Shown here one piece after another: positions 1 to 64,000 of a DNA stretch of 64,000 bases; position 1 is the stretch's first letter; each line of letters opens with the position of its first letter. A program made the translations under genes and the position numbers. Source of the DNA: Mariniflexile fucanivorans (GTDB taxonomy: Bacteria > Bacteroidota > Bacteroidia > Flavobacteriales > Flavobacteriaceae); contig NZ_SLUP01000001.1 in NCBI RefSeq assembly GCF_004341235.1, forward strand, positions 186,001 to 250,000, in the 5' to 3' direction. The notes below the pieces were generated by a model, which was not told the origin of the DNA, did not search any database, and was given only the letters and a program-made list of their open reading frames with translations.

Positions 1-2065
1 GCATACTCACACGGTCTGGATTTAAGAAACGCTCAAAAAGCAAATCGTACTTAAGCGGATCGATATTGGTAATCCACAAACAATATGCAACCACCGAACC
101 TGCTGCCGAACCACGACCCGGACCTACGGATACGTCCATTTTTCTAGCTTCACGAATAAAATCTTCAACAATTAAGAAATACCCTGGATATCCTGTATTT
201 TGAATAACATCGAGTTCGAAATTAAGACGCTCCGTAACTTCATCTGAAAGTTCTTCACCATATCGTTTTTTGGCGCCTTCAAAGGTTAAGTACTTCAAAT
301 AGGCATTTTCACCACGTTTACCACCATCAACTAAATCTTCTTCGTTCTTAAATTCTTCAGGAATGTTAAATGCAGGAAGCAAAACTTCACGTGCCAATTC
401 GTAAGCTTCTACTTTATCTACAACTTCTTGTATGTTACTTATGGCTTCAGGAACATCTTTAAAAAGTTGCTTCATTTCTTCAGCAGATTTAAAATAATAT
501 TCTTGATTTGGCAAACCATATCGATATCCACGACCACGACCAATAGGTGTTGCCTGCTTTTCACCGTCTTTCACACACAACAAAATATCGTGTGCATTGG
601 CGTCTTTCTTTTTACAATAATACGTATTGTTTGTCGCTACTAATTTTACATCATGCTTTTTAGCAAGATCAATTAAAACAGGATTTACACGATTTTCATC
701 TTCCTGATTGTGGCGCATTAATTCCACATACAAATCATCTCCAAACTGCTCTTTCCACCAAATTAAGGCTTCTTCAGCTTGGTTTTCGCCAATATTTAAA
801 ATTTTACTAGGAACTTCACCGTATAAGTTTCCCGTTAAAACAATTAAATCTTCTTTATATGCTTCAATAAGTTTTTTATCAATTCTAGGTAGATAATAAA
901 ACCCGTTAACAAAAGCGTGCGACGATAATTTAGCCAAATTATGATAGCCATTTTTATTTTTAGCTATCAATACAATTTGGTAACCGTTATCTTTTCTAGT
1001 TTTATCGGTATGATCTTCACACACAAAAAACTCACAGCCAATAATAGGCTTAATTTCTTTGGCTTTTGGGGTTTCGCCTTTCTCTATAGCAGCCTCAATT
1101 TTTGCTTTAACCCCTCTATTATGATTGCTGACTGCTTTCACAAAGTGAAATGCGCCCATCATATTAGCGTGGTCGGTTAAAGCAACTGCTGGCATGTGGT
1201 GTTCTGCAGCAACAGCAACTAAATCGGTTACGCTGATGGTTGATTGTAATACTGAAAACTGCGAATGATTATGAAGATGAACAAAATCGACCTCCTTTAA
1301 TTCTGAAATATTTTGCTTTATTTCTTCGGTAGAAATCGATTCAGTTTTGACGTTTTTTAGACGCTCCCGAATTTTATCACTTTCCTTTTTTAGGTTGATG
1401 TGTCTTAACCCAATTAGTTGAATTTCTTCAGGATTAACCTCCTTGAAATTTTGAAAATAATCAGGTTGAACATCTAATTGCTCTTTGGTATATTCTTCTA
1501 AACGAATCAGTTCTAAAAAACAACGCGTGGTTGCTTCCACATCGGCAGTCGCATTATGCGCTTCAGCAAAAGGTTGATTAAATAAAAATTCATGCAATTC
1601 TGTTAATGTTGGCAATTTAAACTTCCCATAACGCCCACCAGGAATTTGGCATAAACTTGCAGTATGCTCGGTACAGGTGTCTAAAACGGGGAGTTCCTGT
1701 AATGGGTTTTCAACATCAGCACGTACAAATTCGGCTCCCATAATATTTAGATCGAATTTTACATTTTGCCCAACAACAAACTTGGTTTTACTTAATGCTT
1801 CATTAAATTTTTCTAAAACTTCGGCTAATGGAATGCCCTGTTCTTCGGCTAATTCGGTAGAAATACCATGAATTTTTTCAGCATCATACGGAATATTAAA
1901 TCCATCAGGCTGCACCAAATAATCTTGATGCTCAATACAGTTTCCCAACCCATCGTGCAATTGCCATGCAATTTGAATACATCGTGGCCAATTATCAACA
2001 TCGGTAATAGGTGCGTCCCAACGTTTAGGCAATCCGGTAGTTTCAGTATCGAAAATTAAGTACAT
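1..2065 (-). CDS. dnaE: DNA polymerase III alpha subunit with N-terminal proofreading exonuclease (3' part beyond window)
   Basis: Replicative polymerase subunit. I translated the reverse strand from the ATG at 2063-2065; about 688 residues are visible before the window edge cuts the gene. Residues 1-190 are a DnaQ-type 3'-5' exonuclease with Exo I DTETTG near the N-terminus, an NVKFD Exo II motif and HNATADVEA at about 170. A PHP domain follows, starting with HLHNHSQFS at about 263. The start of the polymerase core carries PGRGSAAGS near residue 650. The exonuclease makes this longer than E. coli DnaE, which uses a separate DnaQ. The visible part is intact and the family call is secure; I cannot see the catalytic palm aspartates. 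Confidence 0.95.
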
Positions 2066-2259
2066 TTTTATATTTAGATGTTTGTTGTTAAGTCGTTTAG
2101 AAATTTAAAACGCAGTTTATAAAAATACAGAATTACATCGCTTTTAAAAGTTAAAGTTATAAAGAGTTTTGAACAATTATAAATTTCAAAAAAGCAAGTT
2201 CATTTATATGCAACTTCATTTTAATTATTTTATTTTTGAATTTAATTACACCGTTCATC

Positions 2260-3330
2260 ATGAAATTAAAACTCGCTATTATTACGCTATTTGCAGTTGT
2301 TTTTACAAACGCCCAAAACACACCGCTTTATGTTGGTACTTTTACCACTGAAGATAGTGAAGGCATTTACCACTATCAATTTAACACCGATACTGGAGAA
2401 TTAACAAACCAAACATTATCAGCAAAATCCTCTAGCCCTAATTTTATTACTTATTCGCCAAACAGAGAATATATGTATGCTGTAAACAGGGATACCGATG
2501 AAACAAAACCAGATTACGTAACCGCTTTTAAGGTAGAAGATAACGGTTCGCTTTCTGAACTTAACATGGTGGATAGTAACGGAAAAGGCCCCTGCCACAT
2601 TTCAATAAACAAAAAAGGCACAAAAGTCGTTATTTCAAATTACGGAAGTGGCACCGTTTCACTTTACGATACAAATAAAGATGGCAGTTTAAATGAAGCT
2701 TCGCAAATTTTTGATCATAATTCGGAGACTGAAAAATCGCACGCACACTCAGCTCAGTTTTACAAAAAAGATTTATTTGTAGCCGATTTAGGAAGGAACG
2801 CCGTTTACCAATACCAATTAAAAAACAACAATTACTCATTAGAATCGCCCGCCATTATAAAAATGGAAAACAACCCAGGACCGCGACATTTTTCAATCAG
2901 TAAAAACGGAACCTATATTTACATTATAAATGAATATGGCAATTCGATTACTTCCGTTAAAAAAACAAAAAATGGATTCGAGCAAATTGATTTCGATTCT
3001 ACTTTAGATGAAAATTATAAGGGTAACAATTCAGGTGCAGACATTCATTTATCAAAAAATGAACGCTTTTTATATGCTTCTAATCGTGGTGAAAATTCCA
3101 TTGCTGTTTTTAAACGAAATAAAAAAACAGGCACATTAGATAAAATTCAAAACATAAGCGTTCATGGTGATTGGCCACGAAATTTCACATTAGATCCTAC
3201 AGGAAAATTTTTATTAGTTGCTAATAGAAGAAGTAGTAATATTTCTGTTTTTAGCATCGATGCTTCCTCTGGAAAACTTACATTTTTACGCGATTATAAA
3301 GTCCCTAATCCCGTTTGTTTACTGTTTTAA
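2260..3330 (+). CDS. secreted lactonase-family beta-propeller protein (6-phosphogluconolactonase-like)
   Basis: About 356 residues in the 7-bladed propeller family of YbhE/Pgl-type lactonases, seen in the repeated blade-like stretches LYVGTFT, FITYSPNREYMYAVNR, GPCHISINKKGTKVVISNYGSG, GPRHFSISKNGTYIYIINE and WPRNFTLDPTGKFLLVANR. I chose the ATG at 2260 because it gives a clean signal peptide (MKLKLAIITLFAVVFTNAQ); the frame also opens at a TTG at 2236. The signal peptide implies export, so a role in the cytoplasmic pentose phosphate pathway is unlikely and the true substrate is unknown. A TATTTTTG promoter-like box lies at 2231-2238. Confidence 0.85.
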   Translation: MKLKLAIITLFAVVFTNAQNTPLYVGTFTTEDSEGIYHYQFNTDTGELTNQTLSAKSSSPNFITYSPNREYMYAVNRDTDETKPDYVTAFKVEDNGSLSELNMVDSNGKGPCHISINKKGTKVVISNYGSGTVSLYDTNKDGSLNEASQIFDHNSETEKSHAHSAQFYKKDLFVADLGRNAVYQYQLKNNNYSLESPAIIKMENNPGPRHFSISKNGTYIYIINEYGNSITSVKKTKNGFEQIDFDSTLDENYKGNNSGADIHLSKNERFLYASNRGENSIAVFKRNKKTGTLDKIQNISVHGDWPRNFTLDPTGKFLLVANRRSSNISVFSIDASSGKLTFLRDYKVPNPVCLLF

Positions 3331-3348
3331 TAAAAGTGTAATTATTAA

Positions 3349-3378
3349 TTGTTAATTATTAATTATTAATTATCTTTG
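3349..3378 (+). promoter_or_regulatory. rpsP promoter, Bacteroidota type
   Basis: A TTG at 3349-3351 and a -7 element TATCTTTG at 3371-3378 are separated by 19 bp, matching the TTG/TAnnTTTG pattern of the Bacteroidota primary sigma factor. The predicted start near 3384 gives a leader of about 40 nt before rpsP. Confidence 0.75.
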
Positions 3379-3395
3379 CGCCCTCATTAATAACC

Positions 3396-3410
3396 GAGGT
3401 CGAGAACCTC
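3396..3410 (+). promoter_or_regulatory. hairpin in the rpsP leader
   Basis: GAGGT/ACCTC arms (3396-3400 and 3406-3410) around a 5-nt loop sit in the predicted short leader of rpsP, 15 bp before the start codon. It could be a site for ribosomal-protein feedback, but this rests on position only. Confidence 0.35.
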
Positions 3411-3425
3411 AAATAATTAATTATT

Positions 3426-3977
3426 ATGCCAGTAAAAATCAGATTACAAAGACATGGTAAAAAAGGGAAACCTTTTTACTGGATTGTTGCAGCCGATGTA
3501 CGATCAAAAAGAGATGGTAAATACCTTGAAAAATTAGGGATTTATAATCCAAACACAAATCCAGCAACTATTGAATTAAACATTGATGGTGCTGTACAGT
3601 GGTTACAAAACGGTGCACAACCAACCGACACAGCTAAAGCTATTTTATCTTACAAAGGTGCTTTACTAAAAAATCATCTTGCAGGTGGTGTTAGAAAAGG
3701 TGCTTTAACAGAAGAACAAGCTGAAGCTAAATTTACTGCTTGGTTAGAAGAAAAAGCAGGTAAAGTTGGTGCAAAAACTGATGGTTTAGCAAAAGCACAA
3801 GCTGATGCTAAAGCAAAAGCATTAGAAGCTGAAAAAGCCGCTAATGAAGCTCGTATCGCTGCTGCTGTTCCAGCTGTAGAAGAAGTTGCCGAAGAAGTAG
3901 AAACAGCTGAGGCTGTTGTTGATGAAACAGCAGAAACTACAACTGAAGAAGCTCCTGAAGCTAAAACTGAAGAATAA
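3426..3977 (+). CDS. rpsP: 30S ribosomal protein S16
   Basis: 183 residues. The first 80 or so are canonical S16 (MPVKIRLQRHGKKGKPFYWI, then the AVQWLQNGAQPTDT region). S16 binds 16S rRNA early in small-subunit assembly. The remaining 100 residues are an Ala/Glu/Lys-rich, probably helical or disordered tail ending in an acidic stretch (VEEVAEEVETAEAV, then TTEEAPEAKTEE). A long tail of this kind is, as I recall, usual for Bacteroidota S16 and absent from the roughly 82-residue E. coli protein. A strong terminator follows and rimM lies downstream, the usual rpsP-rimM neighbourhood. Confidence 0.97.
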   Translation: MPVKIRLQRHGKKGKPFYWIVAADVRSKRDGKYLEKLGIYNPNTNPATIELNIDGAVQWLQNGAQPTDTAKAILSYKGALLKNHLAGGVRKGALTEEQAEAKFTAWLEEKAGKVGAKTDGLAKAQADAKAKALEAEKAANEARIAAAVPAVEEVAEEVETAEAVVDETAETTTEEAPEAKTEE

Positions 3978-4000
3978 AAAAATATTTTTTTATACTTTTA

Positions 4001-4027
4001 AACTCCGATATTTTATCGGAGTTTTTT
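4001..4027 (+). terminator. rho-independent terminator of rpsP
   Basis: A 10-bp perfect stem AACTCCGATA/TATCGGAGTT with a TTT loop (4001-4023) runs into TTTTTT. It lies 24 bp after the rpsP stop. Confidence 0.85.
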
Positions 4028-4063
4028 ATTTAATCAAACTTATTAATAAGTTTGATTAAATAA
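4026..4063. repeat. 38-bp perfect palindrome in the rpsP-rimM gap
   Basis: The left arm TTATTTAATCAAACTTATT is followed directly by its exact reverse complement, with no spacer. It abuts the T-run of the rpsP terminator. It is AT-rich and could extrude as a cruciform or act as a second 3'-end hairpin. An imperfect repeat, GGTTCCTGCC...GGCGGGAATGAC, follows at about 4113-4160. Confidence 0.7.
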
Positions 4064-4176
4064 TCCCCCATAATGATGGGAATCTTATTAGTTATTAGTT
4101 GAATTTAAAATAGGTTCCTGCCGTAGTTTTATCTTGAACGAAGATTAAAGGCGGGAATGACAAAAAGAGCTTTTCT

Positions 4177-4701
4177 ATGAAAAAAGAAGATTGTTTTTAC
4201 TTAGGTAAAATTGTAACAAAATATAGTTTTAAAGGTGAGCTTTTAATTAAGTTGGATACCGACCAACCTGAGTTATATGAAAATCTGGATAGCATGTTTA
4301 TTGAGGTTCGTAATACCTTACTTCCGTTTTTCGTTGAAAGTTCCCAGCTACATAAGTCCGATTTACTGCGGGTGCAATTTGAAGATGTAACAAGTGAAGC
4401 AGATGCCGATGCTTTGATAAAAAGCGATGTGTATTTACCTTTGGAATTCTTACCTAAACTTGAAGGCAACAAATTCTATTTCCACGAAGTTATAGGTTTT
4501 ACCATGGAAGATAAAAACTTTGGCACAGTAGGAACTATCGTTTCAATTAACGATTCAACTGCTCAAGCACTGTTTGAAGTTGAAAATAATGGTAAAGAAA
4601 TATTAATCCCTATGAACGATGAATTCATTATAAAGGTTGATAGAAAAACAAAAACCATCTTAGTAAATACACCAGATGGTTTGATTGATTTATATCTTTA
4701 A
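4177..4701 (+). CDS. rimM: 16S rRNA processing protein RimM
   Basis: 174 residues. RimM is a 30S maturation factor that works on the head of 16S rRNA and contacts S19. The N-terminal RimM domain is visible (FYLGKIVTKYSFKGELLIKL, then ADALIKSDVYLPLEFLP), followed by the C-terminal PRC-barrel (FYFHEVIGFTMEDKNFGTVG, then ILIPMNDEFIIKVDRKTKTI, then DGLIDLYL). Length is normal. It lies 199 bp after rpsP, separated by a terminator and palindromes, so it probably has its own promoter. Confidence 0.95.
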   Translation: MKKEDCFYLGKIVTKYSFKGELLIKLDTDQPELYENLDSMFIEVRNTLLPFFVESSQLHKSDLLRVQFEDVTSEADADALIKSDVYLPLEFLPKLEGNKFYFHEVIGFTMEDKNFGTVGTIVSINDSTAQALFEVENNGKEILIPMNDEFIIKVDRKTKTILVNTPDGLIDLYL

Positions 4702-4705
4702 AATT

Positions 4706-5173
4706 TTAATAAGACAAATTTCTTTCTGCGACGAAATCTTTATAAACTTCAATACCATATAATGATTTCACAAGGATATCTTGATGATGTTCTAGTAACT
4801 CTTCATCAGATTCAGAAAATTCGAAGTTATTAAGAGCTTTTTGATATTTTTCAATATCCAACAATTGGACTTTTCCTGCTTCAGTCAATAATGATTGCTC
4901 ATCATTAATTTTAATGGCTTTCATCAAGTTTGAATCTTTAATTTTATTATACAGCAAAGAGTCATCATGAAATGTTGGAATATTACCACTTTCTCTAATA
5001 CTTGCATCTAAATACTTTATAAACTTAGTTCTTTCGTAGCCAGCTAAACTAAAAAAATTCTTTAATATCTTATCATCAACTTGATCAAGGACGTAAAAAA
5101 ATAATTTTTCGGTTTCGCTGTTTAAAATCAGTAATTCGTTTAGAATGCTAATACTTTGTTCCGGTTTTTTCAT
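4706..5173 (-). CDS. PA2169/DUF2383-type four-helix-bundle protein, copy 1
   Basis: 155 residues, predicted all-helical and soluble, in the ferritin-like DUF2383 (PA2169) family of unknown function. The N-terminus aligns with the next gene on this strand: both read roughly 'ILxxLNxLLIxNxExEK' followed by 'LKxFFxxxGxExxxF', so they are paralogues. The stop lies 4 bp from the convergent rimM stop. There are no metal-ligand residues that I can assign safely. The family call is moderately secure and the function is unknown. Confidence 0.6.
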   Translation of the reverse strand: MKKPEQSISILNELLILNSETEKLFFYVLDQVDDKILKNFFSLAGYERTKFIKYLDASIRESGNIPTFHDDSLLYNKIKDSNLMKAIKINDEQSLLTEAGKVQLLDIEKYQKALNNFEFSESDEELLEHHQDILVKSLYGIEVYKDFVAERNLSY

Positions 5174-5452
5174 AACTGTAGTAGGTTTTATTTGGGGGCA
5201 ATTAAAATAATTTTAACGTCTAACGGTTTATTAACACGATAAAAGATGTTATTTTATCTTACTTATTGAGCCAAATTAGTAAAAAAAAGCTATCTCGACC
5301 TATAATAATTAGAAATTTCGATGAGTGGTAAGTATTTCTTTTTTTTAATATCCTTAAAACTAACCAAAAAAAAATGCGCCAATAAAATAGGTGTAAATTC
5401 CAAATTTATTAGCGCATAGTACTATTTAAAAACTTTTGAAATTGTATATTAA

Positions 5453-5902
5453 TTACACAACAAATTGTTCTTTTCGTTTCATTGCATTCATATGGCTAAA
5501 AATACTGTCTCGCTGTTTTATCAACGTTTTACAGGTGGAAAGCGGCAAATTAATTTCTCTTAATAGAGCGTTATATTTTTCAATACTAGCTTGTTTTAAT
5601 CTATAAATTTCTTCCAATAAATCGCTTTGTAGATTTAATGACATATAATTTTTAAAATTTGTCAAAATCCTACCAAAATTCCCGCTTAATTTTTCTAACT
5701 GTTTAGGTTTACCATCTAATTTTTCAATTTCTCCTCTCAACTGTCTACCGAATTCATTTCCCTCAAACCCTCTTTTTCTAAAAAAAGATTTTAAATTATC
5801 ATCAGTAGTCAAATCAAGAGCTTCTAAATAAACTTTTTCAATCTCATAATTCATAATCAACAAATTATTGAGCTTACTTAAAATTTTTTCTGAAGACTTC
5901 AT
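5453..5902 (-). CDS. PA2169/DUF2383-type four-helix-bundle protein, copy 2
   Basis: 149 residues from the ATG at 5900-5902, chosen because MKSSEKILSKLNNLL aligns with the start of the paralogue at 4706-5173; the frame stays open upstream to 6013, but that extension looks unrelated. The family pattern is an N-terminal 'LNxLLxxNxExExxYxxAL' helix, 'LKSFFRKRGFEGNEFGRQLR', and a C-terminal Q-R-D-x-I helix. Proteins of this family are often found among stress or general-sigma genes, but nothing here proves that role. The 279-bp gap to copy 1 holds no gene that I can see. Confidence 0.6.
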   Translation of the reverse strand: MKSSEKILSKLNNLLIMNYEIEKVYLEALDLTTDDNLKSFFRKRGFEGNEFGRQLRGEIEKLDGKPKQLEKLSGNFGRILTNFKNYMSLNLQSDLLEEIYRLKQASIEKYNALLREINLPLSTCKTLIKQRDSIFSHMNAMKRKEQFVV

Positions 5903-6085
5903 ACAAATAATCTTTAGTTTAGCACTTTCAATAAATTTTTTAACGATGCGTATTGATTTCACATCTACACTACAATATAGTAACGAAAAAAACATCAATT
6001 TATTTTTTAACATTATTTAGTATACATTGTGATATTTTAACAACTGAATTTCATTTCATTTCATAAATTATTAACATATAAGTAA

Positions 6086-6802
6086 ATGTCTAGCAAACCT
6101 TTTAAATTTAAGCAATTCACTGTAAATCAAGAACAATGCGCCATGAAAATTGGAACAGACGGTGTGCTTCTTGGTGCTTGGGCTTCCATAAAGCAAAACC
6201 CTTTTTCGGTGCTGGATATTGGTGCAGGTACCGGCATTATTTCGCTTATGTTGGCACAACGTTGTAACGCCGAAATAATAGATGCTCTTGAAATTGATGA
6301 TGATGCCTATGAACAATGTGTTGATAATTTTGAAGCATCGCCGTGGGGCGACCGATTGTTTTGTTACCATGCGGCTTTGGAAGAATTTGTTGATGAGATT
6401 GATGACACCTACGATTTGATAGTTTCAAATCCACCATTTTATTCTGAAGATTTTAAGTCTGAAAACCAAAAACGCGATGTCGCACGATTTAACGATGCTT
6501 TACCTTTTAATCATTTAATTGAAAGTGTTTCTAAACTACTTTCAGAAGATGGTACTTTCTCGGTTATTATTCCTTCTAAAGAGGAAACTACATTTATTGA
6601 AATGGCTTCAGTTTTCAACCTATTTCCTAACAGCATTTTACATGTGAAAGGAAACCCAACTTCTGAAATTAAACGAAGCCTTATGGAATTTTCGTTCCGC
6701 GAAAGCGATGTAAAAAAGGAAATGCTTATTATTGAAACGGGACGCCATGAGTATACTGAAAACTACATAAACCTAACGAAAGATTTTTATTTAAAAATGT
6801 AG
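6086..6802 (+). CDS. trmN6: tRNA1(Val) adenine(37)-N6-methyltransferase
   Basis: 238 residues, YfiC/TrmN6 family. It uses SAM to methylate N6 of A37 in tRNA-Val. The SAM-binding loop VLDIGAGTGIISLMLAQR is at about 44-61, and the amino-methyltransferase signature NPPF occurs in LIVSNPPFYSED at about 112. The N-terminal FKFKQFTVNQEQCAMKIGTDG is characteristic of this family. It is divergent from the DUF2383-type gene and probably monocistronic. Confidence 0.92.
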   Translation: MSSKPFKFKQFTVNQEQCAMKIGTDGVLLGAWASIKQNPFSVLDIGAGTGIISLMLAQRCNAEIIDALEIDDDAYEQCVDNFEASPWGDRLFCYHAALEEFVDEIDDTYDLIVSNPPFYSEDFKSENQKRDVARFNDALPFNHLIESVSKLLSEDGTFSVIIPSKEETTFIEMASVFNLFPNSILHVKGNPTSEIKRSLMEFSFRESDVKKEMLIIETGRHEYTENYINLTKDFYLKM

Positions 6803-6908
6803 CGATTCCACTGGGGTTAATTAAATTTGAGATTAAACAGTGATGAATTCATAAAGAAACAACGGTTTTTTTAATTATCTTGCTATAAACATCATAAACT
6901 CAAAATTG

Positions 6909-8087
6909 ATGAAGCCAGATTTATTTGAAGCACCAGATTATTACCAACTTGACGAATTACTTTCCGAAGAGCATAAATTAGTTCGGAATGCTACTAGAGC
7001 TTGGGTAAAACGCGAAATCTCTCCTATTATTGAAGACTGCGCCCAAAAAGCAGAATTCCCAACGCAGATTATTCATGGTTTGGCAGAAATTGGTGCTTTT
7101 GGCTCTTACATTCCTGTTGCATATGGTGGTGCTGGTTTAGACCAAATTAGTTATGGTTTAATTATGCAGGAAATTGAACGCGGCGATTCTGGCATTCGAA
7201 GTACAGCATCTGTACAATCTAGCTTAGTTATGTACCCCATTTGGAAATATGGCACCGAAGCACAACGCCAAAAATACCTGCATAAATTAGCAAGTGGCGA
7301 ATGGATGGGATGCTTTGGATTAACAGAACCCGACCACGGTAGCAACCCAGGCGGCATGGTAACCAACTTTAAAGATATGGGCGACCACTACCTTTTAAAC
7401 GGTGCTAAAATGTGGATAAGCAATGCGCCTTTTGCGCAAGTGGCTGTTGTTTGGGCAAAGGATGAAACAGGGCGGATACATGGCTTATTGGTTGAACGTG
7501 GTATGAAAGGGTTTTCTACACCCGAAACCCATAATAAATGGTCGCTTCGTGCATCGGCCACAGGCGAACTTATTTTTGATAATGTAAAAGTGCCTAAAGA
7601 AAATTTATTGCCTAATAAATCTGGATTGGGCGCACCACTTGGATGTTTAGATTCAGCGCGCTATGGCATAGCTTGGGGCGCTATTGGTGCTGCCATGGAT
7701 TGTTACGATACGGCCCTTAGGTATAGTAAAGAACGCTTGCAATTTGGCAAACCTATTGGACAGTTTCAGCTGCAACAAAAAAAATTAGCTGAAATGATTA
7801 CTGAAATCACCAAAGCTCAACTTCTAACTTGGCGACTTGGTGTTTTACGAAATGAAAACAAAGCAACATCGGCGCAAATATCGATGGCAAAACGTAATAA
7901 TGTGGATATGGCTATAACTATTGCTCGCGAAGCACGACAAATACTTGGCGGCATGGGTATAACCGGTGAATACTCCATCATGCGCCATTCCATGAACCTT
8001 GAAAGTGTGATCACTTATGAAGGAACGCACGACATTCACTTACTCATTACAGGTCTGGACATTACGGGCTTAAGCGCTTTTAATTAA
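6909..8087 (+). CDS. gcdH: glutaryl-CoA dehydrogenase (acyl-CoA dehydrogenase family)
   Basis: 392 residues from the ATG at 6909 (a TTG just before it is not needed). This FAD enzyme oxidises and decarboxylates glutaryl-CoA to crotonyl-CoA in lysine/tryptophan breakdown. The N-terminal helical domain is followed by the FAD/substrate segment GCFGLTEPDHGSNPGGM and KMWISNAPFAQVAVVWAK. The catalytic glutamate is E371 in TYEGTHDIH. The near-C-terminal LGGMGITGEYSIMRH and the overall length match GcdH better than short-chain acyl-CoA dehydrogenases. Electrons would go to ETF rather than to ferredoxin. Confidence 0.88.
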   Translation: MKPDLFEAPDYYQLDELLSEEHKLVRNATRAWVKREISPIIEDCAQKAEFPTQIIHGLAEIGAFGSYIPVAYGGAGLDQISYGLIMQEIERGDSGIRSTASVQSSLVMYPIWKYGTEAQRQKYLHKLASGEWMGCFGLTEPDHGSNPGGMVTNFKDMGDHYLLNGAKMWISNAPFAQVAVVWAKDETGRIHGLLVERGMKGFSTPETHNKWSLRASATGELIFDNVKVPKENLLPNKSGLGAPLGCLDSARYGIAWGAIGAAMDCYDTALRYSKERLQFGKPIGQFQLQQKKLAEMITEITKAQLLTWRLGVLRNENKATSAQISMAKRNNVDMAITIAREARQILGGMGITGEYSIMRHSMNLESVITYEGTHDIHLLITGLDITGLSAFN

Positions 8088-8174
8088 AAAAATAAGAAGA
8101 AGGCTATTTTTACAAAAAAAATCAAATGCTTTAATTTCTTTATTCATATTTTAGATGTCGTAAAAATATTAGCA

Positions 8175-8217
8175 TGACAAATGTCATCTTTATTAAAATT
8201 TTTAGACATTAGTTTTG
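8175..8217 (+). promoter_or_regulatory. Crp/Fnr-like operator and -7 box upstream of the 1160-residue protein
   Basis: TGACAAATGTCA at 8175-8186 is a perfect palindrome, extending to ATGACAAATGTCAT. A perfect -7 element TAGTTTTG follows at 8210-8217, 29.5 bp from the operator centre. The same geometry occurs before rseC-rnf, korA/fdx and nifJ. The predicted transcription start is near 8222, leaving a leader of about 57 nt. Confidence 0.65.
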
Positions 8218-8278
8218 AGACGTTTATTTCTAACTAATAATACTATTTAACCTTTTATTTGAATACATAATCGATTTT

Positions 8279-11200
8279 ATGATGGAAAACAAAATTAAAA
8301 TGACGAACGATACTATTATACAAACCCGAAAAGATACTGTTCAATATATAAATTTGCAATTAGCCTCATTGGGGCAACCTCTTTTTCAAGATAAGGACGA
8401 TGATGATGAAAAATTTTGTAATCCGAAGCTTCAACAATTAACGAGTGCTTTTACTAAAGGTTTTAAAGAAAAATCACGTTTATTATCAAAATATTTGTCT
8501 CCCGCAGATACCAGAATTCAAAATTTCTTGAATGATTATTTAAAAGATGTTGAATTTAATAAATCGTATAATATTCCTAACGACACCTTAATTTTAAACC
8601 AAAAAGGTCATGCCAGAGAAATTAGTTTACCTCCTAATGGCACTTCGTTTAAAAGTGACGATATTGTTTCCTATAGAATAAAACAAGGTATTCTAAATAA
8701 CCCAATAAACGATAAAAGAACTACAAAAGGTACGTTCCATATTGTTGAAAGCAGCCTGCCAGTGCCATTGGATAAAAAAGAAGTGCCAAAAATAGCGTTT
8801 GCTCACTTTTTACATGCGGCGTTTAACCCATCGGATGCCTTAAAAACGTTACCGTTTACTGCAAACCAAAAAGAGCAGGCAAAAGTAATAGTCTCTTTAT
8901 TATTGCGCCCTACAGTATGCCCTGAGGTAAAAGGTGTGCTTCCTAAAAAAAGTATGGAAGTTCGTTTTTTTGCTCCTGGAAGCTTAGTGAGCAATTTGGA
9001 TTTTGTTGAATCTATTTTTGGTAATGCCGGCGACCCAAACCTTGTACATAATGATGCTGCACTAGACACAGAACATTGGACAGGCCATACGGGCTGCATT
9101 ATTTTAGCACCACATTTAAAAACACTTAAGAAAAAAGATGTGGGCCTACCACATTGGGACCAGGCTACCGAGCGTCAAAAAAATGACGGTATGTGCTGGA
9201 AAAATGAAGATGAAATTTACAATGATGGTGGCGCCTTTAAGGTAACCTGTAGAGATGATCGCGGTGTGGTTGTTACTATTATTGCCGACAATTATTTTGG
9301 TTATTCTAAAAAAGAAATAAAAACTCAAATTAGCTATTCTGCCAATTTATTTGGTTTGGTGGAAGAAGAACATTCTGGTGGTGCCATTGCGTATCCAAGA
9401 GGTGTTATGGGCGATATTGTAGATGGTAATGGGTTTTCACATAGATATGGAAACAAATTTTCTTTTGAAGATGTTAAAACATTGTTAGGCAAACGAATAG
9501 ATGTTAAACCAGGAAACTATGCTATCGATAAAAAATACCCGAATTTAATTTACATTCCTGAAAATGCTTACATCAACACCAATACAAACAGCATTACTTG
9601 GACGTATAACAACAAAGAACAAAAATTAATTTTATCACCCAATAAAACCTACATACACCCTACAGGGAATAAGTTTAAATTAGAGAAACACAAAGCTATT
9701 TCTTTATGGCGTATTGTAAATACATCGCCTGAAGGTATATTTTGCCATAAACCTTGTACGGTTTCGGGTGGCGGAAAATCTGAAATATCTAAATCAATGC
9801 TAAACGCTATTACTTATAGCACATTTAATGTTTTAAATATTGATGAAGATTTTAAGAAAGCTGATGAAATTATTGAATACGATTATTCAAAACGTTGGAA
9901 AGAATACGACCCTACTCTACCTCCTTCTGAAGCTTTTTTAAGTCCGAAAAGAACTTTAGGTTCTGCTGTTCGATTATTACAACCTTTGGATGCATATAGC
10001 GATGAATACAACAAATTTGTAAAAAACATTCCAGTTCATATTCGATCTTTAGTATTATTTGTAAAACGATTATACCGACAAGATCACGATACTTTAAATT
10101 GGAAAGAATGCGTGTCTGTAGACATTATAAATGGTCAAAAAGGAACAGGACTTAATTATTTTAACAACCCAGTGGTTGGTAGTTATGTGCGTATTGGCTT
10201 TAATCAAGAAGGCCGTTGGTTATTAAATAAATTAAGATCCGATTTTTCGGCAAGTCAGAAAATACAAATGGAGGATGATATTTCCGCTTCTATCACCTTG
10301 CCTAGAAATCAATTTAAAAACTTAAATCCAGAGTTAAAAAACGGAAGTTTTAAGGTTGTGGCAAACTGCGAAAGCTATTTGTTTCAACGTCCAGATGAAG
10401 CCATTGTAAGAGGTTATGATGAAGGTGCTGAACGCGATATTGTTACAGACAACACCTTTTTAACCAACTACGAGCTTTTAACCAAAAAGGATGCTATTGA
10501 AATTTATGAAGACACCATTAATTTTGACAAATACACGCAACCCGTTAAAGACCTCATTATCAGTATTGTTAATAGTCCAAAAGAAGAAGACTATTTCTGT
10601 TTGCCTTCACACACTCGAATTGTAGATGGCGAACCAACCAAAAACCCAAGATATTTAGAAAAAAATATTTTTATTGATGAAACAGAGGCCAGTTATTTAG
10701 GTGAAATTGGTGTTCGTTTGTATAGAAAAATTAAATCTGAAGACCCTGTAATTCATGTGGTGAATGCTGTTTTACCAGGACGACGAAATAATCCTGTTGA
10801 TAAAAAAGCAGGCATCCGTCCGTTAGCGGTTTACAATCCAATTCACTACCAAGAAGCACCAGAATTGTTTATGGATTTTATTTGTAGCCTTACAGGTAAA
10901 TCGCCATCAACAACAGGTGCAGGATCAGAAGGCGCTTTAACCAAAGGTCCTTTCAACATGCTAACCCCAACAACCGATTTAAATAATGCGTTACTTTCCC
11001 ATATTTTAACAGACTCCAACGCCTTTAGTACCGCTGCAGGGTATGTGGGGGCTGAAAATAAAGTGGACCACGACATCAGTTTGTTAATTCCTGAAATTTG
11101 GGCACGTTTAGAAGAAAAAAACCGCGATCCTAAATTACTTATCGAAGATGGTTCACTTGAAAAAATTGAAGACTTTGAATATAAGGGCCAAAAAGTGTTG

Positions 11201-11761
11201 GCAAGTCGTTTAGGTTACAGAATAACCAGCAGGTTCTCATTGAGATGTTTGAACAAATTATTTGATGAACCAACAGCTGTTTTTAATGAACACATGTTAA
11301 AACCAGAGTTACAAGGCATGGAAGATTATGTGGATGGTATTGCCAACATAGTGGAAGCGCAACAAAAAGTAGCCCTTCGTTATTTTGAAGATGGTAGTAT
11401 TGAATCTGCCATTCCGCCTTTAAAAATATTGTTACATATTATGGCATATGGTACCTATGAAGGCAAAGAAATTAGCAACCCAGAATTGAGACAGTATTTT
11501 GAACGCGATTACATTATTAACAGTGATTGGTATAAAGACCGTTTGAAATTAAAACAAGAAAAAGATGTACGTTTCTACGATTCTCAAATTTCGTATTTAG
11601 AAGCATTTATCAACAACCCTAATAATGTTGATTTAGTTTCTGAAATGAAAATTAAAGACCGATTAAAATCTGTTAAAAAATTATATACTGAAGCAAAATC
11701 TGAAGCTTATTTAGATAGTTTAGTCGGTACCATAGGTGCAGACCCATTGTTCAGAAAATAA
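8279..11761 (+). CDS. 1160-residue uncharacterised protein; candidate pyrophosphate-type PEP carboxykinase
   Basis: A very large soluble protein with no signal peptide or membrane segment. SGGGKSEISKS around K500 resembles a P-loop, although the residue at the first glycine position of Walker A is Thr. Other conserved-looking blocks are FAPGSLVSNLDF, EHWTGHTGCIILAPH (about 260-273) and SLTGKSPSTTGAGSEGAL (about 868-885). From memory, PPi-dependent PEP carboxykinases of Propionibacterium and Entamoeba are proteins of about 1150 residues unlike the ATP/GTP enzymes; the size and the pckA-like GGGKS motif fit. If so it would interconvert oxaloacetate + PPi with PEP + Pi + CO2. I could not compare sequences, so the assignment is tentative. 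It is monocistronic, with an operator upstream and a terminator downstream. pckA (42904-44520) also exists in this genome. Confidence 0.5.
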   Translation: MMENKIKMTNDTIIQTRKDTVQYINLQLASLGQPLFQDKDDDDEKFCNPKLQQLTSAFTKGFKEKSRLLSKYLSPADTRIQNFLNDYLKDVEFNKSYNIPNDTLILNQKGHAREISLPPNGTSFKSDDIVSYRIKQGILNNPINDKRTTKGTFHIVESSLPVPLDKKEVPKIAFAHFLHAAFNPSDALKTLPFTANQKEQAKVIVSLLLRPTVCPEVKGVLPKKSMEVRFFAPGSLVSNLDFVESIFGNAGDPNLVHNDAALDTEHWTGHTGCIILAPHLKTLKKKDVGLPHWDQATERQKNDGMCWKNEDEIYNDGGAFKVTCRDDRGVVVTIIADNYFGYSKKEIKTQISYSANLFGLVEEEHSGGAIAYPRGVMGDIVDGNGFSHRYGNKFSFEDVKTLLGKRIDVKPGNYAIDKKYPNLIYIPENAYINTNTNSITWTYNNKEQKLILSPNKTYIHPTGNKFKLEKHKAISLWRIVNTSPEGIFCHKPCTVSGGGKSEISKSMLNAITYSTFNVLNIDEDFKKADEIIEYDYSKRWKEYDPTLPPSEAFLSPKRTLGSAVRLLQPLDAYSDEYNKFVKNIPVHIRSLVLFVKRLYRQDHDTLNWKECVSVDIINGQKGTGLNYFNNPVVGSYVRIGFNQEGRWLLNKLRSDFSASQKIQMEDDISASITLPRNQFKNLNPELKNGSFKVVANCESYLFQRPDEAIVRGYDEGAERDIVTDNTFLTNYELLTKKDAIEIYEDTINFDKYTQPVKDLIISIVNSPKEEDYFCLPSHTRIVDGEPTKNPRYLEKNIFIDETEASYLGEIGVRLYRKIKSEDPVIHVVNAVLPGRRNNPVDKKAGIRPLAVYNPIHYQEAPELFMDFICSLTGKSPSTTGAGSEGALTKGPFNMLTPTTDLNNALLSHILTDSNAFSTAAGYVGAENKVDHDISLLIPEIWARLEEKNRDPKLLIEDGSLEKIEDFEYKGQKVLASRLGYRITSRFSLRCLNKLFDEPTAVFNEHMLKPELQGMEDYVDGIANIVEAQQKVALRYFEDGSIESAIPPLKILLHIMAYGTYEGKEISNPELRQYFERDYIINSDWYKDRLKLKQEKDVRFYDSQISYLEAFINNPNNVDLVSEMKIKDRLKSVKKLYTEAKSEAYLDSLVGTIGADPLFRK

Positions 11762-11780
11762 TTAAAAATAATGATATTAA

Positions 11781-11812
11781 AAAATGCTTCTCAAAATTGG
11801 GAAGCATTTTTT
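11781..11812 (+). terminator. terminator of the 1160-residue gene
   Basis: A 10-bp perfect stem AAAATGCTTC/GAAGCATTTT with a 10-nt loop ends in TTTTTT, starting 20 bp after the stop. Confidence 0.8.
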
Positions 11813-11867
11813 GTATACAACCTACAAATGAAAAAATTCGTATATTTCGGTAAAAGCCATTATTGCC

Positions 11868-12620
11868 ATGAAAATTCATCTATTAATATGTTGTTTTATC
11901 CTAAATTTAAACTGTAATACAGACAAGCCAATTTTGGAAGAAACAGAAATAACCGATACAGAAACTCCAAAAGAAATCATAGAAGAGGTAGAAAACACAC
12001 CTAACCCTCAAAAAAAATACAAAATACTTGCTTTAGGAGATAGCTACACTATTGGGCAAAGTGTATGCGAAACCTGTAGATTTCCAGAACAATTAAAAAG
12101 CAAATTAGAAAACAACATAGCAAATAGTGAAATATCCTTGGATGTTATCGCTCAAACAGGTTGGACTACTACCAACCTGCAAACCGCCATTAACAGCAAT
12201 AATCCTTCAAATGACTTTGATTTGGTAACTCTTCTAATAGGTGTCAATAATCAATACCAAAACAAGGCATTTAGCATTTATGAAGCAGAATTTCCACAAC
12301 TTTTAAGTAAAGCCATAGCTCTGGCAAAAGGAAAGTCCAGCAAGGTTATTGTCATTTCCATTCCAGATTATGCCTACACACCTTTTGGGCAATCATCATC
12401 AAACTCTGGAACCATTTCACAACAATTAGATCTTTATAATAATTTCGCTGAAACGTATTCAAAAGAAAACAATGTTACGTTCATTAATATAACCGACATT
12501 ACTCGAAATGGCCTATCTAACCCCGAGTTAGTTGCTTCAGATGGATTACATCCCTCGCAACTAGCATATTCCAAATTTGTAGAACGTTTACTTCCTTTAG
12601 CTATTGAAAAGTTAGACTAA
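11868..12620 (+). CDS. SGNH/GDSL-type esterase lipoprotein
   Basis: 250 residues. A lipoprotein signal ends at Cys16 (MKIHLLICCFILNLNC), followed by a Thr/Glu-rich linker. The SGNH hydrolase fold is shown by the nucleophile block LALGDSYTIG (about 52-61), LLIGVNNQY with the oxyanion Asn, and the C-terminal catalytic Asp/His pair in SDGLHPS. It is probably an extracytoplasmic lipase/esterase or acetyl-esterase with unknown substrate. It lies 26 bp before the metallophosphoesterase, so the two are probably co-transcribed. Confidence 0.85.
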   Translation: MKIHLLICCFILNLNCNTDKPILEETEITDTETPKEIIEEVENTPNPQKKYKILALGDSYTIGQSVCETCRFPEQLKSKLENNIANSEISLDVIAQTGWTTTNLQTAINSNNPSNDFDLVTLLIGVNNQYQNKAFSIYEAEFPQLLSKAIALAKGKSSKVIVISIPDYAYTPFGQSSSNSGTISQQLDLYNNFAETYSKENNVTFINITDITRNGLSNPELVASDGLHPSQLAYSKFVERLLPLAIEKLD

Positions 12621-12646
12621 GTTTAGTACTTTAGTTAAAAAAATCA

Positions 12647-13546
12647 ATGTCATCAAAATCAAGACTAGACAATGCCTATAAAAAAGCCAAAATCATCAAC
12701 TTTGATGACTCCAGTAAATTTATTTTATTTAGCGATTGTCACCGTGGCGACAATAGTTTCGCTGATGATTTTGCCAACAACAGAAATATCTATTTTCATG
12801 CGCTAAAGCATTATTATGCTGAAGGTTTTCAATATTGTGAAATTGGTGATGGTGATGAACTTTGGGAAAACCTTTCCTTCGAACCTATTTTTGAAGCCCA
12901 CAAAAATGTATATATGCTCATGAGGGAATTCCATAAGGAAAACAACCTACACATGATATGGGGAAACCACGATATGGTTTATGGAAACCCAAATTATGTA
13001 AAAAAGCATCTTTATACTTATTTTGATAAGACATTGGGGATAGATGTCGATTTATTCCCAGGAATTGAATACCACGAAGGTATTATTTTAAGGCATAAAA
13101 CAACGAACCAAAATGTTTTTTTAACCCACGGGCATCAAGCAGATTGGTGGAATTTTCTGTTTTGGAAATGGAGTCGTTTTATGGTTAGAATACTTTGGAA
13201 ACCTTTAAATGTTATGGGTATTGCCGACCCCACAAGTCCAGCAAAAAACTACAGCGAACTTATAAGAATTGAGCGTAGAACTAAAAAATGGATTATGGAA
13301 AACAACAATTTAGTAACTATTGTTGGGCATACCCACCGCCCTCGTTTTCCAGAACCTGGTGATATTGCTTATTTTAACGACGGTAGCTGTGTTCATCCCA
13401 GAAGCATTACGGGTATTGAGATTGAAAATGGACAAATATCACTCATTAAATGGTATATAGATACGAACGATGATGGCGTGCTTCAAATAGTAAGGGTAGT
13501 ACTTGAAGGTCCAAGAAAATTGATTGATTATAAAACAAATTCCTAA
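12647..13546 (+). CDS. calcineurin-like metallophosphoesterase
   Basis: 299 residues carrying the full set of dinuclear metal motifs: SDCHRGD (D-x-H), GDGDELWEN (GD-x-x-E), WGNHD, THGHQADWW and VGHTHRP. The spacing resembles LpxH-like UDP-2,3-diacylglucosamine hydrolases, but the protein is longer (E. coli LpxH is about 240 residues) and has an aromatic insert NFLFWKWSRFMVRILW that may contact the membrane. Substrate not determined. It follows the esterase lipoprotein by 26 bp. Confidence 0.85.
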   Translation: MSSKSRLDNAYKKAKIINFDDSSKFILFSDCHRGDNSFADDFANNRNIYFHALKHYYAEGFQYCEIGDGDELWENLSFEPIFEAHKNVYMLMREFHKENNLHMIWGNHDMVYGNPNYVKKHLYTYFDKTLGIDVDLFPGIEYHEGIILRHKTTNQNVFLTHGHQADWWNFLFWKWSRFMVRILWKPLNVMGIADPTSPAKNYSELIRIERRTKKWIMENNNLVTIVGHTHRPRFPEPGDIAYFNDGSCVHPRSITGIEIENGQISLIKWYIDTNDDGVLQIVRVVLEGPRKLIDYKTNS

Positions 13547-13600
13547 AGTTTAACGCAACCAAATGACATTTTTTATATCTAATAAGAAATATAGACTCAA

Positions 13601-14065
13601 ATGAAAAAAATAATTTTACTAATATTAGTATCCATTTTTATTTATGGTTGCAGTTCTAAAGATGAAATTCAGGTATACGATGGTGATTATTTAATATTCG
13701 GGCATTTTTACGGGTTTTGCATTGGTGAAAACTGTGTTGAAATATTTAAGCTAACAAATGAAAATTTATACGAAGATTCAAACGACAATTATGCCAGCAA
13801 ACCGTTTAATTTTGAAGTATTAGATAACGCTAAATTTGAAGCTGTTAAAGATTTAGTAGATGCTTTTCCAACAAAGTTATTAGATGAAAAAGAAGAGATA
13901 ATTGGTTGTCCCGATTGTGCCGATGGTGGTGGTCTTTATATTGAATATTCAAAAAATGGTGTTGTTAGTAGCTGGAGAATAGACCAAATGAAAAACAATG
14001 TGCCAGAATATTTACACCCCTTTATGGACACCGTGAACATGAAAATTGCCCTTATTAATAAGTAA
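13601..14065 (+). CDS. small lipoprotein of unknown function
   Basis: 154 residues. The N-terminus MKKIILLILVSIFIYGCSS is a lipoprotein signal with Cys17 as lipidation site. The mature part is acidic and contains a C-P-D-C pair (IIGCPDCADGGG) and an earlier cysteine pair (GFCIGENCVEIF), possibly disulfides or a metal site. No family recognised. It lies 54 bp after the phosphoesterase, possibly the third gene of the same operon. Confidence 0.7.
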   Translation: MKKIILLILVSIFIYGCSSKDEIQVYDGDYLIFGHFYGFCIGENCVEIFKLTNENLYEDSNDNYASKPFNFEVLDNAKFEAVKDLVDAFPTKLLDEKEEIIGCPDCADGGGLYIEYSKNGVVSSWRIDQMKNNVPEYLHPFMDTVNMKIALINK

Positions 14066-14164
14066 AAAGCTCTTTTTAAATAACCAAGTTCGATGATTGA
14101 GTTAAGAATTCATTTTGCAAAATATTCTAAATTGAAATCGTGATTACTCAGCATTTGCATTATA

Positions 14165-14218
14165 AATCTATTGGGTTTGTTGTTTTTGCGAAAGCAAAAA
14201 CAACAAACCCAATAGATT
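14165..14218. repeat. 25-bp perfect inverted repeat with GAAA tetraloop
   Basis: The arms 14165-14189 and 14194-14218 are exact reverse complements; the loop is GAAA. No T-run follows on either strand, so it is not an ordinary terminator. The rest of the 14066-14331 gap holds only a shorter palindrome (CAATAGCTATTG near 14242) and no gene. Confidence 0.8.
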
Positions 14219-14331
14219 ACAACCTACAAGTCTAGCCACTCAATAGCTATTGGGAGTAGTAACACCCTAAAGACTCAAATGAAATTTTCAGTTATTTAAA
14301 AAAAAGTAGTTTCTGCCTTAAAGGAATTTCA

Positions 14332-14661
14332 TTAGCATTCTGGTGCTAGTTCTACCTCAAGACCTTCCATATCCTTCGTCATTTGTATTTGGCAGCCCAA
14401 TCGGCTATTTGCTTTAACATCAAACGCTTCAGAAAGCATCGCTTCTTCATCATCGGTCATTTCAGGTAATTCGGTATTACTTAACACATAACATTGGCAA
14501 GAAGCACACATCGCCATACCACCACAAACACCTATGGTACCTTCTGGGGCTAACTCATAAGATCTAACAACCTCCATAAGGTTCATCGCCATATCTGTTG
14601 GAGCCTGCAACGTATGTGCAACACCTGCTCTATCGGTTATTTTAATTGTAATATCTGCCAT
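14332..14661 (-). CDS. 2Fe-2S ferredoxin, adrenodoxin type
   Basis: 109 residues from the ATG at 14661 (MADITIKITDRAG); an upstream ATG at 14682 would add seven residues without family support. The cluster ligands have the adrenodoxin arrangement C-x5-C-x2-C in GVCGGMAMCASCQC, plus a distal Cys in RLGCQI. It is an electron carrier, probably for Fe-S assembly or a hydroxylase. It is divergent from the rnf operon and without its operator geometry, so shared regulation is not evident. Confidence 0.88.
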   Translation of the reverse strand: MADITIKITDRAGVAHTLQAPTDMAMNLMEVVRSYELAPEGTIGVCGGMAMCASCQCYVLSNTELPEMTDDEEAMLSEAFDVKANSRLGCQIQMTKDMEGLEVELAPEC

Positions 14662-14821
14662 TTTATAAATATTAGTTGGCAAAAATAAGTAAAAAAAATC
14701 AAAAAAACTATTAATCCTACTAAATTGATAGACTAAACAAAAACACAGTAACCACGGTACTTAACAGCATTTTTGTATTTTATTTCTGAATATAATTACA
14801 ATTAATAATCAATTTTGGACA

Positions 14822-14864
14822 TGACATAAATCATATAATTACATACATGAAAGCACTAATTTCA
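14822..14864 (+). promoter_or_regulatory. Crp/Fnr-like operator and -7 box of the rnf operon
   Basis: TGACATAAATCA at 14822-14833, with TAATTTCA at 14857-14864, 29.5 bp from the operator centre. The predicted start near 14869 lies downstream of the first in-frame ATG (14847), which supports translation from the ATG at 14892. Confidence 0.6.
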
Positions 14865-14891
14865 CACACTATTTTTAAAAGTTATGCAGTT

Positions 14892-15320
14892 ATGAGTTTG
14901 CATTTGTCAAATGAAAATACTTTTGTCCATTCCGGTACTATTTCAAAAATAGCCGGGGACTCTGTTATGGTGTCTTTGGAACAGAATGTTCACTGCGAAT
15001 CATGTCGTGCAAAAGCAAGTTGTGGAATTTCAGAATCTAATACCAAAGAAATTGAAATTCTTAACACTACCGATACTTTTAAAATTAACGAAACAGTTAC
15101 CGTTGAACTAAAAAAAACATTGGGTTTAAAGGCTGTATTTTGGGCATATGTATTTCCATTTATTTTAATGTTTGCCACTTTAATACTAGCATCCAACTTT
15201 TTAAAAGAATGGCTCGCTGGCATAGTATCCCTTATTATTTTAATACCTTATTACTTAACACTCTATCTAATGAAAAATGCGCTTAAAAGTGTATTTAAAA
15301 TTTCTATTATAAAAACTTAA
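14892..15320 (+). CDS. rseC: RseC/MucC-family membrane protein (SoxR-reducing system)
   Basis: 142 residues from the ATG at 14892, chosen over 14847 because the predicted transcript starts near 14869. The cytoplasmic N-terminus carries four cysteines of the RseC type (VHCESCRAKASCG); two transmembrane segments follow (AVFWAYVFPFILMFATLIL and WLAGIVSLIILIPYYLTLYL). The family is linked to Rnf complexes and to the reduction of SoxR, and the gene opens the rnf operon here. Its stop overlaps the rnfB ATG by one base. Confidence 0.82.
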   Translation: MSLHLSNENTFVHSGTISKIAGDSVMVSLEQNVHCESCRAKASCGISESNTKEIEILNTTDTFKINETVTVELKKTLGLKAVFWAYVFPFILMFATLILASNFLKEWLAGIVSLIILIPYYLTLYLMKNALKSVFKISIIKT

Positions 15321-16204
15321 TGAATATGTCGGAATCAGTTTTATATAGTATTTTCTTATTAGCTTCCTTAGGAATAATTGCAGCCGTGGTACTCTACTTG
15401 GTTTCAAAAAAGTTTTATGTTTATGAAGATCCTTTAATAGGTGAGGTTGATGCCATTTTACCGGCAGCCAACTGCGGAGGTTGTGGCTCACCGGGATGTA
15501 AGGCATTTGCTGAAAAATTAGTTAAAACAGAAGATATCTCAGATCTTTTTTGCCCCGTTGGCGGTAATGCCGTTATGAAAATGGTTGCTGAAGTTTTAGG
15601 CAAACAAGTGGCCGAAAAAGAGCCTACGCTAGCCGTGATTCGCTGTCAAGGTGCCTGCGATGTACGACCCAAAACCACTGAATATCAAGGCCCCAGAAAT
15701 TGTGCCATTTCTGCTATGATTTATAGTGGTGAAACCGATTGCCAATATGGATGTTTAGGCGATGGCGATTGTGTTGCTGTTTGTAAGTTTGACGCCATGT
15801 ATATGGATGAAGCTACAGGGCTACCAGTGGTAATCACCGATAAATGTACCTCATGCGGTGCCTGTGCAGAAGCTTGCCCAAGGGATATTATTGAAATGCG
15901 ACCAAAACACAAAAAAGATTTAAAAATATTTGTGGGTTGCTTGAACGAAGACAAAGCAGGAATTGCGAAAAAATCGTGCGATGTGGCGTGTATTGGGTGC
16001 TCTAAATGTGAAGATATTTGCCCTAAAGATGCCATAACCATGCTGAATAATTTGGCTTATATAGATCCTATTACTTGTACATTATGCAGAAAATGTGTAG
16101 AAGTGTGTCCAACGCATTCGATTATAGAAACCAATTTTCCCCCAAAAAAAGTAAAAAAGGTTGAAGCCATTGTTGAACCTGAAAAAATAAAAACCGATGC
16201 TTAA
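15320..16204 (+). CDS. rnfB: Rnf electron transport complex subunit B
   Basis: 294 residues. The iron-sulfur entry subunit that accepts electrons from ferredoxin at the cytoplasmic face. One N-terminal membrane anchor (about 6-26), then the Fe-S domain ANCGGCGSPGCKAFAEKL with a fourth Cys near LFCPVGG, then several ferredoxin-like CxxCxxCxxxC groups: CTSCGACAEACP, CIGCSKCEDICP and CTLCRKCVEVCP. Length and cluster number fit RnfB of Bacteroidota/clostridial type. It overlaps rseC by 1 bp and rnfC by 8 bp, so translation is coupled. Confidence 0.95.
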   Translation: MNMSESVLYSIFLLASLGIIAAVVLYLVSKKFYVYEDPLIGEVDAILPAANCGGCGSPGCKAFAEKLVKTEDISDLFCPVGGNAVMKMVAEVLGKQVAEKEPTLAVIRCQGACDVRPKTTEYQGPRNCAISAMIYSGETDCQYGCLGDGDCVAVCKFDAMYMDEATGLPVVITDKCTSCGACAEACPRDIIEMRPKHKKDLKIFVGCLNEDKAGIAKKSCDVACIGCSKCEDICPKDAITMLNNLAYIDPITCTLCRKCVEVCPTHSIIETNFPPKKVKKVEAIVEPEKIKTDA

Positions 16205-17525
16205 AACATTTCCTAAAGGTGGTGTTCATCCTCCAGAAAACAAGATAACATCTTCCAAAAGCATTAAAAGAATGACGGTGCCCAAGGTTGTATATGTTCC
16301 CATATCACAACATATTGGTATCCCTGCAGAAATAATTGTTAATGTAAAAGACACGGTTGAAATCGGTCAGGTTATTGCTAAATCTGGTGGTTTTGTTTCT
16401 TCAAATGTACATTCTCCCGTTGCAGGAACCGTTACCAAATTGGACCTTATCATTGATACTTCTGGTTACAAAAAACAATGTATCATTATTAGGACCGACC
16501 CAAAAAATGAAGCCAATTTTCAAGAGGTTGATTATCCTTTAATTAAAGATATTACCTTAGAACCTAAAGCCATCCTTCAAAAAATAAATGATTATGGTAT
16601 TGTAGGTTTAGGTGGCGCAACATTTCCTTCGCATGTAAAATTGAGTGTTAAGGAAGGTACCGTTTTGGACCACCTTATAATAAATGGTGTAGAATGCGAA
16701 CCGTATTTAACCGCAGACCATCGTTTAATGCTGGAAAAAGCAGAAGAAATTATAGTAGGCATAGAAATTTTAATGCATGCGCTACATATAAACAAAGCAG
16801 TTATTGGTATTGAAAACAATAAAAAAGATGCGATAGACATCTTTAAGAAATTGACTCAAAACAACGAAAAAATTAAAGTAGCCGCCTTACAAGTTAAATA
16901 TCCGCAAGGTGGCGAAAAACAATTGGTAAGAGCTATTTTAAATAGAGAAGTTCCTAAAAACGGATTACCATTAGATGTTGGTGTTATTGTACATAATGTT
17001 GGTACTATTTTCGCCATTTATCAAGCCATTCAACATAACATACCGCTTACGGAACGTGTTGTTACCGTTACTGGTAAAAAATTAGAAAATCCAGCAAACT
17101 ATTGGGTAAAAATAGGTACGCCAATTACCGATTTAGTAAATGAAGTTGGAGGGTTACCAGAAGGTACTCGTAAAATAGTGAATGGTGGCCCTATGATGGG
17201 AAAAGCTATAAAAAACACAGATGTTCCTGTAACCAAAGGAACATCAGGAATTTTAGTAATTAATGAAGATGAAGCCAGCAGAGGCGAGCCAAAAAACTGT
17301 ATCCGTTGTGGGGAATGTGTTTTTGTATGCCCTATGGGATTAGAACCACACTTATTAATGAATCTTTCAGAAAAAGGCATGTATGAAAAAGCTTCCGCTG
17401 AAGATATAATGACCTGTATTGAATGTGGTTCTTGTAGTTATGTGTGCCCTTCACATCGTCCTTTATTAGATTATATACGCTTCGGAAAACAAATTGTTAA
17501 AAAATTAAATACCGCTAAAAATTAA
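16197..17525 (+). CDS. rnfC: Rnf electron transport complex subunit C
   Basis: 442 residues. The peripheral subunit thought to carry FMN and the NAD site, with a Rossmann-type Gly-rich loop (GIVGLGGATFPSHVKL, about 134-149). The N-terminal KGGVHPPENK motif is typical. Two 4Fe-4S clusters sit at the C-terminal side: CIRCGECVFVCPMGL and CIECGSCSYVCPSHRPLLDY. Length is normal. The gene begins 8 bp inside rnfB and ends 2 bp before rnfD. Confidence 0.95.
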   Translation: MLKTFPKGGVHPPENKITSSKSIKRMTVPKVVYVPISQHIGIPAEIIVNVKDTVEIGQVIAKSGGFVSSNVHSPVAGTVTKLDLIIDTSGYKKQCIIIRTDPKNEANFQEVDYPLIKDITLEPKAILQKINDYGIVGLGGATFPSHVKLSVKEGTVLDHLIINGVECEPYLTADHRLMLEKAEEIIVGIEILMHALHINKAVIGIENNKKDAIDIFKKLTQNNEKIKVAALQVKYPQGGEKQLVRAILNREVPKNGLPLDVGVIVHNVGTIFAIYQAIQHNIPLTERVVTVTGKKLENPANYWVKIGTPITDLVNEVGGLPEGTRKIVNGGPMMGKAIKNTDVPVTKGTSGILVINEDEASRGEPKNCIRCGECVFVCPMGLEPHLLMNLSEKGMYEKASAEDIMTCIECGSCSYVCPSHRPLLDYIRFGKQIVKKLNTAKN

Positions 17526-17527
17526 TT

Positions 17528-18538
17528 ATGAGCGAGCAACCTATTATTGTATCTGCTTCTCCGCACGTCCATTCCGATAGAACTTCAAAAAAACTCATGT
17601 ACGATGTTATCATCGCCTTAATACCTGCTTTTTTGGTTTCTGTCTATGTATTCGGTGTTAGCGCCTTAATCGTAACGTCTGTTGCCATTATTTCCTGTTT
17701 ACTTTTTGAATACGGCATTCAGAAATATCTTTTTAAAACGGCCGTCACCATAACCGATGGCTCCGCTTTACTAACGGGAATATTATTGGCTTTCAATTTA
17801 CCTTCAAACCTTCCAATTTGGATGGTTATTGTGGGTAGTTTAGTAGCTATTGGTATTGCAAAACTTTCTTTTGGAGGTTTGGGTTTCAATATTTTTAACC
17901 CTGCATTAGTAGGTCGAGTATTCTTATTGGTATCCTTTCCTGTACAAATGACCATGTGGCCAACAGCCATTGTAAACAACACCAATATTGTAGATGCCGT
18001 TACAGGAGCAACATCTTTGGGTGTTATTAAGGAAGGTTTACTTTTTGGTAAAACGATGACGGAAATAGGTGCTCAATTACCCAATACTACCAATATGCTT
18101 TTAGGTTTTACTGGCGGTTCGATAGGTGAAATATCGGCATTAGCGTTATTATTAGGAGGCTTATACCTACTGTATAAAAAAGTTATTTCATGGCATATTC
18201 CTGTTACCGTATTGGCAACTATGGCGGTTATGACGGGCATTTTCTGGTTTATAGACCCTGAACACTATGCTAGCCCTGTCATTCATATTTTATCTGGAGG
18301 CGCTATTCTTGGAGCATTTTATATGGCAACAGATTTAGTTACTAGCCCAATGACCAAAAAAGGGATGGTAATTTTCGCAATTGGCATTGGAGCCATTACC
18401 GTTATTATTCGACTTTTTGGCGCGTATCCTGAAGGTATCTCGTTTGCTATTTTAATTATGAATGCCTTTGTACCATTAATCAATACCTATTTTAAACCAA
18501 AAAGGTTTGGTGCTAAAATAAAAGCTAAAATTGTGTAA
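17528..18538 (+). CDS. rnfD: Rnf electron transport complex subunit D
   Basis: 336 residues, homologous to NqrB. A multi-pass membrane subunit that carries a covalent FMN on a threonine and takes part in ion translocation. The flavinylation motif is VTGATS, with Thr162 as the expected site. Many hydrophobic segments are visible, such as LIPAFLVSVYVFGVSALIVT and AFYMATDLVTSPMTKKG in the conserved C-terminal half. Two bases separate it from rnfC and rnfG. Confidence 0.95.
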   Translation: MSEQPIIVSASPHVHSDRTSKKLMYDVIIALIPAFLVSVYVFGVSALIVTSVAIISCLLFEYGIQKYLFKTAVTITDGSALLTGILLAFNLPSNLPIWMVIVGSLVAIGIAKLSFGGLGFNIFNPALVGRVFLLVSFPVQMTMWPTAIVNNTNIVDAVTGATSLGVIKEGLLFGKTMTEIGAQLPNTTNMLLGFTGGSIGEISALALLLGGLYLLYKKVISWHIPVTVLATMAVMTGIFWFIDPEHYASPVIHILSGGAILGAFYMATDLVTSPMTKKGMVIFAIGIGAITVIIRLFGAYPEGISFAILIMNAFVPLINTYFKPKRFGAKIKAKIV

Positions 18539-18540
18539 TT

Positions 18541-19137
18541 ATGAGTAAGAAAGAATCCTCTTTTTTAGGAATGCTATTATCACTTTTGATAATTACTGTT
18601 ATATCTGGATTTTCATTGGGGTTTGTAAACGATTTAACCATTGCACCAAAAGCAAAGGCAAAATTAGAGAAAAAAGTAAATGCCTTAAAATTGGTATTAC
18701 CTGATTTTGATAACAACCCTGTTGAAGATATGAAACTTATAAAATCTGAAGCGGTTGCCGATAGCGTTGAAATATATCCTGCCTATTTAAAAAATGAATT
18801 TGTTGGTGCTGCCGTTATTGGAACTACCGATAAAGGTTTTAGTGGTTTAATTAAAATCATGATTGGTTTTAAACCTACTGGCGAGATTGAGAACGTGGTA
18901 GTTTTAGAACAAAAAGAAACCCCAGGTTTAGGAACAAAATTGACTGAAGATAAATTTCTACAACAATTTAAAGGTGTGAATATTTCAACTTTTAAACTGA
19001 AAGTTAAAAAAGATGGTGGTGATGTAGATGCATTAACCGGTGCTACCATTTCATCCAGAGCATTCTGTGATGCTACCCAAATGGCTTACGATGCCTTTAT
19101 AAAAAACAATGGTTCATTAATTGAATTAAAAAATTAA
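18541..19137 (+). CDS. rnfG: Rnf electron transport complex subunit G
   Basis: 198 residues, homologous to NqrC. One N-terminal membrane anchor (LGMLLSLLIITVISGFSLGF), with the rest outside the membrane as an FMN-binding domain. The flavin is attached at T169 in the motif LTGATISS; this covalent step normally needs an ApbE transferase, which is not in the window. Also conserved is QKETPGLGTKL. It lies 2 bp after rnfD and 3 bp before rnfE. Confidence 0.94.
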   Translation: MSKKESSFLGMLLSLLIITVISGFSLGFVNDLTIAPKAKAKLEKKVNALKLVLPDFDNNPVEDMKLIKSEAVADSVEIYPAYLKNEFVGAAVIGTTDKGFSGLIKIMIGFKPTGEIENVVVLEQKETPGLGTKLTEDKFLQQFKGVNISTFKLKVKKDGGDVDALTGATISSRAFCDATQMAYDAFIKNNGSLIELKN

Positions 19138-19140
19138 GTT

Positions 19141-19746
19141 ATGGCCGAAATACTAAATCAAAAGCAAAATTTCTTAAAGGGCATTATAAAAGAAAACCCC
19201 ATTTTCGTTATGTTATTGGGGATGTGTCCTACATTGGGGGTTACCTCATCAGCTTATAACGGATTGGGCATGGGCATTGCTACGGCATTTGTATTGTTAA
19301 TGTCGAATGTAGCAGTATCGCTAGTAAAAAACGTAATTCCAGCTAAAGTTCGTATTCCAGCATTCATCATTATTATTGCATCCTTCGTTACAGTCGTTGA
19401 AATGATTTTGGAAGCATTCGTGCCTTTTCTATATGAACAATTAGGGATTTTTATTCCGTTAATTGTAGTAAACTGTATCATTTTAGGACGCGCAGAAGCA
19501 TTTGCATCAAAGAATAATATAATGGCCTCTATTCTCGATGCTTTAGGCATGGGTATTGGCTTCATAATGGCCTTAACTGTTTTAGGAGCAGTTCGGGAAA
19601 TTTTAGGAAGTGGTAGTTTATTCGGATTGAAATTTGTTCCAGATAACGCGAACACCTTCATCTTGTTCATTTTACCTCCTGGAGCATTTATAGCATTAGC
19701 TTATTTAACTGTTCTTTTTAATAAATTAACAAATAAAACAATTTAG
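19141..19746 (+). CDS. rnfE: Rnf electron transport complex subunit E
   Basis: 201 residues, homologous to NqrD. A polytopic membrane subunit of about six helices; with RnfA it forms the inverted-topology pair at the core of the pump. Family marks are LGMCPTLGVTSSAYNGLGMG near the N-terminus and IFIPLIVVNCIILGRAEAFA, whose cysteine is one of the ligands thought to hold the intramembrane Fe-S centre. It sits between rnfG and rnfA with 2-3 bp gaps. Confidence 0.94.
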   Translation: MAEILNQKQNFLKGIIKENPIFVMLLGMCPTLGVTSSAYNGLGMGIATAFVLLMSNVAVSLVKNVIPAKVRIPAFIIIIASFVTVVEMILEAFVPFLYEQLGIFIPLIVVNCIILGRAEAFASKNNIMASILDALGMGIGFIMALTVLGAVREILGSGSLFGLKFVPDNANTFILFILPPGAFIALAYLTVLFNKLTNKTI

Positions 19747-19748
19747 AT

Positions 19749-20324
19749 ATGGATTATGTAATTATACTCATAGCTGCCGTATTTGTAAACAATATAGTAT
19801 TATCACAATTTTTAGGCATTTGTCCGTTTTTAGGTGTTTCCAATAAAGTTTCAACATCGGTTGGTATGTCTGGTGCTGTATTATTTGTTATGACGATTGC
19901 CACAACCGTTACCTACCTATTGCATCAATATGTTTTAATACCAGCAGGATTGGATTATTTAAGAACCATATCCTTTATTTTAGTTATTGCTGCTTTAGTT
20001 CAAATGGTTGAAATCATCCTTAAAAAAGTAAGTCCAGCACTTTACCAAGCTTTAGGTGTTTTTCTTCCTTTAATTACAACAAATTGTGCGGTTTTAGGTG
20101 TGGCTATTTTAGCTTTAGGTTTGGACAACGGCAGCCTATTGAAAGCTGTTTTTTACGCTATATCAAACTCGCTTGGATTTGCATTGGCATTAATTGTTTT
20201 TGCTAGTATTAGAGAACATTTAGAACTTGCCGACCTTCCAAAAGTAATGAAAGGTGTACCCATAAATTTGTTAGTGGCGGGACTTTTATCTTTAGCTTTT
20301 TTAGGTTTTACAGCTTTAGTTTAA
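19749..20324 (+). CDS. rnfA: Rnf electron transport complex subunit A
   Basis: 191 residues, homologous to NqrE. The last gene of the operon. Polytopic, with the paired cysteine-bearing segments FLGICPFLGVSNKV and LGVFLPLITTNCAVLGVA that mirror those of RnfE. Order in the operon is rseC-B-C-D-G-E-A, complete for the six core subunits. No convincing terminator follows; the 228-bp gap to the convergent korB holds only weak inverted repeats. Confidence 0.95.
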   Translation: MDYVIILIAAVFVNNIVLSQFLGICPFLGVSNKVSTSVGMSGAVLFVMTIATTVTYLLHQYVLIPAGLDYLRTISFILVIAALVQMVEIILKKVSPALYQALGVFLPLITTNCAVLGVAILALGLDNGSLLKAVFYAISNSLGFALALIVFASIREHLELADLPKVMKGVPINLLVAGLLSLAFLGFTALV

Positions 20325-20552
20325 AGAAGCTTAAAAGTATTTAGGCAGAAATTAAGAATCAAAAAACTTATGCTTAATATCAAATTGAGCATAAACTTTT
20401 TAAAAATATATTCTGAAATGTGCTAGTTTTACAAAGCAAGCTGAAACCCATAGAATTTATCGATTACAAGAACCTTTCCGACTGGCTATAAGGTGACACA
20501 ATATTTAATAATATTATGTATAATTTGCTTTTTTTGTAAGGCTTAGTTTACC

Positions 20553-21581
20553 TTATTTTAAAGGTGCTTGATGCACTTTATAGGTTTCACCAGAAAAGAA
20601 AAGATCATCCGTTTTCTTAAATTTTGATCTAGATTTCACTTCTTTAGTCAAAGCATCTTCTCTTTCTTCTAAAGTAATATCTTCAAAACGTCTTATAATT
20701 CCTGTTACTAAAGGATATTCCAATCGTACCAACATTTGGTGCAAGGTTGGGTCTTTTTCATTGGCGCTATGTACTAAAATATGGTTCTCTGTGATGCCAT
20801 TCTCACCAATGGTTGCAACTTCTAATTTCAAGCCATTTAACACCAAACCTTTATTTCTGTTTTTTCCAAAAATCATTGGTTTGCCATCTTCAACATACAA
20901 CTGTTTATCCTCACGAACATCTTTGTCGGTGTATTTTGAATAGCATCCATCATTAAAAATAACGCAATTTTGTAATATTTCAATTAAAGAAGTTCCGTTG
21001 AATTTTTCGGCATCAATAAATACTTCTGTCATCTCTTTAGGCGTATTTCCTCCTAATCGAGCAAAATAACGTGCTTGGGCACCAATAGCCAATTCGCCAG
21101 GTTGAAAAGGTGGTTGGGTATTTCCGTAAGGTGATGATTTTGTTTTTTGACCGACCAACGATGTTGGGGAAAACTGCCCTTTAGTTAAACCATAAATTTC
21201 GTTGTTAAAAAGAACAATATTTAAATCGATATTTCTTCTTAGCACATGAATAAAATGGTTTCCGCCAATAGCCATAGAATCACCGTCGCCTGTAATTACC
21301 CAAACACTTAAATTAGGGTTGGCCAACTTAACACCAGAAGCAATTGCTGGAGCGCGTCCATGGATGCCATGCATACCGTAACAATCCATATAATAGGGAA
21401 AGCGTGAAGAACATCCAATACCAGAAATAAATACAACATCTTCTTTTTTTACGCCCATTTCCGGAAGGGCTTTTTGCATAGCTCTTAAAATGACGTAATC
21501 ATCACAACCAGGACACCATCTCACTTCCTGATCGCTAGCAAAATCTTTAAACGTATATTTTTCTATAGCTGTTGTTTCCAT
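20553..21581 (-). CDS. korB: 2-oxoacid (2-oxoglutarate):ferredoxin oxidoreductase beta subunit
   Basis: 342 residues. The thiamine diphosphate subunit: VRWCPGCDDY near the N-terminus, then the TPP/Mg motif ITGDGDSMAIGGNH and FNNEIYGLTKGQFSPTS. Together with KorA it converts 2-oxoglutarate + CoA to succinyl-CoA + CO2 while reducing ferredoxin. No ferredoxin-like Fe-S domain is fused, so the dicluster ferredoxin next door is a plausible partner. It lies 2 bp after korA. Confidence 0.9.
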   Translation of the reverse strand: METTAIEKYTFKDFASDQEVRWCPGCDDYVILRAMQKALPEMGVKKEDVVFISGIGCSSRFPYYMDCYGMHGIHGRAPAIASGVKLANPNLSVWVITGDGDSMAIGGNHFIHVLRRNIDLNIVLFNNEIYGLTKGQFSPTSLVGQKTKSSPYGNTQPPFQPGELAIGAQARYFARLGGNTPKEMTEVFIDAEKFNGTSLIEILQNCVIFNDGCYSKYTDKDVREDKQLYVEDGKPMIFGKNRNKGLVLNGLKLEVATIGENGITENHILVHSANEKDPTLHQMLVRLEYPLVTGIIRRFEDITLEEREDALTKEVKSRSKFKKTDDLFFSGETYKVHQAPLK

Positions 21582-21583
21582 GA

Positions 21584-23452
21584 CTATTTTACTAATTGTT
21601 TAAATTTCTGAATTAATTCATCATTCCCAAAAGGCAAACCCTGTACCTTATTGTATTGCAAAAATTCAAAACCATTAAAGTTTATTCTTAAAACTTTAGC
21701 AAATTGTCCGCTGTTTAATTCGCAAACAATAATTTTCTTAAACGCTTTTAATACCGTTTCTGTGTTTTTAGGAAGCGGATTCAAATAATTGAAATGCGCA
21801 AAACCAATAGACTTATAGCCTTCTTTATTAATTTCTTTTACCGCCGAATGTAGGGAGCCATAAGTACCACCCCAACCTATTACCAACAAATCGCCTTCAT
21901 TAGCAAATTCTGTTTTCACATCTGGGATATAATTTTGGACACGCTTAATTTTTTCGGCTCTAATTTTGGTCATGTATTCATGATTTTCTGGAACATACGA
22001 CACATTTCCTGTCACTTTATCTTTTTCTAAACCGCCTATTCTATGTTCTAACCCAAAAGTTCCTGGAACAGCCCAATTTCTAGCTAAAGTATTTTCATCT
22101 CTATCATACGGATGCCAATTTTCCTTAACTTCTTTTATGAGGTTGTTTTTTATTTCAGGCATATCGGCAACACTTTTGATTTTCCAAGGAGCCGAACCAT
22201 TGGCTATATAACCATCTGTTAGCAATATAACAGGCGTCATGTGTTCTAAAGTTAATTTGCAGGCTTGGTATGCAAAGTCGAAACAATTTGCAGGTGTGCT
22301 AGCCGCTATTACAATTACGGGGCTTTCACCGTTTCTTCCATACATGGCTTGTAATAGATCTGATTGTTCGGTTTTTGTTGGCAATCCCGTTGAAGGACCA
22401 CCACGTTGTACATTTACAACCACAAGTGGTAATTCCACCATCATAGCCAAACCTAAAGCTTCACCTTTTAAAGCAAGTCCAGGACCCGAGGTTGTAGTTA
22501 AAGCCAAATCGCCAGCGAATGAGGCACCAATGGCAGATGCGATACCCGCTATTTCATCTTCAGCTTGAAAGGCCTTTACCCCAAAATGTTTATGTTTCAC
22601 CAATTCGTGCAAAATATCGGTAGCAGGAGTAATTGGGTAAGACCCTAAGAACAATTCCAACCCCGATTTTTCGGCAGCTGCTAAAAACCCCCAAGCGGTT
22701 GCAGTGTTCCCCATAATAATTCTATAGGTGCCTTCAGGTAATTTTGCGGGTGCAATACTATACACATTTGGTATCAGTTCTAAAGTTTCCGCATAAAAAT
22801 AACCAGCATTTAAAACCTTTACATTAGATTCAATTAAAGTAGGTTCTTTGCTGAATTTCTTATTAAAAAAATCGATGGTATGTTGAACAGAGCGATGATA
22901 CATCCAATATACCATGCCTAGTGCAAACATATTTTTGCTTCGTGTAATAATCTTATTATCTATTCCAGAAACATCTTTTAAAGCGGCTTTGGTTAAGGAA
23001 GTCATCGCAACTTCAATTACCCTATAATTATTTAAACTACCATCCTCTAGAGGGTTGGTTTCATATTTTGCTTTATCTAAATTCTTCTTAGTAAAAGCAT
23101 CAGTATCTACAATAATAGTATGACCCGCTTTTACTGCAAACAAATTCGTTTTCAAACCCGCAGGATTCATGGCCACCAATAAATCTACGTTATCACCTGG
23201 GGTACTAACTTCTACGCTTCCAATATGCACTTGAAACCCAGATACGCCATAAAGACTGCCTTGGGGTGCTCTAATTTCGGATGGGTAATTGGGAAATGTG
23301 GCAATATCATTACCAAACATAGCAGAGGTGCCCGAAAATTGGGTTCCCGTAAACTGCATACCATCTCCAGAATCTCCAACAAATCTTATAACTACAGCAT
23401 CCAATATTTCGTGTTGTAGCTTTTTTTTCTTTGTAGTTTTAATATCTGCCAT
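21584..23452 (-). CDS. korA: 2-oxoacid (2-oxoglutarate):ferredoxin oxidoreductase alpha subunit (gamma-alpha fusion)
   Basis: 622 residues. The N-terminal 190 or so are the gamma domain (VVIRFVGDSGDGMQFTGTQF), fused to the alpha/pyrimidine-binding domain with GSYPITPATDILHEL at about 271 and TTTSGPGLALKGEALGLA. This gamma-alpha fusion is common for KorA-type enzymes. The exact 2-oxoacid is not provable from sequence here; 2-oxoglutarate is the usual substrate and nifJ already covers pyruvate. A TATATTTG promoter box is at 23508-23501. Confidence 0.9.
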   Translation of the reverse strand: MADIKTTKKKKLQHEILDAVVIRFVGDSGDGMQFTGTQFSGTSAMFGNDIATFPNYPSEIRAPQGSLYGVSGFQVHIGSVEVSTPGDNVDLLVAMNPAGLKTNLFAVKAGHTIIVDTDAFTKKNLDKAKYETNPLEDGSLNNYRVIEVAMTSLTKAALKDVSGIDNKIITRSKNMFALGMVYWMYHRSVQHTIDFFNKKFSKEPTLIESNVKVLNAGYFYAETLELIPNVYSIAPAKLPEGTYRIIMGNTATAWGFLAAAEKSGLELFLGSYPITPATDILHELVKHKHFGVKAFQAEDEIAGIASAIGASFAGDLALTTTSGPGLALKGEALGLAMMVELPLVVVNVQRGGPSTGLPTKTEQSDLLQAMYGRNGESPVIVIAASTPANCFDFAYQACKLTLEHMTPVILLTDGYIANGSAPWKIKSVADMPEIKNNLIKEVKENWHPYDRDENTLARNWAVPGTFGLEHRIGGLEKDKVTGNVSYVPENHEYMTKIRAEKIKRVQNYIPDVKTEFANEGDLLVIGWGGTYGSLHSAVKEINKEGYKSIGFAHFNYLNPLPKNTETVLKAFKKIIVCELNSGQFAKVLRINFNGFEFLQYNKVQGLPFGNDELIQKFKQLVK

Positions 23453-23500
23453 GATAATTCAATTGAATGAAAAAAAATCTAAATCTTAGAACCTAATCTC

Positions 23501-23574
23501 CAAATATAATTTTCATTTTTATTTTTAAAGGTGACAAAAATCATATTTATAAACTAAAATGAAACATAATTTTA
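23501..23574. promoter_or_regulatory. divergent korA/fdx control region with one shared Crp/Fnr-like operator
   Basis: The operator TGACAAAAATCA is at 23532-23543. Leftward, the korA -7 box TATATTTG reads 23508 to 23501; rightward, the ferredoxin -7 box TAATTTTA is at 23567-23574. Both boxes begin 29.5 bp from the operator centre, so one bound dimer could occupy about -41.5 at both promoters. Confidence 0.65.
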
Positions 23575-23595
23575 CACATCTAAATAAATTATATT

Positions 23596-23946
23596 ATGGC
23601 AATTATTATAACCGATGAATGTATTAATTGTGATGCTTGTATTGTTGAGTGTCCAAATAACGCAATTTACGAACCTTCTCAAGAATGGGCTTATTCAGAT
23701 GAAACTGCTTTAAGCGGCAATATAAAACTCCCTAATGGGGATGAAATGGATGCTAGCGAAAAGAACGAACCATTATCTGACGACTTCTATTTCATAGTAC
23801 CAGGAAAATGTACAGAATGTGTAGGATTTCATGATGAACCACAATGTGCTTCAGTATGTCCTGTTGACTGTTGTATTCCTGATGTAAATGTTGTTGAAAG
23901 CGAAGATGTTTTATTAGCGAAAAAAGCTTGGTTACATCAAGAGTAA
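23596..23946 (+). CDS. fdx: dicluster 4Fe-4S ferredoxin
   Basis: 116 residues. Cluster 1 ligands CINCDACIVECP are at the N-terminus; cluster 2 ligands are spread over CTECVGFHDEPQCASVCPVDCC, with a longer insert between the first two cysteines than in clostridial ferredoxins. A roughly 45-residue acidic insert separates the two. It is the obvious small electron carrier for Kor, PFOR and Rnf, and shares its control region with korAB. Confidence 0.9.
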   Translation: MAIIITDECINCDACIVECPNNAIYEPSQEWAYSDETALSGNIKLPNGDEMDASEKNEPLSDDFYFIVPGKCTECVGFHDEPQCASVCPVDCCIPDVNVVESEDVLLAKKAWLHQE

Positions 23947-23968
23947 TTTAAGTAAGAGATATTTTTAC

Positions 23969-24008
23969 AAGGAGCTATTTAAAAATTAATAGCTCCTTTA
24001 TCTTTTTA
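23969..24008 (+). terminator. terminator of the ferredoxin gene
   Basis: An 11-bp perfect stem AAGGAGCTATT/AATAGCTCCTT (23969-23979 and 23988-23998) is followed by a T-rich tail, 23 bp after the stop. Confidence 0.8.
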
Positions 24009-24085
24009 TACAACAAAACAAACTTCAAGCTTCTTGTACATTTATTCTAAATTAACATGCAAAAGCTTCATTATTAACCATTAAC

Positions 24086-24128
24086 TGATATAAATCATAT
24101 AATTTAATTCATATAGTTACTAATTTTC
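24086..24128 (+). promoter_or_regulatory. Crp/Fnr-like operator and -7 box of nifJ
   Basis: TGATATAAATCA at 24086-24097 with TAATTTTC at 24121-24128, again 29.5 bp from the operator centre. The flank after the operator (TATAATT) matches the rnf site. Predicted start near 24133, leader about 40 nt. Confidence 0.6.
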
Positions 24129-24173
24129 ACCTTTCTTATACTATATAAATTCGATTTAAACTTAATATTTATC

Positions 24174-27100
24174 ATGGAAAAAAAATTCGAAAAACTAATA
24201 TGTGATGGCAACGAGGCGGTGGCTATTATAGCGCATAAAACAAACGAGGTTTGTGCTATTTACCCCATTACACCGTCGTCACCTATGGGAGAACATGCCG
24301 AACTTTATAGTTCGAAAGGGAAAAAAAATATTTGGGAAAACACACCACGAATTGTGGAAATGCAAAGTGAGGGTGGTGCAGCAGGAGCTGTTCATGGGTC
24401 ATTACAAGCAGGAGCGTTAACTACTACTTTTACGGCCTCACAAGGTTTATTGTTAATGATTCCTAATATGTATAAAATCGCCGGTGAATTATTGCCTTGC
24501 GTTATACACGTTGCAGCTAGAACTATAGCAACACATGCTTTATCAATTTTTGGAGACCACTCCGATGTTATGGCTTGCCGTCAAACAGGGTTCGCTATGT
24601 TATTTGGTGGTTCTGTGCAAGAAGCACATGATTTTGCATTGATTTCTCAAGTAGCAACTTTAAAATCAAGAGTGCCTTTTTTAAATATTTTCGATGGTTT
24701 TAGAACCTCGCATGAAATTTCTAAAATTGATGGTATTCCAGACAGCGTTATTAAAACGATGATGCCAGAGCCTGAGGTAATGGCTCATAGAAAGAGATCT
24801 TTAGATCCTGATAATCCCGTTTTAAGAGGATCTACTCAAAATCCTGATGTATTTTTCCAAGCTAGAGAAGCTTGTAATTTATTTTATGACAAAGTACCTG
24901 GAATCGTTCAAGAAACGATGGACGAGTTCTTTGAACACACAGGACGTAGATACAATTTGTTTGATTATTTAGGACACCCTGAAGCAGAACGCGTTATTAT
25001 AATTATGGGTTCTGCAGAAGGCCCTGTAAAAGAAGCTTTAGAAGTTATGTTGGCCGATGGCGAAAAAGTAGGTGTTATCTTTGTACGCTTGTTTAAACCT
25101 TTCTCTATAGCAGCTTTTGTTGATGCTTTACCAAAAACAGTTACTAAAATAGCTGTTTTAGATAGAACTAAAGAACCAGGAAGCGTTGGCGACCCACTTT
25201 ACCTAGATATTGTTACCGCCCTTAATGAAAGTGACAGAGACATGCCAATTGTTGTTGCAGGACGTTATGGATTATCATCAAAAGAATTTACACCAGCAAT
25301 GGTTAAAGGAATTTATGATGAATTATTAAATAAAAAACCTAAAAATCACTTCACTATAGGTATTAATGATGATGTGACTTTTACAAGTTTATACTTCGAT
25401 CCGTCATTCGACACAAAAACTAAAACTATTAATTGTATGTTTTATGGTTTAGGTTCTGATGGAACTGTAGGAGCCAACAAAAACTCAATTAAAATTATTG
25501 GCGAAACCACAGATAACTATGTACAAGGATACTTTGTATACGACTCTAAAAAAGCTGGCGCACAAACTATTTCGCATTTACGCTTTGGTCCAGAACCAAT
25601 TAATTCAAACTATTTAGTAGATAAAGCCGATTTCATCGCCAGCCATAAATTTAATTTTATTGAAAAATTCGATATGATTTCCGAATTAAAACATGGCGGA
25701 ACTTTCTTATTGAATTCTCCTTATACTAAAGATGAAATTTGGGATGTATTACCTATTCAAATTCAAAAAGGAATTATTGAAAAAGAAATTAAGTTTTATG
25801 TTATTGATGCTACTCAAGTGGCGCATGATGCAAAACTTGGTAAACGTGCAAATACTGTTTTACAAACGTGTTTCTTTGCCATTTCTGGAATTTTACCAAG
25901 AGAAGAGGCTATCGAAAAAATTAAAGGCGCCATTGTAAAATCATATTCTCATAAAGGAGAAAAAGTGGTTAAAATGAACTTTAATGCGGTTGATAAAGCA
26001 TTAGAAAATTTATTCCAAGTAGATTATCCAAAAACTTTAACAAGCGAAAAACAATTAGCATCGGCCATGAGAAATGCGCCTGATGGATTTGTTACAGATG
26101 TTTTAGAAAAAATATTAGCTGGATTTGGAGACGAACTTCCTGTAAGTGCCTTCACCGTAGATGGAACCTTCCCTACTGGAACTACCCAATACGAAAAAAG
26201 TGGAATTGCAGATTTTATTCCTATTTGGGATGATGCCGATTTGTGTACACAATGTAATAAATGTGTCGCCATTTGTCCTCACGCAGCAATTCGTTCTAAA
26301 GTAGTTTCTAACGAAGATTTAGCTAGTTTCCCAACTTCTTTAAAAAGTGTGCCAGCAATAGGTAGACCATTCTCTAAAGAAAATGATTCTTACATTTTAC
26401 AAGTATCACCAGAAGATTGTACAGGTTGTGATCTTTGTGTGGAAATTTGTCCAGCAGTTTCTAAAGAGGACGAAAACTTCAAAGCTATTAATATGCATAA
26501 GAAAATTGAAGTTGATGAAGTAGAAAATGTAAATTGGGATCACTTTGTTACCCTACCTTATAATGATAGAACGGCATTACAGATTACTAATTTAAAAGGA
26601 TCACAATTCTTAGAACCATTATTTGAATTCTCTGGAGCTTGTTCTGGATGTGGTGAAACACCTTACATAAAAATGATTACGCAGTTGTATGGCGATAGTA
26701 TTATGATAGCCAACGCAACAGGATGTTCTTCAATTTATGGTGGAAACTTACCAACAACTCCTTACAAAAAGAATGAATTTGGTAGAGGACCAGCTTGGGC
26801 AAACTCTTTATTTGAAGATAATGCTGAATTTGGTTTAGGTATGAAACTCGCACTTACTAAAAAACAAGAAATAGCGGTTGATTTATTGAAATCGTTAGAA
26901 TCTTCAGTTGGTAGTGAATTGGTTGAAGCCATTTTAAATAATCCTGAAGTAACTGAAGTTGAAAAAGCTAAAAAACATGCCGATATTGCAACACTTAAGA
27001 AAGCTTTAGAAGTTATTAACACAGACGAAGCACTTAAATTAAATCAACTAACTGAATATTTACGCCAAAAAGCGGTTTGGATATTTGGTGGCGATGGTTG

Positions 27101-27704
27101 GGCTTATGATATTGGTTACGGTGGTGTTGATCACGTTTTATCAACCGGAGAGGATATTAATATTTTGGTAATGGATACCGAAGTTTATTCGAACACGGGT
27201 GGACAAGCATCTAAATCTACACCTCTTGGAGCTAGTGCCAAATTTACTATTGGCGGTAAAAAAACAAGCAAAAAGAGCATGGCTTTACAAGCAATTTCTT
27301 ACGGAAACGTATATGTTGCTCAAATAGCGATGGGAGCCAAAGACATGCAGTCTCTTAAAGCTATTCAAGAAGCAGCAGAGTATCCTGGACCATCATTAAT
27401 TATCGCTTATTCACATTGTGGCGAGCATGGTTACGAATTGAAACATGCTATTAAACAACAAGAAAAAGCTGTAGATTCTGGATATTGGCCATTATTTAGA
27501 TTTAATCCTTCTAAACCAAAAGGAAAAAGGTTTAGTCTAGATTCTAAAGCGCCAAGCATCCCTTTAAGCGACTTTATGTATAACGAATCACGTTTTACTA
27601 GAGTGGTTAAAGAAAATGCAACATTAGGAGCTGAATTATTAACTCAAGCTCAAGATGAAGTTCATTCTAAATGGGAACGTTTGGAACTTTATAGAGATAT
27701 GTAA
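24174..27704 (+). CDS. nifJ: pyruvate:ferredoxin (flavodoxin) oxidoreductase
   Basis: 1176 residues, a single-chain homodimeric PFOR. It oxidises pyruvate + CoA to acetyl-CoA + CO2 with reduced ferredoxin and is oxygen-sensitive in most organisms. Domain I has YPITPSSPMGEHAEL (about 27); the ferredoxin-like domain has CTQCNKCVAICPHAAIR and CTGCDLCVEICPAVS (about 695-770); the TPP domain has CSGCGETPYIKM, ATGCSSIYGG and GDGWAYDIGYGG, and a last cluster Cys is expected near YSHCGEHG. All domains are intact. It stands alone, with its own operator and terminator. Confidence 0.96.
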   Translation: MEKKFEKLICDGNEAVAIIAHKTNEVCAIYPITPSSPMGEHAELYSSKGKKNIWENTPRIVEMQSEGGAAGAVHGSLQAGALTTTFTASQGLLLMIPNMYKIAGELLPCVIHVAARTIATHALSIFGDHSDVMACRQTGFAMLFGGSVQEAHDFALISQVATLKSRVPFLNIFDGFRTSHEISKIDGIPDSVIKTMMPEPEVMAHRKRSLDPDNPVLRGSTQNPDVFFQAREACNLFYDKVPGIVQETMDEFFEHTGRRYNLFDYLGHPEAERVIIIMGSAEGPVKEALEVMLADGEKVGVIFVRLFKPFSIAAFVDALPKTVTKIAVLDRTKEPGSVGDPLYLDIVTALNESDRDMPIVVAGRYGLSSKEFTPAMVKGIYDELLNKKPKNHFTIGINDDVTFTSLYFDPSFDTKTKTINCMFYGLGSDGTVGANKNSIKIIGETTDNYVQGYFVYDSKKAGAQTISHLRFGPEPINSNYLVDKADFIASHKFNFIEKFDMISELKHGGTFLLNSPYTKDEIWDVLPIQIQKGIIEKEIKFYVIDATQVAHDAKLGKRANTVLQTCFFAISGILPREEAIEKIKGAIVKSYSHKGEKVVKMNFNAVDKALENLFQVDYPKTLTSEKQLASAMRNAPDGFVTDVLEKILAGFGDELPVSAFTVDGTFPTGTTQYEKSGIADFIPIWDDADLCTQCNKCVAICPHAAIRSKVVSNEDLASFPTSLKSVPAIGRPFSKENDSYILQVSPEDCTGCDLCVEICPAVSKEDENFKAINMHKKIEVDEVENVNWDHFVTLPYNDRTALQITNLKGSQFLEPLFEFSGACSGCGETPYIKMITQLYGDSIMIANATGCSSIYGGNLPTTPYKKNEFGRGPAWANSLFEDNAEFGLGMKLALTKKQEIAVDLLKSLESSVGSELVEAILNNPEVTEVEKAKKHADIATLKKALEVINTDEALKLNQLTEYLRQKAVWIFGGDGWAYDIGYGGVDHVLSTGEDINILVMDTEVYSNTGGQASKSTPLGASAKFTIGGKKTSKKSMALQAISYGNVYVAQIAMGAKDMQSLKAIQEAAEYPGPSLIIAYSHCGEHGYELKHAIKQQEKAVDSGYWPLFRFNPSKPKGKRFSLDSKAPSIPLSDFMYNESRFTRVVKENATLGAELLTQAQDEVHSKWERLELYRDM

Positions 27705-27724
27705 TAACAAACTAAACTTGAAGG

Positions 27725-27761
27725 TTCTCCGTGCTATTAATTTATAGCATGGAGAATTTTT
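27725..27761 (+). terminator. terminator of nifJ
   Basis: A 13-bp stem TTCTCCGTGCTAT/ATAGCATGGAGAA with one G-U pair (27725-27737 and 27744-27756) runs into TTTTTAATTTT. Confidence 0.85.
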
Positions 27762-27790
27762 AATTTTAGAATAAACACTAAAATAATATT

Positions 27791-28165
27791 ATGGAAAATG
27801 ACGCCAACAAGCATTTACTGGATGCAGCCCAAAAATTGAACCAAGCAGATAAGGAGTTATTTAAACCGGAAGAAGATATTGTTACTTTTTTAGTATGTAA
27901 AAATTCTCAATTTGCCATAGAAAATTATTTAAGAGGTTATCTTATAAAAAAAGGAATAGAGACCTCAAAATATAATACTATTGATAGTCTTTACAAGCAA
28001 TGTAAAAAAATAAATAAAAAATTCGAAAAAGTTAACTTATCAGAATTTAATTGTACAGGCAATAACATGAATGACAAATTTTGCAACGAAGTTTCTAAAG
28101 TTAGTAATTGCTATGATGTTGCAAATAGCTTAGACACCCTTCTAAGAGAAGAAAAAATAATTTAA
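27791..28165 (+). CDS. HEPN-domain protein
   Basis: 124 residues, helical. The pattern of a charged helix (ANKHLLDAAQKLNQADKELF), then CKNSQFAIENYLRGYLIKKGIE and 'YNTIDSLYKQC' resembles HEPN proteins, where the second helix normally carries A-x-x-A-L-K-A. The HEPN nuclease motif R-x4-6-H is not visible, so it would be a non-nuclease HEPN. No nucleotidyltransferase partner is adjacent. Function unknown. Confidence 0.5.
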   Translation: MENDANKHLLDAAQKLNQADKELFKPEEDIVTFLVCKNSQFAIENYLRGYLIKKGIETSKYNTIDSLYKQCKKINKKFEKVNLSEFNCTGNNMNDKFCNEVSKVSNCYDVANSLDTLLREEKII

Positions 28166-28175
28166 GGGATAAAAA

Positions 28176-28201
28176 AAATGGTTATTCAAAAATAACCATT
28201 T
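28176..28201 (-). terminator. terminator of the mrp-nfu operon
   Basis: An 11-bp stem AAATGGTTATT/AATAACCATTT (28176-28186 and 28191-28201); read leftward it ends in a T-run (A-run at 28171-28178 on the given strand). It sits just beyond the nfu stop. Confidence 0.7.
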
Positions 28202-28206
28202 AAACT

Positions 28207-28449
28207 CTATTGTATATTAAGTACGCGCTCTATTTGGGGCGCGTACTTTTTTATGGTCATTTCAACACCCGATTTTAGTGTCATCTGGTTTACGCTACAG
28301 CCTACGCATGCACCTTCCAATTGAACTTTCACCAAGGTGTCATTTTCTTCAATAGACAACAACCTAATATCACCTCCATCACTTTGCAGGAAAGGGCGAA
28401 TTTCATCTAGTGCTTTTTCAACATTCTCTCTAACTTCTTTTGTTGTCAT
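28207..28449 (-). CDS. nfu: NifU C-terminal domain (Nfu) Fe-S scaffold protein
   Basis: 80 residues, a stand-alone NifU-like domain. The cluster-binding C-x-x-C is in GACVGCSVNQMTLKSGVE, and the N-terminal helix VEKALDEIRPFLQSDGGDI is characteristic. It hands 4Fe-4S clusters to client enzymes. It begins directly after the mrp stop, so the two form an operon; a supply role for the Fe-S-rich Rnf/PFOR block nearby is plausible but not shown. Confidence 0.9.
   Translation of the reverse strand: MTTKEVRENVEKALDEIRPFLQSDGGDIRLLSIEENDTLVKVQLEGACVGCSVNQMTLKSGVEMTIKKYAPQIERVLNIQ
28219..28252 (+). terminator. terminator for the HEPN gene, inside the nfu coding end
   Basis: A strong 10-bp stem AAGTACGCGC/GCGCGTACTT (28219-28228 and 28239-28248) followed by TTTTT on the + strand. 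It lies within the last codons of the convergent nfu gene, so the sequence serves both as code and as terminator. Confidence 0.65.
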
Positions 28450-29589
28450 TTATTTCTTTTTAACTGATGAACATCCAGCCATAGTTGTAATTTTTATAGC
28501 TTCGGTAGGTGGTAAATCGTCGTTACGTCTTACAACCTCTTCCACTACATTTTGAGCTAATTTTTCAAAAGCTTCTTCTAGTGGAGTTCCTGTTTGTAAC
28601 GCTGCTGGACGACCAACATCGCCTGCTTCTCTAATACTTTGCACTAAAGGAAGTTCTCCTAAAAATGGTATATTTAAATCTTCGGCTAGGTTTTTGGCAC
28701 CTTCTTTCCCAAAAATATAATATTTATTTTCAGGCAATTCTTCTGGAGTAAAGTATGCCATATTTTCAATAATCCCTAATACGGGCACATCAATGCTTTC
28801 TTGTTGAAACATAGCAACACCTTTTTTAGCATCGGCTAATGCCACGTTTTGTGGTGTACTAACTACAACTGCTCCTGTAATAGGCAATGATTGCATGATA
28901 CTTAAATGAATATCGCCAGTTCCTGGAGGTAAATCAATTAATAAAAAATCAAGTTCTCCCCAATGGGCATCAAAAATCATTTGATTTAAAGCTTTTGCTG
29001 CCATAGGACCTCGCCAAACTACGGCTTGGTCTGGTTGTGTAAAAAACCCAATGGACAACACTTTTACTCCATAATTTTCAACTGGTTTCATTTTAGATTT
29101 CCCATCAATATTTACGGCTAAAGGTCTTTCAGCTTCTACATCAAACATAATTGGGATGGATGGCCCGTAAATATCGGCGTCTAATACACCTACTTTAAAA
29201 CCCATTTTTGATAAAGTTACTGCTAAATTAGATGTTACTGTAGATTTACCTACACCACCTTTTCCAGATGCTACCGCTACTATATTTTGAATCCCAGGAA
29301 TTGGGCTTCCTTTAATAACGTTTGCTTTTGGTGTTGCAGGTGCATCAACTTTTACGTTAACTGTTATCTTAGCTTTTTCGTAAACCTGCTCGTGTATGGT
29401 TTTTAAAATATCGACTTCAGTACGCTTTTTAGCTTGTAAGCTTGGGTTTGTAATAGTAATATCTACAATAACCTCATCGCCAAAAGTGATAACGTTGGTT
29501 ACTGCACCACTTTCAACCATATTTTTTCCTTCACCTCCAACTGTAATAGTTTCTAGTGCTTTAAGTATGTCTTGTTTATTAAGCTTCAT
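28450..29589 (-). CDS. apbC: Mrp/ApbC-type Fe-S carrier P-loop ATPase
   Basis: 379 residues. An N-terminal DUF59/MIP18-like domain (LETITVGGEGKNMVESGAV, then VDITITNP) is followed by the deviant Walker A VASGKGGVGKSTVTSNLAV at about 110-125, LDADIYGPSIP, and the Walker B-like LLIDLPPGTGD. It carries Fe-S clusters to apo-proteins. The protein ends with GCSSVKKK, where the lone Cys is probably not part of the C-x-x-C found in many homologues. Upstream, TATATTTG reads 29708-29701. Confidence 0.9.
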   Translation of the reverse strand: MKLNKQDILKALETITVGGEGKNMVESGAVTNVITFGDEVIVDITITNPSLQAKKRTEVDILKTIHEQVYEKAKITVNVKVDAPATPKANVIKGSPIPGIQNIVAVASGKGGVGKSTVTSNLAVTLSKMGFKVGVLDADIYGPSIPIMFDVEAERPLAVNIDGKSKMKPVENYGVKVLSIGFFTQPDQAVVWRGPMAAKALNQMIFDAHWGELDFLLIDLPPGTGDIHLSIMQSLPITGAVVVSTPQNVALADAKKGVAMFQQESIDVPVLGIIENMAYFTPEELPENKYYIFGKEGAKNLAEDLNIPFLGELPLVQSIREAGDVGRPAALQTGTPLEEAFEKLAQNVVEEVVRRNDDLPPTEAIKITTMAGCSSVKKK

Positions 29590-29700
29590 TTTTTATGTAA
29601 TATGTAATGGATGTAATAAAATTTAAAAGAGCATTCAATAAGACTAAACCTTTAAAAATTCTATTATTTTTATATGTTAATTAAGAATCATTCTAATATA

Positions 29701-29742
29701 CAAATATAATCATTAAAGACGGAAGACAGATGACATAAGTTA
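29701..29742 (-). promoter_or_regulatory. mrp-nfu promoter with a weak Crp/Fnr-like half-match
   Basis: The -7 element TATATTTG reads 29708 to 29701. TGACATAAGTTA at 29731-29742 differs by one base from a full TGAY-N4-RTCA site, and its centre lies 28.5 rather than 29.5 bp from the box. The promoter box is credible; the operator is doubtful. Confidence 0.4.
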
Positions 29743-29803
29743 GAAGTTTTTATGATATTTTTTTGTATAGAACTATGTGGATTTTCAGAAATAAAAAAAA
29801 CAA

Positions 29804-30133
29804 TCACAATTCCTTTGAAGGGCTCCAAAAAACGTTTTCAAAATTTTGGATTTGGTTTTCATTAACCTCAATGCCTTCACTTTCTAAAAGTTGTTGCATT
29901 AAATTGGTTCCATCAAAATGGTGCTTGCCTGTAAGCAAACCTTTTCGGTTTACAACGCGGTGTGCTGGCACATCTTTACCTACCGAACCATTCATAGCAT
30001 ACCCAACCATACGCGCGCTTCTTGCAGCACCTAAATAGGTTGCTATAGCGCCATAACTTGTTACGCGACCATAAGGTATTTGTTTTGCAATTTCATAAAC
30101 TTTATCAAAAAAATTGAGGGTTTCTGGTTTCAT
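29804..30133 (-). CDS. alkyltransferase-like protein (MGMT fold, no catalytic cysteine)
   Basis: 109 residues. It has the MGMT C-terminal DNA-binding fold (IPYGRVTSYGAIATYLGAA, then RMVGYAMNG), but the active-site P-C-H-R of methyltransferases reads P-A-H-R here (VPAHRVVNRKG). That is the hallmark of Atl proteins, which bind O6-alkylguanine and recruit nucleotide excision repair instead of repairing directly. It is the last gene of a three-gene operon with a LysE exporter and trmB (gaps of 2-3 bp). Confidence 0.9.
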   Translation of the reverse strand: MKPETLNFFDKVYEIAKQIPYGRVTSYGAIATYLGAARSARMVGYAMNGSVGKDVPAHRVVNRKGLLTGKHHFDGTNLMQQLLESEGIEVNENQIQNFENVFWSPSKEL

Positions 30134-30136
30134 TCA

Positions 30137-30766
30137 CTACATTTCCTTTATAATATTGATTAAAGTAATAATTGAAATAATACCCGTTATTGCTCCTATA
30201 AGATAGTTCATACTTTTTTGGGATGTAAAAGACCTATCCTTTATTCGGTCGAAAAAAAACATGTACACATAAAGCATCACAAACGTACCCATGGCAGCTC
30301 CTGCAACGTAAGATATGATGCTAATTTGACTAAAATCCAACCAATTGAACGACGCCAAAGTAATAGTCATATACGCTTGATATGGAATAGGAAATATATT
30401 GATAGCCGATAAAAACACCCCTTGAAAAAACCTACCCTTTTTGCTCCACCTAGCAGTTTCTGAAACTTCTTTTGGTTTTTTTTTAGCTACAAATAAAAAG
30501 TAAATGGTTATAAGAACAAAAATAACAAAGGCGACCCGCTGAAGCACATCAACTATTTCTAAATGATTACTTAATTTCCTCGCAAAAATAGCGGCAATAT
30601 ATGTTTGTGCTATAACAACAACGCACACACCAATTGAAAACACAACACCCCTAGTATCACCTTCTTTTAAGCTAATTTTAGCCGCCGTCATATTCAACAA
30701 CCCTGGAGGAATAACGCCTATTAAAGCAACAATTAAGCCTAAAAAAAAGATAACGGTTATGTCCAA
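30137..30766 (-). CDS. LysE/RhtB-family amino acid exporter
   Basis: 209 residues with about six hydrophobic segments. The N-terminus IFFLGLIVALIGVIPPGLLNM has the family G-x-x-P-P-G motif. It probably exports an amino acid or a similar small metabolite across the inner membrane; substrate unknown. It sits between trmB and the alkyltransferase-like gene, 2-3 bp from each, so it is surely co-transcribed. Confidence 0.8.
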   Translation of the reverse strand: MDITVIFFLGLIVALIGVIPPGLLNMTAAKISLKEGDTRGVVFSIGVCVVVIAQTYIAAIFARKLSNHLEIVDVLQRVAFVIFVLITIYFLFVAKKKPKEVSETARWSKKGRFFQGVFLSAINIFPIPYQAYMTITLASFNWLDFSQISIISYVAGAAMGTFVMLYVYMFFFDRIKDRSFTSQKSMNYLIGAITGIISIITLINIIKEM

Positions 30767-30768
30767 AC

Positions 30769-31443
30769 TTATTTAATTTTAAACCGAATATACGTAATTG
30801 GTTTGTTTTGTTCTAAATATTGTGATTCATAGAAAGTCTGGATGCTGGTAACTTCCTCTGGGCTACCGTCTTGTTTATATACATTATGGTTGGCATATAA
30901 AACCTCGTGTCCTGCGCCATGCAACAAACCAAGTGTGTAGCCATGCATAAATTCGCTATCGGTTTTTAAGTTTACTACGCCATCATTTTTTAAAACGGTT
31001 TTATAGCGTGCTAAAAACTCGGCATTCGTCATACGGTGTTTGGTTCGCTTATACTTTATTTGCGGATCGGGGAAAGTAATCCAGATCTCGTCTACTTCAT
31101 TTTTACCAAAAGCATGGTCTATAAGTTCAATTTGAGTGCGTAAAAAAGCAACATTTGAAATATGTTCTTCAACCGCCGTTTTAGCACCTCGCCAAAACCG
31201 GGCTCCTTTTATATCAATACCTATAAAATTTTTATTGGGATATTTTTTTGCTAACGCTACCGAATATTCACCTTTACCGCAACCCAATTCCAGTACCAAC
31301 GGATTGTTATTTTTAAATACAGATTGGTTCCAATTTCCTTTTAAAATAAAATTTTTATTAACCAACGCATCTCTTGTAGGCTGATACACATTTTCGAAGG
31401 TTTCGTTTTCTTTAAATCTTCTTAGTTTATTTTTACTTCCCAC
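30769..31443 (-). CDS. trmB: tRNA (guanine(46)-N7)-methyltransferase
   Basis: 224 residues. A SAM-dependent enzyme forming m7G46 in the tRNA variable loop. The SAM-binding motif LELGCGKGEYSVALAKKYP is at about 51-69, NFIGIDIKGARFWRGA follows, and the family signature ITFPDPQIKYKRTKHRM is at about 140. First gene of the operon trmB-lysE-atl. Length is normal. Confidence 0.94.
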   Translation of the reverse strand: MGSKNKLRRFKENETFENVYQPTRDALVNKNFILKGNWNQSVFKNNNPLVLELGCGKGEYSVALAKKYPNKNFIGIDIKGARFWRGAKTAVEEHISNVAFLRTQIELIDHAFGKNEVDEIWITFPDPQIKYKRTKHRMTNAEFLARYKTVLKNDGVVNLKTDSEFMHGYTLGLLHGAGHEVLYANHNVYKQDGSPEEVTSIQTFYESQYLEQNKPITYIRFKIK

Positions 31444-31611
31444 TATTTATTTGTTATTTTATTTTTTATTAGTTTTCAATTCTATTTATATAGAAAATAT
31501 TGTTTTTACAACCTTAAATTAACGTTTAATAAGGCCCTTGAAAGATTTGGTAAAATTAAGGAAATATACCTAAGCATTTGTATGCCTATCTTTGAATTTG
31601 GCAAAAAATTA

Positions 31612-31750
31612 CGTGAGGGATTGAGTAAATGTTGGAACTCTCCCGATTTTTTCAATCGGGAAGCGACTTGCGGAATATTTACATTCATGAAATCAATATT
31701 ATAAAATAATGAATAAAGCCTGCCCCCGAATTAAAATCGGGGCAGGCCAA
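31612..31750. repeat. gene-free gap with degenerate flavobacterial repeats
   Basis: The 320-bp gap between trmB and the glycosyltransferase holds no credible gene. GTGAGGGATTGAG at 31613-31625 resembles the GCGTTAGGGATTGAGG end of the composite repeats at 48397 and 61338. A hairpin CCCGATT/AATCGGG is at 31642-31660, and a GC-rich hairpin GCCTGCCCC/GGGGCAGGC at 31718-31747 lies 17 bp before the downstream start codon. A TATCTTTG box at 31587-31594 could be its promoter. Confidence 0.55.
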
Positions 31751-31763
31751 AAAAAATAAACTT

Positions 31764-32810
31764 TTGAAAAAACGCATATTAGTAGCACCATTAAATTGGG
31801 GTTTGGGGCATGCTGCAAGATGTATTCCTATTATAAACGCATTGATTGCGCATGGTTTTGAACCTATTATTGCTAGCGATGGTGAGGCACTTATCCTTTT
31901 ACAAAAGGAGTTTCCTACACTTTCCTCGGTTGAATTACCTTCTTACAATATTACTTATACCAAAAATGGTAAATTCCTAAAATTAAAATTACTTACCGAT
32001 TCGCCCAAATTGTTAAAAGCAATAAAAGCTGAAAAAAAAGCAACCAAAAACCTAATAGAAAACAATACGATTTCGGGAATTATTTCTGATAACAGACTAG
32101 GTGTTTTCAGCAAAAAAGTGCCTTCAGTGTTTATCACGCATCAATTGAAAGTTTTAAGCGGCATCACTACTTGGTTTAGCACTAAAGTTCATGAAAAATT
32201 CATGAAAAAATTTAACGTTTGTTGGGTTCCTGATGTTGAAGATAATATTAATTTAAGCGGAAAATTAGGGCATCCAGACACTTTTGAGATACCAACAACC
32301 TACATTGGGCCTTTAAGCAGGTTTGAAAAGCGACATACGAATATTACTAACGATTTAATGGTTTTGTTATCGGGTCCAGAACCTCAGCGTAGTTTACTTG
32401 AAAAGAAACTTTTAAGTGAATTAAAAAACTATTCGGGCAAAGTAGTTTTTGTAAAAGGTATTATAGAAAAAGAGCAAACTATTCAAATTATTGGAAATAT
32501 GACTCTTTATAATTTTATGACCTCTAGTTTATTAGAAAAAACTATTAACGAAAGTGCCACCATTATATCTCGATCTGGATACACTACTGTTATGGATTTA
32601 GCAAAACTTAGCAAAAAAGCATTTTTTATACCAACACCTGGACAATTTGAACAAGAATATTTAGCAACGCGACTTATGGAATTAAACTTAGCACCGAGTT
32701 GTAGCCAACAAGCTTTTTCTCTGGAAAAACTAAAGGAATTGAATAATTTTACTGGTTTGAAATCGGTTGTACACAAAACCAATTTTGATGTATTATTTAA
32801 CCTTTTCTAA
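31764..32810 (+). CDS. glycosyltransferase, GT-B fold (UDP-GlcNAc transferase-like)
   Basis: 348 residues starting at a TTG (31764), the only start that keeps the family N-terminus KRILVAPLNWGLGHAARC. A GT-B enzyme resembling MurG/GT28: an N-terminal G-x-G-H-x-x-R loop and a C-terminal nucleotide-binding half with SRSGYTTVMDLAKL and PTPGQFEQEYLA. Acceptor unknown; probably a cell-envelope glycolipid or polysaccharide. The last 18 bp overlap the convergent histidine kinase. Confidence 0.75.
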   Translation: MKKRILVAPLNWGLGHAARCIPIINALIAHGFEPIIASDGEALILLQKEFPTLSSVELPSYNITYTKNGKFLKLKLLTDSPKLLKAIKAEKKATKNLIENNTISGIISDNRLGVFSKKVPSVFITHQLKVLSGITTWFSTKVHEKFMKKFNVCWVPDVEDNINLSGKLGHPDTFEIPTTYIGPLSRFEKRHTNITNDLMVLLSGPEPQRSLLEKKLLSELKNYSGKVVFVKGIIEKEQTIQIIGNMTLYNFMTSSLLEKTINESATIISRSGYTTVMDLAKLSKKAFFIPTPGQFEQEYLATRLMELNLAPSCSQQAFSLEKLKELNNFTGLKSVVHKTNFDVLFNLF

Positions 32811-33836
32811 AGTAAAAGAAAACTCGCTTCCTACGCCAAATTCGCTTTCTACATATATTTTTTCATCGTGTGCTTCTATAATATGCTTCACAATAGAAAG
32901 CCCTAAACCAGAGCCACCTTCTTTTCGAGAACCACTTTTATCTACACGATAAAAACGTTCAAAAATACGGGATAAATCTTTTTTTGCAATGCCTTCACCA
33001 TTATCGGTAACCCTAACAATAACTTTATTTTTTATAAGGTTTTCAATGCTTATTTCGGTAGTACCTTTTTCCCTACCATACTTTATGGAATTTACTATCA
33101 GGTTTGCTAAAACTTGCTGTATACGTTCTTTATCGGCTTTTACTAATATGGGTTTAGAATAGTCCGTATCAAAAGTGAGTGTGATTCTTTTTTTGGCTGC
33201 TTTCATTTCAAGCATATCAAACACATTTTCAGCCAGTTCTACGATATTAAAAACTTCGGCATTTAAACTTAAATCTCCAACTTCCAATTTGGTTATCATG
33301 TCTAAATCTTTAACAATATAACCTAGTCGTTCTACGCCTTTGCTTGCACGTTCCAGATATTTTTCCCTAAGGTTTTTATCTTCCATAGCGCCATCAAGCA
33401 ATGTTAAAATATAACCTTGTACGGTAAATAAGGGCGTTTTCAACTCGTGCGATACGTTGCCCAAAAACTCTTTTCTGTATTGCTCCCTAACCTTAAGTGA
33501 TTCTATTTCTATTTTTTTATCACGTGCAAACTTATCTATTTCTTCCGTTAAGGTTTTCATGTCGGTAGTAATGGTTCCGTTTGTTATACTTGTAGATTCT
33601 AAAAGTGTTAAATCGTCATATATTTTTTTAACACGTTTATAAATAAACCGCTCTACCCTATATTGAGTAACAACAAAGGAGAAAATATAGGTAGACAGTC
33701 CGAACAATAAGATGTACAAAACATTAAAAGAATAAAAAATGTATAAAAAAACACTCATTAAGAGCGTTACATACATAGTTATATAGAGCGATGTTTTTAC
33801 CGCAAACTTATATGATTTTTTAAATTTTGATTGCAT
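32793..33836 (-). CDS. membrane sensor histidine kinase
   Basis: 347 residues. Two adjacent membrane segments (about 15-60) with almost no periplasmic loop, then a linker, then the DHp domain with SHELKTPLFTVQGY and the catalytic domain: N-box NLIVNSIKYGREKG, G1 VTDNGEGIAKKD, F-box RFYRVDKS and G2 GGSGLGLSIVKH. It resembles PhoR-type kinases without a PAS domain, so the signal may come from within the membrane. It overlaps the response regulator by 1 bp. The ligand is unknown. Confidence 0.9.
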   Translation of the reverse strand: MQSKFKKSYKFAVKTSLYITMYVTLLMSVFLYIFYSFNVLYILLFGLSTYIFSFVVTQYRVERFIYKRVKKIYDDLTLLESTSITNGTITTDMKTLTEEIDKFARDKKIEIESLKVREQYRKEFLGNVSHELKTPLFTVQGYILTLLDGAMEDKNLREKYLERASKGVERLGYIVKDLDMITKLEVGDLSLNAEVFNIVELAENVFDMLEMKAAKKRITLTFDTDYSKPILVKADKERIQQVLANLIVNSIKYGREKGTTEISIENLIKNKVIVRVTDNGEGIAKKDLSRIFERFYRVDKSGSRKEGGSGLGLSIVKHIIEAHDEKIYVESEFGVGSEFSFTLEKVK

Positions 33837-34516
33837 TAATCTACAAACTTATAACCAACGCCTTTAATGGTTTTAAAACTGTCATCTCCAATTTTTTCAC
33901 GTAGTTTACGAATGTGCACGTCAATGGTTCTACCACCAACTACAACTTCGTTACCCCAAACACTGTCTAGTATTTCATCGCGCTTAAAGACTTTCCCTGG
34001 CTTTGATGCCAATAAAGATAATAATTCAAACTCTTTTCTTGGTAAAATAATTTCTTTTCCTTTTGAAGTTATTTTGTATTCGTCTCGGTTAATTTCTAAA
34101 CTTCCAATTTTAAAGGAATCGACAACCTCTTCATCTTTAAAGCGACGTAATAATGCTTTTACTTTACTTACCAATACTTTAGGTTTAATTGGTTTAGTAA
34201 TGTAATCATCGGCTCCAGCATCAAACCCGGCAACTTGTGAATAATCTTCACCCCTAGCCGTTAGAAAAACAATCAATGTGTTTTGTAAATCTGGGTTTTT
34301 TCTAATTAATTCACAAGCTTCAATACCGTCCATTTCTGGCATCATTACATCCAGTATAATTAAATTGGGCTGTTCTTTTTTAGCTTTTTTAACGCCTTCA
34401 CTACCATTTTCGGCAGTAATTACTTGATAGCCTTCGGCAGATAAATTATAACCAACAATTTCTAAAATGTCTGGTTCATCATCAACTAGTAGTATTTTTA
34501 TGTCCTTTTTTTTCAT
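33836..34516 (-). CDS. OmpR/PhoB-family response regulator
   Basis: 226 residues. The receiver domain has the acidic pair VDDEPD, the phospho-acceptor Asp in LIILDVMMPEMDG (about 55) and the conserved Lys in DYITKPIKP. A winged-helix DNA-binding domain ends in VVGGRTIDVHIRKLREKIG and IKGVGYKFVD. It is co-transcribed with the overlapping kinase gene and is the first gene of the pair. Confidence 0.93.
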   Translation of the reverse strand: MKKKDIKILLVDDEPDILEIVGYNLSAEGYQVITAENGSEGVKKAKKEQPNLIILDVMMPEMDGIEACELIRKNPDLQNTLIVFLTARGEDYSQVAGFDAGADDYITKPIKPKVLVSKVKALLRRFKDEEVVDSFKIGSLEINRDEYKITSKGKEIILPRKEFELLSLLASKPGKVFKRDEILDSVWGNEVVVGGRTIDVHIRKLREKIGDDSFKTIKGVGYKFVD

Positions 34517-34724
34517 TTTTTAAACAATAGATCTCGTTTATGAAGTAAAGATAAAACTTATAACAAGAATTTATTGAAATTAATTGATATAATAGAATTA
34601 ATAACATTAAGGTAACAAACAAGTTACAGTAAGTTAAACTTTCGTTTAAACACGTATATCTTTAACAGTTTTTTGGCATCAATTTTGTAGATAAATAGTA
34701 TCTTTACAACGTTTAATAGAACTT

Positions 34725-35066
34725 ATGAAGAAACACTACTTTTTAATTTTATTTTTTGTTTTAGCATTTTTTACAGCCTTTTCTGGGTTTAGTCAAAATA
34801 ACGCTAACACTTCTTCTATTCAACAAAATATAGAAGACTTATCTATTTATCCAAACCCTGTTAGCAACGGAAAAACCTTCATTTACATTACATCTAAACT
34901 AAATTTAACTAAGAAAATTGAATTTTATGATGTTTTAGGAAAGCGAATTTTCAGTTCTGTTTTAACAGGAAAAGAGTTAAACATTTCAAACTTAAGCAAA
35001 GGCGTTTATGTTTTAAAAATTACAGAGAACAATATAAGCGAAACCAGAAAATTAGTAATAAAATAA
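34725..35066 (+). CDS. minimal type IX secretion cargo: signal peptide plus sorting domain
   Basis: 113 residues. A signal peptide (about 1-24, ending SGFSQ) is followed, after only about 15 residues, by a type A T9SS C-terminal domain: LSIYPNPVSNGKTFIYI, IEFYDVLGKRIFSS, LNISNLSKGVYVLKI and a terminal ETRKLVIK. Almost nothing remains for cargo, whereas these domains usually end proteins of several hundred residues. TATCTTTA boxes at 34657-34664 and 34699-34706 are candidate promoters. The reading frame looks intact. Confidence 0.85.
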   Translation: MKKHYFLILFFVLAFFTAFSGFSQNNANTSSIQQNIEDLSIYPNPVSNGKTFIYITSKLNLTKKIEFYDVLGKRIFSSVLTGKELNISNLSKGVYVLKITENNISETRKLVIK

Positions 35067-35087
35067 TTACACCCCATTATAAATTTT

Positions 35088-35117
35088 AAAGCGTTACCGT
35101 TTGGTAGCGCTTTTTTA
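35088..35117 (+). terminator. terminator of the sorting-domain gene
   Basis: A stem AGCGTTACC/GGTAGCGCT (one G-U pair, GTTT loop) runs into TTTTTTATTTT. It overlaps the -33 region of the next gene's promoter. Confidence 0.75.
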
Positions 35118-35132
35118 TTTTATCTACTTTTG
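35101..35132 (+). promoter_or_regulatory. promoter of the LuxE-like gene
   Basis: TTG at 35101-35103 and TACTTTTG at 35125-35132, 21 bp apart, fit the Bacteroidota consensus. The ATG at 35137 is only 5 bp beyond the -7 box, so the mRNA would be nearly leaderless. Confidence 0.65.
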
Positions 35133-35136
35133 CAAT

Positions 35137-36117
35137 ATGGTAAACACACATGCTATTTTCAACATACAAACCGAAGACCAATTTAATGAATTGGCTTTAA
35201 AAACTTTTAAATTTCAGTTTGAGAACAACCGTGTTTACCGATCGTTTTGCGATTTGTTATACAAACACCCCAGTGATATAAAAACAATACAAGACATTCC
35301 ATTTCTTCCCATTCAATTTTTCAAAACGCATAATGTTTTGAGTTCTAAAGAATCCATTCAAACCACTTTCACCAGTTCTGGAACTACGGGAAGCATGACC
35401 AGTAAACATATGGTTACCAATTTAGAAGTTTACAAAGACAGCTTCAATAAAGGGTTCCGTCAATTTTATGGTAACGTTGAAGATTATGTAGTTTTAGCAC
35501 TATTACCTTCTTATTTGGAGCGTGAAGGATCTTCATTAATTTATATGGTTGAGGATTTTATAAAACAATCAAAACACATTGAAAGCGGCTTCTATTTAAA
35601 TAACCTTTCGGAATTAAAAGACACTCTACTTAACTTAGATTCCCAAGGAAAAAAAGTATTACTTATTGGTGTTTCATTTGCATTGCTAGACTTTATTGAA
35701 ACTTACCAATTCAACTTAAAACATACCATCATCATGGAAACCGGTGGCATGAAAGGACGTAGAAAAGAGTTAATTCGTGAAGAACTTCACCAACAATTAA
35801 AACAAGGTTTTGGTGTTGACACCATTCATAGTGAGTATGGCATGACCGAATTATTAAGTCAAGCCTACTCCAAAGGCCATGGTATTTTTAACACGCCAAA
35901 TTGGATACGCATTTTAACCCGAGATACCGAAGATGCTTTAAGTATTCTACCAAAAGAAAAAGCGGGTGGTATTAATATAATTGACTTGGCAAATATTAAT
36001 TCGTGTTCCTTTATTGCGACTCAAGATTTAGGTAAAGTTTACGAAAATGGCACTTTTGAAATTATTGGACGCTTTGATAGTTCGGATATTCGTGGTTGCA
36101 ATTTAATGGTACTGTAA
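35137..36117 (+). CDS. LuxE/PaaK-like acyl-protein synthetase (ANL-type)
   Basis: 326 residues from the ATG at 35137 (12 further upstream codons belong to promoter and terminator DNA). It belongs to the LuxE acyl-activating group: IPFLPIQFFKTHNVLSS, the P-loop-like TFTSSGTTGSMTSKH (about 84), and HSEYGMTELLSQAY. LuxE activates fatty acids as acyl-AMP and holds them as acyl-protein for a reductase. There is no luxCD or luciferase here. In Bacteroidota it is commonly found near tyrS-type housekeeping genes; role unknown. Confidence 0.75.
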   Translation: MVNTHAIFNIQTEDQFNELALKTFKFQFENNRVYRSFCDLLYKHPSDIKTIQDIPFLPIQFFKTHNVLSSKESIQTTFTSSGTTGSMTSKHMVTNLEVYKDSFNKGFRQFYGNVEDYVVLALLPSYLEREGSSLIYMVEDFIKQSKHIESGFYLNNLSELKDTLLNLDSQGKKVLLIGVSFALLDFIETYQFNLKHTIIMETGGMKGRRKELIREELHQQLKQGFGVDTIHSEYGMTELLSQAYSKGHGIFNTPNWIRILTRDTEDALSILPKEKAGGINIIDLANINSCSFIATQDLGKVYENGTFEIIGRFDSSDIRGCNLMVL

Positions 36118-36244
36118 ACTACAAAACAGCTTTCAACTTATTATAAAAAAATAACTCTATATGGTGTAAGTTTTAAAACTAAACTACGACCAAAGTTATA
36201 ACTATGAAAAAGAATAATTAATTTTTTTAGTTGGTTGGTTAGTT

Positions 36245-36272
36245 TAAAGCCTGAGCGTAAGCTCAGGCTTTA
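36245..36272. terminator. bidirectional terminator between the LuxE-like gene and tyrS
   Basis: An 8-bp GC-rich stem GCCTGAGC/GCTCAGGC with GTAA loop (36249-36268), flanked by TAAA/TTTA, ends in T-rich sequence rightward and has a shorter T-run leftward; it lies 7 bp from the tyrS stop. Confidence 0.7.
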
Positions 36273-36279
36273 TTATTTA

Positions 36280-37575
36280 TTAAACGATTCTTAAAATAAA
36301 ATAGTTCTTTTTACCACGTTGCAACAACACAAATTTATTATTGATTAAATCGGTTGAAGTGATAGCGTAATCCTCTTTCACTTTTTCTTTATTTACTGAA
36401 ATAGAATTCTCCTTTAAAGCACGTCTCGCTTCGCCATTCGATTTTAAAAAACCTCCTTTTTCTGCTAAAGCAGCGATAATATCCAGTCCAGATTCTATAT
36501 CTGCACGGGCAATTTCAGTTAAAGGCACGCCATCAAAAACATCTAAAAACGTTTGTTCTTTAAGTTTCTTTAAATCATCACCTGTAGAATTTCCAAAAAG
36601 AATCTCACTTGCTTTTATGGCATTTTCTAATTCTTCTTTAGAATGTACCATCGTAGTTATTTCTTCAGCTAAACGCTTTTGTAAAACACGCAAATGTGCT
36701 GCTTCATTATGTTCTTTAATTAAACTTTCTATTTCTTCACGGGTTAAAAAAGTGAAAATTTTAATATATTTTTCAGCATCTACATCACTTGTGTTTAACC
36801 AATATTGGTAAAATTTATAAGGCGATGTTCTTTCTGTATCCAGCCAAATATTACCACCTTCTGTTTTTCCAAATTTAGTACCATCTGCCTTTGTAATTAA
36901 TGGCCATGTTAAAGCATATCCTTTTCCTGCATCAACACGACGGATTAATTCGGTTCCTGTAGTGATGTTCCCCCACTGGTCGCTTCCTCCCATTTGCAAG
37001 GTGCATTGTTTGTCTCTATACAAATGCAAAAAATCGTAACCTTGCACCAGTTGATAGGTGAACTCGGTAAAACTCATTCCTACTTCAGATTCTGATGATA
37101 AACGTTTTTTTACAGAATCTTTAGCCATCATATAATTTACGGTAATGTGCTTACCTACATCACGAATAAATTCCAAGAAGGAAAAGTTCTTCATCCAATC
37201 GTAATTATTCACAATAATGGCTGCATTTTCAGCATCACTATCAAAATCTAAAAAACGAGACAATTGCTCCTTAATTGCATCTTGGTTATGCCTTAATGTC
37301 TTTTCATCAAGTAAATTACGCTCAGATGATTTTCCTGATGGATCACCAATCATTCCTGTAGCACCTCCTACAAGCGCCACTGGTTTGTGTCCTGCCAATT
37401 GAAAATGTTTAAGTCCCATAACACCAACTAAATGCCCTATATGTAACGAATCGGCCGTTGGATCAATACCCACGTACGCCTTACGCATGGCCTCCATTAA
37501 GTGTTCTTCGGTTCCAGGCATGCTATCTTGTATCATACCTCTCCATGTTAATTCTTCTACAAAATTCTTTATCAT
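36280..37575 (-). CDS. tyrS: tyrosyl-tRNA synthetase
   Basis: 431 residues from the ATG at 37575 (a TTG three codons upstream also exists). Class I synthetase charging tRNA-Tyr. The HIGH-type motif is in [15 protein letters not shown], the tyrosine pocket includes QGYDFLHLY and GGSDQWGNI, and the KMSKS-type loop is [13 protein letters not shown]-terminal S4 domain ([19 protein letters not shown]) is present. Length is normal. Confidence 0.96.
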
Positions 37576-37735
37576 TTTTTTCAATTTTCACAAAACTACG
37601 GCAAAGATAAAAATCAATGCACAATTCTATGGTTTAAAGTTGAAAAAATGACAGAAGACGTAAAACACATGTCTCATAGCTTGAAAACTGACACTAAAAC
37701 CGAGTCTCAAAATTTTTTTTTATTATTTTAGTCGC

Positions 37736-38743
37736 ATGATATTAGTAACAGGAAGCACAGGTTTAGTCGGTTCGCATTTACTTTACAATCTTGTAAGTAA
37801 CAACGAAAAAGTACGTGCTATTTACAGAAGCGAAGGCAAACTAGAACAAGTTAAAAATGTTTTTGCCACATACACGAGTGATTTTATTCCGCTTTTTGAA
37901 GCTATCGAATGGGTACAAGCCGATATTTTAGATATTCCTGCATTATCGGAAGCGTTTATTAATGTAACTTATGTATATCACTGTGCCGCTCTGGTTTCTT
38001 TTGAACCCGATAAATACCAACTTTTAAGAAAAACGAATATTGAAGGTACTGCTAATGTTGTAAACCTTTGCATTTCGAATAATATTAAAAAACTGTGCCA
38101 TGTAAGTTCTACCGCTACATTGGGAAAAACACTTAACAATGAGTCCATTACTGAAGAAACTATCTGGAATCCTGAAGACGATAACAACGTGTATGCCATT
38201 ACCAAGTATGGTGCAGAAATGGAAGTTTGGCGCGGTACACAGGAAGGTTTAGACGCCGTAATTGTAAATCCTGGAGTTATTTTAGGTGCTGGTATTTGGC
38301 GTTTCGGCTCGGGCAGTTTATTTAAAAAAGCTCATGAAGGCTTTAAATATTATACCGCTGGCACTGTTGCACTTATTGCCGTAAGCGATGTGGTAACAAT
38401 TATGACCAATTTAATGAAAAGCACTATTACAAGCGAACGTTTTGTTTTAGTTGCCAAAAATTGGACCTATAAGCGTTTTTTGCAAACTTTAGCCCAGTCT
38501 GTTAATGCAACACCTCCAAGGAAATTAGCAGGTGCTTTTTTATTAAGTATAGCTTGGAAGCTAGATTGGTTAAGACACCAATTAACGGGAAAACGAAGAC
38601 AATTAACAAAACATCTTACATCTTCATTAATGTCTGAAACAGATTATAGCAGCGAGAAACTCAAGGTGGCTTTAAATTATAATTTTAAACCTATTGAAGA
38701 AACTATTTTGGAGATTGGCGCTAATTATCTGAAACAGGATTAA
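37736..38743 (+). CDS. NAD-dependent epimerase/dehydratase-family protein
   Basis: 335 residues, extended short-chain dehydrogenase. The Rossmann G-x-x-G-x-x-G is in LVTGSTGLVGSHLLYNL at the N-terminus; the catalytic Ser/Tyr/Lys are in VSSTATLG and YAITKYGAE (Y-x-x-x-K). It resembles dihydroflavonol-reductase/3-beta-HSD-like proteins; substrate unknown. The last 23 bp overlap the convergent DUF4296 gene. Confidence 0.82.
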   Translation: MILVTGSTGLVGSHLLYNLVSNNEKVRAIYRSEGKLEQVKNVFATYTSDFIPLFEAIEWVQADILDIPALSEAFINVTYVYHCAALVSFEPDKYQLLRKTNIEGTANVVNLCISNNIKKLCHVSSTATLGKTLNNESITEETIWNPEDDNNVYAITKYGAEMEVWRGTQEGLDAVIVNPGVILGAGIWRFGSGSLFKKAHEGFKYYTAGTVALIAVSDVVTIMTNLMKSTITSERFVLVAKNWTYKRFLQTLAQSVNATPPRKLAGAFLLSIAWKLDWLRHQLTGKRRQLTKHLTSSLMSETDYSSEKLKVALNYNFKPIEETILEIGANYLKQD

Positions 38744-39233
38744 TTAAGGTTCCTTCGTCTTTTTCATTATGCTTTTTCAAGGTCTTAGGAATTAGAGAAT
38801 CTTTTTTCTTGATTATATCCAATGAATCTTTAACTTTTATAGCATCGATAGAATCTTGCAATCTTTTTTTCTCTTCTTTTTCTTCTTTTAATTTCAGTTC
38901 CTTTAAGGTTTTTTTCAACCCTTCTAAACTATCGGTAACGGTATTATAAATTTCTTCGTAATCATTTATATGGTATGCATAATAAGCATTACTTGTAGCA
39001 AATTGCAAACTATCTATACCATACTTTTCAAAAACATAGTCCTCTAACTTAACACCATGTTTAAGCATTTTTTGTTTATTAATAAGTGTAGCAGACCCTA
39101 TTATTCTGGCATCAATCAAAATGTTGACCATCGTTTTTTTGGAAATCAAATTTTTAGGTTTTTTAGGACCTCCAAAACCACATGCCATCACAAGAAAAAC
39201 AATACTCAAATATATCAGAAGTCTTTTTATCAT
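38721..39233 (-). CDS. DUF4296 lipoprotein
   Basis: 170 residues. A lipoprotein signal MIKRLLIYLSIVFLVMAC puts the lipidated Cys at 18. DUF4296 follows (KKTMVNILIDARIIGSATL, then YGIDSLQFATSNAYYA), and the C-terminal third is a Lys/Glu/Asp-rich coiled coil. The family is restricted to Bacteroidota and has no known function. It overlaps pyrC upstream by 4 bp, so the two are co-transcribed. Confidence 0.85.
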   Translation of the reverse strand: MIKRLLIYLSIVFLVMACGFGGPKKPKNLISKKTMVNILIDARIIGSATLINKQKMLKHGVKLEDYVFEKYGIDSLQFATSNAYYAYHINDYEEIYNTVTDSLEGLKKTLKELKLKEEKEEKKRLQDSIDAIKVKDSLDIIKKKDSLIPKTLKKHNEKDEGTLINPVSDN

Positions 39234-40576
39234 CTGTTAAAAGTTAATCGTTTTGCCGCTTTCACATCATTAAATTTAGAATTTTGATATACCAAACTTC
39301 CATTTACAAAGGTATGGGTAATTCTTGATTTAAATGTGGTACCTTCAAACGGAGACCAGCCACACTTATATAAAATATTTTCTTTTTTTACAGTCCATGG
39401 GTTATTCAAATCTACCAAAACCAAATCGGCAAAAAAGCCTTCTTTTATATACCCACGTTTTTCAACTTGAAATAAAATAGCGGGGTTATGGCACATTTTT
39501 TCTACTATTTTTTCTATTGAAATTTTACCTTTATGGTGCATTTCTAACATAGCCGGCAATGCATGTTGCACCAACGGACCACCCGATGGCGCTTTGGTAT
39601 AAATATTATTTTTCTCTTCTAAAGTATGAGGTGCATGGTCTGTTGCAATCACATCAATTCGGTCGTCCAACAAAGCCTCCCACAATTTCTCTCTGTCTTT
39701 TTCTGTTTTAACCGCTGGATTCCATTTTATTAGTGTTCCTTTTTTATCATAATCGGCATCAGAGAACCATAAATGATGGATACAAACTTCGGCGGTAATC
39801 TTTTTATCCTTTAAAGGAATTTTATTACTGAATAAGCTGGTTTCTTTTCCAGTTGAAAGATGAAATACATGTAATCTCGCCCCTGTTTTTTCGGCTAATT
39901 TAATAGCTTTTGAAGATGATAAATAACAAGCCTCTTCACTTCGTATAATAGGATGGTATTTTATAGGAATATCATCTCCAAACTTATCCAAATGTTCTTG
40001 AAAATTCTTTTGTATGGTCGCTTCATCTTCACAATGCACAGAAATAAGTAACTTGGTGCTTTTGAAAATTTTCTCCAACACTTTAGCATCATCAACCAAC
40101 ATATTTCCTGTTGAAGATCCTAAAAACAGTTTCAACCCTGCAACGTTATTGGCATCTACCTTTAAAATTTCCTCTAAATTATCATTAGTACCACCAAACA
40201 TAAACGAATAGTTTGCCGATGATGTTTTTGAAGCTATTTCAAATTTCTCTTCTAATTTTTCAATAGTTGTAGTTTGCGGGTTGGTATTTGGCATTTCAAT
40301 AAACGATGTTATACCTCCTGCAATAGCCGCTTTACTTTCGGTTTCTATAGTCGCCTTTTGTGTTAAACCGGGCTCTCTAAAATGCACTTGATCATCAATA
40401 GCTCCTGGCAACAAATACTTCCCTTCTGCATCTATAACATGTACATCGGAAGATTTTGCGCTTATGGAGTCGCCAACTTCTTTAATATACTCGCCTTCAA
40501 TTAATATGTCGCCATTAAAAACAATGCCTTCATTTACAATATGAGCGTTTTTAATAAGTATTTTTTTTGGTTTCAT
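39230..40576 (-). CDS. pyrC: dihydroorotase
   Basis: 448 residues, class I-like dihydroorotase of pyrimidine synthesis. Recognised by LLPGAIDDQVHFREPGLTQ, the carboxylated-lysine region LKLFLGSSTGNML, VHCEDE, HVFHLST and the catalytic ATDHAPH. In the usual D-x-H-x-H-x-R motif the first His is Gln (D-D-Q-V-H-F-R). The remaining ligands are present, so it is probably active or a lineage-specific variant. It lies 7 bp after the glycosyltransferase and overlaps the DUF4296 gene. Confidence 0.88.
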   Translation of the reverse strand: MKPKKILIKNAHIVNEGIVFNGDILIEGEYIKEVGDSISAKSSDVHVIDAEGKYLLPGAIDDQVHFREPGLTQKATIETESKAAIAGGITSFIEMPNTNPQTTTIEKLEEKFEIASKTSSANYSFMFGGTNDNLEEILKVDANNVAGLKLFLGSSTGNMLVDDAKVLEKIFKSTKLLISVHCEDEATIQKNFQEHLDKFGDDIPIKYHPIIRSEEACYLSSSKAIKLAEKTGARLHVFHLSTGKETSLFSNKIPLKDKKITAEVCIHHLWFSDADYDKKGTLIKWNPAVKTEKDREKLWEALLDDRIDVIATDHAPHTLEEKNNIYTKAPSGGPLVQHALPAMLEMHHKGKISIEKIVEKMCHNPAILFQVEKRGYIKEGFFADLVLVDLNNPWTVKKENILYKCGWSPFEGTTFKSRITHTFVNGSLVYQNSKFNDVKAAKRLTFNR

Positions 40577-40583
40577 GTGTTAT

Positions 40584-41306
40584 CTACTTTTTGAATAGAC
40601 TCTTTATTTTCATGGAAATAACTCCAAAAATAGCTTCAGATATGATTCCTGAACTTAATTTTGATTCTCCTAATGTTCTATCTGTAAAAATTACAGGCAC
40701 TTCTTTTATTTCAAACCCCTTTAAATAGGCCTTAAATTTCATTTCAATTTGAAAGGCATAACCTATAAATTTAATTTTATCTAAATTTATGGTTTCTAAT
40801 ACCTTACGTTTGTAACATACAAACCCTGCGGTGGTATCGTGAATTCTCATGCCTGTAATAATACGTACATAGCGTGATGCAAAATACGACATAAGCACCC
40901 GACTCATGGGCCAGTTAACCACGTTTACACCTTTTACATAACGCGAACCAATGGTTAAATCGGCTCCCTGAACATGGCATGCTTCGTGTAATTTAACCAA
41001 ATCATTTGGATTATGCGAAAAATCTGCATCCATTTCAAAAATATATTGGTATTGTTTTTTTAAACACCATTTAAACCCATGAATATAAGCAGTACCTAAA
41101 CCAGATTTTAACTTTCTAACCTCTAAAAATAACCTATCTGGAAACTCTTTTTGGAGTTCCTTTACTTTTAAACCCGTTAAATCGGGAGAGTTATCATCAA
41201 CAACAAGAACGTGTATAGCTTCAGATTGAGAAAACACAGCCCTAATTATAGCCTCTATATTTTCTATTTCATTGTATGTAGGAATGATAACAATGGTATC
41301 GGTCAT
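40584..41306 (-). CDS. polyprenol-phosphate mannosyltransferase-like GT2 enzyme
   Basis: 240 residues, a dolichol-phosphate-mannose-synthase-type GT-A enzyme without membrane helices: IIPTYNEIENIEAIIRAV, VVDDNSPDLTG, FEMDADFSHNPND (DxD-like), GSRYVKGVNVVNW. It would load a sugar on a polyprenyl phosphate for envelope glycosylation. First gene of the operon with pyrC and the DUF4296 gene, an arrangement common in Flavobacteriaceae. Confidence 0.88.
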   Translation of the reverse strand: MTDTIVIIPTYNEIENIEAIIRAVFSQSEAIHVLVVDDNSPDLTGLKVKELQKEFPDRLFLEVRKLKSGLGTAYIHGFKWCLKKQYQYIFEMDADFSHNPNDLVKLHEACHVQGADLTIGSRYVKGVNVVNWPMSRVLMSYFASRYVRIITGMRIHDTTAGFVCYKRKVLETINLDKIKFIGYAFQIEMKFKAYLKGFEIKEVPVIFTDRTLGESKLSSGIISEAIFGVISMKIKSLFKK

Positions 41307-41427
41307 TCTTTTATTTTAACGAAAATGAATTAATTTTTAGCAAATGTACATTATTAACGGTTTATTTATTTTAAATATTCCTTAATAATTAAACCTTCTT
41401 CTAAAATATTTACAATAATTTTGCACT

Positions 41428-42075
41428 ATGCTTAGGGATATTATATCAAACGATTTTTTTACCATTTTGCTCATGCTAGGGCTTGCCATTGTTGCTATAG
41501 CAAAAATGGTATCTCCCAAACGATTTAATGATTTTACCACTGTTTTAGGAAATTCGAAGTATCTGAAAATCTATTCGCGAGATCAAAAATTTTTTGATAA
41601 ATTTGATGCCTTGCTCTTCACAAACCTTATCATATCATTATCACTATTCAGTTTTATTTGTTTTGAATTTTTCACTAAAACAAATACACTTTCGCCAGAT
41701 ACCATGTTTAAAATTTCATTTGGCATTTGCATGTTTATTTTAATAAAGGTCATTATTGAACGCCTTATTGGCAGCCTTTTTGAAATGGATGCCATGATAG
41801 ACCAATATCTATTTCAAAAAATAAGTTACAAAAACTATTTGGGAGTTTTGCTTATACCCATTAATGCTTTATTGTTATTTAGTTTTAAACCTACATTAAC
41901 CTTTTTTTACGTAACTGTTATTTTATTGTTCATCATAATCTTAACAGGGTTATTTACTTCACTTAAAGCATATCAAAGTTTAATAAAATATAACTTCTTC
42001 TATTTTATTTTATATCTTTGCGCACTTGAAATCGCACCCTGTATCATTTTATACAAAGTGATTATTTCAAATTAG
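41428..42075 (+). CDS. DUF4271 membrane protein
   Basis: 215 residues with about six hydrophobic segments (for example FFTILLMLGLAIVAIAKMV and FFYVTVILLFIIILTGLF). The DUF4271 signature SPKRFNDFTTVLGNSKYLKIY follows the first helix. Function unknown; in this family it nearly always precedes hemD, as here (21 bp). A TAATTTTG box at 41416-41423 lies just 4 bp before the ATG, suggesting a near-leaderless transcript. Confidence 0.85.
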   Translation: MLRDIISNDFFTILLMLGLAIVAIAKMVSPKRFNDFTTVLGNSKYLKIYSRDQKFFDKFDALLFTNLIISLSLFSFICFEFFTKTNTLSPDTMFKISFGICMFILIKVIIERLIGSLFEMDAMIDQYLFQKISYKNYLGVLLIPINALLLFSFKPTLTFFYVTVILLFIIILTGLFTSLKAYQSLIKYNFFYFILYLCALEIAPCIILYKVIISN

Positions 42076-42096
42076 AAGAATTAACTACCTGCACCT

Positions 42097-42843
42097 ATGA
42101 AAGTGAAAACCATTTTAGTATCTCAACCAGAACCTAAAATAGACAACTCGCCTTATTTCGATTTAATAGAAAAACAAAAAGTAAAAATAGATTTTAGGCC
42201 TTTTATTCACGTTGAAGGCGTTTCTGCAAAAGAAATTAGACAACAAAAAGTTGATTTAAACAATTATACTGCTCTTATTTTAACCAGTAGAAATGCGATC
42301 GACCATTATTTTAGAGTTGCTGAAGAAATGCGTTTTAAAGTGCCAGATTCTATGAAATATTTTTGTCAATCTGAAGCCGTTGCTTTTTATCTTCAAAAAT
42401 ATGTAGTGTACAGAAAACGTAAAATTTATGTTGGAAAACGTAGCTTTTCGGAATTATTGCCTCTAATTAAAAAATACAAAGACGAGAAATTTTTATTACC
42501 AAATACAGACAAGGTTAAAGATGAAGTGCCAGACACTTTAAATGCCTTAGGCATAGATTGGAAACAAGCTACTTTTTACAAAACGGTTATTAGTGATTTG
42601 ACTGATTTGGCCGATGTTTTTTACGATATTTTAGTATTCTTTAGCCCTTCTGGAATAGACTCATTGTTTCATAATTTTCCAGATTTCAAACAAAATGACA
42701 CCCGTATAGCTGTATTTGGCAATACCACAATTAAAGCTGCTGAAGAAAGAGGATTGCGTGTTGATATTGCTGCACCAACCCCCGAAACACCTTCAATGAC
42801 TATGGCTTTGGAGAAATATATTGAAAAAATAAATAAAAAATAA
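42097..42843 (+). CDS. hemD: uroporphyrinogen-III synthase
   Basis: 248 residues. It closes hydroxymethylbilane to uroporphyrinogen III in haem synthesis. HemD is poorly conserved, but TILVSQPEPKIDNSPYFDL, ALILTSRNAIDHYFR, VFFSPSGIDSLFHNFP and AVFGNTTIKAAEERG are typical of the Bacteroidota form. A TATCTTTG box at 42013-42020, inside the DUF4271 gene, might give extra transcription. Confidence 0.88.
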   Translation: MKVKTILVSQPEPKIDNSPYFDLIEKQKVKIDFRPFIHVEGVSAKEIRQQKVDLNNYTALILTSRNAIDHYFRVAEEMRFKVPDSMKYFCQSEAVAFYLQKYVVYRKRKIYVGKRSFSELLPLIKKYKDEKFLLPNTDKVKDEVPDTLNALGIDWKQATFYKTVISDLTDLADVFYDILVFFSPSGIDSLFHNFPDFKQNDTRIAVFGNTTIKAAEERGLRVDIAAPTPETPSMTMALEKYIEKINKK

Positions 42844-42861
42844 CATTTTTATAACCTAACG

Positions 42862-42895
42862 AAAAAGGGATGATTATTAAAAATCATCCCTTTTT
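42862..42895. terminator. bidirectional terminator between hemD and pckA
   Basis: A 14-bp perfect stem AAAAAGGGATGATT/AATCATCCCTTTTT with a 6-nt loop sits midway between the two convergent stops and has T-runs on both strands. Confidence 0.85.
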
Positions 42896-42903
42896 ATTTT
42901 TTA

Positions 42904-44520
42904 TTAAAATGCGTAACGTTGCGGTCCGCCACGTCTAATTTCCTCACTGGCATAACTTTCAAATTTTTTAAAATTCTCGCGAAAAGCATTGGTTAGTTTA
43001 AACGCTGTAGTGTAATAGGCTTCATCATCGTTCCATGTCGATCTCGGACTTAAAACACTGGTTGGAACGCCCGGGCATTCCCTAGGTTGTGCTACACCAA
43101 ACACAGAATGTATATGATAATCATCGTAATTATACAGTCCTAAATCACCATTTAACACGGCATTAATCATGGCTCGTGTGTATTTTAATTTCATACGTGT
43201 TCCCACACCGTAAGGACCACCCGTCCAACCTGTATTAACCAACCACACATTAACCCCAGAATCCTTCATTTTTTTACTCAACATTTCGGCATATTTAGTA
43301 GGATGTAATGGCATAAAGGGTGCGCCAAAACAAGCCGAAAAATTAGGAGTTGGCTCTAAAACACCCGCTTCGGTTCCAGCAACTTTAGCGGTATAACCAG
43401 ATATGAAATGATAGGCCGCTTGACTTGGCGTTAACTTAGATATGGGTGGCAATACACCAAAAGCATCGGCCGTTAAAAAGAAAATATTTTTAGGTTTTTT
43501 TCCTATCGAAGGAATTTGTATGTTTTCAATATGATTAATTGGATAACTAACCCGCGTATTTTGTGTAATAGAAGTATCTTCAAATTTTACATGGCCTTTT
43601 TCATCCAAAACAACATTCTCGAGAATCGCTCCTTTTTTAATCGCATCATAAATTTCAGGTTCATTATCTCTTGAAAGATTAATTACTTTAGCATAACACC
43701 CTCCTTCAAAGTTAAAAACCGTATTTTCAGCGGTCCAACCATGCTCATCATCACCTATTAAACTTCTACTCGGATCGGTTGAAAGCGTTGTTTTCCCTGT
43801 ACCAGACAAACCAAAGAAAATAGCCGTATCGCCCTCTTTCCCTACATTGGCACTACAATGCATGGGCAAGGTGTTTTTATATACTGGAAGAATAAAATTC
43901 AATGCAGAAAATATGCCTTTTTTAATTTCACCTGTATAACCTGTGCCTCCAATAAGGGCTATTTTTTTAGTGAAATTCAGAATAGCAAAGTTGTGCTGGC
44001 GCGTACCATCTACTTCTGGATTTGCCTTAAACCCAGGCGCATTAATGACGGTCCATTCCGGTTCGAAATTCTTTAGTTCATCGGCCGTTGGGCGTAAAAA
44101 CATGTTGTATGCAAATTGATTGCTCCACGGGTATTCATTCACAACCCTAATATTCAACTTGTAATCGGCATCTGCGCAAGCGTAACAATCTCTAACAAAA
44201 ATCTCCTTATTCGATAAATAATTGGCCACTTTATCATATAAAGCATCAAACTTAGCAGCGTTAAATGGTATGTTGATGTTTCCCCACCATACTTTATCTT
44301 TTGTAATAGCATCCTCTACAATAAATCGGTCTTTTGGAGAACGCCCAGTAAATTCACCTGTATTAACGGCTAAAGCTCCTGAAGATGCCTCAACACCTTG
44401 CCCCTTTTCAATGGTAATATCATGAAGTCGTTCTGGTGATAATTGATAGTTAACTTTTGCGTTTTTTATTCCATATTTTTCCAAAGAAATCGTATTCGTA
44501 ATCTGGTTGTCATTTGTCAT
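42904..44520 (-). CDS. pckA: ATP-dependent phosphoenolpyruvate carboxykinase
   Basis: 538 residues. Converts oxaloacetate + ATP to PEP + CO2 + ADP (gluconeogenesis). Marks include RSPKDRFIVED, the substrate region GGTGYTGEIKKGIFSALN, and the ATP-type P-loop FFGLSGTGKTTLSTDPSR with Lys243. The metal/substrate residues in IGDDEHGW are intact. No Crp/Fnr-like site is visible upstream, in contrast to the 1160-residue candidate PPi-PEPCK. Confidence 0.96.
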   Translation of the reverse strand: MTNDNQITNTISLEKYGIKNAKVNYQLSPERLHDITIEKGQGVEASSGALAVNTGEFTGRSPKDRFIVEDAITKDKVWWGNINIPFNAAKFDALYDKVANYLSNKEIFVRDCYACADADYKLNIRVVNEYPWSNQFAYNMFLRPTADELKNFEPEWTVINAPGFKANPEVDGTRQHNFAILNFTKKIALIGGTGYTGEIKKGIFSALNFILPVYKNTLPMHCSANVGKEGDTAIFFGLSGTGKTTLSTDPSRSLIGDDEHGWTAENTVFNFEGGCYAKVINLSRDNEPEIYDAIKKGAILENVVLDEKGHVKFEDTSITQNTRVSYPINHIENIQIPSIGKKPKNIFFLTADAFGVLPPISKLTPSQAAYHFISGYTAKVAGTEAGVLEPTPNFSACFGAPFMPLHPTKYAEMLSKKMKDSGVNVWLVNTGWTGGPYGVGTRMKLKYTRAMINAVLNGDLGLYNYDDYHIHSVFGVAQPRECPGVPTSVLSPRSTWNDDEAYYTTAFKLTNAFRENFKKFESYASEEIRRGGPQRYAF

Positions 44521-44581
44521 ATTGGAAGCTTAAATTATGTATTATTCAAAAATAATATAATTTTTTAAAATTTTTCTTATT

Positions 44582-44968
44582 TTAATCTTTGATTTTTAAG
44601 AAATTAACAAGTAAAGAAAACCAAGACAAGATCAAAAACAAACCTCCAATGGGCGTTATAAAACCAATTATCTTGAAATTGAATGTGGTTAGGGCATTTG
44701 TAGCTAAGCCATAAATAGAACCAGAAAACAGCAAAACACCAATTAAGGTGAAATAATAAATTTGTTTTTTGAATTTAAGCCTAATATGCACAGTACTCCC
44801 TACAAACAAAAGAAAAATAGCATGATACATTTGGTAACGCACACCCGTTTCAAAAGTTTGTTGTGCTTCTATCGAAATTAATGGTTTTAAACCATGGGCC
44901 CCAAACGCACCTAAAATAATGGCCGTAATTCCTAAAATAGAAGCTGTAATCAATATTGTTTTGTTCAT
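44582..44968 (-). CDS. DUF423 membrane protein
   Basis: 128 residues with four hydrophobic segments. The DUF423 (YgdD) signature GAFGAHGLKPLISIEAQQTFETGVRYQMYHA is near the N-terminus, shown here in part: FGAHGLKP and the YQMYHA pair. Function unknown; broadly distributed inner-membrane family. It lies 61 bp from pckA and might share its transcript. Confidence 0.87.
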   Translation of the reverse strand: MNKTILITASILGITAIILGAFGAHGLKPLISIEAQQTFETGVRYQMYHAIFLLFVGSTVHIRLKFKKQIYYFTLIGVLLFSGSIYGLATNALTTFNFKIIGFITPIGGLFLILSWFSLLVNFLKIKD

Positions 44969-45182
44969 ATGAAGTATTTATTAAATTAACTGTTACAAAA
45001 CTACTTAACAAATGTTGTTTTGCGAAAATATTTTGATTTTTGGTTCAAGAAAATCTACTACCAATGCAAAATATTTATGATTGAATTTATTTAAAACAAA
45101 ATTCACATGTAATCCTTTATGTGTATTTTAATTTGAAACTAAATTACTACATTTATGTTCTAAATTTATAAGGAAGATACAA

Positions 45183-46091
45183 ATGAAAAAATCCAAGCTA
45201 ATAACCATTATTTCAATCCTTACAATTACCATCTCCTGTAAAACTAAAAAACAAACACTCAATTCAACAGAAACTTTTAACGATAACCTGGAATTAATTG
45301 AAATATACAAAAAAGACCAATTAGACAGAAGCGGAAATTACGATGATGTAGATTGGGATCTATTAGGAAAAAATGATAGTTTAAGAAGGATTAGAACCAT
45401 TCAATTATTAGATTCAGATAAAGTCCGCACATCATTAGATTATAAAAATGCTGCAATGATTTTCCAACACGGGTTAGATTCAACCCACTATCGCATGGCA
45501 GTAGAATTAATGAAAAAATCTGTAGATTTAGACTCAACTGCAAACAAATGGCTTTTAGCAGCGGCGATTGATAGACATTTACTCAGCATAGATAAACCTC
45601 AAATTTACGGAACTCAATACCTAAGAAAAGGAGCAGAAGAACCTTGGGAATCGGCAGAAATAGATACAACAAAAATTTCTGATTCAGAAAGATTAAAATA
45701 TGGAGTTCCCACTTTAGAAGAACAAAAAGAAAGAGTCAAAGCGATGAATCGAATTAAATTGATTGAATTAATAAGCAGCAAATCAATTGAGGAAATTATT
45801 GAAATTGTTGAAAGTGAATATAAAAACGATCCAAAATACGACATTTCAGAAAAAGGTTTAAATAGTTTTGGTTACGCACTATTGCAAGAAGAAAAAGATG
45901 AAGATGCATTAAAAATTTTCCAACTTAATATTAAATTATATCCAAACGCATTCAATACTTATGATAGTTACGCAGAATGCCTTTTAAAACTTGGAAATAA
46001 ACAAGCTGCAATTGAAAATTATAAGATATCAATTGAGCTAAACCCAAATAATGATAACGCTATAAACATACTAAAGAATTTAGCCCCATAG
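45183..46091 (+). CDS. lipoprotein with DUF6624-like and TPR regions
   Basis: 302 residues. N-terminal MKKSKLITIISILTITISC gives a lipoprotein signal with Cys19. Residues about 35-145 (KKDQLDRSGNYDDVDWDLLG, FQHGLDSTHYRMAVELMKKS, IYGTQYL) resemble DUF6624, although the start-of-motif D-x-x-R is the only firm part. The C-terminus has two TPR units (YALLQEEKDEDALKIFQLNI and YAECLLKLGNKQAAIENYKI). Probably a periplasmic protein of unknown role. Confidence 0.65.
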   Translation: MKKSKLITIISILTITISCKTKKQTLNSTETFNDNLELIEIYKKDQLDRSGNYDDVDWDLLGKNDSLRRIRTIQLLDSDKVRTSLDYKNAAMIFQHGLDSTHYRMAVELMKKSVDLDSTANKWLLAAAIDRHLLSIDKPQIYGTQYLRKGAEEPWESAEIDTTKISDSERLKYGVPTLEEQKERVKAMNRIKLIELISSKSIEEIIEIVESEYKNDPKYDISEKGLNSFGYALLQEEKDEDALKIFQLNIKLYPNAFNTYDSYAECLLKLGNKQAAIENYKISIELNPNNDNAINILKNLAP

Positions 46092-46131
46092 GAAACCCAA
46101 TAAGGTTTATCCTTTTTGTAAAGTTATACAA

Positions 46132-46602
46132 ATGAAACAAAAAACAAAAACCATTACCATAGATGGTATTGACAAAAAAATACTTCGCGCTTTAACTACA
46201 GACGCTAGAACACCTATTTTGGAAATTGCTCGAAATGTTGGCATTTCTGGAGCAGCGATTCATCAACGGTTAAAAAAATTGGAAAAATCAAAACTTCTTG
46301 ATGGTTCTAAATTTATAATAAACTCAAAAGTATTGGGCTACTCCACATTGGCATTTGTTGGTATTTACTTAGACAAAGCCATTGATAATGACGATGTAGT
46401 AAGAGCGTTAAAACGTATTCCCGAAGTTTTGGAATGCCATTACACCACAGGGAATTATAACATTTTTATAAAACTTCTATCCCTCGATAATGCACATTTA
46501 ATGCAATTACTAAATAATGATATCCAAACCATTAATGGCGTTTTACGAACGGAATCACTCATTTCTTTAGATCAGCAAATTGATAGACAGATTAGTATTT
46601 AA
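46132..46602 (+). CDS. Lrp/AsnC-family transcriptional regulator
   Basis: 156 residues. N-terminal helix-turn-helix (IDKKILRALTTDARTPILEI, then NVGISGAAIHQRLKKLEKS), C-terminal RAM/effector domain (VVRALKRIPEVLECHYTTGN, then LSLDNAHLMQLL). Such regulators often respond to amino acids. Target unknown from the sequence; ald lies far away and has an inverted-repeat operator candidate of its own. An inverted-repeat element follows 4 bp after its stop. Confidence 0.92.
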   Translation: MKQKTKTITIDGIDKKILRALTTDARTPILEIARNVGISGAAIHQRLKKLEKSKLLDGSKFIINSKVLGYSTLAFVGIYLDKAIDNDDVVRALKRIPEVLECHYTTGNYNIFIKLLSLDNAHLMQLLNNDIQTINGVLRTESLISLDQQIDRQISI

Positions 46603-46606
46603 CAAT

Positions 46607-46743
46607 AAAGAGGCTGTCTGAAAAGTGTATTATATTTACTTTGTCAGGTTGAGCTTGTCGAAACCGATATTGATTATCAGTAAGTTAAAATATTTCGACA
46701 GGCTCAATATGACACAGAATTACACTTTTCAGACAGCCTCTTT
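46607..46743. repeat. 137-bp MITE-like inverted-repeat element, copy 1
   Basis: The 23-bp ends are exact inverted repeats (AAAGAGGCTGTCTGAAAAGT plus GTA at the left, its complement at the right). The interior forms an imperfect hairpin including TTGAGCTTGTCGAAA. A second copy in the opposite orientation lies at 61478-61609. It encodes no protein; short frames across it are artefacts. No target-site duplication is clear. Confidence 0.75.
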
Positions 46744-46755
46744 GGTTTTTATGAG

Positions 46756-46775
46756 ATTCCTGCTTTCGCAGGAAT
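46756..46775. repeat. ATTCCTGC/GCAGGAAT palindrome at the glyS stop
   Basis: An 8-bp stem with TTTC loop, ending 1 bp before the glyS stop codon. It belongs to the TTCCTGC...GCAGGAA class of dispersed flavobacterial hairpins; relatives occur at 48474-48493 and about 4115-4155. It could also act in glyS 3'-end formation. Confidence 0.6.
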
Positions 46776-46776
46776 T

Positions 46777-48318
46777 TTACATTTTCATTAACCAAGTACG
46801 TACATCAACCGCTTGCTTGATAATGTTTCTTAAATCTTCAATTTTAACTCGTTCTTGTTCCATAGAATCTCTATGACGAATGGTAACGGTATTGTTTTCT
46901 AAAGTATCATGATCTACAGTGATACAAAATGGTGTACCGTTGGCATCTTGTCTTCTGTAACGGCGTCCCACCGCATCTTTTTCATCATAATCCACATTGA
47001 AATCCCATTTTAGATCGTCCACAATTTGTTTAGCGATTTCTGGCAAACCATCTCTTTTAATTAAAGGTAACACTGCTGCTTTTATAGGAGCTAATACCGC
47101 TGGTAATTTTAAAACGGTACGTGTGGTATTGTTTTCCAATTCTTCTTCTACTAAAGAATTTGAAAATACGGCTAAAAACATACGATCTAAACCAATAGAT
47201 GTTTCCAATACATATGGTGTGTAGCTTGCATTCTCTTCATGGTCAAAATACTGTAATTTTTTACCAGAGAATTTTTCGTGCTGACTTAAATCGAAATCGG
47301 TTCTAGAGTGAATCCCTTCTAATTCTTTAAATCCGAATGGGAATTTAAATTCAATATCAGTAGCGGCATCAGCATAGTGCGCTAATTTTTCATGGTCGTG
47401 AAAACGGTAATTATCAGCTCCCATACCCAAACTTAAATGCCATTTCATTCTGGTTTCTTTCCATGTATCAAACCATTCTTTTTGTGTGCCTGGTTTAATA
47501 AAAAATTGCATTTCCATTTGTTCGAACTCACGCATTCTAAAAATAAATTGTCTTGCCACAATTTCATTTCTAAAGGCTTTACCGGTTTGTGCAATTCCGA
47601 AAGGAATTTTTAATCGGCTTGTTTTTTGAACATTTAAAAAGTTTACAAAAATACCTTGCGCTGTTTCTGGACGCAGGTATAAATCCATCGCATTTTCGGC
47701 AGACGCACCTAATTTAGTACCGAACATTAAATTGAATTGCTTTACATCGGTCCAGTTTCTAGAACCTGTTAATGGATCGGCAATTTCTAACTCTTCAATT
47801 AAAAGTTTTACATCCGCTAAATCTTCATTTTCCAAAGATTTTGCCATACGCGAAAGCGTCGTATTTATTTTTTCTTGATACTCTACAACACGCATATTGG
47901 TTGTAACAAATTCTTTTTTATTAAAAGCATCACCAAAGCGTTTTGCTGCTTTTTCAACTTCTTTATCAATTTTTGCTTCAATTTTAGCGCAATAATCTTC
48001 AATTAAAACATCGGCTCTGTAGCGTTTTTTAGAATCTTTATTATCAATTAACGGGTCGTTAAATGCATCAACGTGCCCTGATGCTTTCCAAATGGTGGGA
48101 TGCATAAAAATTGCAGAATCGATACCAACAATATTATCGTTCATTTGTACCATGGCCTTCCACCAGTAGTCACGAATGTTTTTCTTTAGTTCTGCACCGT
48201 TTTGTGCGTAGTCGTAAACTGCACTTAATCCATCGTAGATTTCACTACTTTGAAACACGTAACCATACTCCTTTGCGTGAGAGATTACCTTTTTAAATTG
48301 ATCGTCGTTATTTGCCAT
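46777..48318 (-). CDS. glyS: glycyl-tRNA synthetase, homodimeric type
   Basis: 513 residues, class II synthetase of the eukaryal/archaeal-like alpha2 type. Visible: VFQSSEIYDGLSAVYDYA, the motif 2 region LRPETAQGIFVNF with GKAFRNEIVARQF, motif 3 LETSIGLDRMFLAVFS, and a C-terminal anticodon-binding domain (GRRYRRQDANGTPFCITVDH). Normal length for this type. Unusually, its stop lies against the dispersed hairpin at 46756. Confidence 0.95.
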   Translation of the reverse strand: MANNDDQFKKVISHAKEYGYVFQSSEIYDGLSAVYDYAQNGAELKKNIRDYWWKAMVQMNDNIVGIDSAIFMHPTIWKASGHVDAFNDPLIDNKDSKKRYRADVLIEDYCAKIEAKIDKEVEKAAKRFGDAFNKKEFVTTNMRVVEYQEKINTTLSRMAKSLENEDLADVKLLIEELEIADPLTGSRNWTDVKQFNLMFGTKLGASAENAMDLYLRPETAQGIFVNFLNVQKTSRLKIPFGIAQTGKAFRNEIVARQFIFRMREFEQMEMQFFIKPGTQKEWFDTWKETRMKWHLSLGMGADNYRFHDHEKLAHYADAATDIEFKFPFGFKELEGIHSRTDFDLSQHEKFSGKKLQYFDHEENASYTPYVLETSIGLDRMFLAVFSNSLVEEELENNTTRTVLKLPAVLAPIKAAVLPLIKRDGLPEIAKQIVDDLKWDFNVDYDEKDAVGRRYRRQDANGTPFCITVDHDTLENNTVTIRHRDSMEQERVKIEDLRNIIKQAVDVRTWLMKM

Positions 48319-48396
48319 GGTGCAAAAATAAAAAACCGCACCAAACTAAATGCGTTCTTTAGTAAAAATTAAATGCGAATTTGCTTATTTTTAAAT

Positions 48397-48566
48397 GCGT
48401 TAGGGATTGAGGCGGCATCCTTTTGTTTTTTACACAAAAAAATACGCTTTGGCTGGCTATATTTATGTTGTAGATTCCTGCCTTTATAGGAATGACAAAA
48501 AAACAAAAGATATAGCTGAAAGCCCGACCTGGTTCCTGAACTTGTTTCAGGATAAAGGTAACGCCC
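48397..48566. repeat. composite dispersed repeat, copy A, with extra palindromes
   Basis: Starts GCGTTAGGGATTGAGGCGGC and ends GGTAACGCCC; the other end of the unit carries GATATAGCTGAAAGCCCGAC. Two further palindromes are embedded: ATTCCT/AGGAAT at 48474-48493 and TCCTGAA/TTCAGGA at 48534-48552. The whole glyS-comF gap is thus repeat DNA, and the open frame across it upstream of comF is not a real N-terminus. Confidence 0.6.
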
Positions 48567-48583
48567 AAATAAAAATTATTCTT

Positions 48584-49261
48584 ATGCTTAAACCTGTAAT
48601 TGATTTATTATTTCCAAAAGTATGTTATGCTTGCCTTAACTTATTGCATGATAATGAGGATACTATTTGTGTGAATTGCAGACATGATTTACCCGTCACC
48701 AATTTTCATTTTGATAATGATGATACGGTTAAAAAAGTGCTTTATGGACGTGCTGAAATTATAAATGGCACCGCCCTTTTTAGGTTTGAAAAGAAAGGAT
48801 TGGTGCAACAACTTGTTCACGGTTTAAAGTACAAAGGGTATGAAACTATTGGATATTCTTTAGGAAATTGGCTTGGTGGCGAATTAAAAGAATTAGAGAA
48901 TTACAAATCTGTTGACGTGGTGATACCTGTACCGTTACACAAAAACAAACTTAAAAAGCGTGGTTATAATCAGGTTACTAAATTCGGCCAACAAATTGCC
49001 AAGGCTTTGGAAGCCGATTATATAGATGATGTGCTTATAAAAGTAACCAACACCCAATCGCAAACCATTAAAAACAGGTTAGCGCGTTGGAACAATACCG
49101 ATGAATTATTCGCCATAAAAAACCATGAACTTATAGAGAACAAACACGTGCTATTGGTGGATGATTTGATTACTACAGGTGCTACTTTGGAAGCTTGCAT
49201 AAGTGTATTGAACCATGCAAAAAATATAAAAATAAGTGTTGCTACCATAGCAATAGCCTAA
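48584..49261 (+). CDS. comF: ComF-family phosphoribosyltransferase-like protein
   Basis: 225 residues from the ATG at 48584; the frame continues 59 codons upstream but that part is the composite repeat. Type I PRTase fold: a zinc-finger-like CYACLNLL plus CVNCRHDLP near the N-terminus, VIPVPLHKNKLKKRGYNQ and the PRPP loop VLLVDDLITTGATLEAC. ComF takes part in natural DNA uptake in competent bacteria; other members act in nucleotide metabolism. Function here is not shown by context. Confidence 0.86.
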   Translation: MLKPVIDLLFPKVCYACLNLLHDNEDTICVNCRHDLPVTNFHFDNDDTVKKVLYGRAEIINGTALFRFEKKGLVQQLVHGLKYKGYETIGYSLGNWLGGELKELENYKSVDVVIPVPLHKNKLKKRGYNQVTKFGQQIAKALEADYIDDVLIKVTNTQSQTIKNRLARWNNTDELFAIKNHELIENKHVLLVDDLITTGATLEACISVLNHAKNIKISVATIAIA

Positions 49262-49319
49262 AGAGTTAACCGTTATATCTTTAAAATTATGTAGGTTTGT
49301 ACAAAATTTAAAATTGGTG

Positions 49320-50927
49320 ATGAACAAAACCCTTTCAAGTTTTATTTTATTGATTTTTTTAGGCCTTGTTTTTGTGAACTGCGCTAATAGAGGAACGCCC
49401 GAAGGTGGCCCTAAAGATATTACGCCACCTAAAATTGTAGATGAACTTCCAAAAAATTACAGTACCAATTTTGACGGTAAGGTTATTAAAATTTATTTTG
49501 ATGAATACATTAAAATTAAAGATATAAGTAAACAACTTATTATTTCGCCACCAATGACTACCCAACCCGAAATAACACCGCTTGGGGGGGCTAGTAAATA
49601 CATTACCATTAAAATTTTTGATACGTTACAACCCAACACAACCTATGCGTTTAATTTTGGGAATAGTATTACGGATAATAACGAAGGAAACCCCTACCCG
49701 TATTACAGATATGTATTTTCAACAGGAAGTTATATAGATTCTTTAAGTGTAAAGGGAAATATTGTTGATGCTTTAAAAACACAACCTGAAACATTTGTAA
49801 ATGTGGCACTTTATGAAGTAGATTCCACTTTTACAGATTCTATTATATACAAAAAAACACCTAAATACATTACCAATACACTGGATAGTGTTACAACATT
49901 TTCTATTGATAATATTAAAGCTGGAAAATATATGCTTATGGCTTTAAAGGATGGTAACGGCGATAATAAATTTCAGCAAAAAACGGATGAAATTGCGTTT
50001 TATAAAAGCTTTATTACCGTACCGACTGATACTACTTACACCCTTAAATTGTTTAAAGAAGATCTGGATTTTAAAGCTAACCGACCACAAATAGCAGCAA
50101 CTCAAAAAATAGGAATTGGCTATGAAGGGGATTACCATAATATGAAGGTGAATGTTAAATCTGAAATTCCTGAAGATTTTAATACCCGCATTACCAAAGA
50201 CGCAAAAACAGACACCCTTTATTATTGGTATAAGCCTAAGTTGGAAGCAGATTCATTGCTTTTAAATATCTCTCATCCTAATTTTGATAAAGATTTCACG
50301 GTAAAAATCAGAAAGCAGAAGAAAGACTCGTTAACCATTGCAGGAAATCCTTCGGGGACTATTGGCATAGAGCAACCTTTTAAAATTTCCGGGAGTATTC
50401 CTTTCACTCGCTTTGATGCTTCTAAAGTGAATCTTATTGACAAAGACTCTTCCAAAGTTGATTTTACTACAGAGTTTGATTCGATAAATAACACCTACCT
50501 CTTCAACTTTAAAAAAACTGAAGAAAACAAATATAATATGATGGTATTACCAGAAGCTTTTACCGATTTTTTTGATAATAAAAACGATACTTTAAAATAT
50601 TCTTTAAGTACCAGAAAAGCATCCGATTTTGGTTTTGCACGTTTTACATTAGTAAATGCAAACTACCCCTTAATCATTCAACTAACTACCGAAAAAGGTG
50701 AGGTGAAAGCTGAAAGATATACTTCAAAACCAGAAACTGTAGATTTTATGAATTTACAACCTGCCACCTATTTTATTAGAGTGATACATGATGCGAATGG
50801 TAATGGCAAGTACGATACTGGTAGTTATCTGAACAAAACTCAGCCAGAAAAAGTGAGTCATTTTAAAGAAATAGAAGTACGTGCCGATTGGGGCTACCCA
50901 GAAACTTTGGAATTTACTTCAGACTAA
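49320..50927 (+). CDS. lipoprotein with bacterial Ig-like domain
   Basis: 535 residues from the ATG at 49320. Signal with lipobox LVFVNC, Cys22 or so, followed by NRGTPEGGPKDITPPKIV. An N-terminal Big_5-like domain (about 38-140, VIKIYFDEYIKIKD and TLQPNTTYAFNFGNSITDNN) recurs in many Bacteroidota outer-membrane lipoproteins. The rest is beta-rich with a late DANGNGKYDTG motif. Function unknown. The last 14 bp overlap the convergent amidase. Confidence 0.75.
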   Translation: MNKTLSSFILLIFLGLVFVNCANRGTPEGGPKDITPPKIVDELPKNYSTNFDGKVIKIYFDEYIKIKDISKQLIISPPMTTQPEITPLGGASKYITIKIFDTLQPNTTYAFNFGNSITDNNEGNPYPYYRYVFSTGSYIDSLSVKGNIVDALKTQPETFVNVALYEVDSTFTDSIIYKKTPKYITNTLDSVTTFSIDNIKAGKYMLMALKDGNGDNKFQQKTDEIAFYKSFITVPTDTTYTLKLFKEDLDFKANRPQIAATQKIGIGYEGDYHNMKVNVKSEIPEDFNTRITKDAKTDTLYYWYKPKLEADSLLLNISHPNFDKDFTVKIRKQKKDSLTIAGNPSGTIGIEQPFKISGSIPFTRFDASKVNLIDKDSSKVDFTTEFDSINNTYLFNFKKTEENKYNMMVLPEAFTDFFDNKNDTLKYSLSTRKASDFGFARFTLVNANYPLIIQLTTEKGEVKAERYTSKPETVDFMNLQPATYFIRVIHDANGNGKYDTGSYLNKTQPEKVSHFKEIEVRADWGYPETLEFTSD

Positions 50928-51693
50928 ACACGTCTTTATCGTGTAAAAACTTAAGTTTATTACGGTAATAATTGATATGGTTGCGTTCTAAAACAACTAT
51001 TTCAACCTGTTCTCTATTAGGCTTTATATGTGTTATGGCATTACCTAAAACATCATAAACTGCCGAGTTACCTGAATATTCATTTTGAGCATCGTCTAAC
51101 CCTACTCTATTCAAGCCAATAGTATAGCACATGTTTTCAATAGAGCGCGCTTTTAATAAGGCATCCCAAGCTATGATCCTAGATTTTGGCCAATTGGCAA
51201 CATACAGCAATACATCGTAATCTTCTATATTTCTTGCCCAAACAGGAAAACGCAAATCATAACAAACTAAAGGGCAAATTTTCCAATCTTTATAGGATAT
51301 TATTACTTTTTCATTTCCTGCTGCATATACTTTATCCTCACCAGCTAAGGTAAACGTGTGCCGCTTATCGTAAACTGTTATAACACCCGATGGTTCTACA
51401 AAAAGCAACCTATTATAATACTTATCCTTCTCTAAAATAATAAGGCTGCCAACAATGGCAGCCCCTGTTTTTAAAGCTTTTTTTTGCATCCAAGTTACTG
51501 TTTTACCATCCATAGTTTCAGCAACAGCTTCAACGTTCATAGTAAAACCTGTTGAAAACATTTCTGGCAATACAATAACATCAACTGCTTTTGCAATACT
51601 TTTAATTTTTTCTGAAAAATTTTTTCGATTCTGTTTCGGGTTTTCCCAAACCAAATCCGATTGTATTAAAGCGATATTAAGTTGATCTTGCAT
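50914..51693 (-). CDS. omega-amidase-like carbon-nitrogen hydrolase
   Basis: 259 residues, nitrilase superfamily. The E-K-C triad is visible: VIVLPEMFSTGFTMN (Glu), VYDKRHTFTLAGED (Lys) and CPLVCYDLRFPVWARN (Cys). It resembles YafV/Nit2, which hydrolyses 2-oxoglutaramate or 2-oxosuccinamate. The nearby methionine aminotransferase (52257-53402) would form such an omega-amide acid when glutamine is its amino donor, so the pair probably serves methionine salvage. Confidence 0.85.
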   Translation of the reverse strand: MQDQLNIALIQSDLVWENPKQNRKNFSEKIKSIAKAVDVIVLPEMFSTGFTMNVEAVAETMDGKTVTWMQKKALKTGAAIVGSLIILEKDKYYNRLLFVEPSGVITVYDKRHTFTLAGEDKVYAAGNEKVIISYKDWKICPLVCYDLRFPVWARNIEDYDVLLYVANWPKSRIIAWDALLKARSIENMCYTIGLNRVGLDDAQNEYSGNSAVYDVLGNAITHIKPNREQVEIVVLERNHINYYRNKLKFLHDKDVFSLK

Positions 51694-51707
51694 ATTAATT
51701 TTAATAA

Positions 51708-52196
51708 CTAAAGTTTCTTTTTGGCTTTATCAATATCCTCTTTTAAACCTTCTATTTTTTTAAGCCATTTAGCTTCATCGTTAGGAGAAAGCTTTCCTTT
51801 CTCTTTTAATTTCTCGTATTTTGCTAAACCATCTTTATAATCTTCTTTAGCATCTTCAAACTTAGATTGTGCTTTTTGTTTTGCTTTTAATTCTTTTTCA
51901 GCCTTTTTTTGAGCTTTCTCAGCTTTCTTTTGCTCTTTTTCAGCCTTTTTTTGTTCTTTTTCAGCCTTTTTTATAGCTTTTTCTGCTGATGCTCTTTCTT
52001 TATCTAAAGCTTTTTGTTTGTTAAAGGCATCCCAAATACCTGCTTGATCTTCAGCAGATAGTGCTGTTGTTACATCTGCGCCTTCTTGTAAAATGACTTT
52101 TCCTTTTATTTTATAAGTAGCGCCATTGAAATCAACTTCTTGTGCTTGAAGGCTGATGGCGAAACCTAAAAAAAGTAATACTGCTAATAATCTCAT
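51708..52196 (-). CDS. secreted coiled-coil protein of unknown function
   Basis: 162 residues. N-terminal signal peptide (MRLLAVLLFLGFAISLQAQ), a short beta-like segment, then about 90 residues of KKAEKEQ-type heptads forming a charged, Lys/Glu/Ala-rich coiled coil. It sits between the omega-amidase and methionine aminotransferase, all on the same strand. No family recognised. Confidence 0.75.
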   Translation of the reverse strand: MRLLAVLLFLGFAISLQAQEVDFNGATYKIKGKVILQEGADVTTALSAEDQAGIWDAFNKQKALDKERASAEKAIKKAEKEQKKAEKEQKKAEKAQKKAEKELKAKQKAQSKFEDAKEDYKDGLAKYEKLKEKGKLSPNDEAKWLKKIEGLKEDIDKAKKKL

Positions 52197-52256
52197 TTTT
52201 AAAAATTTTAAATTGTTATATATACTTATTAGACTAATTTTTACTTAAAAAGTCAC

Positions 52257-53402
52257 TTAAATACGGTTTAATATATTTGCTGCTTTTTCTAATGTTTCAT
52301 CTGTTTTAGCAAAACAAAATCGCAACACCTTATTATCTATATCATTAGTATTGAAAACCGATAACGGGATTGAAGCAATACCAGATTCTACAGTAAGTCT
52401 TTTTGCAAAATCCACATCATATTCTTGAGTGATTTCAGAATAATCTAACACTTGAAAATAAGTGCCTTTTGCTGGTGTAAATTTAAACCTAGAATCCTTT
52501 AATAAATTTAAGAATAAATTTCGTTTTTCTTCATAAAAATCTGATAATTCTAAATAATGTTTTGGCTCTCGCATATAGTCTGCAACACCTTTTTGAGTGG
52601 GGTGATGAATACAAAACACATTAAACTGATGCACTTTTAAAAATTCCTGCATAAGTTCCTTTGGTGCGCAACAATAACCAATACGCCAACCCGTATTATG
52701 AAAGGTTTTACAGAAGGATGCCACTACAAAACTTCTAGATTTTAAATCGGGAAACAAGCATGCGCTTTGGTGTTTTTCACCATCGTAAATCATATGCTCG
52801 TAAACCTCATCGCTCAAAACTATAATATTAGTGTTTTGGGTTAGATTTTCCAACTGAAGCATATCTTCTTTTGAAAAAATAGTTCCCGTTGGATTATGAG
52901 GCGTATTGATAATAATCATTTTGGTTTGACTATTAATTTTCTCCTTCACTTCATTCCAATTTACTTTAAAATTATTGGAAGACTGCAATTGAATGGGGAT
53001 TACTTTACCGCCATTTAATTCAACATTGGGCTCATAACTATCATACGCTGGTTTAAAAATAATAACCTCATCACCCAACTTTATAAAGGTTGAAATAATG
53101 GTGAAAATAGCCTGAGTGGCGCCTGCAGTTACGGTAATTTCATTTTCTAGATGATAGCTCGTATTGTAAAGTGATTCAAATTTTTTAGCAATAGCTTTGC
53201 GAAGTTCTAAATTCCCTTGCATGGGCGCATAATGGTTATACCCCGAATTCATCGCTTTACTTACCAAATCGATTAATTTTTGGTCACTTTTAAAATTAGG
53301 AAAACCCTGCGATAAATTGATAGCATTATGTTTGGATGCCAGGGCACTCATTATCGAAAAAATGGTAGTCCCAACGTTTGGAAGTTTAGATTGGTGTTGC
53401 AT
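52257..53402 (-). CDS. methionine aminotransferase (PLP, class I/II)
   Basis: 381 residues. The PLP lysine is in SFCKTFHNTGWRIGYCCAP, with a Lys within the S-F-C-K motif; upstream, ILSDEVYEHMIYDG provides the conserved Asp/Tyr. Resembles YbdL, which prefers methionine and aromatic amino acids. With the omega-amidase two genes away, a methionine-salvage pathway from 4-methylthio-2-oxobutanoate is plausible. Confidence 0.82.
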   Translation of the reverse strand: MQHQSKLPNVGTTIFSIMSALASKHNAINLSQGFPNFKSDQKLIDLVSKAMNSGYNHYAPMQGNLELRKAIAKKFESLYNTSYHLENEITVTAGATQAIFTIISTFIKLGDEVIIFKPAYDSYEPNVELNGGKVIPIQLQSSNNFKVNWNEVKEKINSQTKMIIINTPHNPTGTIFSKEDMLQLENLTQNTNIIVLSDEVYEHMIYDGEKHQSACLFPDLKSRSFVVASFCKTFHNTGWRIGYCCAPKELMQEFLKVHQFNVFCIHHPTQKGVADYMREPKHYLELSDFYEEKRNLFLNLLKDSRFKFTPAKGTYFQVLDYSEITQEYDVDFAKRLTVESGIASIPLSVFNTNDIDNKVLRFCFAKTDETLEKAANILNRI

Positions 53403-53429
53403 GGTCTTTGGGTGTTGGTACTTTTTAAT

Positions 53430-55199
53430 CTATACAATATTCATTTTTTTCAATAAAAAGGAAGCGTTCATGTTTTTACAAATACCTTGTTTCAATTTGT
53501 AATCAAAATAAAGCTCATCGTTAATAATTTCAGCGTCAAAATAATAGTTTTTCACATCTTCCAGATCCTTTTCAATGTCACATAAACTTAAATCGTGGGT
53601 TGCGATGATACCCGTTGCATTTGAAGCGACTAATTTTTCGACAAATTTTCGGGAACCAATGGCTTTATCGGTGCTATTCGTCCCTTTTAAAATTTCATCT
53701 AAAACAATAAAATAGGGTTCTTTTTCAATGGCATCCACAATGTATTTTAAACGGGTTAATTCTGAAAAGAAATACGAACTATCATCGGTTAACGAATCGG
53801 TGGTACGCATGCTTGTTATCAATTTTACTGGTGAATAATTGCTCGATTTTGCACAAACGGGCAAGCCTACATTTGCCATCACAATATGCAAGGAAACCGT
53901 TCTTAAAAAAGTACTTTTTCCCGCCATATTTGCACCCGTAACTATAAAAAATTGTTCATTTTCTATGGTTAAATCGCTATCTATACGCTTATTTTTATTT
54001 AACAACGGATGTCCTAAGCTTTCCGCTTTTATTACAGAACTATCTGTTTCAATAATTGGGAATACAAACTCGGGGTGATTAAACGCAAAATTTCCTAAGG
54101 AATTATAAGCATCGAAAAACGATACCACTTCAAACCAATCTGCTACTTTATTAGCATGTTCTTTAATCCACTGTTCAACAAGAAAACTATTTTTAATATC
54201 TAATAGAAAATACCCATTTCCTAAGACAAGCGATATTAAATTAATTCGGTTATCTAGAGCATCCATCGCCTTTGAAAGCTCTTTGAAAATATCGGAAGCT
54301 TTTTTTTCTTCCTGCTGAATTTGTTCTTGTTTTTGTTTTAAAATATCTGATGAAAACGATTCATTTTCAATCAGTTTCAAAAGTGATGCATATTGGCGAA
54401 ACGTATCTTTAACCTTGTCGGTATTTGATGCCAACTCATTTATTTTCTTTAAGTAAAGACCTGAAATACCTAAGCCTAAAACCAACCAAGAGCCAATAAA
54501 TACGGCGTTTATTATATTAAAAACACCTAATACGATTACAGTTATAGACCCCAACGAAAATGCTAAAGGCAACCATTTAAAAATTCTAGGTAAAAAGGGC
54601 TTGTAATTGTGTAACCAATTTATAATTTGTTTAGCAGGGGTTTCAATGGATACCAAACTGGAGGTTGCGGAATAATGTTGACGCCATTGTGGTTTTGAAC
54701 TTAATTCTTTAATAGCATCTTGACGTGAAACAATATCATTAATTTGATTGGCTTTTAAAGCTTCAGAGAGCTTTTGAGTTCCTTCGTTTATTGTTGTTCT
54801 ATTAATGAATTGAAAAAACGACCCACGACCGAACAAATCGATATCTAAACTATAAAAATGGTTGGGGTCTTGGAATTGTAAACCAGCATCTCTGTGATGA
54901 AAATTTCCTGAAGCAATTTCGATTTCATCTTCATTTATAACAACCAAAGCTTCATTAAACCTCCTTTTTGCTTTAATATCGTTATACTTTGATAGTAAAT
55001 ATAAAAAAATAGCAATTCCTAAAATCCCGATAAAAACGGCTAACTGCCAATTGCCGAAGAAAGTATAAATACCAAAACCTGTAAAAACAAACACCAACGA
55101 GCGGTAGAGGCTTAAAGCAGTCATTTTTTTATATAACGCCTTTACTTCTTGGTTGTAGATTTCTAAGTGCTTTTCGTAATATGCTAACGGATTTTTCAT
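53430..55199 (-). CDS. membrane-anchored MutS-like ATPase
   Basis: 589 residues from the ATG at 55199; the extra upstream frame (to 55229) is not needed. Two pairs of hydrophobic segments (about 30-75 and 205-250) precede a MutS core/clamp-like middle part and the C-terminal MutS ATPase: Walker A TGANMAGKSTFLRTV, Walker B YFIVLDEILKGTNSTD and ATHDLSLC. The mismatch-recognition domain of MutS is absent. This is a Bacteroidota MutS-related family with unknown role, unlike cytosolic MutS. Confidence 0.82.
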   Translation of the reverse strand: MKNPLAYYEKHLEIYNQEVKALYKKMTALSLYRSLVFVFTGFGIYTFFGNWQLAVFIGILGIAIFLYLLSKYNDIKAKRRFNEALVVINEDEIEIASGNFHHRDAGLQFQDPNHFYSLDIDLFGRGSFFQFINRTTINEGTQKLSEALKANQINDIVSRQDAIKELSSKPQWRQHYSATSSLVSIETPAKQIINWLHNYKPFLPRIFKWLPLAFSLGSITVIVLGVFNIINAVFIGSWLVLGLGISGLYLKKINELASNTDKVKDTFRQYASLLKLIENESFSSDILKQKQEQIQQEEKKASDIFKELSKAMDALDNRINLISLVLGNGYFLLDIKNSFLVEQWIKEHANKVADWFEVVSFFDAYNSLGNFAFNHPEFVFPIIETDSSVIKAESLGHPLLNKNKRIDSDLTIENEQFFIVTGANMAGKSTFLRTVSLHIVMANVGLPVCAKSSNYSPVKLITSMRTTDSLTDDSSYFFSELTRLKYIVDAIEKEPYFIVLDEILKGTNSTDKAIGSRKFVEKLVASNATGIIATHDLSLCDIEKDLEDVKNYYFDAEIINDELYFDYKLKQGICKNMNASFLLKKMNIV

Positions 55200-55230
55200 T
55201 TTAATTTGAATTGAAAAGTAAATAAACAAA

Positions 55231-55256
55231 AAAGCCCTGAAAAACCTCAGAGCTTT
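55231..55256 (-). terminator. terminator of the Bax-inhibitor-like gene
   Basis: A 10-bp stem with one mismatch (AAAGCCCTGA/TCAGAGCTTT); on the - strand it is followed by a T-run. It lies 24 bp beyond the stop. Confidence 0.55.
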
Positions 55257-55279
55257 TATTTTTATATTTTAATGAAGTT

Positions 55280-55984
55280 TTAGTCTCTTGACATAAAAAT
55301 ACTAAGTACATACCAAAAAAGTAGCATTAAAGACGCAAATAAGCCCAATGCTGCTGGTATATATTGATCGTCTGAATATTTATTTACCAAATTTGATGTT
55401 TGATATAAAATAGACCCAGCAGCTAAAACACACATTGCTACCGAGAACCACAACCCTAAGTTAAAACCGAATAATGTTCCCGCTAAAATTAAACCTAAAG
55501 CGATAAAAAAGCCAACAGTTAAGCCTGCTTTTAAAAAGGAAAAATCTTTTTTGGTTACAAAAACAATAGCCGACAACCCTGTAAACAAAGCTAAAGTCAC
55601 TATAGCAGCTTGGTTTAAAATTTCCGGACCCGAATCCATGTAAAAAGCAGCAATGTAAATAAGCGGCACAAAAATAAAGGCTTCAGCAAGAATATAAATA
55701 CCGTAAGCTAAATATTGTTTGTTTTTGTCGGGAGTTTTTAATGTCATTCTTTCAGCATAATTGGTTATAAACATAAAACCACCTAGCATAATTAGCCAAC
55801 GCCACCCTTGCGTCATAGACAACGCAAAATTCACAATAGCATCACTTTGAAGTAATAAATATTCAAACAGAATAAATACCAAAACACCACCCGCCACATG
55901 CGAATAGGTTTTTTTGTAAAAAGCTACTTTATCAACTTCTGAAAGTTGACTGACCATCAATTTGTTTTCAACTAAATTTTCCAT
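55280..55984 (-). CDS. Bax inhibitor-1/YccA-family membrane protein
   Basis: 234 residues with seven predicted membrane helices (for example GWRWLIMLGGFMFITNYAE, IPAALGLFASLMLLFWYVLS) and the family pattern of a long N-terminal soluble tail. The BI-1 group includes pH-sensitive calcium-leak channels and regulators of membrane proteolysis. Role here unknown; it is monocistronic between a terminator and the Zn-protease gene. Confidence 0.88.
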   Translation of the reverse strand: MENLVENKLMVSQLSEVDKVAFYKKTYSHVAGGVLVFILFEYLLLQSDAIVNFALSMTQGWRWLIMLGGFMFITNYAERMTLKTPDKNKQYLAYGIYILAEAFIFVPLIYIAAFYMDSGPEILNQAAIVTLALFTGLSAIVFVTKKDFSFLKAGLTVGFFIALGLILAGTLFGFNLGLWFSVAMCVLAAGSILYQTSNLVNKYSDDQYIPAALGLFASLMLLFWYVLSIFMSRD

Positions 55985-56020
55985 AAATAATTATTTGGTT
56001 AAGATTTGTAAAATAAAGAT

Positions 56021-56067
56021 ATAAAAAAGAACCGAATTCCCACATAAAAGTTAAGAATTCGGTTCTT
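56021..56067 (-). terminator. terminator of the zinc-protease gene
   Basis: A 13-bp stem AAGAACCGAATTC/GAATTCGGTTCTT (56027-56039 and 56055-56067), followed leftward by a T-run on the - strand. Confidence 0.75.
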
Positions 56068-56085
56068 AAATGTATTTAATCTATA

Positions 56086-56784
56086 TTAATCTCTAGAACC
56101 TCCAAATACTTGAAGTGCCCAATATACTAAGGATGCCAAAGCACCTATAGCTGCCACTAAATAGGTTCTGGCTGCCCATTTAAGTGCATCTTCAGAACCT
56201 GCATATTCTTGTTGCGATACCATATTTTTGTTTTTTAACCAAGCTAAGGCACGATTACTTGCATCATATTCAACAGGCAATGTTATAAAACTGAATAATG
56301 TTGCAAACCCCATCATTACCAAACCAGCAACAGCTACCCAATAGCCCATACCAACACCTGCCGCTGCACCTAACATAAGTCCACCAAGAACTACCCATTG
56401 TGACATACCAGAAGTTACACTAACAATTGGCACTAAAGCTGAACGCATTTTTAACCACTCGTAAACTTGTGCATGTTGAACGGCATGCCCGCATTCGTGT
56501 GCAGCAACCGCTGCTGCTGCTGCGTTGCGTTGATTATAAACCGATTCACTTAAATTTACTGTTTTGTTTTTTGGGTTGTAATGGTCTGTTAATTGACCTG
56601 GTGTTGAAATAACCTCAACATCGGTAATACCGTGGTCTGCTAACATTTTTTCAGCAATTTCGGCACCACTCATGCCATTTCTCAGTTGTACTTTAGAGTA
56701 TTTTTCAAACTTTCGCTTTAAAGTGCTACTCACCAACCAGCTTACAAGCGCAATGGCTCCTAATAATATATAATATCCAATCAT
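56086..56784 (-). CDS. YugP-family membrane zinc metallopeptidase
   Basis: 232 residues. An N-terminal membrane helix, then the zinc motif H-E-x-x-H in AAAVAAHECGHAVQHAQVY (about 95), then two hydrophobic segments (VVLGGLMLGAAAGVGMGYW and MMGFATLFSFITLPVEYDAS) and a last one (LVAAIGALASLVYWALQV). The D in VEYDASNRAL is typical of the family and a likely third ligand. Probably an inner-membrane protease of unknown target. Confidence 0.88.
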   Translation of the reverse strand: MIGYYILLGAIALVSWLVSSTLKRKFEKYSKVQLRNGMSGAEIAEKMLADHGITDVEVISTPGQLTDHYNPKNKTVNLSESVYNQRNAAAAAVAAHECGHAVQHAQVYEWLKMRSALVPIVSVTSGMSQWVVLGGLMLGAAAGVGMGYWVAVAGLVMMGFATLFSFITLPVEYDASNRALAWLKNKNMVSQQEYAGSEDALKWAARTYLVAAIGALASLVYWALQVFGGSRD

Positions 56785-56882
56785 TTTTTTTTAAATTTTT
56801 ATAATTCTGAAACTAAATATAGCAAAAATAACGCCAAATTAGCACATATGATATTATGTCAGTTATTTAAAAGAATATTTAA

Positions 56883-56890
56883 TACATTTG
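56883..56890 (+). promoter_or_regulatory. -7 promoter element of the glycosylation operon
   Basis: TACATTTG fits TAnnTTTG. The start codon at 56905 lies 14 bp on, which supports that ATG over the one at 56848. No clear -33 TTG is visible. Confidence 0.5.
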
Positions 56891-56904
56891 AATTTTATAA
56901 AAAA

Positions 56905-58236
56905 ATGAAGATTTTAAAAAATAGCCGCTCCGTATTAATTTTTTTAATAATTATACACGTTGGTTTTTTTGTTTCAAAGATTTTTATTGGCAATTATTTT
57001 CTTCAGGATTCTTACGATTATTGCTACTTAGCTGAGAATATAAAAAATCACTTTGCTTTCTATTGTGCTAACTTAAATGAACCCATTGTATTTGAAAATT
57101 TCACAAAAAGACCTCCTGTTTATGGACTTTTTGTACTTGTTTTTTCTTTTTTCACCCAATCTAAAGTATTAGTGCTATTGGCACAAAATATACTCTCTAT
57201 AATAAGCATTTTATTAACTATTAGAATCTTTAACAAACATTTTAATAATACTACCAAAAATAAAATATTCTTAATTTTAATTGCTGTATCCATAAGCCAG
57301 TTTATTTACGCAAATTATTTAATGAGCGAAATACTTTTACAATTTTTAGTTATTGTTTTATGTTATTCTTTTCAAAACACTTTAGCTAAAAAATCTTTGT
57401 GGTGGTTATTTGGATTTCAATTAATAATTATATTATTATTTTTAACCAAACCTGTATTTTATTTGTTTGTTATTCCTAATGTTTTTATTTGTTTATGGCT
57501 TTCTAAACACATATCGAAAGCGTCTTTTTTTAGTTTAGTTCCTATTATTGCTTTAGTAATGTATATGTCTTGGAACAAGGAAAGAACAGGGCATTTTGAA
57601 TTTTCCAGTATCCAGAATTTAGCTTTAAAAAACTACAATTTATTGTATTTTCAGACCAATAAGTACAATGAAGATTACGCATTGAAAATAAATGAAAAAA
57701 TAAATAAAGAAATAGCTCAATTAGATTCTTATAAAGAAAAACAACAGGCTATAAAATTGCTATCAACACAGTATATCAAAAAAGATTTATTCAGCTATGC
57801 TTGGTTTCATCTTAAAGGTAGTCTTAGAATGTTTATAGATCCGGGCAGATTCGATTTGTATAATTTCTTTAATTTTAGCAATAAAAATGAAGTAGGGTTT
57901 TTGGCTCACATTAATAGTAATGGTGTTACTGGAGCTTTCAATTACTTCAAAAAACAGCCATTCATAATTATATTGCTTTTACCTATAATTCTAATTTTTA
58001 ATTTACTGAAATTATACGGTTTTTGTAGATTTTGGATTACTAATTACAAAATTGCTCCCCCGGTTTTATGGTTTGCTTTTTTTATAATTATTTATATCAC
58101 TTTTCTAACAGGGCCATTAGCGGCATCCCGTTTTTTAGTCCCACTACTCCCACTTTATTGTATGTTTGCATCTTTAGGACTTTTAATTCATTTCAAAAGT
58201 TTTAAAAACCATAACAAATCAAACCTTACTATTTAA
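56905..58236 (+). CDS. polytopic GT-C-like glycosyltransferase or membrane protein
   Basis: 443 residues from the ATG at 56905. About ten hydrophobic helices, the first at 8-30. The loop after it, FLQDSYDYCYLAENIKNHF, contains the D-S-Y-D pattern near the first extracytoplasmic loop, as in ArnT/PMT-type GT-C enzymes, where an acidic residue is the catalytic base. It would use a polyprenyl-phosphate sugar. It sits 31 bp before a GT2 gene. The sequence is more AT-rich than its neighbours, so the operon may be accessory. Confidence 0.55.
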   Translation: MKILKNSRSVLIFLIIIHVGFFVSKIFIGNYFLQDSYDYCYLAENIKNHFAFYCANLNEPIVFENFTKRPPVYGLFVLVFSFFTQSKVLVLLAQNILSIISILLTIRIFNKHFNNTTKNKIFLILIAVSISQFIYANYLMSEILLQFLVIVLCYSFQNTLAKKSLWWLFGFQLIIILLFLTKPVFYLFVIPNVFICLWLSKHISKASFFSLVPIIALVMYMSWNKERTGHFEFSSIQNLALKNYNLLYFQTNKYNEDYALKINEKINKEIAQLDSYKEKQQAIKLLSTQYIKKDLFSYAWFHLKGSLRMFIDPGRFDLYNFFNFSNKNEVGFLAHINSNGVTGAFNYFKKQPFIIILLLPIILIFNLLKLYGFCRFWITNYKIAPPVLWFAFFIIIYITFLTGPLAASRFLVPLLPLYCMFASLGLLIHFKSFKNHNKSNLTI

Positions 58237-58267
58237 TTTATAATTGTTAAATTTTAAATATGCGCTT

Positions 58268-58987
58268 GTGAACAAAAAGTTATCCATAATAATGCCTGCT
58301 TTCAATGAACAGAACACCATTGAATTGATTCTTGAAAAAATAAAACAAGTAAAGCTTATTGAAGATTTAGAGAAAGAAATTATTATTGTTAATGATTATT
58401 CAAGCGACAATACATTAGCATGCATTAACAATTTTCAAGTGAAAAATCCTGAAATACCATTAAAAGTATTAAACCACGAACAAAATAAAGGCAAAGGAAC
58501 CGCTATACATACAGGTATTTTGGAAGCTCATGGCGATTTTATAATCATTCAAGATGCCGACATCGAATACAACCCAAACGAATATAATCTTCTATTAGAA
58601 CCCATGTTGGCTGGTTTTGCCGATGTGGTTTACGGCTCTCGTTTTGTAGGAGGAAAACCTCACCGAGTTCTTTTCTTTTTTCACACCATAGGAAACAAAT
58701 TCTTAACGTTTATTTCAAATTTATTTACAGGAATAAATATTACAGATATGGAAACTTGCTACAAACTCTTTAAAAAAGAAATTATTAAACCTTTGGTTTT
58801 AAAAGAAAAACGCTTTGGTTTTGAACCAGAAGTTACAGCCAAAATCTCAAAAATCAAGAATATTAGAATTTATGAAGTAGGCATTTCCTACTATGGAAGA
58901 ACCTACGAAGAGGGCAAAAAAATAGGCTGGAAAGACGGTGTACGTGCCATTTACTGCATATTAAAATATAATATCTTTAAAAGATGA
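58268..58987 (+). CDS. GT2 glycosyltransferase (polyprenyl-phosphate sugar synthase-like)
   Basis: About 239 residues from a GTG at 58268 that gives the family start NKKLSIIMPAFNEQNTIELI. No in-frame ATG exists at the N-terminus; a TTG at 58244 would add eight residues. Motifs: IVNDYSSDN, IIQDADIEYNPNEY (DxD), GSRFVGGKPHRVL, and the C-terminal VGISYYGRTYEEGKKIGWKD. A cytoplasmic DPM1/GtrB-like enzyme that would charge a polyprenyl phosphate, matching the GT-C-like gene before it. The stop overlaps the next start by 4 bp. Confidence 0.85.
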   Translation: MNKKLSIIMPAFNEQNTIELILEKIKQVKLIEDLEKEIIIVNDYSSDNTLACINNFQVKNPEIPLKVLNHEQNKGKGTAIHTGILEAHGDFIIIQDADIEYNPNEYNLLLEPMLAGFADVVYGSRFVGGKPHRVLFFFHTIGNKFLTFISNLFTGINITDMETCYKLFKKEIIKPLVLKEKRFGFEPEVTAKISKIKNIRIYEVGISYYGRTYEEGKKIGWKDGVRAIYCILKYNIFKR

Positions 58988-59727
58988 CAGAAAAAATAAA
59001 GTTTGAAGAAGAAGACGTATCAGGAGCCATTACGCTTGATATCATTTCTAAAGCAGACAAGTTTAACCAATGGATGTACCAAACAATTAAACCTTTCTGC
59101 AAAGGACAGATATTAGAAATTGGAAGCGGTATAGGCAATATTTCAAACTTCTTTATAAAAGATAATTATGATATTTTTTTAAGTGATATTAGAGCTAGTT
59201 ATTGCTTAGAATTAGAAAAGAAATTCAATGCGTTTCAAAATTTTTTAGGAGCAGAAATAATCGATTTAACCGACCCTGATTTCGATAAAAAATACGCAAA
59301 ACATTTACAAAAATACGATACCGTATTTGCTCTTAATGTGGTAGAACATATATATGAAGATGAACTTGCCATACAAAATTGCCACAAACTTCTTACCGAA
59401 AACGGAAATGCTATAATACTTGTTCCTTCTTATCAAAGTCTTTTTAACCAATTTGATGGGGAACTCGGTCACTACAGAAGATATAATAAAGCTTCACTTA
59501 CCAATGTGTTCTCAAAATCTAATTTCGAATTAATACACAAACAATATTTCAATTTTATTGGCATATTTGGATGGTACATTAGCGGAAAAATTTTAAATAA
59601 AAAAACAATTCCTAAAGAGCAAATGAAGCTTTACAATACACTTGTGCCTGTTATAAAAATTATAGATAAATCCATTTTTAACACTATGGGCTTATCCACA
59701 ATAATTGTTGGCAAAAAAACATTGTAA
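58984..59727 (+). CDS. class I SAM-dependent methyltransferase
   Basis: 247 residues. SAM motif ILEIGSGIGNISNFFI at about 41-56 and DTVFALNVVEHIYEDELA (motif II region) at about 113. A typical small-molecule or sugar/lipid methyltransferase. It starts inside the GT2 stop (ATGA overlap), so it belongs to the glycosylation operon and may modify the same glycan. Substrate unknown. Confidence 0.82.
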   Translation: MTEKIKFEEEDVSGAITLDIISKADKFNQWMYQTIKPFCKGQILEIGSGIGNISNFFIKDNYDIFLSDIRASYCLELEKKFNAFQNFLGAEIIDLTDPDFDKKYAKHLQKYDTVFALNVVEHIYEDELAIQNCHKLLTENGNAIILVPSYQSLFNQFDGELGHYRRYNKASLTNVFSKSNFELIHKQYFNFIGIFGWYISGKILNKKTIPKEQMKLYNTLVPVIKIIDKSIFNTMGLSTIIVGKKTL

Positions 59728-59747
59728 GCTTAAAGCTTACAATGTTT
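59717..59747. terminator. bidirectional hairpin spanning both convergent stops
   Basis: A 15-bp inverted repeat AAACATTGTAAGCTT / AAGCTTACAATGTTT with one base between the arms (59717-59731 and 59733-59747). It covers the methyltransferase stop (59725-59727) and the ald stop (59737-59739), leaving only 9 bp between the genes. No long T-run follows, so it may be a weak terminator. Confidence 0.55.
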
Positions 59748-60840
59748 CAGCAAACTCTAAATCGAATGCTTCTGCTATTTCTTTATAAACGATATCGCCT
59801 TTTACAATATTCAATCCTTTAGCCAAAGACGGTGTGTTTTCGCAAGCTGCTTCCCAACCTTGATTTGCTAACTTTATAACATATGGTAATGTAACATTAG
59901 TTAACGCCATGGTAGATGTATAAGGTACAGCACCTGGCATATTTGCAACACTGTAATGTACCACTTCATCAATAATATAAGTAGGATCTTGATGTGTTGT
60001 TGGTCTGGTAGTTTCAAAACAACCGCCTTGGTCTACAGCTACGTCAACCATGACGGTTCCTGGACGCATATCTTTAAGCATATCTCGTGTAATTAATTTT
60101 GGAGCTTTTGCACCCTTTATAAGAACACCACCAATAATTAAATCGGAATCTACAATATGCTTTCTAATGTTATATTCGCTAGAAAACTCACTCACTACGT
60201 TATTTGGCATGGAATCGCTCACATAGCGTAATGCTTTCATATTAATATCCAAAATATGCACACTTGCTCCTAAACCAGCAGCCATTTTTGCAGCTTGATA
60301 CCCCACAACTCCAGCACCTAAAATAAGCACTTTCGCTGGTGGTACTCCCGGAACACCGCCCAATAAAATACCACGACCCATAATAGGTTTTTCTAGGTAT
60401 TTTGCACCTTGTTGTACAGACATTCTACCTGCAACTTCACTCATAGGGATTAATAATGGCAATGTACCATCCGCTTCTTCAACCGTTTCATAAGCAATAC
60501 AAATGGCCTTACTTTTAATCATGGCATGCGTAAGCGGTTCGCTGGAAGCAAAATGAAAATATGTGAAAACGACCTGATCTGGTTTTATTAAAGAATATTC
60601 AGGCTCAATAGGTTCTTTCACCTTTACAATCATTTCAGCAATACCGTAAACCTCCTCAATAGTTTCAAGAATGGTAGCACCGGCGCCTACATAATCTTCA
60701 TCTAAAAAACCACTGTTAAAACCCGCATTTTTTTGCACGTAAACTTCATGATTTCTTTTAGTAAGTTCGAACACTCCTGAAGGCGTCATACCTACTCTAT
60801 TTTCATTATTTTTAATTTCTATCGGAACACCAATTTTCAT
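59737..60840 (-). CDS. ald: alanine dehydrogenase
   Basis: 367 residues. NAD-linked, interconverting L-alanine with pyruvate + ammonia. The N-terminal MKIGVPIEIKNNENRVGM, catalytic Lys-bearing EMIVKVKEPI, the His of VFTYFHFA and the Rossmann loop VLILGAGVVGYQAAKMA are all intact. With nifJ elsewhere in the window it could feed pyruvate to PFOR. An inverted repeat overlaps its predicted -7 box. Confidence 0.95.
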   Translation of the reverse strand: MKIGVPIEIKNNENRVGMTPSGVFELTKRNHEVYVQKNAGFNSGFLDEDYVGAGATILETIEEVYGIAEMIVKVKEPIEPEYSLIKPDQVVFTYFHFASSEPLTHAMIKSKAICIAYETVEEADGTLPLLIPMSEVAGRMSVQQGAKYLEKPIMGRGILLGGVPGVPPAKVLILGAGVVGYQAAKMAAGLGASVHILDINMKALRYVSDSMPNNVVSEFSSEYNIRKHIVDSDLIIGGVLIKGAKAPKLITRDMLKDMRPGTVMVDVAVDQGGCFETTRPTTHQDPTYIIDEVVHYSVANMPGAVPYTSTMALTNVTLPYVIKLANQGWEAACENTPSLAKGLNIVKGDIVYKEIAEAFDLEFAETL

Positions 60841-60885
60841 AATTTGTTATTTTAAGTTAGTCTGAAAACGTTATGCTAAATTAAA

Positions 60886-60912
60886 ATATTTGATTGAGAA
60901 TAATCAAATATA
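60886..60912 (-). promoter_or_regulatory. ald promoter with overlapping inverted repeat
   Basis: The -7 element TATATTTG reads 60912 to 60905. It lies in an inverted repeat with 10-bp arms ATATTTGATT/AATCAAATAT (60886-60911, 6-nt spacer), a plausible repressor or Lrp-type operator. Confidence 0.5.
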
Positions 60913-61021
60913 TTTTAAATTTTATAAATTATTTTAGCCGAAAAGTTGGTATCACTGAAAAAACAATAATATTTGGCTATTTTTAGGGAAAATATTAAGC
61001 TTTATTTCGATACAAAAAAAA

Positions 61022-61033
61022 TGACAAAAATCA
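61022..61033. promoter_or_regulatory. isolated Crp/Fnr-like palindrome upstream of ald
   Basis: TGACAAAAATCA, identical to the korA/fdx operator. Its centre is about 127 bp from the predicted ald start and it has no well-placed -7 box, so it is only a weak candidate for control of ald. Confidence 0.3.
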
Positions 61034-61053
61034 TCAATTCATTTTTTACCCAA

Positions 61054-61314
61054 CTATTTTTTGCTGTATTTCAATTTGAAATAGATAAGTAAAAAAGCAG
61101 ATATTAATGTGATGGAATTTGCCATAATCATGGACGGACTATTTTTATAAAAACCATACACCAACCACGCTATAATACCAACAAAAAATATAACCAACAT
61201 AGGTAGCGACAACCCAGAAACATCTTTGGTTTTCCATGTTTTGTAAACTTGAGGCAAGAACGCTGAAGTAGTTAAAATTGCAGCAACAAAACCAATAATT
61301 TCAATATAATTCAT
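61054..61314 (-). CDS. SemiSWEET-type small sugar transporter
   Basis: 86 residues from the ATG at 61314; the upstream frame is repeat DNA. Three helices of the PQ-loop type with FLPQVYKTWKTKDVSGLSLP (PQ motif) after helix 1, and GIIAWLVYGFYKNSPSMIMAN in helix 3. SemiSWEETs dimerise to carry sugars. Substrate unknown. It lies 213 bp upstream of ald on the same strand. Confidence 0.8.
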   Translation of the reverse strand: MNYIEIIGFVAAILTTSAFLPQVYKTWKTKDVSGLSLPMLVIFFVGIIAWLVYGFYKNSPSMIMANSITLISAFLLIYFKLKYSKK

Positions 61315-61337
61315 TTCTGTTTTTAATAACAAGGGTC

Positions 61338-61437
61338 GGGCGTTACCACAAGGGTCGGGCTTTCGGTAGTCGCTTTTTTGTGTTGCATAGGTGCAACAAC
61401 ACAAAAAGAGCTTCAACAATACCTCAATCCCTAACGC
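61338..61437. repeat. composite dispersed repeat, copy B (reverse of copy A)
   Basis: Begins GGGCGTTACC and ends CCTCAATCCCTAACGC, the reverse complement of the ends of the repeat at 48397-48566. The middle differs: AAGGGTCGGGC occurs twice, and a GTTGC/GCAAC hairpin with CACAA flanks lies near 61380-61401. The 61315-61617 gap holds only this and the MITE-like element; its open frames are artefacts. Confidence 0.6.
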
Positions 61438-61477
61438 GGGTTTATCCGCCAAAAGCAGTATTCAATCTAAAATTAAA

Positions 61478-61609
61478 AGCTGTTTAAAAAGTGTAATTCT
61501 GTGTCATATTGAGCTTGTCGAAATATTTCAACTTATTCATGATCAATATTGGTTTCGACAAGCTCAACCTGACAAAGCAAATACAAAAACACTTTTTAGA
61601 CAGCCTCTT
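61478..61609. repeat. MITE-like inverted-repeat element, copy 2
   Basis: Near-identical to the reverse complement of the element at 46607-46743 along most of its length, including TGTCATATTGAGC and the central TTTCGACAAGCTCAACCTGA. Its ends have decayed (AGCTGTTTAAAAAGTGT against the exact AGGCTGTCTAAAAAGTGT complement). It ends 8 bp from the stop of the gene remnant below. Confidence 0.7.
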
Positions 61610-61617
61610 GGTATAAC

Positions 61618-61953
61618 TTAATCACAAATTGGAACTGTAAAAACACCCTCTACAGTTTTTTCCGAAGAAGACTCTGCTAAAATTTTAACTGTAATTTCAG
61701 TATCACTTATCGCAGTTACTTCTACGGTGCCACTCAAATAATTATAAGGCGTTTCATCTCCTGAATGAAAAATAACATTTACATTATTATAAGTACCCAC
61801 CTCTGGAGTAACGTATGTAGAAACATATAAATCGTAATCGAAAATAGTCGAACTACAATCTGCAGTTTCGTTCGTTATATTTACAGATAAATCATCTCCC
61901 GATGTATATGCTTTACCTCCCACATCTGTAAAACTTTCACCAAAAACAGTTCC
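61618..61953 (-). pseudogene. 5'-truncated remnant of a secreted beta-rich protein gene
   Basis: The open frame (about 112 codons) begins just after a TAA and has no ATG; the best start is a GTG at 61923 giving 101 residues. There is no signal peptide although the content looks extracytoplasmic: SGDDLSVNITNETADCSST, HSGDETPYNYLSG, ending in TVPICD with two cysteines. The sequence before the GTG (GESFTD) reads on as protein. Its upstream end abuts the leuS stop by 12 bp, so there is no room for the missing 5' part. Confidence 0.55.
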
Positions 61954-61965
61954 TTATAATGTTTG

Positions 61966-64000
61966 TTATCCTACAATATTAACAATTTTCCCAGGAACAA
62001 TAATCACTTTTTTAGGAGTTCTTCCCGCCAATTGCTCTTGGGTTTTTTCGTTAGCCATCACCGCTTCTTCAATTTGTTTTGCATCAAAATCCATAGGTAA
62101 TTCTAGCGTGAAACGCATTTTTCCGTTGAAAGAAATCGGGTAGTTTTTGCTGCTTTCTACTAAATGACTCGCATCAAAAATTGGGAAAGCTGCTGTTGAA
62201 ATCGATTCGTTATGCCCTAATTGGCTCCATAATTCTTCAGCAATATGTGGTGCGTACGGCGATAATAAAACCAATAAAGGTTCTAAAATGTCTTTAGACG
62301 TGCATTTTTGAGCCGTCAATTCATTTACCGCAATCATAAAAGTTGATACCGAAGTATTGAATGAGAAATTCTCGATATCTTCTTGCACTTTTTTAATGGT
62401 TTTATGGAGGGTTTTTAAGGCCTCCCCTAACCCCTCCGAAGGAGGGGAAACGGCCCCACCTAACCTCCCCGAAGGGGAGGAACTCGTTACGTAAAAAGCT
62501 CCGTTTTCTCCTTGGTGATATAACTTCCATAATTTTTTCAGAAAATTGTGAACACCTGTAATACCTGCGGTATTCCAAGGTTTGTATTGTTCTAAAGGCC
62601 CTAAAAACATTTCGTATAAACGTAAACTATCGGCGCCATAATCAATACAAATTTGGTCTGGATTGACGACGTTGTATTTGGATTTGGACATTTTTTCGAC
62701 TTCGCGTTTTACTTTGAATGTTCCATCATCTTCACTAATGAATTTTGCGTTAGAATAATATTCTCGCCAATTTTTGAATTGTTCAATATTTAATTCATCT
62801 GAAGAGTTTACAAAAGAAACATCAACATGCGTTGGGTTTAACTGCATTGATATTTCTCCTCCCAAACTAATTTCAGAATCAGGAAAAATTTCATTTAAAG
62901 TATTCAAGAAAAAGTCTTTAGTCTTTTTAGTTTCTTCAGCATTACCTTCCTTAATTTTTTCATATTTAGATTTTGTTATGAAAAAATACGGCATCTTAGG
63001 ATCCAAAATATCAAAACCTTTGTCAGGGTTCGACATAACCATCCAAGAAAACCTATAAACAAAAGCACTAGTCCCCAAAATCATTCCTTGGTTAATCAAC
63101 TTTTTAGCATATTCGTCAACAGGTACCACACCTTTATCGAACAAGAATTTTTGCCAAAAACGAGAATACAATAAATGCCCTGTGGCGTGCTCGCTTCCGC
63201 CAATGTATAAATCGACATCTTTCCAATAATCCAAAGCTTCTTTGCTCGCAAATGCTTCGGTATTACCCGGATCCATGTAACGGTTAAAATACCACGAACT
63301 TCCTGCCCACCCTGGCATAGTGTTTAACTCTAAAGCCCCACCTAACCTCCCCGAAGGGGAGGAACTCTCAAACGCTTCTTTTGATACTATCTTAGCATCA
63401 TCACCATACTGCAACCAATGCCATTCTTTGGCGTTTCCTAATGGTGGTTCACCCGTTTCTGTTGGTAAATATTTTTCAACTTCAGGCAATTCTATAGGCA
63501 GAAATTTTTTATCTATCATCTGCGGCATACCAGTCTCATCATAATACACTGGGAATGGCTCGCCCCAATAACGTTGGCGACTAAAAACTGCATCGCGCAA
63601 ACGGTAATTGGTTTTTCCTTCGCCTTGACCTAGTTTTTCTAGTTCTTGAATGGCTTTTTTTGTGGCTTCTTTATAATCTAAACCATTTAAAAAATCCGAA
63701 TTTTTCAAAACAAAACCAGCCTTTTCAGTAAAAGCCTCAGTTTCTATAAGGTTTAAAGAGTCCTCAGTTCCCCCTTTGGGGGTTAAGGGGCTAAAAATAT
63801 TTGGAATTGGGATGTTGAAATGTTTTGCAAAATCATAATCACGTTGGTCGCCACATGGCACGGACATCACCGCCCCTGTTCCGTAACCTGCCAAAACGTA
63901 ATCGCCAATCCAAACCGGAATGGGTTGTTTTGTGAACGGATGCTCTGCATAGGCACCTGTAAATGCACCCGAAATGGTTTTTACATCGGCCATTCTATCG
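61966..64000 (-). CDS. leuS: leucyl-tRNA synthetase (5' part beyond window), with in-frame palindromic insertions
   Basis: About 678 C-terminal residues are visible, the N-terminus being off the window. The CP1 editing domain is marked by GTGAVMSVPCGDQRDYDFA, the catalytic core by VFSRQRYWGEPFPVYY and NTMPGWAGSSWYFNRYMDP, and the KMSKS loop by EKMSKSKYNVV. A C-terminal anticodon-binding domain is present. Three repeat-derived segments, S-P-S-G-R-L-G-G-A types and L-T-P-K-G-G, lie in frame. The conserved motifs seem intact, so the enzyme is presumably active, as it must be. Confidence 0.96.
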   Translation of the reverse strand, partial: DRMADVKTISGAFTGAYAEHPFTKQPIPVWIGDYVLAGYGTGAVMSVPCGDQRDYDFAKHFNIPIPNIFSPLTPKGGTEDSLNLIETEAFTEKAGFVLKNSDFLNGLDYKEATKKAIQELEKLGQGEGKTNYRLRDAVFSRQRYWGEPFPVYYDETGMPQMIDKKFLPIELPEVEKYLPTETGEPPLGNAKEWHWLQYGDDAKIVSKEAFESSSPSGRLGGALELNTMPGWAGSSWYFNRYMDPGNTEAFASKEALDYWKDVDLYIGGSEHATGHLLYSRFWQKFLFDKGVVPVDEYAKKLINQGMILGTSAFVYRFSWMVMSNPDKGFDILDPKMPYFFITKSKYEKIKEGNAEETKKTKDFFLNTLNEIFPDSEISLGGEISMQLNPTHVDVSFVNSSDELNIEQFKNWREYYSNAKFISEDDGTFKVKREVEKMSKSKYNVVNPDQICIDYGADSLRLYEMFLGPLEQYKPWNTAGITGVHNFLKKLWKLYHQGENGAFYVTSSSPSGRLGGAVSPPSEGLGEALKTLHKTIKKVQEDIENFSFNTSVSTFMIAVNELTAQKCTSKDILEPLLVLLSPYAPHIAEELWSQLGHNESISTAAFPIFDASHLVESSKNYPISFNGKMRFTLELPMDFDAKQIEEAVMANEKTQEQLAGRTPKKVIIVPGKIVNIVG
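62421..62486. repeat. double palindromic insertion in leuS
   Basis: Two palindromes in tandem, CCCCTCCGAAGGAGGGG (62431-62447) and CCTCCCCGAAGGGGAGG (62464-62480). The 33-bp stretch 62453-62485 is identical to 63335-63367. The encoded leuS peptide is roughly S-S-S-P-S-G-R-L-G-G-A then V-S-P-P-S-E-G-L-G-E-A. Confidence 0.8.
63335..63367. repeat. palindromic insertion in leuS, second site
   Basis: Exactly 33 bp, centred on CCTCCCCGAAGGGGAGG. It is identical to 62453-62485 and translated in the same frame as S-S-S-P-S-G-R-L-G-G-A, directly before the ELNTMPGWAGSSW core segment. Confidence 0.8.
63763..63795. repeat. palindromic insertion in leuS, third site
   Basis: CCCCC TTT GGGGG (63770-63782) with flanks TCCTCAGTTC and TTAAGGGGCT. 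In the frame of leuS it reads approximately F-S-P-L-T-P-K-G-G-T-E-D-S, inside the CP1 editing domain between IPIPNI and NLIETEAF. A different member of the same class of repeats. Confidence 0.65.

Follow-up and report, generated by a model that had tools for sequence, protein, structure and literature searches.

Palindromic repeats translated in frame in leuS of Mariniflexile fucanivorans: probable end-repeats of a mobile-element family carrying a DUF559 endonuclease

The leucyl-tRNA synthetase gene (leuS) of Mariniflexile fucanivorans contains four in-frame palindromes of 27-33 bp inside the window, the 64-kb stretch of DNA that was analysed. These palindromes are probably the end-repeats of a family of small mobile elements, with a DUF559 endonuclease that acts on the ends and a spread that is homing-like. 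The association and the anatomy of this nuclease-carrying, triplex-ended family are strongly established. Movement of the ends by the nuclease is the simplest interpretation of evidence that is comparative throughout. The features in the window are:

61966..64000, minus strand: leuS (leucyl-tRNA synthetase), 3' part; open reading frame, TIGR00396, Pfam domains of the whole gene
62420..62452, minus strand: triplex-type palindromic element, 48.1 bits with model R1; peptide SPPSEGLGEA in leuS
62453..62485, minus strand: triplex-type palindromic element in tandem with 62420..62452, 47.8 bits; peptide SSPSGRLGGA in leuS
63335..63367, minus strand: triplex-type palindromic element, 50.9 bits; peptide SSPSGRLGGA directly before conserved LELNTMPGW
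63766..63792, plus strand: weaker element, oppositely oriented, 22.5 bits with model R1; peptide SPLTPKGGT in leuS

The leuS frame extends past the window to window-equivalent position ~65493. TIGR00396 matches the window portion in two stretches and stays below its own cut-off because the window contains only part of the gene; the whole gene retains HVGH and KMSKS, as read in translation. A genome-wide search finds leuS as a single copy in the 4.74-Mb genome, and a dead leuS duplicate is thereby rejected. A known RNA family was also considered and rejected, there being no Rfam match over the palindromes; four Rfam hits under the gathering score are located at 61500-61580.

An earlier note on this DNA had reported a 33-bp unit that is identical at 62453-62485 and 63335-63367, which is correct for the minus strand, and a second palindrome at 62431-62447, which sits within a 73% tandem copy at 62420-62452. 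A third site had been placed at 63763-63795; a related copy is present there, although it is weaker, oppositely oriented and confined to 63766-63792 (22.5 bits). The sequence CCTCCCCTTCGGGGAGG, with up to three mismatches, has four matches in the window (two sites, both strands) versus none in 100 dinucleotide shuffles, and a chance origin of the leuS palindromes is excluded. As the note had stated, the frame is kept: it is open through all four palindromes up to the leuS stop, and peptides are added between conserved blocks, for example SSPSGRLGGA just ahead of LELNTMPGW. The note had also named two observations that would count against it, namely orthologues with the same residues and no repeats, and a frameshifted, dead gene. 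Orthologue loops are found to be different and mostly shorter, the frame is open and the gene is single-copy. In the orthologue alignment the loops differ where repeats are absent, but the flanking residues differ as well, and therefore these are not clean single insertions at leuS. The view of the repeats as leuS insertions is real but incomplete, as the gene also contains a whole nuclease domain outside the window.

This DUF559 (PF04480) domain comprises ~105 residues within an in-frame insert of ~150 residues, which lies just outside the window. In the whole gene (locus L015) the insert is placed immediately before the conserved VFTTRPDTIFG of the editing domain; the left junction reads CTTCCCCGGAGGGGAAG and the right one CCCCCTTCGGGGGTTAGGGGG, with palindromes at both. 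Pfam locates PF04480 between the synthetase domains (E 2.2e-34), and a PDB relative is 3hrl (E 4e-16). This genome has four PF04480 matches, in leuS, in recG, in a 147-codon stand-alone gene and, weakly, in a Vsr-like gene. The stand-alone gene adjoins an apparent type I restriction gene. The recG frame of 866 codons contains a second in-frame DUF559 insert, bounded at both ends by the same element type in inverted orientation. By profile and motif residues, the leuS and recG inserts can be assigned to the DUF559 endonuclease family, with predicted nuclease activity. Pfam detects no splicing domain in six host proteins, and Rfam has no match over L015 7900-11900, the region of the DUF559 insert.

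At recG an empty site is available for comparison. All five congeners searched have a 707-codon RecG with an empty loop at the insert site. In a survey of 30 RecG loci from 31 genomes, frames of at least 850 codons with an insert are present in two (G000 and G006); the RecG frame of G408 has 783 codons. Among sites on which the congeners are unanimous, this genome differs at 8 of the 43 that lie up to 30 nt from the insert, versus 22 of 1267 elsewhere, and this divergence peak is absent at the recG site when each congener is taken as the focal row. The three divergent sites on the left match insert-bearing genera at 0.90 versus 0.19 for empty genera, and the five on the right display no preference (0.46 insert-bearing, 0.49 empty). 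We read these eight sites as a short tract that arrived with the insert.

The ends have a build of their own. Nineteen end copies of this genome align over 34 columns with a consensus of 33 bp; the 19 rows are 24 matches minus L033, L034 and L039 (taken as chance), L023 (identical) and L032 (other arm length). In the proposed end, a pyrimidine arm and its complementary purine arm enclose a loop of ~3 nt; a linker of ~3 nt then leads to an outer arm that repeats the purine arm in mirror order. In the stem, 133 of 133 cells pair, and there are 20 double changes. The outer arm mirrors the purine arm at 129 of 133 positions in one fixed register, with A or T accepted opposite A, and none of 2000 shuffles reaches this value (largest 119).

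The mirror is also found more widely. In Flavobacteriaceae and further families of the phylum, 99 DUF559 copies provide 198 flanks, and a stem is present in 158 of these. Among the 136 asymmetric flanks the mirror reading is the better one in 87 and the direct reading in 10, with 39 ties; both readings are treated alike in this comparison, and the own-genome test uses the fixed register. Since flanks share ancestry, it is the distinct arm types that carry the argument. Perfect mirrors are present in 39 of 89 distinct arm pairs (33 distinct purine arms) versus 3 of 1740 mismatched pairings, a test restricted to flanks whose best linker is 2-5 nt (135 of the 158 with a stem) and one in which the observed value is somewhat favoured, the observed outer arms having been chosen as the best linker and the mismatched control not re-chosen. 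Opposite an arm A, the 89 types have 104 A, 94 T and 14 other bases. These arm-level tests replace a raw inverted-repeat score of left and right DUF559 flanks, which is a weak test (30 of 82 above the best of 100 shuffles, and 12 of 82 in direct orientation). The geometry of the ends points to a purine-motif intramolecular triplex, which may also form in the cell.

Copies of the ends are dispersed over the genome. Model R1 gives 50 hits at E<=1 and 34 at E<=0.001 in 4.74 Mb. There are twelve neighbouring pairs in opposite orientation with outer arms outward, several of them with weak hits as partners; in eleven the two starts are separated by 76-202 bp, and the recG DUF559 insert (405 bp) makes up the twelfth. 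The arrangement in leuS differs from these outward pairs: two elements stand in tandem with the same orientation, and one pair, 383 bp apart, faces inward. A search of the genome for the 33-bp unit in other genes, as the earlier note had proposed, shows that in-frame copies are not confined to leuS and are also found in valS, icmF and two more long frames (L206 and L222). Other copies are near the starts of hemW, hisI and trpF or are intergenic. The names valS, icmF, hemW, hisI, trpF and HsdR-like were read by eye from translations, and loops were judged from alignments. The icmF gene, which has one of these neighbouring pairs, was considered as a clean empty/filled pair and rejected, as the alignment displays two separate element insertions, with apparently decayed versions in congeners, and not one 235-bp insert.

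Within Flavobacteriaceae, 98 of 397 genomes bear the element: 78 of 142 with strong DUF559 (E<1e-20, a threshold set by us) and 20 of 255 without. Among the matches listed, at least five element hits are found in 34 of the 142 and in 4 of the 255. This association is partly built in, because the model hits include the DUF559 copies' own ends, and it is uncorrected for relatedness among genomes. The 20 genomes with elements and without strong DUF559 would require loss or another enzyme.

PF04480 matches are present in 188 of the 397 genomes and, among the matches listed, at least 60 are in open frames of at least 346 codons. The 82 distinct copies collected, with identical domains counted once and L040 (same locus as L015) omitted, are in leuS (35), recG (11), metH (11, at two sites), ileS (2), the C-terminus of hisD (2) and the start of hemD (9), and 12 are stand-alone. 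As second-round loci were selected mostly for long open frames, these proportions are not population frequencies. Hyunsoonleella ulvae (L073) is among the isolates that have the insert in leuS. The hemD count includes seven tree rows labelled 'other' that were assigned from flanking sequence, with L049 alone confirmed by Pfam; Pfam confirms one example each of the leuS, recG, metH, ileS, hisD and hemD hosts. In the tree of the domain, which has few columns and many weak forks and excludes the loci L291-L307 from further families of the phylum, one clade (support 98/95) unites all 61 in-frame copies from leuS, recG, metH, ileS and hisD. The nine hemD-start fusions are outside it, and with most stand-alone copies they form other clades. 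Host switches are nested in the in-frame clade, hisD within leuS and ileS with recG. In G215, the second metH copy groups with the first copy of the same gene (88/69); a closer metH relative for this second-site insertion was not available, the genus having no other genome.

Each of eight conserved motif columns is retained by 58-61 of the 61 in-frame copies, and two leuS copies (L121 and L136) have lost several of them. Which of these columns are catalytic is presumed from Vsr. Median dN/dS is 0.22 for DUF559 (298 pairs) versus 0.10 for the adjoining host (269 pairs), with many dS values near saturation; these ratios indicate that purifying selection acts on the inserted nuclease. In a phylum-wide draw, PF04480 is found in 222 of 395 genomes, with many frames of more than 1000 codons among the matches listed. 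Hosts in the loci that were read include metH (L301 and L307) and apparent type I restriction subunits (L298, L300 and L305).

The history of the insert differs between hosts. Of 81 leuS genes, 13 have the DUF559 domain (two as relics) and 16 have a palindrome peptide before LELNTMPGW. Presence of the domain on the leuS tree requires nine changes, at least eight by well-supported branches, and is somewhat clustered (shuffled mean 12.2; 2 of 500 shuffles as low); palindrome presence requires seven. Over 34 leuS copies, domain distances correlate with host distances at r 0.24 upstream and 0.31 downstream, and the two host halves with each other at 0.53; domain distances follow host distances weakly. 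Very different domains are found in close hosts, as in L155 and L160, with a host distance of 0.11 and a domain distance of 0.48. At recG (11 copies) the correlations are 0.88 and 0.59, a good agreement that fits vertical descent and counts against the explanation favoured here; at metH (9 copies) they are intermediate, 0.58 and 0.23. Alleles of leuS with and without palindromes differ in neighbouring residues, and therefore exchange of gene segments must have contributed, which blurs the insertion history at this gene. Homing-like behaviour is suggested only indirectly, by the short recG tract and by the recurrence of one leuS site with discordant domains.

The same motif accompanies DUF559 outside Bacteroidota. 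A sample of 16 of 43 DUF559 plasmid records was chosen for taxonomic spread, with most human-associated ones omitted. A strict motif lies within 400 bp of DUF559 in 9 of these 16 loci, from three other phyla, versus 1 of 352 control windows of the same size, which were taken from eight of the nine positive replicons because the ninth is only 33 kb. Mononucleotide shuffles predict 0.05 positive loci. The positive plasmids are from Sphingomonas, Azospirillum lipoferum, Sinorhizobium, Photobacterium, Deinococcus (three) and Synechocystis (two). Control DNA has one motif in 400 kb of the eight same replicons and four in 432 kb beside leuS in Flavobacteriaceae. Orientation at the plasmid loci is mixed (left, six outward and two inward; right, four outward and three inward). 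For in-frame copies, 39 of 41 left-hand and 31 of 33 right-hand nearest motifs are directed outward. A strict motif is present on at least one side of 45 of 61 in-frame, 8 of 9 hemD and 5 of 12 stand-alone copies; none is nearby at 7 of the 16 plasmid loci or at 7 of the 12 stand-alone copies of Flavobacteriaceae. Of the 11 metH copies, which mostly have G-only arms, one passes the strict scan.

In E. coli K-12, a motif is found 167 bp beyond the end of ycjD, a gene annotated as DUF559, and it is the only strict motif in the 20-kb region. A query of ycjD plus motif is covered to at least 80% at one place in 3364 of 5426 E. coli genomes. The ycjD region has no hit with model R1, whereas there the strict scan does find the motif, and we think that the miss arises because arm lengths differ. 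The PF04480 profile has no match in the E. coli control genome, although K-12 ycjD is annotated as DUF559.

The following model is proposed. A complete element consists of an end-repeat, an open DUF559 (Vsr-like) endonuclease frame and an inverted end-repeat; in the in-frame form, the host frame passes through the element without a stop. Non-autonomous derivatives would be the single ends and the short copies, in which the starts of the two ends are separated by 76-202 bp. A single strand of an end could fold into a purine-motif triplex, and the nuclease probably recognises the folded end and cuts DNA. New copies would then enter other loci, and existing copies may be transferred from one species to another at a single site through recombination with an occupied allele, in the manner of homing genes. 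Since ends and nuclease are readable in one frame and encode linkers rich in Pro, Ser and Gly, copies in loops of essential proteins would be tolerated unspliced. A target-site duplication was not noticed in an unsystematic look at the sites.

Other readings of these data were weighed. The repeats might be plain selfish palindromes of the RPE type that are moved by some unknown enzyme, with DUF559 as cargo captured between two ends and playing no role in movement. The number of end-like hits in this genome, 50 at E<=1, does far exceed that of nuclease copies (three DUF559 and one Vsr-like gene), and 20 of the 98 element-bearing genomes are without strong DUF559. Captured cargo, however, would hardly be expected to recur beside the motif in three other phyla and in several DUF559 clades, or to retain its conserved residues under purifying selection even within host proteins, and this reading is unlikely, though to be taken seriously. 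The same conserved residues and low dN/dS would suit an inserted nuclease that is a useful added domain, kept by selection for defence or protection of the host allele, with palindromes as merely flexible linkers; some DUF559 neighbours are indeed a BREX gene or restriction-like genes. Yet the domain is patchy at leuS and has several unrelated hosts, single ends exist without it, and a linker would not need mirror covariation of its DNA arms, all of which makes a useful domain quite improbable.

The mirror arm could also be the signature of a G-quadruplex or of protein binding and not a triplex strand. The outer and inner purine arms jointly contain several G-runs, and competition from quadruplexes is discussed for the E. 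coli repeat (Holder et al., 2015, PMC4666352). A quadruplex needs neither a complementary 5' arm nor an A opposite A or T in mirror register (104 A, 94 T, 14 other), and NMR on the E. coli motif favoured the triplex (PMC4666352); the signature is unlikely to be of this kind. A REP-RAYT system, in which a Y1 tyrosine transposase recognises the ends, has the same layout of inverted palindrome pairs around a nuclease gene. The Y1 profile PF01797, however, has no match in this genome versus matches in 5 of 14 control genomes, and neither a GTAG nor a CGTC tag is present in the alignment consensus of the 19 copies. A RAYT/REP origin is accordingly disfavoured, and we regard it as very improbable.

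In its widest form the favoured explanation, of ends moved by the nuclease, would make DUF559 proteins the missing mobility enzymes of bacterial triplex repeats across phyla. What they recognise would be an end folded into three strands on single-stranded DNA that is exposed, and within Bacteroidota one lineage would have become an unspliced, in-frame, homing-like domain resident in essential enzymes. We give this proposal an even chance of being right. If it is, a long-known class of bacterial repeats gains a candidate enzyme for its movement. With a nuclease gene beside or bracketed by triplex repeats in four phyla, including E. coli K-12, the question of how such repeats spread becomes testable in the laboratory. 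A mobile element that enters essential genes unspliced would also be a way in which housekeeping enzymes naturally gain inserted domains, and the same 30 bases would encode a DNA structure and a peptide linker. A search of the open-access literature, where the component facts are present, found no prior description that joins DUF559, triplex repeats and in-frame palindromes; most subscription papers are outside that scope.

By build, the ends belong to the class of intrastrand-triplex repeats and not to the RPEs. The TM repeats (PIT, BoxC) are described as having the same build, with TTA or CCG as second loop, and as present in over 260 genomes (Holder et al., 2015, PMC4666352). In vitro, CD and NMR demonstrate that the E. 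coli motif folds into a triplex; no support for a stable triplex in vivo is reported (PMC4666352). Both kinds of repeat have a pyrimidine arm, a short loop, a complementary purine arm, a short second loop and a mirror third arm (G*G.C, A*A.T, T*A.T), and both are found in inverted pairs. They differ in that the motif described here adjoins or surrounds an endonuclease gene and is found in frame within essential genes, whereas the E. coli TM is given as always intergenic, with no mobility function found around its sites (PMC4666352). Intergenic location belongs to the E. coli description and not to the structural definition, and leuS and the other in-frame copies depart from it.

The RPE parallel drawn in the earlier note holds in part. 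These are in-frame, translated palindromic repeats in conserved protein genes (leuS, valS, icmF, recG), including a live essential gene; they are tolerated by the protein and work like RPEs. They are not stand-alone selfish palindromes, as they match the ends of the DUF559-endonuclease insert in leuS and recG and have the intrastrand-triplex build. RPEs are Rickettsia-specific units of 105-146 bp (PMC2229807); here the ends are 27-38 bp and tied to a nuclease, and the host is in Flavobacteriaceae, with a LeuRS nearest to that of Hyunsoonleella. Nor are palindromes in frame within tRNA synthetase genes unique: some REPs are reported inside open reading frames of other bacteria, tRNA synthetase genes included, and a GTAG/CGTC tag defines one end of the REP palindrome (PMC3733652). 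The REP/REPIN-RAYT layout works alike, with small palindromes, inverted pairs and a nuclease gene among them. The differences are a nuclease that is DUF559/Vsr-like and not Y1, a mirror arm on the ends and a stop-free, in-frame form.

Inteins and homing endonuclease genes place an endonuclease frame at recurrent sites of essential genes, with a patchy distribution between species. The elements described here resemble them in the recurrent insertion of an endonuclease frame in essential genes and in their patchiness. They differ in that no splicing domain or intron was found in the proteins and region searched, the domain stays in the protein, and the end-repeats are genome-wide. To our knowledge no known kind combines a DUF559 nuclease, triplex ends and unspliced in-frame residence.

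Two DUF559 domains are present at two sites within a single metH gene (L191, G215:C1:745700-751300). The two are sisters in the DUF559 tree, as if one had been derived by copying the other. Relics of the domain are found in two LeuRS proteins (leuS loci L121 and L136); these lack the conserved Asp and His while the frame is still open, and thus the DUF559 domain can decay in place within LeuRS.

At three loci from other families of the phylum (L298, L300 and L305), DUF559 is found in frame in apparent type I restriction (HsdR-like) subunits. In the Mariniflexile fucanivorans genome itself, a stand-alone DUF559 gene of 147 codons displays inverted palindromes on both sides and adjoins an apparent type I restriction subunit gene (L042, G000:C2:95017-98322). 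In Escherichia coli K-12, the reading frame of ycjD enters an apparent decayed copy of the triplex motif at its stop codon, and an intact motif is situated 167 bp beyond the end of the gene (both within L309:11205-11425).

The window also carries a separate repeat:

61502-61574, an inverted repeat between genes, whose 22-nt arms are 91% complementary

This repeat is of a type distinct from the GGGGAGG family, and its matches to Rfam are sub-threshold only.

The loops that take triplex-type palindromes display further in-frame, repeat-like peptides, both in LeuRS (leuS loci L102, L105, L149, L120, L137 and L077) and in IcmF (icmF loci L224-L228 and L233). The peptide types found there, HSERNEES, HAEPVEAS, LKQVQHD and IASETKQS, resemble other palindromic repeat families, so that several unrelated repeats may share these loops as hot spots.
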